Shown here piece by piece: positions 1-12,833 of a stretch of 12,833 bases of DNA. Position 1 is the stretch's first letter; every line of letters begins with the position of its first letter. The notes under the pieces are model-generated. The model was not told where the DNA came from. It ran no database searches and saw only the letters and a program-made list of their open reading frames with translations. The DNA is from an uncultured Clostridia bacterium (lineage in GTDB: Bacteria; Bacillota; Clostridia; Saccharofermentanales; Saccharofermentanaceae), in assembly GCA_946405115.1 (NCBI GenBank), contig CAMJGB010000028.1, positions 1 through 12,833 of the forward strand, written 5' to 3'. The translations under genes were made by a program, and so were the position numbers.

Positions 1-806
1 CATTAACAATCGTTATCTCACAGTCCGGTGAGACTCTCGATACACGTAATGCAATGAAGCTTGCCAAGGAGAAGGGCAGCCGCACTCTTGCTATCGTTAA
101 CGTTATCGGAAGCACGATCGCTCGTGAGGCAGATTACGTTCTTTATACGGCTGCAGGTCCTGAGATCTCAGTAGCTTCCACTAAGGCTTATACTACACAG
201 CTTGGCTGTATGTACCTTATGGCAATTAAGTTTGCTTATGCACTCGATAAGATCGATCTTGATACATATAAGCATTATCTTGATGAGCTTCTTTCCATGC
301 CTGAGAAGATTAAGAAGATTCTTGCAAAGCAGGATGAGATTCAGAGATTTGCTTCACAGCAGTTCAATGCAGATTCGATCTTCTTCATGGGCAGAGGTCT
401 TGATTACTATCTTTCAATGGAGGCTTCACTTAAGCTCAAAGAGATCTCTTATATTCATTCCGAGGCTTATGCGGGCGGAGAACTTAAGCACGGTACCATC
501 GCTTTGATTGAAGATGGTACTTTGGTAGTTTCTCCTATTACGCAGGATGACCTTGCTTCCAAGATGGAATCCAATATCAAGGAAGTAAGAACAAGAGGCG
601 CTACTGTATTTGCCATTATTCCTGAAAGACTTGCAGGTGAGAGCTTCTCATGTGATGAGAAATTCATCATTCCGGACTGCGATGACATCTTCGCACCTAT
701 CCTTGGAGTTCTTCCTTGTCAGCTTTTTGCTTATTACATGGCAGTCAATAAGGGCTGTGATGTAGATAAGCCTAGAAATCTTGCTAAGAGCGTTACTGTT
801 GAGTAA
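1..806 (+). CDS. glmS: Glucosamine-6-phosphate synthase (isomerising), C-terminal part; 5' end outside window
   Basis: GlmS makes glucosamine-6-P from fructose-6-P and glutamine in the cytoplasm, the first step towards UDP-GlcNAc. The frame is open from base 3 and begins inside the first SIS sugar-isomerase domain, at the sugar-phosphate loop SQSGETLDT. The glutaminase domain and any upstream regulatory leader are outside the window. Isomerase residues known from E. coli GlmS are all visible: the ME-SLKLKE stretch near bases 417-443 (equivalents of E481, K485 and E488), the ELKHG histidine at 489-491 (equivalent of H504), and the C-terminal loop NLAKSVTVE with its lysine at 786-788 (equivalent of K603). 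The C-terminus ends exactly where family members end. glmM follows after 24 bases, so the two are probably co-transcribed. An in-frame ATG at 54 is an internal methionine, not the start. Identification is secure. Confidence 0.97.
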   Translation, partial: LTIVISQSGETLDTRNAMKLAKEKGSRTLAIVNVIGSTIAREADYVLYTAAGPEISVASTKAYTTQLGCMYLMAIKFAYALDKIDLDTYKHYLDELLSMPEKIKKILAKQDEIQRFASQQFNADSIFFMGRGLDYYLSMEASLKLKEISYIHSEAYAGGELKHGTIALIEDGTLVVSPITQDDLASKMESNIKEVRTRGATVFAIIPERLAGESFSCDEKFIIPDCDDIFAPILGVLPCQLFAYYMAVNKGCDVDKPRNLAKSVTVE

Positions 807-830
807 TTAATTTGGGGGTTGTTATAGTTT

Positions 831-2186
831 ATGGGTAAGTATTTTGGAACTGACGGTTTCAGAGGAGAAGCAAATGAAGTGCTTACTTCTGCAAAGGCTT
901 TTAAGATCGGCCGCTTTCTCGGTTGGTATTACGGTAAGCAGCACGAGGATGGAAGAGCAAGGATAATCATCGGTAAGGATACAAGAAGAAGTTCCTATAC
1001 TCTTGAGTATGCTCTCTCGAGTGGAATCACATCTTCCGGTTCTGATGCATATCTTCTTCACGTTTCCACTACACCTTCAGTATCTTATTGCTGCAGAACT
1101 GACGGTTTTGACTGCGGTGTTATGATTTCCGCTTCTCATAATCCTTTCTACGATAACGGTATTAAGATCATGAGAGCTAACGGCCAGAAGATCGAGCCCG
1201 AGATTGAAGAGCAGATCGAAGCTTATATCGATGATGAGATTGAGAATCTTCCTCTTGCTAAGAGAGAGAAGATGGGTAACGTAGTTGACTATGCTTCCGG
1301 CAGAAACCGTTACATCGGTTATCTCATGTCTATTCCCACAAGAGGTTTTAACGGCATGAAGGTCGGTCTCGACTGTGCTAACGGTGCTTCATGGAATATC
1401 GCAAGAGCTGTTTACGAAGCTCTTGGTGCAAAGGTTTACGTTATCAATAACACTCCTGACGGTGTAAACATCAACCTTAACTGTGGTTCCACTCATATGG
1501 AAAGCCTTAAGAAGCATGTTTTGGACAACGGTCTCAACGTAGGTTTTGCATACGACGGTGATGCTGACAGATGCCTTTGTGTTGATGAGCACGGTAATGA
1601 GATCGACGGTGACCAGATCATGTATATGTGCGGTAAATATCTCAAGGAGTGCGGTCAGCTCGACGGTGATACGGTAGTTACAACGATCATGTCCAACATG
1701 GGTCTTTATAAGGCGTTCGAAGCTATCGGAATCAGAACTGAGAAGACTAATGTAGGCGACAAGTTTGTTGCAGAGAACATGATGCAGAATCACTATATCT
1801 TGGGCGGTGAGCAGTCAGGCCACATCATTTTCGGTAAGTATGCTACTACAGGTGACGGTATTCTTACTTCACTCATGGTAATGATGGCAATGCTCGATAA
1901 GAAGCTTCCTTTGTCTATGCTTGCAGGTGAGATGAAGAAGTTCCCTCAGTGCCTTAAGAATGTTGTTGTTAAGGATAAGAAGGAAGCACAGGAGAACGCT
2001 GCTGTTGTTTCTGCCGTAGCTAAGGTTAATTCCGAGCTTGACGGTAACGGCAGAATGCTTTTGAGAGCTTCCGGTACCGAGCCTAAGATCCGTGTTATGG
2101 TTGAGGCTGCTACTGACGAGCTTTGCGAAAAGTATGTTGATCAGTTGATTGAAGTAATTAAGGCAGAGGGCCTTGCTGCAGATTAA
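831..2186 (+). CDS. glmM: Phosphoglucosamine mutase
   Basis: GlmM converts glucosamine-6-P to glucosamine-1-P in the cytoplasm, directly after GlmS. The 451-residue product has the usual family length and the four expected alpha-D-phosphohexomutase signatures. The N-terminus is FGTDGFRG (residues 5-12). The phosphoserine loop ISASHNP has its catalytic serine at 102, the same number as in E. coli. The metal loop DGDADR is at 242-247, with aspartates 242, 244 and 246. The sugar-binding loop GEQSGH is at 326-331 and the phosphate-binding loop RASGTEPKIR at 412-421. The chosen ATG begins at the conserved MGKYFGTDG terminus. The only purine-rich element upstream is GGGGG at about 812-816, rather far from the start, so initiation may be modest or helped by readthrough from glmS, which ends 24 bases before. 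The second gene of the amino-sugar operon. Confidence 0.97.
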   Translation: MGKYFGTDGFRGEANEVLTSAKAFKIGRFLGWYYGKQHEDGRARIIIGKDTRRSSYTLEYALSSGITSSGSDAYLLHVSTTPSVSYCCRTDGFDCGVMISASHNPFYDNGIKIMRANGQKIEPEIEEQIEAYIDDEIENLPLAKREKMGNVVDYASGRNRYIGYLMSIPTRGFNGMKVGLDCANGASWNIARAVYEALGAKVYVINNTPDGVNINLNCGSTHMESLKKHVLDNGLNVGFAYDGDADRCLCVDEHGNEIDGDQIMYMCGKYLKECGQLDGDTVVTTIMSNMGLYKAFEAIGIRTEKTNVGDKFVAENMMQNHYILGGEQSGHIIFGKYATTGDGILTSLMVMMAMLDKKLPLSMLAGEMKKFPQCLKNVVVKDKKEAQENAAVVSAVAKVNSELDGNGRMLLRASGTEPKIRVMVEAATDELCEKYVDQLIEVIKAEGLAAD

Positions 2187-2207
2187 GTTTCTGTAATAGG
2201 AGTTAGT

Positions 2208-2879
2208 ATGGAAATAGCATTGATAAGAAACATGTACAACCTTGACGAGACTATCGCCAAGGATATCTTCGAAGGATGTGAGTACCCTTGGGAAGTTCTT
2301 CCTAAGATAAAGGATTTTATTCTTGCTTTAGGTCCTACTTTAAGTCCTGATGAGTACGATAAGGTGGGAGAGGATGTATGGATTGCCAAGGATGCTGAGG
2401 TTTTTCCTTCTGCATATATCCATGGACCTGCAATCATCGGCAAGGGTGCCAAGGTAAGACAGTGTGCTTTCATCAGAGAGAATGCAATCGTAGGTGAAGG
2501 TGCTACAGTAGGTAATTCAACTGAGCTTAAGAATGTAATTCTCTTTAATAAGGTCGAGGTACCTCACTATAACTATGTCGGCGATTCAGTATTGGGTTAC
2601 AAGGCTCATCTTGGTGCTGGTGCAATTACATCCAACATCAAGGCCGACCGTAAGAATGTCATCGTTAAGGGTGACGGAAGAGAGTACGACACCGGTCTTC
2701 GTAAGTTCGGCGCGATGCTCGGAGATAATGTTGAAGTAGGATGCAACAGCGTTCTTAATCCTGGTACTGTCGTAGGGCCTCATACGAATATCTATCCGCT
2801 TTCCATGGTAAGAGGAATCGTTCCCGATCACTCTATCTACAAGGATAAGGATAATATCGTAGTTAAGACTGAGGATTAA
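2208..2879 (+). CDS. GlmU-like left-handed beta-helix acyltransferase without a uridylyltransferase domain
   Basis: A 223-residue protein made mostly of hexapeptide repeats (residues about 55-205), for example IIGKGAKV, IVGEGATV and MLGDNVEVG, which fold as a left-handed beta-helix. The stretch VPHYNYVGDSVLG followed by HLGAGAITSN (118-143) resembles the acetyltransferase core of GlmU. There, a histidine before YxGDA is the catalytic base, and here it aligns with H120. The GlmU NYDG motif is replaced by NIKAD. The first 50 residues are a short helical extension, not a nucleotidyltransferase: no GxGTRM loop is present. It follows glmM by 21 bases with AGGAG at 2198-2202, five bases before ATG, so it is probably the third gene of the glm operon. 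The inferred role is N-acetylation of glucosamine-1-P, or a GlmU-like partner function. Members of this group are often annotated as UDP-GlcNAc pyrophosphorylase, which the domain content here does not support. Fold is certain; substrate is inferred. Confidence 0.8.
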   Translation: MEIALIRNMYNLDETIAKDIFEGCEYPWEVLPKIKDFILALGPTLSPDEYDKVGEDVWIAKDAEVFPSAYIHGPAIIGKGAKVRQCAFIRENAIVGEGATVGNSTELKNVILFNKVEVPHYNYVGDSVLGYKAHLGAGAITSNIKADRKNVIVKGDGREYDTGLRKFGAMLGDNVEVGCNSVLNPGTVVGPHTNIYPLSMVRGIVPDHSIYKDKDNIVVKTED

Positions 2880-3475
2880 TTAACGGCGAGTTCGGAAAGA
2901 TCCTTATAAGATCTGATCCCGAGTTCATTCCAGTAATCTTCGTTTCTGAAACCTCTGTTAAGTAAATAGTAATTACAGCCGGTTTCTATAGCTGCTTTAT
3001 AATCGATTTCAGTATCTCCGATCATAATTACCTGATCGGAGATTTCTTTTAATACATTTGCTTTGGATTCCCCGTGAGGAAGGATCTTAACTTCGTAATC
3101 GTTAAGTCCCAGACGGATTAACGACTTCTTAAGTCCTTCTGCATTCTCTCTGATAGTAAGAAACAGGATGGGTTCTTTAATCTTGCTTAAAGTCGGCAAT
3201 GCATCATCATACAATTCATCAAGTTCGAGCATCGATTCGTCTTCGATTCTTGATATCCATTCTTTCTGAATCGTTGAAGCAAGTTCATTGTCTATATTCA
3301 GTATATTTTTAAGATAATCCTTGCCGCCGTTGCCGGATGCTTTGTAAGACATATAGTCATCGGCAAAGTTATTATCGACTTTAATTCCGTGATCATTAAG
3401 AATGGATTCCATCAACACCCAGTGACGTCTGGTGCTGTCGATCAAAGTTCCGTCTAGGTCGAATACGTAAGTCAT
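2876..3475 (-). CDS. HAD-superfamily phosphatase, phosphoglycolate phosphatase-like
   Basis: A 199-residue haloacid-dehalogenase-type hydrolase, expected to be a cytoplasmic Mg-dependent phosphatase. The four HAD motifs are visible: DLDGTLIDS with nucleophile D6 and acid D8; a motif II threonine at 107 in LFLTIRE; the motif III lysine at 138 in GESKAN; and motif IV GDTEID with D154 and D158. The helical region between motifs I and II (about residues 15-95) fits a C1 cap as in phosphoglycolate and beta-phosphoglucomutase-like enzymes. Its ATG overlaps the stop of the upstream ATP-grasp gene (ATGA), so the two are translationally coupled and likely act on one pathway. The stop codon overlaps that of the converging beta-helix gene. 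The substrate cannot be read from the sequence; the ATP-grasp partner suggests a phosphorylated intermediate or by-product of ligation. Confidence 0.85.
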   Translation of the reverse strand: MTYVFDLDGTLIDSTRRHWVLMESILNDHGIKVDNNFADDYMSYKASGNGGKDYLKNILNIDNELASTIQKEWISRIEDESMLELDELYDDALPTLSKIKEPILFLTIRENAEGLKKSLIRLGLNDYEVKILPHGESKANVLKEISDQVIMIGDTEIDYKAAIETGCNYYLLNRGFRNEDYWNELGIRSYKDLSELAVN

Positions 3476-4404
3476 CTTACGACAATCTCCTGATATACAC
3501 GAAGAACTGCCTTAACACTGTCATCAGGCTTAAACCAATCATTATCAACTTCTAATCCTGCCAAACTAGCAAGGAATGCTCTTGTTAACTGGAACCCTAT
3601 GGCAGAAGAAAGTGCTGTTCCCGCACCAAGTCTTAAGTTGCAGTCAAAAAGCTTCCATTCGCCTTTGTTATAAAGGAACTGAACATTGAAAGCTCTGGGG
3701 CAGTCTACATTATCAACGAGTTTCTTGATATAAGGGTAGAAGATATTGTTGTCCACGGGCTCCATCTTCACACAGACACCGGCCTTAGTTGCTATACGGC
3801 GCCTTGAGAAGATCTTAAGTTCATCTCCGTTAAATACTTCTACAGTAACCTCATCGTAGTCATCATCATGACAGTATTCCTGAATTACAGTATCTTCGGA
3901 TACTTCATCACCTGATTTGATGACTTTAACACCCGCTGAACCGAATCCTAATCTGGGCTTTGCAAGATAAATGCCGTCAGAAGTTAATTCAGATCTGTCA
4001 TATACATAAGGTGTGGGTATGTCCAATGAAGATAATGTCTTGAACATATAATACTTGTCAGCAAGTAATTCAGTTGTCTTAAGGGAAGCAGCGGAACTTA
4101 AAATGTTATTCTCACGAATAAAGTCGCTGTCGCTTGCAAATAAGAAAGCTTCCTGAGGAATGAGGGGGATGATGGCATCAATGCCGTTATCCTTTATTAT
4201 TCCTGCTATAACATCTTTATAATTATCGGCAACTACCGGCGGTACCTTATGTACTTTCTTTGCAGAAACTGTTGTAGGAACAAGATAAGGATCATTAATG
4301 TCACTTACCTCAATCTCAATACTGTCTTTAAAGTATTGAGAAGCTACCTGGGAAATATGCCATGCCGTAGCTGTTCCGCCTGCGGTTACCAAAAATCTCT
4401 TCAT
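3472..4404 (-). CDS. ATP-grasp family ligase, carbamoyl-phosphate-synthase-large-chain-like, substrate unknown
   Basis: A 310-residue ATP-grasp protein. The N-terminus (MKRFLVTAGGTAT) is a pre-ATP-grasp Rossmann-like domain that runs to about residue 105. DKYYMFKTL (116-124) and the KPRLGFGSAGVKVI region (149-162) match the ATP-binding lysine and flexible glycine-rich loop. QEY (175-177) lies at the adenine-contacting linker. The FDCNLRLGAG stretch (253-262) occupies the place of the usual metal-binding E-x-N-P-R, with an Asp for the Glu and a Leu for the Pro. Such stand-alone proteins join a carboxylate to an amine or thiol through an acyl phosphate. The start has a good site: GGAGAA (bases 4411-4416) lies about six bases upstream of the ATG. 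It is the first gene of a two-gene unit with the HAD phosphatase, with a 4-base overlap. The substrate is unknown. Confidence 0.8.
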   Translation of the reverse strand: MKRFLVTAGGTATAWHISQVASQYFKDSIEIEVSDINDPYLVPTTVSAKKVHKVPPVVADNYKDVIAGIIKDNGIDAIIPLIPQEAFLFASDSDFIRENNILSSAASLKTTELLADKYYMFKTLSSLDIPTPYVYDRSELTSDGIYLAKPRLGFGSAGVKVIKSGDEVSEDTVIQEYCHDDDYDEVTVEVFNGDELKIFSRRRIATKAGVCVKMEPVDNNIFYPYIKKLVDNVDCPRAFNVQFLYNKGEWKLFDCNLRLGAGTALSSAIGFQLTRAFLASLAGLEVDNDWFKPDDSVKAVLRVYQEIVVR

Positions 4405-4441
4405 TATTCATTCTCCAACGTGGGTTTCTTAAGACAAAGTA

Positions 4442-4450
4442 ATTATAACA
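4442..4450 (-). promoter_or_regulatory. Extended -10 promoter for the ATP-grasp/HAD operon
   Basis: Read on the minus strand this is TGTTATAAT, a perfect TATAAT (bases 4442-4447) preceded by the extended TG. No good -35 box is seen at 16-18 bases. Transcription would start near base 4435 and give a leader of about 30 bases before the ATP-grasp start codon at 4404. It lies in the short gap between the HEAT gene terminator and the ATP-grasp gene, which makes these two genes an independent unit. Confidence 0.65.
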
Positions 4451-4473
4451 CTATGGAAGGTGAGAGTTTGTAC

Positions 4474-4502
4474 GCAAACAAAAATCCGCCCTGTGGGCGG
4501 AT
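4474..4502 (-). terminator. Intrinsic terminator of the HEAT-repeat gene
   Basis: On the minus strand a perfect 8-bp GC-rich stem, ATCCGCCC and GGGCGGAT with a 3-base loop (bases 4484-4502), is followed at once by TTTTTGTTTG. It lies 22 bases after the HEAT gene stop. On the plus strand the T-run is lacking, so it acts in one direction. It separates the HEAT transcript from the ATP-grasp promoter immediately downstream. Confidence 0.9.
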
Positions 4503-4524
4503 AACTGTATTGTTTATAAAGATG

Positions 4525-4866
4525 TTATACCAATCTGTCCTTAAGTCTGTCGAATGCGTTCTTGGCAATCTGTCGTACATTCGGATCAGAATCGGCGAAT
4601 GCCAGCTTCTTAACGTACTCTTCACAATGCTTTGCTCCTATATCAGCGGCTGAAGTAGCTGCAGCTGCTCTAACTGAAGGTGAAGAATCACGAAGAAGGG
4701 GAATTAGGGCCATACCGGCTTCATATGTTCTAATCTGACCCATAGCAATCGCAACCTCTGTGCGAACTGACTCGTCAGCATCACCGGAGAGTTTTACAAG
4801 ACCGTCTAACTTGCCCTTCGCGGCCAGCTTCATAATCTTACCACGTAGACTGTCTACTCGTGACAT
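4525..4866 (-). CDS. Small HEAT-repeat protein, function unknown
   Basis: A 113-residue, probably cytoplasmic, all-helical protein with about three HEAT-like repeats at residues 20-46, 47-78 and 81-110. Each has the Asp-x-x-x-VR signature: DADESVRTEVAIAMG, DSSPSVRAAAATSAADIG and DSDPNVRQIAKNAFDRL. HEAT repeats of this kind give protein-binding surfaces or, in phycobilin-lyase-like and DNA-glycosylase-like relatives, small-molecule or DNA binding; nothing here decides between them. There is no signal peptide or membrane segment. AGGAG at 4876-4880 is well placed before the ATG at 4866. It has its own upstream -10 box and its own terminator, so it is monocistronic. Confidence 0.8.
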   Translation of the reverse strand: MSRVDSLRGKIMKLAAKGKLDGLVKLSGDADESVRTEVAIAMGQIRTYEAGMALIPLLRDSSPSVRAAAATSAADIGAKHCEEYVKKLAFADSDPNVRQIAKNAFDRLKDRLV

Positions 4867-4901
4867 CTAATGTATCTCCTCTTATTTTTCTTACTAAATC
4901 A

Positions 4902-4907
4902 ATTATA
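4902..4907 (-). promoter_or_regulatory. Possible -10 box for the HEAT-repeat gene
   Basis: The minus strand reads TATAAT about 35 bases upstream of the HEAT gene ATG, in an AT-rich divergent intergenic region (4867-5043). The predicted transcription start is near 4895. No recognisable -35 box is seen at 16-18 bases, so this is a -10-only prediction. Confidence 0.4.
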
Positions 4908-4985
4908 TATCTTAAGTGAATTTAATTTGTTAACAAAGTATGACAAAAACATAAATCAGCCATAATTCTTGACACAATTCGATTA

Positions 4986-5014
4986 TTGAATTAGACACCA
5001 TAAAAATATATACT
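4986..5014 (+). promoter_or_regulatory. Promoter for the GH5/CapA lipoprotein genes
   Basis: TTGAAT (4986-4991), a 17-base spacer and TATACT (5009-5014) form a good housekeeping-sigma promoter that starts near 5021. This gives a leader of about 22 bases, with GGAG at 5035-5038 ahead of the ATG at 5044. It is the only clear plus-strand promoter found upstream of the whole 5044-12833 gene series. Another hexamer, a consensus TTGACA at 4969-4974, has no good -10 partner at 16-18 bases. Confidence 0.6.
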
Positions 5015-5043
5015 GATTTCATCCTTTTTTTATTGGAGCTGTT

Positions 5044-6249
5044 ATGAAATCGAGAGTTATGCCTGCTGTCGTAGCTGTGATTGTCTGCTTTTCGCTTTTT
5101 GCAGGAGCATGTTCTTCCAAGTTACCTCCCGAGACGCTTCCCGTAGCAACACCTACAACTACTGCAGAGACAGTAATTGAGACTGAGACTACAGTAGCAG
5201 AGATTATTCAGGAAACTGAAGCCACGAGAGGACCTAACAGCACACCTCAGGTGCTTGATGTGCCTGTAGAAGTTAACGGACAGCTTCATGTTGAAGGTAC
5301 ACAGCTTGTTAATGAGTATGGTGTACCGATTCAGCTTAAGGGTATGAGCAGCGGCGGATTACAATCTTGTTTCCAGTTCTTTAATGATGACGTTTGTGAC
5401 ACCCTTATTCAGGATTGGGGTTGTACGGTAATAAGACTTGCCATGACATCACATGGTCTTGATAACGGTTACACATATTTCCCTGAGCGTTACTTTAATG
5501 AAGTATGCGGTTATCTTGATACTCTTATCGCACACGGCGTGTATGTAATTGTTGACTGGCACGTACTTTTTGACGGCGATCCTACAGAGTATGAAGCTGA
5601 TGCTATTGATTTCTTTACCAGAATCTCTGCTTTGTATGGCGATAATCCTCATATTATCTATGAGGTATGTAATGAGCCTAACGGAATGAGATATGATGAT
5701 CCTGATTCTCCGGTTGACTGGGAGAACGTAATCAAGCCTTATGCTGAGCGTGTTATTGCTGCAATCAGAGAGAACGATCCCGATAACATCATCATCGTTG
5801 GAACTCCTACATGGAGCCAGGATGTAGATGTAGCATCTTTGGATCCTATTGATGAAGACAATATTATGTATACCTTGCATTTCTATGCCGGTTCTCACGG
5901 TGAGGATCACATGGATAAGGTAAGAACTGCTGTAGAGAACGGACTTCCGATCTTCTGTACTGAATGGGGTGTTTCACTTGATTCCGGAAACAGCGGAGTT
6001 TTCTATACAGAGACTCTTGAGTGGATGGAACTTCTCGATGAGTACAATATCTCATGGTGCAACTGGTCTATCGGTACAGCTATTCTCGAGAGTTCTAATG
6101 CCTTGAGATTGTATTCGAACCGCTTCACCGTTGAGGAGAAGATTGCGGGACATTGGCCCGATGAGATGATATCCGATTCCGGATTGTTTGTTAGGTCCTT
6201 AATTCTGGGAACTGATTTTGAGATCCCGGAGGGAGGCTACAGCAATTAA
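5044..6249 (+). CDS. GH5-family cellulase (endo-beta-1,4-glucanase), predicted lipoprotein
   Basis: A 401-residue secreted glycoside hydrolase expected to cut beta-1,4-glucan outside the cell. A short basic N-terminus and hydrophobic stretch end at a lipobox-like AGAC with Cys23 as the lipidation site; Ala rather than Leu at -3 is a mild deviation. A Thr/Glu-rich linker (about 28-65) tethers the catalytic domain. GH5 clan-A landmarks are in order: VNEYGVPIQLKGMS (89-102), DWH (171-173), the acid/base E211 in NEPNG, H279 in TLHFY, the nucleophile E307 in CTEWG, and the aromatic region around W338 and W341. No cellulose-binding or dockerin module is present; the protein ends soon after the barrel. 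GGAG lies five bases before the ATG. The CapA-family gene follows after two bases, so the two are co-transcribed. Xyloglucan or mannan as substrate cannot be excluded. Confidence 0.9.
   Translation: MKSRVMPAVVAVIVCFSLFAGACSSKLPPETLPVATPTTTAETVIETETTVAEIIQETEATRGPNSTPQVLDVPVEVNGQLHVEGTQLVNEYGVPIQLKGMSSGGLQSCFQFFNDDVCDTLIQDWGCTVIRLAMTSHGLDNGYTYFPERYFNEVCGYLDTLIAHGVYVIVDWHVLFDGDPTEYEADAIDFFTRISALYGDNPHIIYEVCNEPNGMRYDDPDSPVDWENVIKPYAERVIAAIRENDPDNIIIVGTPTWSQDVDVASLDPIDEDNIMYTLHFYAGSHGEDHMDKVRTAVENGLPIFCTEWGVSLDSGNSGVFYTETLEWMELLDEYNISWCNWSIGTAILESSNALRLYSNRFTVEEKIAGHWPDEMISDSGLFVRSLILGTDFEIPEGGYSN
6227..6236 (+). promoter_or_regulatory. Displaced Shine-Dalgarno sequence for the CapA-family gene
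   Basis: GGAGGGAGG at 6228-6236 is the only strong ribosome-binding element before the GTG at 6252, but it lies 15 bases away, further than the usual 5-9. It falls inside the last codons of the GH5 gene, so initiation probably depends partly on translational coupling. Confidence 0.45.
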
Positions 6250-6251
6250 TC

Positions 6252-7358
6252 GTGATTAGAAGTAAATCTGACAGGCTTTATCAGTTGATTCTGATAATGT
6301 CGGCTTCTGCCGTGTTAGCAGGATGTTCCATGTTAGGAACACCCGAACAGACGGTCATAACTTCTGAGACAGTTGTTGAGACTACAGCTGCTCCTACGAA
6401 TACTCCCACACCAACACTTTCACCGACCCCGACGCCCACACCTGCACCGGAACATATCGTTGTGGATTTCCTGGGAGATCTAACTTTGGCTGATGCACTT
6501 GCTTGGAGCGGAGCACCGGGAAGTTTTGATGCAGTTGTCGGTGATGATTATGAGTATTGTTTCCAGAACTGCGCTGATTATCTTGCAGAAGATGATCTTA
6601 CATATGCTAATTTTGAAGGAACTTATGGTGATGAGACAGCATCTCATATGATTAAGGAATTTGTATTCGCAAGTGATCCTGAAACAGTTCAGATTCTTAT
6701 TAACGGCAGTATCGAAGCTGTTAACCTTTCTAATAACCATAGTTATGACTATTGGGAAGACGGACTTTTGACAACGCAACAGACTCTTGATGAAGCCGGA
6801 ATTCTTTGGAGTAACCAGCATCAGGTTGCGATTTATGAAGTAAGAGGTGTCAGAATCGGTATGTTCGGAATCGATATGATCGGTAACGGAGATACGGCTT
6901 CTACGGCTTATCCTTTGATCGATGAATTAAGAGAAGCAGGTTGCCAGATCATCATTGCTTCATGTCATTGGGGTATCGAGAGATATTACGAGCCTACATC
7001 AGATCAGGTTTATGTCGGTCATGCTCTTATTGATTACGGAGTCGATATTGTAGTCGGTGCGCATCCTCACAGATTGGAGCCCATTGAGCTTTATAACGGA
7101 AGGTACATTCTCTACAGCCTTTCGAATTTCTGTTTTGGCGGTAATACGGGATTATCTGATCCCGATACTTGCATAGTAAGATGTGAATTTGTAATGGATG
7201 AGACAAATTCATATGTTGAAGAATATAATCTTACGGTGGTTCCGTACAGTCAGACCAGTTTCGCGTCTAATGATTATTGTCCCAGGCCTTATGAATGGGA
7301 ATCAGATGATTATTACCGCGTAATGGACAGACTTAACTGGAATCAGGAAGATGAATGA
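6252..7358 (+). CDS. CapA-family (poly-gamma-glutamate synthesis type) lipoprotein
   Basis: A 368-residue extracytoplasmic lipoprotein: signal peptide, a good lipobox LAGC with Cys25, a Thr/Pro linker (about 45-66), then a CapA/PGA_cap domain with its metallophosphatase-like fold. Family motifs seen are FLGDLTL (73-79), NFEG (120-123), NLSNNHSYD (158-166), SCHWG (237-241), GAHPHRLEPIE (269-279) and LSNFCFGG (290-297). The Asp, Asn and His residues of these blocks would form the binuclear metal site. CapA proteins belong to poly-gamma-glutamate capsule systems, but none of the partner genes capB, capC or capE is nearby, so the substrate is open; cell-wall or glycan modification is equally possible. 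The start is GTG; a later ATG (about 6297) would lose most of the signal peptide. It follows the GH5 stop by two bases and precedes purE by 18. Confidence 0.85.
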   Translation: MIRSKSDRLYQLILIMSASAVLAGCSMLGTPEQTVITSETVVETTAAPTNTPTPTLSPTPTPTPAPEHIVVDFLGDLTLADALAWSGAPGSFDAVVGDDYEYCFQNCADYLAEDDLTYANFEGTYGDETASHMIKEFVFASDPETVQILINGSIEAVNLSNNHSYDYWEDGLLTTQQTLDEAGILWSNQHQVAIYEVRGVRIGMFGIDMIGNGDTASTAYPLIDELREAGCQIIIASCHWGIERYYEPTSDQVYVGHALIDYGVDIVVGAHPHRLEPIELYNGRYILYSLSNFCFGGNTGLSDPDTCIVRCEFVMDETNSYVEEYNLTVVPYSQTSFASNDYCPRPYEWESDDYYRVMDRLNWNQEDE

Positions 7359-7376
7359 TTAGGAGAAGGTGGCAAC

Positions 7377-7886
7377 ATGGCAACTAAGAAAGTACTTGTA
7401 ATCATGGGATCAGATTCTGATTTTCCCATTATGGAAGGATGCTTTAAGCTTCTTAAGAAGTTCGGTATCGATTATGAAGTTCATATCGCTTCTGCTCACA
7501 GAAGTCCCGATAAGGCTCATAAGCTTGCAAGTGAGGCAAAGGATAACGGATTCGGCGTTATTATCGGCGCAGCCGGACTTGCAGCACATCTTGCAGGTGT
7601 ACTTGCATCAAATACCATTCTTCCTGTTATCGGAGTTCCCTGTAAGGGCGGAGCTTTGAACGGTGTAGATGCACTTTATGCTACTGTTCAGATGCCTACG
7701 GGTATTCCTGTAGCTACCGTTGCTATTGATGGCGGTTCCAATGCAGCTATACTTGCTGCACAGATCCTTGCCGTAGGCGACGATGAATTGTCTTACAAGC
7801 TTTTGGAATATAAGAAAGAATTAGCGTCTTCTGTAGACACTAAGGAAGCAAAACTTCAGGAAAAGATCAAGGAGGCTGGGCTTTAA
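7377..7886 (+). CDS. purE: 5-(carboxyamino)imidazole ribonucleotide mutase
   Basis: PurE makes CAIR (4-carboxy-AIR) in de novo purine synthesis, normally from N5-CAIR formed by PurK. The 169-residue length and motifs fit: GSDSD (11-15), the SAHRSP loop with catalytic histidine H41, GAAGLAAHLAG (64-74), PVIGVP (83-88) and ALNGVDAL (93-100). The fourth motif usually reads AAHLPG; here the proline is alanine. The C-terminal 35 residues form a charged helix. AGGAGAAGG lies just upstream of the ATG. It is only 18 bases behind the CapA-family gene and one base ahead of purF, so it opens the purine cluster without a leader of its own. Without seeing whether purK exists elsewhere, direct AIR carboxylation (class II use) cannot be excluded, though the sequence looks class I. 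Confidence 0.95.
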   Translation: MATKKVLVIMGSDSDFPIMEGCFKLLKKFGIDYEVHIASAHRSPDKAHKLASEAKDNGFGVIIGAAGLAAHLAGVLASNTILPVIGVPCKGGALNGVDALYATVQMPTGIPVATVAIDGGSNAAILAAQILAVGDDELSYKLLEYKKELASSVDTKEAKLQEKIKEAGL

Positions 7887-7887
7887 T

Positions 7888-9303
7888 ATGAGCGGTATTT
7901 TCGGTGTGATCAACAGAGCAGGACTCGATGAGGGTACTGCAAGAACTGCGTACTACGGTATTTTCTCACTTCAGCACAGAGGTCAGGAAGCTGCCGGTAT
8001 TTCCGTTAACAGCAATGGCACATTCTTAGTTCATAAAAGAGACGGCATGGTTGCCGATATCTTTGATGAGATCACACTTAACGCCCTTGGCGGTACTGCT
8101 GCAATTGCTCATGCAAGAGGTGCAGACGGTATCATCGGTCCTGACGGTATCCAGCCTGTTGTCATTAAGTCCAGAGTAGGTAATATTGCATTAAGTTGCG
8201 ATTCCGTAATCCTTAATGCAGAGGAGATCAGAGAAGAACTTAAGAATCAGGGTGCAATCTTCCAGACAAGCACAGATACTGAGCTTATCCTTTCACTTTT
8301 CTCAAGAAATAGAGTTGTTACTGACAGTATTGAAGATGCACTTCTTAAGACCATGAAGGAACTTAAGGGTGTTTATTCTCTCATTATCATGACCGAAGAT
8401 AAGCTTATCGGTGTTCGTGATCCTTATGGATTGAGACCTTTGTCTCTCGGTAAGAAGGGCAATGAGTATATGTTTGCTTCTGAGAACTGCTCATTCGATG
8501 CTCTTGATGCCGAGTATGTAAGAAACCTTGAGCCCGGTGAGATTCTCTCAATCTCAAAGGATGAGGTATCAAGTGTTTACTTTAATTCTGAGATCTCTTC
8601 TGAAGAGAGAATCAAGAACGGTAAGGTTTGTATCTTCGAGTATGTTTATGTTGCAAGACCTGACTCCGTGATCGACGGTACTAACGTATTTAAGTCAAGA
8701 TATGAAGCAGGTAAGGCTCTTGCCAAGCTTCATCCCTGTGAGTGCGATCTTGTAATCGGTGCTCCTGACTCAGGTAACGCAGCAGCTTTGGGTTTTGCTG
8801 ACGGTCTCGGTGTCACATACGGCATGGGTCTTCTCAAGAACCGTTATGTAGGAAGAACATTCATTAAGAGCACTCAGGAACAAAGAGAGCTTGCTGTTAG
8901 AATGAAGTTCGCTGTTCTTAAGGAAGCAATCAAGGGCAAGAGAATCGCAATTGTTGATGACTCACTTGTAAGAGGTACAACAACAAAGCACATCATCAGA
9001 TTCCTTAAGGATAACGGTGCTTCTGAAGTTCATGTTAGACTTGCTTCTCCTGAAGTTAAGTTCCCTTGCTGCTACGGCGTAAATGCATCATCCGGAAAGG
9101 ATCTCCCTGCTACATACATGACAGTAGAGCAGATTGGTGAGATGATTGGTGCTGATTCTTTGGGTTATATAAGTCTTGATTGCCTTAAGGAAGCTTTGGG
9201 CGGACTTATCTGTGATACATGTTCTGCATGCTTCGACGGAAATTACATTGCCGGTAAGCCCGACGAATTCGAGAAGAGCGTACATCAGGTGAATAATCTA
9301 TGA
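7888..9303 (+). CDS. purF: PurF-type amidophosphoribosyltransferase with a degenerate glutaminase domain
   Basis: PurF makes 5-phosphoribosylamine from PRPP, the first committed purine step, normally with ammonia taken from glutamine by an N-terminal Cys. The 471-residue product is full-length. The PRPP loop IVDDSLVRGTT (355-365), KNRYVGRTFI (317-326) and Fe-S cysteines C248, C394 or C395, C442 and C445 place it with the B. subtilis-type Fe-S enzymes. The N-terminal domain retains QHRGQEAAG (29-37), H75/R77 and D130. However, the residue after Met is Ser (AGC) instead of the nucleophilic Cys, and the HNGN oxyanion motif is replaced by CDSV (104-107). No upstream in-frame Cys start or propeptide exists: the frame closely follows purE. 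It is predicted to use free or delivered ammonia. It is one base after purE and overlaps purN by ATGA. Confidence 0.92.
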   Translation: MSGIFGVINRAGLDEGTARTAYYGIFSLQHRGQEAAGISVNSNGTFLVHKRDGMVADIFDEITLNALGGTAAIAHARGADGIIGPDGIQPVVIKSRVGNIALSCDSVILNAEEIREELKNQGAIFQTSTDTELILSLFSRNRVVTDSIEDALLKTMKELKGVYSLIIMTEDKLIGVRDPYGLRPLSLGKKGNEYMFASENCSFDALDAEYVRNLEPGEILSISKDEVSSVYFNSEISSEERIKNGKVCIFEYVYVARPDSVIDGTNVFKSRYEAGKALAKLHPCECDLVIGAPDSGNAAALGFADGLGVTYGMGLLKNRYVGRTFIKSTQEQRELAVRMKFAVLKEAIKGKRIAIVDDSLVRGTTTKHIIRFLKDNGASEVHVRLASPEVKFPCCYGVNASSGKDLPATYMTVEQIGEMIGADSLGYISLDCLKEALGGLICDTCSACFDGNYIAGKPDEFEKSVHQVNNL

Positions 9304-9923
9304 AGATAGCAGTATTTGTTTCAGGCGGAGGCACTAACCTTCAGGCTATCATTGACCGTATCAACAGCGGTGAGCTGAAGAACGTTGAGATAGCACTTGT
9401 TATTGCTTCCAATGACAGCGCATATGCGCTCACAAGAGCTTCCGATAACGGCATTCCTTCTGTAGTTATGTCAGTCAAGTCTTACCCTTCCAGAGAAGAG
9501 TGGGACGATGCTGTTGTAGCTAAGCTTAAGGAAGTCGGTGCCGAGCTCATCGTCCTTGCAGGTTACTTGTCGCTTCTCGGCGCTAAGACTGTTAAGGAAT
9601 TCAGCAATAAGATCATCAATATTCATCCTGCCCTTATCCCGTCATTCTGCGGTAAGGGCATGTATGGTATTAAGCCTCACGAGGCTGCACTTGCAAGAGG
9701 AGTTAAGGTTTCCGGTGCTACGGTTCATCTCGTTAACGAGAATTACGATGAGGGCCCGATCCTTCTTCAAAAGTGCGTTGATATCCTGCCTGACGATACT
9801 CCCGAGGTGCTCCAGAAGCGCATAATGAAGGAGTGCGAGCAGGTAATTCTGCCGAAGGCAATAAGCCTTTTCGCAGAAGGTAAAGTAGAGATCAAAAATA
9901 ATATTGCATATGTAAAGGAATGA
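9300..9923 (+). CDS. purN: Phosphoribosylglycinamide formyltransferase
   Basis: PurN transfers a formyl group from 10-formyltetrahydrofolate to GAR to give FGAR. The 207-residue product matches the family: VSGGGTNLQA (7-16) binds the GAR phosphate, AGYLSLLG is at 87-94, and the catalytic triad is present as N107 and H109 in INIHPALIPSF and D150 in NENYDEGPI. The KGMYG-x-x-PHEAAL segment (119-131) is also conserved. The start codon overlaps the purF stop (ATGA), a coupling that keeps PurF and PurN stoichiometry linked. It needs only the folate cofactor, in contrast to formate-dependent PurT. Confidence 0.97.
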   Translation: MKIAVFVSGGGTNLQAIIDRINSGELKNVEIALVIASNDSAYALTRASDNGIPSVVMSVKSYPSREEWDDAVVAKLKEVGAELIVLAGYLSLLGAKTVKEFSNKIINIHPALIPSFCGKGMYGIKPHEAALARGVKVSGATVHLVNENYDEGPILLQKCVDILPDDTPEVLQKRIMKECEQVILPKAISLFAEGKVEIKNNIAYVKE

Positions 9924-9930
9924 AGTATCT

Positions 9931-10647
9931 ATGGAAAAGAAGAACATCTCAGAGATCTTGAAGACAAACGCATACCCTGGAAGAGGTATCGTTATCGGTA
10001 AGTCCGCTGACGGCAAGAAGGCAGTAACTGCTTACTTCATTATGGGAAGAAGCGTAAACTCCAGAAACCGTGTATTTACAGCTACAGAGGACGGCATCAA
10101 GACAGAAGCTTTTGATCCTTCAAAGCTTTCCGATCCGCACCTTATCATCTATTCACCTGTAAGAGTTCTCGGTAACAAGACAATCGTTACTAACGGTGAT
10201 CAGACTGATACAATCTACGAGCTTATGGATAAGCAGCAGACTTTCGAGATGAGTCTTAGAGGAAGAGAGTTTGAGGACGATGCTCCTAACTACACTCCCA
10301 GAATCTCCGGAATTCTCCACGTTGAGAACGGTACATTCAATTACGCAATGTCTATCTTGAAGTCTGCAGACGGCAATCCTGAGTCATGTGAGAGACACAC
10401 TTTCTCATATACAAACCCCATTGCAGGTGACGGAAGATTCATCCACACATACATGGGCGACGGCAATCCGCTCCCGAGCTTCGAGGGTGAGCCTGAGAAG
10501 ATCGGCATTGATGCAGAAGATATTGATTCTTTCACAGATATGCTCTGGACGAGCCTCAATGAGGAGAACAAGGTATCCTTGTATGTTAAGTTCATCGACA
10601 TCGCTACTGGCGAAGCTGAGACAAGAATTGTAAATAAGAACGTTTAA
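9931..10647 (+). CDS. purO: IMP cyclohydrolase, archaeal PurO type
   Basis: Closes the ring of FAICAR to give IMP, the final de novo step. The 238-residue protein carries the PurO (IMP_cyclohyd) signatures rather than those of the MGS-like PurH N-terminal domain: YPGRGIVIG (15-23) near the N-terminus, MGRSVNSRNR (38-47) and YTPRISG (121-127). PurO was first characterised in methanogenic archaea, where it replaces the cyclohydrolase half of PurH; bacterial members occur, particularly in Clostridia. It is longer than the roughly 200-residue methanogen enzyme. The gene begins seven bases after purN and is followed 13 bases later by the stand-alone AICAR transformylase, which together replace bifunctional PurH. 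No signal peptide. Function by family and context is convincing; gene symbol follows the archaeal name. Confidence 0.88.
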   Translation: MEKKNISEILKTNAYPGRGIVIGKSADGKKAVTAYFIMGRSVNSRNRVFTATEDGIKTEAFDPSKLSDPHLIIYSPVRVLGNKTIVTNGDQTDTIYELMDKQQTFEMSLRGREFEDDAPNYTPRISGILHVENGTFNYAMSILKSADGNPESCERHTFSYTNPIAGDGRFIHTYMGDGNPLPSFEGEPEKIGIDAEDIDSFTDMLWTSLNEENKVSLYVKFIDIATGEAETRIVNKNV

Positions 10648-10660
10648 GGAGTATAAAGAA

Positions 10661-11842
10661 ATGTCTAACGAAATGCAGCTTAAGTACGGTTGTAATCCCA
10701 ACCAGAAGCCCTCAAGAATCTATATGGAGAACGGTTCCGAGCTTCCTATCGAAGTTCTTAACGGCAAGCCCGGTTACATTAACCTTCTCGATGCCTTTAA
10801 CGGCTGGCAGCTTGTAAAGGAGCTTAAGAAGGCTACAGGTCTTCCTTCAGCAACTTCTTTCAAGCATGTTTCTCCTGCAGGTGCTGCAGTAGGTAAGCCC
10901 CTTTCTGAGACAGAAGCAAAGATCTATTTTGTAGATGATCTTGGTGAGCTTTCTCCGATCGCTTGCGCTTACGCAAGAGCAAGAGGCGCTGACAGAATGA
11001 GTTCTTACGGTGACTTCGTTGCTTTGTCTGATACATGTGATGCTATTACTGCTAAGATGCTCGCACGTGAGGTATCTGACGGTATCATCGCTCCTGATTA
11101 CACAGATGAGGCTCTTGAGATCCTTAAGACAAAGCGTAAGGGCACATATAACGTAATCAAGATCAATCCCGAGTACATGCCTGAGCCTATCGAGAAGAAG
11201 CAGGTATACGGTGTTACTTTCGAGCAGGGAAGAAATGAGCTTGATATCAACAATGAGCTTCTTTCCAATATCGTTACTGACAATAAGGTTATCCCTGATG
11301 ACAAGAAGATCGACCTTCTTATCTCATTGATCACATTAAAGTACACACAGAGTAATTCTGTCTGCTACGTTAAGGACGGTCAGGCAATCGGTATCGGTGC
11401 TGGTCAGCAGTCAAGAATCCACTGCACACGTCTTGCAGGTAACAAGGCTGATATTTGGTGGCTCAGACAGCATCCTAAGGTTATGGGCCTTAAGTTTGTT
11501 GATGATATCAGAAGACCAGACAGAGATAACACAATCGATGTTTATATTTCTGATGAGCACGATGATGTATTGAGAGACGGTACATGGCAGACATTGTTTA
11601 AGGAGAAGCCTGAGGTTCTTACAGATGCTGAGAAGAAGGAATGGCTTGCTAAGAATACTGACGTTGCTTTGGGTTCTGATGCATTCTTCCCGTTCGGTGA
11701 CAACATCGAGAGAGCTTACAAGAGCGGTGTTAAGTACATTGCTGAGCCCGGCGGTTCCATCAGAGATGATCATGTCATCATGACTTGCAACAAGTACGAC
11801 ATGGCTATGGCCTTCACAGGCATCAGACTCTTCCACCATTAA
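10661..11842 (+). CDS. AICAR transformylase, stand-alone (PurH C-terminal domain only)
   Basis: Formylates AICAR with 10-formyltetrahydrofolate to FAICAR. The 393-residue product corresponds to the C-terminal transformylase part of PurH; the cyclohydrolase domain is absent. It starts at the LKYGCNPNQ block (7-15), the counterpart of LRYGENPHQ in PurH. The catalytic Lys-His pair K68-H69 lies in SFKHVSPAGAA. Other conserved blocks are LKYTQSNSV (226-234), GAGQQSRIHC (246-255), SDAFFPF (339-345), AEPGGSIRDD (361-370) and the terminal TGIRLFHH. AAGGAG lies shortly before the ATG. It follows the PurO-type cyclohydrolase by 13 bases, which supplies the missing activity; that enzyme must pull this thermodynamically unfavourable step forward. 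argJ follows after 12 bases. Confidence 0.95.
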   Translation: MSNEMQLKYGCNPNQKPSRIYMENGSELPIEVLNGKPGYINLLDAFNGWQLVKELKKATGLPSATSFKHVSPAGAAVGKPLSETEAKIYFVDDLGELSPIACAYARARGADRMSSYGDFVALSDTCDAITAKMLAREVSDGIIAPDYTDEALEILKTKRKGTYNVIKINPEYMPEPIEKKQVYGVTFEQGRNELDINNELLSNIVTDNKVIPDDKKIDLLISLITLKYTQSNSVCYVKDGQAIGIGAGQQSRIHCTRLAGNKADIWWLRQHPKVMGLKFVDDIRRPDRDNTIDVYISDEHDDVLRDGTWQTLFKEKPEVLTDAEKKEWLAKNTDVALGSDAFFPFGDNIERAYKSGVKYIAEPGGSIRDDHVIMTCNKYDMAMAFTGIRLFHH

Positions 11843-11854
11843 TAAGGAGAACAT

Positions 11855-12833
11855 ATGGAAGACGCATATATAACATTGCCCAAGGGATTTAAGGCCTCGG
11901 GCGTTTCTGCAGGAATGAAGTGCAGCGATCCTGCCAACATCAATATGGACGATCCCAAGTCGTCTTACCTTGATGTAGCTTTGATCGAATCTGACACACC
12001 GGCGAATGTTGCTGGAGTTTATACATCCAATCTTGTAAAGGGACATTCACTTACAAGAACGATAGACATTGTAAACAACGGTACTAAGGTTAGAGGTATC
12101 GTGATCAACAGTAAGGTCGCTAATGCGGGTGTTGGCCAGGCAGGCGTAGATGATGCTGAGCTAATTGCAAGTAAGATCGCTGAGAAGCTCGGCTGCGACA
12201 GTAAGCAGATCATGACAGCTTCAACAGGTGTTATCGGTTCAAGACTTCCTGTAGATAAGATTACAAAGATAGTACCTGAGCTTGTTGATTCACTTTCTTC
12301 TGAAGAAGAGAGCGCACATAACTCAGAGTTTGCGATGATGACTACGGATACGGTTCCTAAGGAAGTAGCTGCTACCATCACAATGGGTGATGGCAAAGAA
12401 GTAACTATCGCAGCTCAGGCTAAGGGTTCAGGCATGATTCATCCTAACCTTGCCACAATGATCTCGGTATTTACTACTGATGCCAATATCAGCAGTGCTT
12501 TGCTTGATAAGGTTCTTCGCAATGCCGTTAAGTACACATTCAACCGTGTCAGCGTTGACGGCGATACTTCAGTATGCGATTCTGTTATCATCATGGCTAA
12601 CGGTGCTTCCGGTGCTTCCGAGATCACTGAAGGCAGTGAGGACTACGAGCTTTTCGAGCAGGCTGTTACTAAGCTTTCAGATGACATCGCGAGAATGATC
12701 GCAGCTGACGGCGAGGGCGCATCCAAATTTATCGAGATTGAAGTAACAGGTGCCAAGGACGAGTACGATGCAAAGCTCATCGTAACTTCTGTAGCAAGAT
12801 CACCTCTTGTTAAGACTGCAATGTTCGGCGAAG
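11855..12833 (+). CDS. argJ: Glutamate N-acetyltransferase / ornithine acetyltransferase, N-terminal part; 3' end outside window
   Basis: ArgJ recycles the acetyl group from N-acetylornithine to glutamate in arginine synthesis; bifunctional forms can also use acetyl-CoA. The 326 residues in view include the self-cleavage site KGSGMIHPNLATM, where the A200-T201 bond is cut to expose the Thr201 nucleophile. They also include the oxyanion pair T124-G125 in ASTGVIG, TTDTVPK (163-169), SVDGDTS (233-239) and VARSPLVKTAMFG (313-325). Several normally constant blocks differ: INSGNANACTG reads INSKVANAGVG (84-94), and VDGDTSTND reads VDGDTSVCD (234-242), so this is a divergent member. AAGGAGA at 11844-11850 supports the ATG. 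It lies 12 bases after the AICAR transformylase gene, so it appears to be in the same transcript. The family is secure; strict ArgJ function is likely but not certain. Confidence 0.85.
   Translation, partial: MEDAYITLPKGFKASGVSAGMKCSDPANINMDDPKSSYLDVALIESDTPANVAGVYTSNLVKGHSLTRTIDIVNNGTKVRGIVINSKVANAGVGQAGVDDAELIASKIAEKLGCDSKQIMTASTGVIGSRLPVDKITKIVPELVDSLSSEEESAHNSEFAMMTTDTVPKEVAATITMGDGKEVTIAAQAKGSGMIHPNLATMISVFTTDANISSALLDKVLRNAVKYTFNRVSVDGDTSVCDSVIIMANGASGASEITEGSEDYELFEQAVTKLSDDIARMIAADGEGASKFIEIEVTGAKDEYDAKLIVTSVARSPLVKTAMFGE

Follow-up and report, generated by a model that had tools for sequence, protein, structure and literature searches.

Textbooks list PurF and PurL as glutamine amidotransferases, and wherever either is present its donor is annotated as glutamine by default. 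CPS I of ureotelic animals is an ammonia-using enzyme that retains a glutaminase domain without the catalytic Cys. A dead glutaminase domain is common to CPS I and the protein described here, but CPS I has a class I glutaminase and an unrelated acceptor domain. In Escherichia coli PurF, exchange of Cys1 for Ala or Ser abolishes the glutamine activity, and ammonia is used (Mei and Zalkin, as cited in PMC3261824, section 6). PMC7953260 describes Arg73 as binding the glutamine carboxylate, the backbone of Gly102 as contacting the analogue DON, and Tyr74 and Ile335 as walls of the NH3 channel.

A Cys-less PurF paralogue, termed PurF', has been described in Crenarchaeota, for which ammonia use was proposed but left untested (Brown et al., 2011, PMC3261824). 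The same text mentions Mlab_0150 of Methanocorpusculum labreanum. Like the gene presented here, it has Ser for Cys and is a duplicate of a Cys copy, but it is a single-genome, euryarchaeal case, set aside by authors who doubted that it is a PurF. Within the scope of our literature search (titles and abstract openings, with most subscription papers outside it), nothing was found on a bacterial Cys-less PurF or a glutaminase-dead PurL. The crenarchaeal PurF' and the ammonia proposal are already known; the bacterial cases are what is added here.

A PurF without the catalytic cysteine in a purine cluster

The stretch of DNA that we analysed (the window, 12,833 bases) is contig 28 of a 243-contig genome of 1.85 Mb (84.6% complete) from an uncultured rumen member of the Clostridia. 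Its end is occupied by a purine cluster consisting of purE, a purF-like gene, purN, a PurO-like gene and an AICAR formyltransferase gene, followed by argJ, which is truncated by the contig end (Table 1). An earlier reading made from the letters alone (the sequence-only reading) had described ATGA coupling of purF and purN, and purN does start within the purF stop.

Table 1. Purine genes of the window and residues of the Cys-less PurF
Feature	Position	Strand	Evidence
purE (5-(carboxyamino)imidazole ribonucleotide mutase), operon neighbour	7377..7886	+	TIGR01162, 193 bits (cut-off 149.6)
Cys-less PurF paralogue, 471 aa	7888..9303	+	TIGR01134, 424.1 bits (cut-off 350), residues 3-453
Ser2 (AGC), replacing the N-terminal Cys nucleophile	7891..7893	+	Ser in 35/35 orthologues
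QHRGQ (29-33), kept	7972..7986	+	35/35 orthologues
H75-A-R77	8110..8118	+	R77 aligns to Arg73; R in 28, K in 7 of 35 orthologues
CDSV (104-107), replacing HNGN	8197..8208	+	D105 in 34/35, S106 in 34/35 orthologues
D130, aligned to Asp127, kept	8275..8277	+	D in 35/35 orthologues
Cys248, putative Fe-S ligand	8629..8631	+	alignment
KNRYVGRTFI (317-326), PRTase flexible loop, kept	8836..8865	+	alignments
DDSLVRGTT (357-365), PRPP loop, kept	8956..8982	+	alignments
Cys394, putative Fe-S ligand	9067..9069	+	alignment
Cys445, putative Fe-S ligand	9220..9222	+	alignment
Cys448, putative Fe-S ligand	9229..9231	+	alignment
purN	9300..9923	+	TIGR00639, 208.6 bits; start overlaps purF stop (ATGA, 9300-9303)
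PurO-like IMP cyclohydrolase	9931..10647	+	PF07826, 231 bits
Stand-alone AICAR formyltransferase	10661..11842	+	NF005492, 732 bits

The window PurF begins with MSGIFGV and matches the PurF profile over its full length, above the cut-off. We set the domain limits at about residues 1-235 for the glutaminase and about 236-457 for the phosphoribosyltransferase (PRTase). The Ser in the second codon and the CDSV motif, both claimed by the sequence-only reading, are borne out by profile and sequence alignments. In the alignment with Bacillus subtilis PurF (residues 4-453, about 385 bits), the HNGN stretch falls on CDSV, and Ser2 lies beside the Cys position. D105 stands at Asn101 (E. coli numbering), which we take to be the oxyanion residue. 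The features said to be retained (QHRGQ, H75 and R77, D130, the PRPP loop and the Fe-S cysteines) are all present. D130 matches Asp127, presumably a glutamine contact, and Cys248, Cys394, Cys445 and Cys448, which we assume to be the Fe-S ligands, are invariant across the 56 sequences of one alignment. Compared with PurF of B. subtilis (1AO0) and E. coli (1ECF; EC 2.4.2.14), the protein shares the fold, the PRPP loop, the flexible loop, the four Cys and the place in the operon. Among the residues that mark this enzyme, it has the glutamine-binding Arg73 and Asp127, but neither the N-terminal Cys nor HNGN. The residue after R77 is Gly (34 of 35 orthologues), where canonical PurF has the channel-wall Tyr74.

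A wrong start masking a Cys was rejected. No upstream frame yields the conserved Cys, AAGGAGG lies upstream of the start at 7888, and MSG is the start in all 35 orthologues; at one locus (L028) a stop codon immediately precedes it. A sequencing or assembly error is ruled out by Ser2 in all the orthologues, and decay to a pseudogene by the dN/dS values given below and by the uninterrupted frames. The earlier assertion that the gene is neither broken nor misread thus stands, with purifying selection on its side.

The Ser state is fixed in the genus and accompanied by a canonical PurF

We searched 59 genomes, 35 of them from the genus of the window (own genome included; labelled Saccharofermentans-like here) and 24 from the order. 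The paralogue is present in 34 of the 35 congeneric genomes (35 genes, as G015 has two) with 66-92% identity to that of the window. All 35 proteins have Ser2, Gly3, QHRGQE, D130 and E132. Database homologues at 83-92% identity come from MAGs, mostly from rumen or omasum, labelled Clostridiales, Clostridia or Saccharofermentans sp.; the source of P0082 (67% identity) is Ruminococcaceae bacterium YAD3003. Among the 120 homologues listed, 116 start with MSG and two are truncated, which leaves P0044 and P0120. Of the 118 listed homologues whose N-terminus is complete, all but these two (116) have Ser2, and the Asn position is Asp in 99 of the 120. P0044 has a Cys-type N-terminus fused to a paralogue body at the QHRGQ stretch and is probably an assembly chimera (1.8 kb contig). 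P0120 (57% identity) retains Cys (EECG) together with INGS and is sister to the entire Ser clade (support 100/99), so that the Cys was lost once on that stem. The sequence-only reading had envisaged a group sharing Ser2 and CDSV. The Ser2 group is indeed monophyletic and has an altered HNGN, but CDSV itself is not fixed, since D105 and S106 are each missing from one of the 35 orthologues.

Among its refuting conditions the reading had also named a second intact purF carrying all the flux; a Cys-bearing copy, which bears on this condition, was found in the same genome (C3:1430-2842). It carries MHEECGVFG and IAHNGN, is 45% identical to the window PurF, and has thioredoxin- and radical-SAM-like genes (by inspection) as neighbours. 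The window PurF as the only PurF of its genome is therefore rejected, and it cannot be called the sole PRA synthase; it is an additional isozyme or a partner. The second copies of the congeners have Cys and HNGN in 32 of 32 cases each. Thirty-one of the 35 genomes have both copies at full length. In three others only the paralogue is complete, G034 having a fragment of the other copy and G021 and G016 no match to it at E 1e-30, and G013 has the canonical copy only. A recent duplication of the genome's other copy was also considered and rejected: the paralogue clusters instead with PurFs encoded in operons in other families of the order, and these retain Cys. Some of these Cys-bearing operon PurFs are without the His of HNGN (ALNGS, AFNGA).

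The traits of crenarchaeal PurF', namely no N-terminal Cys, coexistence with a Cys PurF and a location near purine genes (PMC3261824), are all found for the window gene. It differs in being bacterial, in having Ser and in lying in an operon with the Cys copy on another contig, whereas PurF' is archaeal, many have Ala or Val, and purF and purF' are close together (same source; PurF' was compared by description). The nearest relatives in our trees, Cys-bearing P0120 and the operon PurFs of the same order, argue for an origin separate from PurF'.

A deeper PurF-like family without Cys (L089-L092, from G051, G048, G039 and G013) has the start M[GS]G[IF]FGV, SHLG for QHRG, and DDSIVRGTQ. At L121, the one context of this type inspected, no purine genes were recognised alongside.

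The dead glutaminase domain is under purifying selection

For the paralogue, protein distances averaged over 465 genome pairs were 0.272 in the N domain and 0.175 in the C domain; the canonical copy of the same pairs gave 0.334 and 0.270. The N/C ratio is 1.55 for the paralogue versus 1.23 for the canonical copy; in the paralogue, the N domain is somewhat relaxed compared with the C domain. Median dN/dS was obtained for two sets of closely related congeners (4 and 10 genomes): it is 0.062 and 0.043 in the dead N domain, and 0.063 and 0.044 in the canonical N domain, these ratios being rough because dS is high (0.8 to 1.5, two pairs saturated). The AlphaFold model of the window PurF has a pLDDT of 87.7 and a TM score of 0.86 to 1AO0. 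The dead domain is thus not decaying, and of the two copies it is the paralogue that has the better conserved PRTase part.

Loss of the cysteine elsewhere in the Clostridia

Of 108 genomes drawn evenly from the class, 84 gave a PurF at E 1e-60. Residue counts cover 30 inspected loci (L147-L176), all with Cys, and the seven full-length matches outside the own genome that start one position into the profile, all Cys-less; about five of the remaining matches were partial. Two of the seven (G140 and G164) belong to the window's genus, G123 and G149 have a Cys copy in addition, and the others are G170, G152 and G146.

Several groups were followed further. In g5 (family f2), six of seven genomes have one PurF-like gene, which always starts with MSG and has a deletion of the Asp127 segment; no such gene was found in the seventh. 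Both genomes of g9 (family f4) have a Cys-less sole PurF with a GTG start. In f41 (Tissierella-type, including Tissierella sp. MB52-C2), PurF is found in 22 of 23 genomes and is single-copy in 20. Ser was read in 18 of 19 of these single genes and Cys in G200, while the gene of G218 is truncated at the end of its contig; G201 and G202 each combine a Cys copy with a Ser copy. In f29 (Peptoniphilus-type, including Aedoeadaptatus ivorii), 68 of 80 genomes have a match, of which 31 start at profile position 1, 36 start later and one (G240) is in two pieces. None of the 36 late-start genes, all read, has Cys (28 Ser, 3 Gly, 1 Ala, 4 missing the first residues), and the 14 position-1 genes that were read all have it. 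Cys-less genes thus make up 36 of the 67 intact single-copy matches of f29. The PRTase motifs are recognisable in all Cys-less groups, with few changes (e.g. VRSST in L210, IIKGST in g5).

PurFs starting with MFGIWN, without the first Ntn residues, were seen at L225 (7829-9247) and L194-L197 as single copies in genomes 97% to 100% complete. The two pieces of purF in G240 (C2 621564-622882; genome 99% complete) are separated by an in-frame TGA, probably a broken gene.

The Cys-less purF of these lineages lies among other purine genes. Neighbours were named by family scans for L122 (purC, purL, purE, purM, purN, purD), L120 (purM and a purN-purD fusion), L225 (purC, purE, purK, purL, purM, purN, purH, purD), L229 (purL, purE, purM, purN, purH, purD), L224 (purL, purD, purC), L178 (purL, purM, purD) and L181 (purL, purD); other neighbours, and L177, were judged by the starts of the open reading frames. 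Some of these assignments are below cut-off: the two most eroded PurFs (339.6 and 344.6 bits, cut-off 350), PurL of L122 (1051.8 vs 1057), three PurC (111-125 vs 189.9) and PurK (337.9 vs 375). The putative purC of L178 gave no family match at 1e-40. At L224 (8784-12468), PurL of G262 is split over two overlapping frames.

Cys1 and Asn101 were mostly exchanged together

In an alignment of 499 sequences, Cys occurs with Asn101 in 189 and with Asp in 4, and Ser with Asp in 276, with Asn in 7 and with other residues in 19; four rows are gapped at residue 1, and the rows are not independent, some being the same gene twice (locus and database copy). Four MGG-type proteins, P0044 and eight proteins without suitable length or a readable start were excluded from this alignment. 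G222, outside the count, is another Cys with Asp.

Parsimony on a FastTree phylogeny of 234 representatives, with the Cys and Asn columns masked, gave 10 changes from Cys to Ser. Of six Asn-to-Asp changes, five share their branch with a Cys-to-Ser change and the sixth precedes two such changes. Within the Saccharofermentans Ser clade Asp was gained once more; in g9 and in G123/G149 the Cys was lost and Asp was not gained. With a more careful tree of 88 sequences, five changes are inferred and at least three are forced, some positions being unsure because of long branches (L177, L084, L047, L139, and g5 in an earlier tree). The P0044 chimera was still included in the earlier tree.

The PurL glutaminase is lost in many of the same genomes

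The glutaminase of PurL was scored by the motifs GICNGFQ and HGEG. Among 51 genomes with a Cys-less sole PurF in which both proteins were read, it is lost in 30 and intact in 20, and G199 has one of each kind. The losses and retentions are distributed as follows: f41, 17 lost plus G199; f29, 11 lost and 17 intact; g9, two intact; G152, lost; g5, lost in G044 (in both PurL-like genes) and intact in G047. PurL of f41 (L245-L263) is without the class I glutaminase Cys and His. All 14 genomes read that have a Cys PurF have an intact PurL, including six of six from the window's genus (own included), so the window organism still uses glutamine in the purine pathway. A plentiful supply of ammonia would permit one pathway to lose two unrelated glutaminases, as has happened here, with PurF apparently losing its glutaminase before PurL.

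The second, divergent PurL-like protein of G044 (L301, 1227 residues), encoded outside the operon, is also without the glutaminase Cys.

An ammonia-dependent PRA synthase and the alternatives

From its sequence, we consider the window PurF to be probably (roughly 0.6) an ammonia-dependent PRA synthase working alongside a glutamine-dependent isozyme, with presumed catalysis by means of NH3. The Ntn-glutaminase domain would be a conserved pseudo-domain and the PRTase domain a still working PRPP enzyme. Removal of Met1 would expose an N-terminal Ser, and with Asp at the oxyanion position and Gly for the channel-wall Tyr no hydrolysis of glutamine is expected. Free NH3 may enter the PRTase site via the former glutaminase pocket or channel and would there attack C1 of PRPP to form phosphoribosylamine. 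As a guess, the Asp at 101 might pair with the N-terminal amino group or attract NH4+. The two isozymes, that for ammonia encoded in the operon and that for glutamine outside it, may divide the labour. Ammonia is abundant in the rumen and other habitats of these bacteria.

The sequence-only reading had likewise proposed an ammonia-dependent PRA synthase. The proposal is strengthened by the sole-copy Cys-less PurFs in other purine operons and weakened by the canonical copy here; as 31 congeners have two copies, the sole-copy argument rests on the other lineages. R77 and D130, kept in most orthologues, would be unneeded by a pure ammonia enzyme and count against it. The repeated loss in related anaerobes, often without an intact copy, points to purine synthesis fed by free ammonia. 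Tentatively, PurF may have changed repeatedly across the Clostridia from using glutamine to using ammonium, in most cases through two substitutions (Cys1 to Ser, Asn101 to Asp) by which the dead pocket would become an ammonium intake, Asp drawing in NH4+ at the channel mouth. PurL would have followed in the Tissierella-type families, and the window gene would be a conversion with the glutamine copy still kept.

If anaerobes such as Tissierella and Aedoeadaptatus, which are culturable, use free ammonia for purines, flux models need revising, as do glutamine-analogue sensitivity and the supposed need for ammonia channelling. If the conversion is real, the Tissierella-type de novo purine pathway is glutamine-free at both amidotransferase steps. 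The archaeal PurF' proposal of 2011 can now be tested directly in bacteria, including some whose only PurF is accompanied by a dead PurL, and the Cys/Ser and Asn/Asp pair with its one-residue intermediates offers a natural series for the uncoupling of a two-domain enzyme.

The canonical copy in the window organism calls for caution, and regulation of canonical PurF by the paralogue is the main rival, which we regard as unlikely. A regulatory pseudoenzyme would form a hetero-oligomer with canonical PurF and tune it by sensing glutamine, nucleotides or PRPP, a role that other catalytically dead paralogues have. It would account for both copies being full-length in 31 of 35 genus genomes and for the strong constraint and kept fold of the dead domain, in which R77 (28 of 35) and D130 (35 of 35) could hold a glutamine-like ligand. 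However, the PRTase site is kept and evolves more slowly than that of the canonical copy, unlike in a pseudo-subunit, the place in the operon is that of the main enzyme, and no second PurF to regulate was found in f29, g5, g9 and most of f41.

The ammonia could also be delivered by a separate glutaminase docked on the dead domain, for which the kept domain would be the docking site. Of the 31 genomes searched, 10 have GlsA, among them 9 of 12 of f41, but it was not found in six of six genomes of the window's genus, four of four of g5/g9 and seven of eight of f29. Free-standing PurQ was not found over the cut-off in any of the 25 genomes searched: the stronger profile matches are in PurL-sized frames, and the remainder (27 bits or less, frames of about 200 residues) are probably other glutaminase subunits. 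No glutaminase gene was recognised in the window, and the genome searches covered GlsA and PurQ. We consider such a partner improbable. The odds are equally long for new chemistry, with a substrate other than NH3 for the PRTase domain: duplication leaves a copy free to diverge, but the PRPP loop and flexible loop are as in canonical enzymes, and other lineages use such a protein as the sole copy in purine operons.

Ser serves as a nucleophile in other Ntn hydrolases, and every one of the 35 orthologues has Ser2, as do all 116 listed Cys-less homologues whose N-terminus is intact. That Ser1 acts in this way in a still glutamine-dependent enzyme is nevertheless very improbable, as E. coli C1S is without glutamine activity (PMC3261824), Asp and Ser stand where the oxyanion Asn and Gly should be, the position can be Gly, Ala or missing in f29, and the Asp127 segment is deleted in g5.

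Other features of the locus

The role of PurH is split in the window, in a bacterium, between the PurO-like IMP cyclohydrolase and the stand-alone AICAR formyltransferase. The PurO-like protein scores below the NCBIfam archaeal cut-off and above the Pfam cut-off. Directly upstream of purE lie genes for a GH5 cellulase and a PGA_cap protein (5044-6249 and 6252-7358), and comparable upstream open reading frames, judged by their first residues, are present at L096 and L115.
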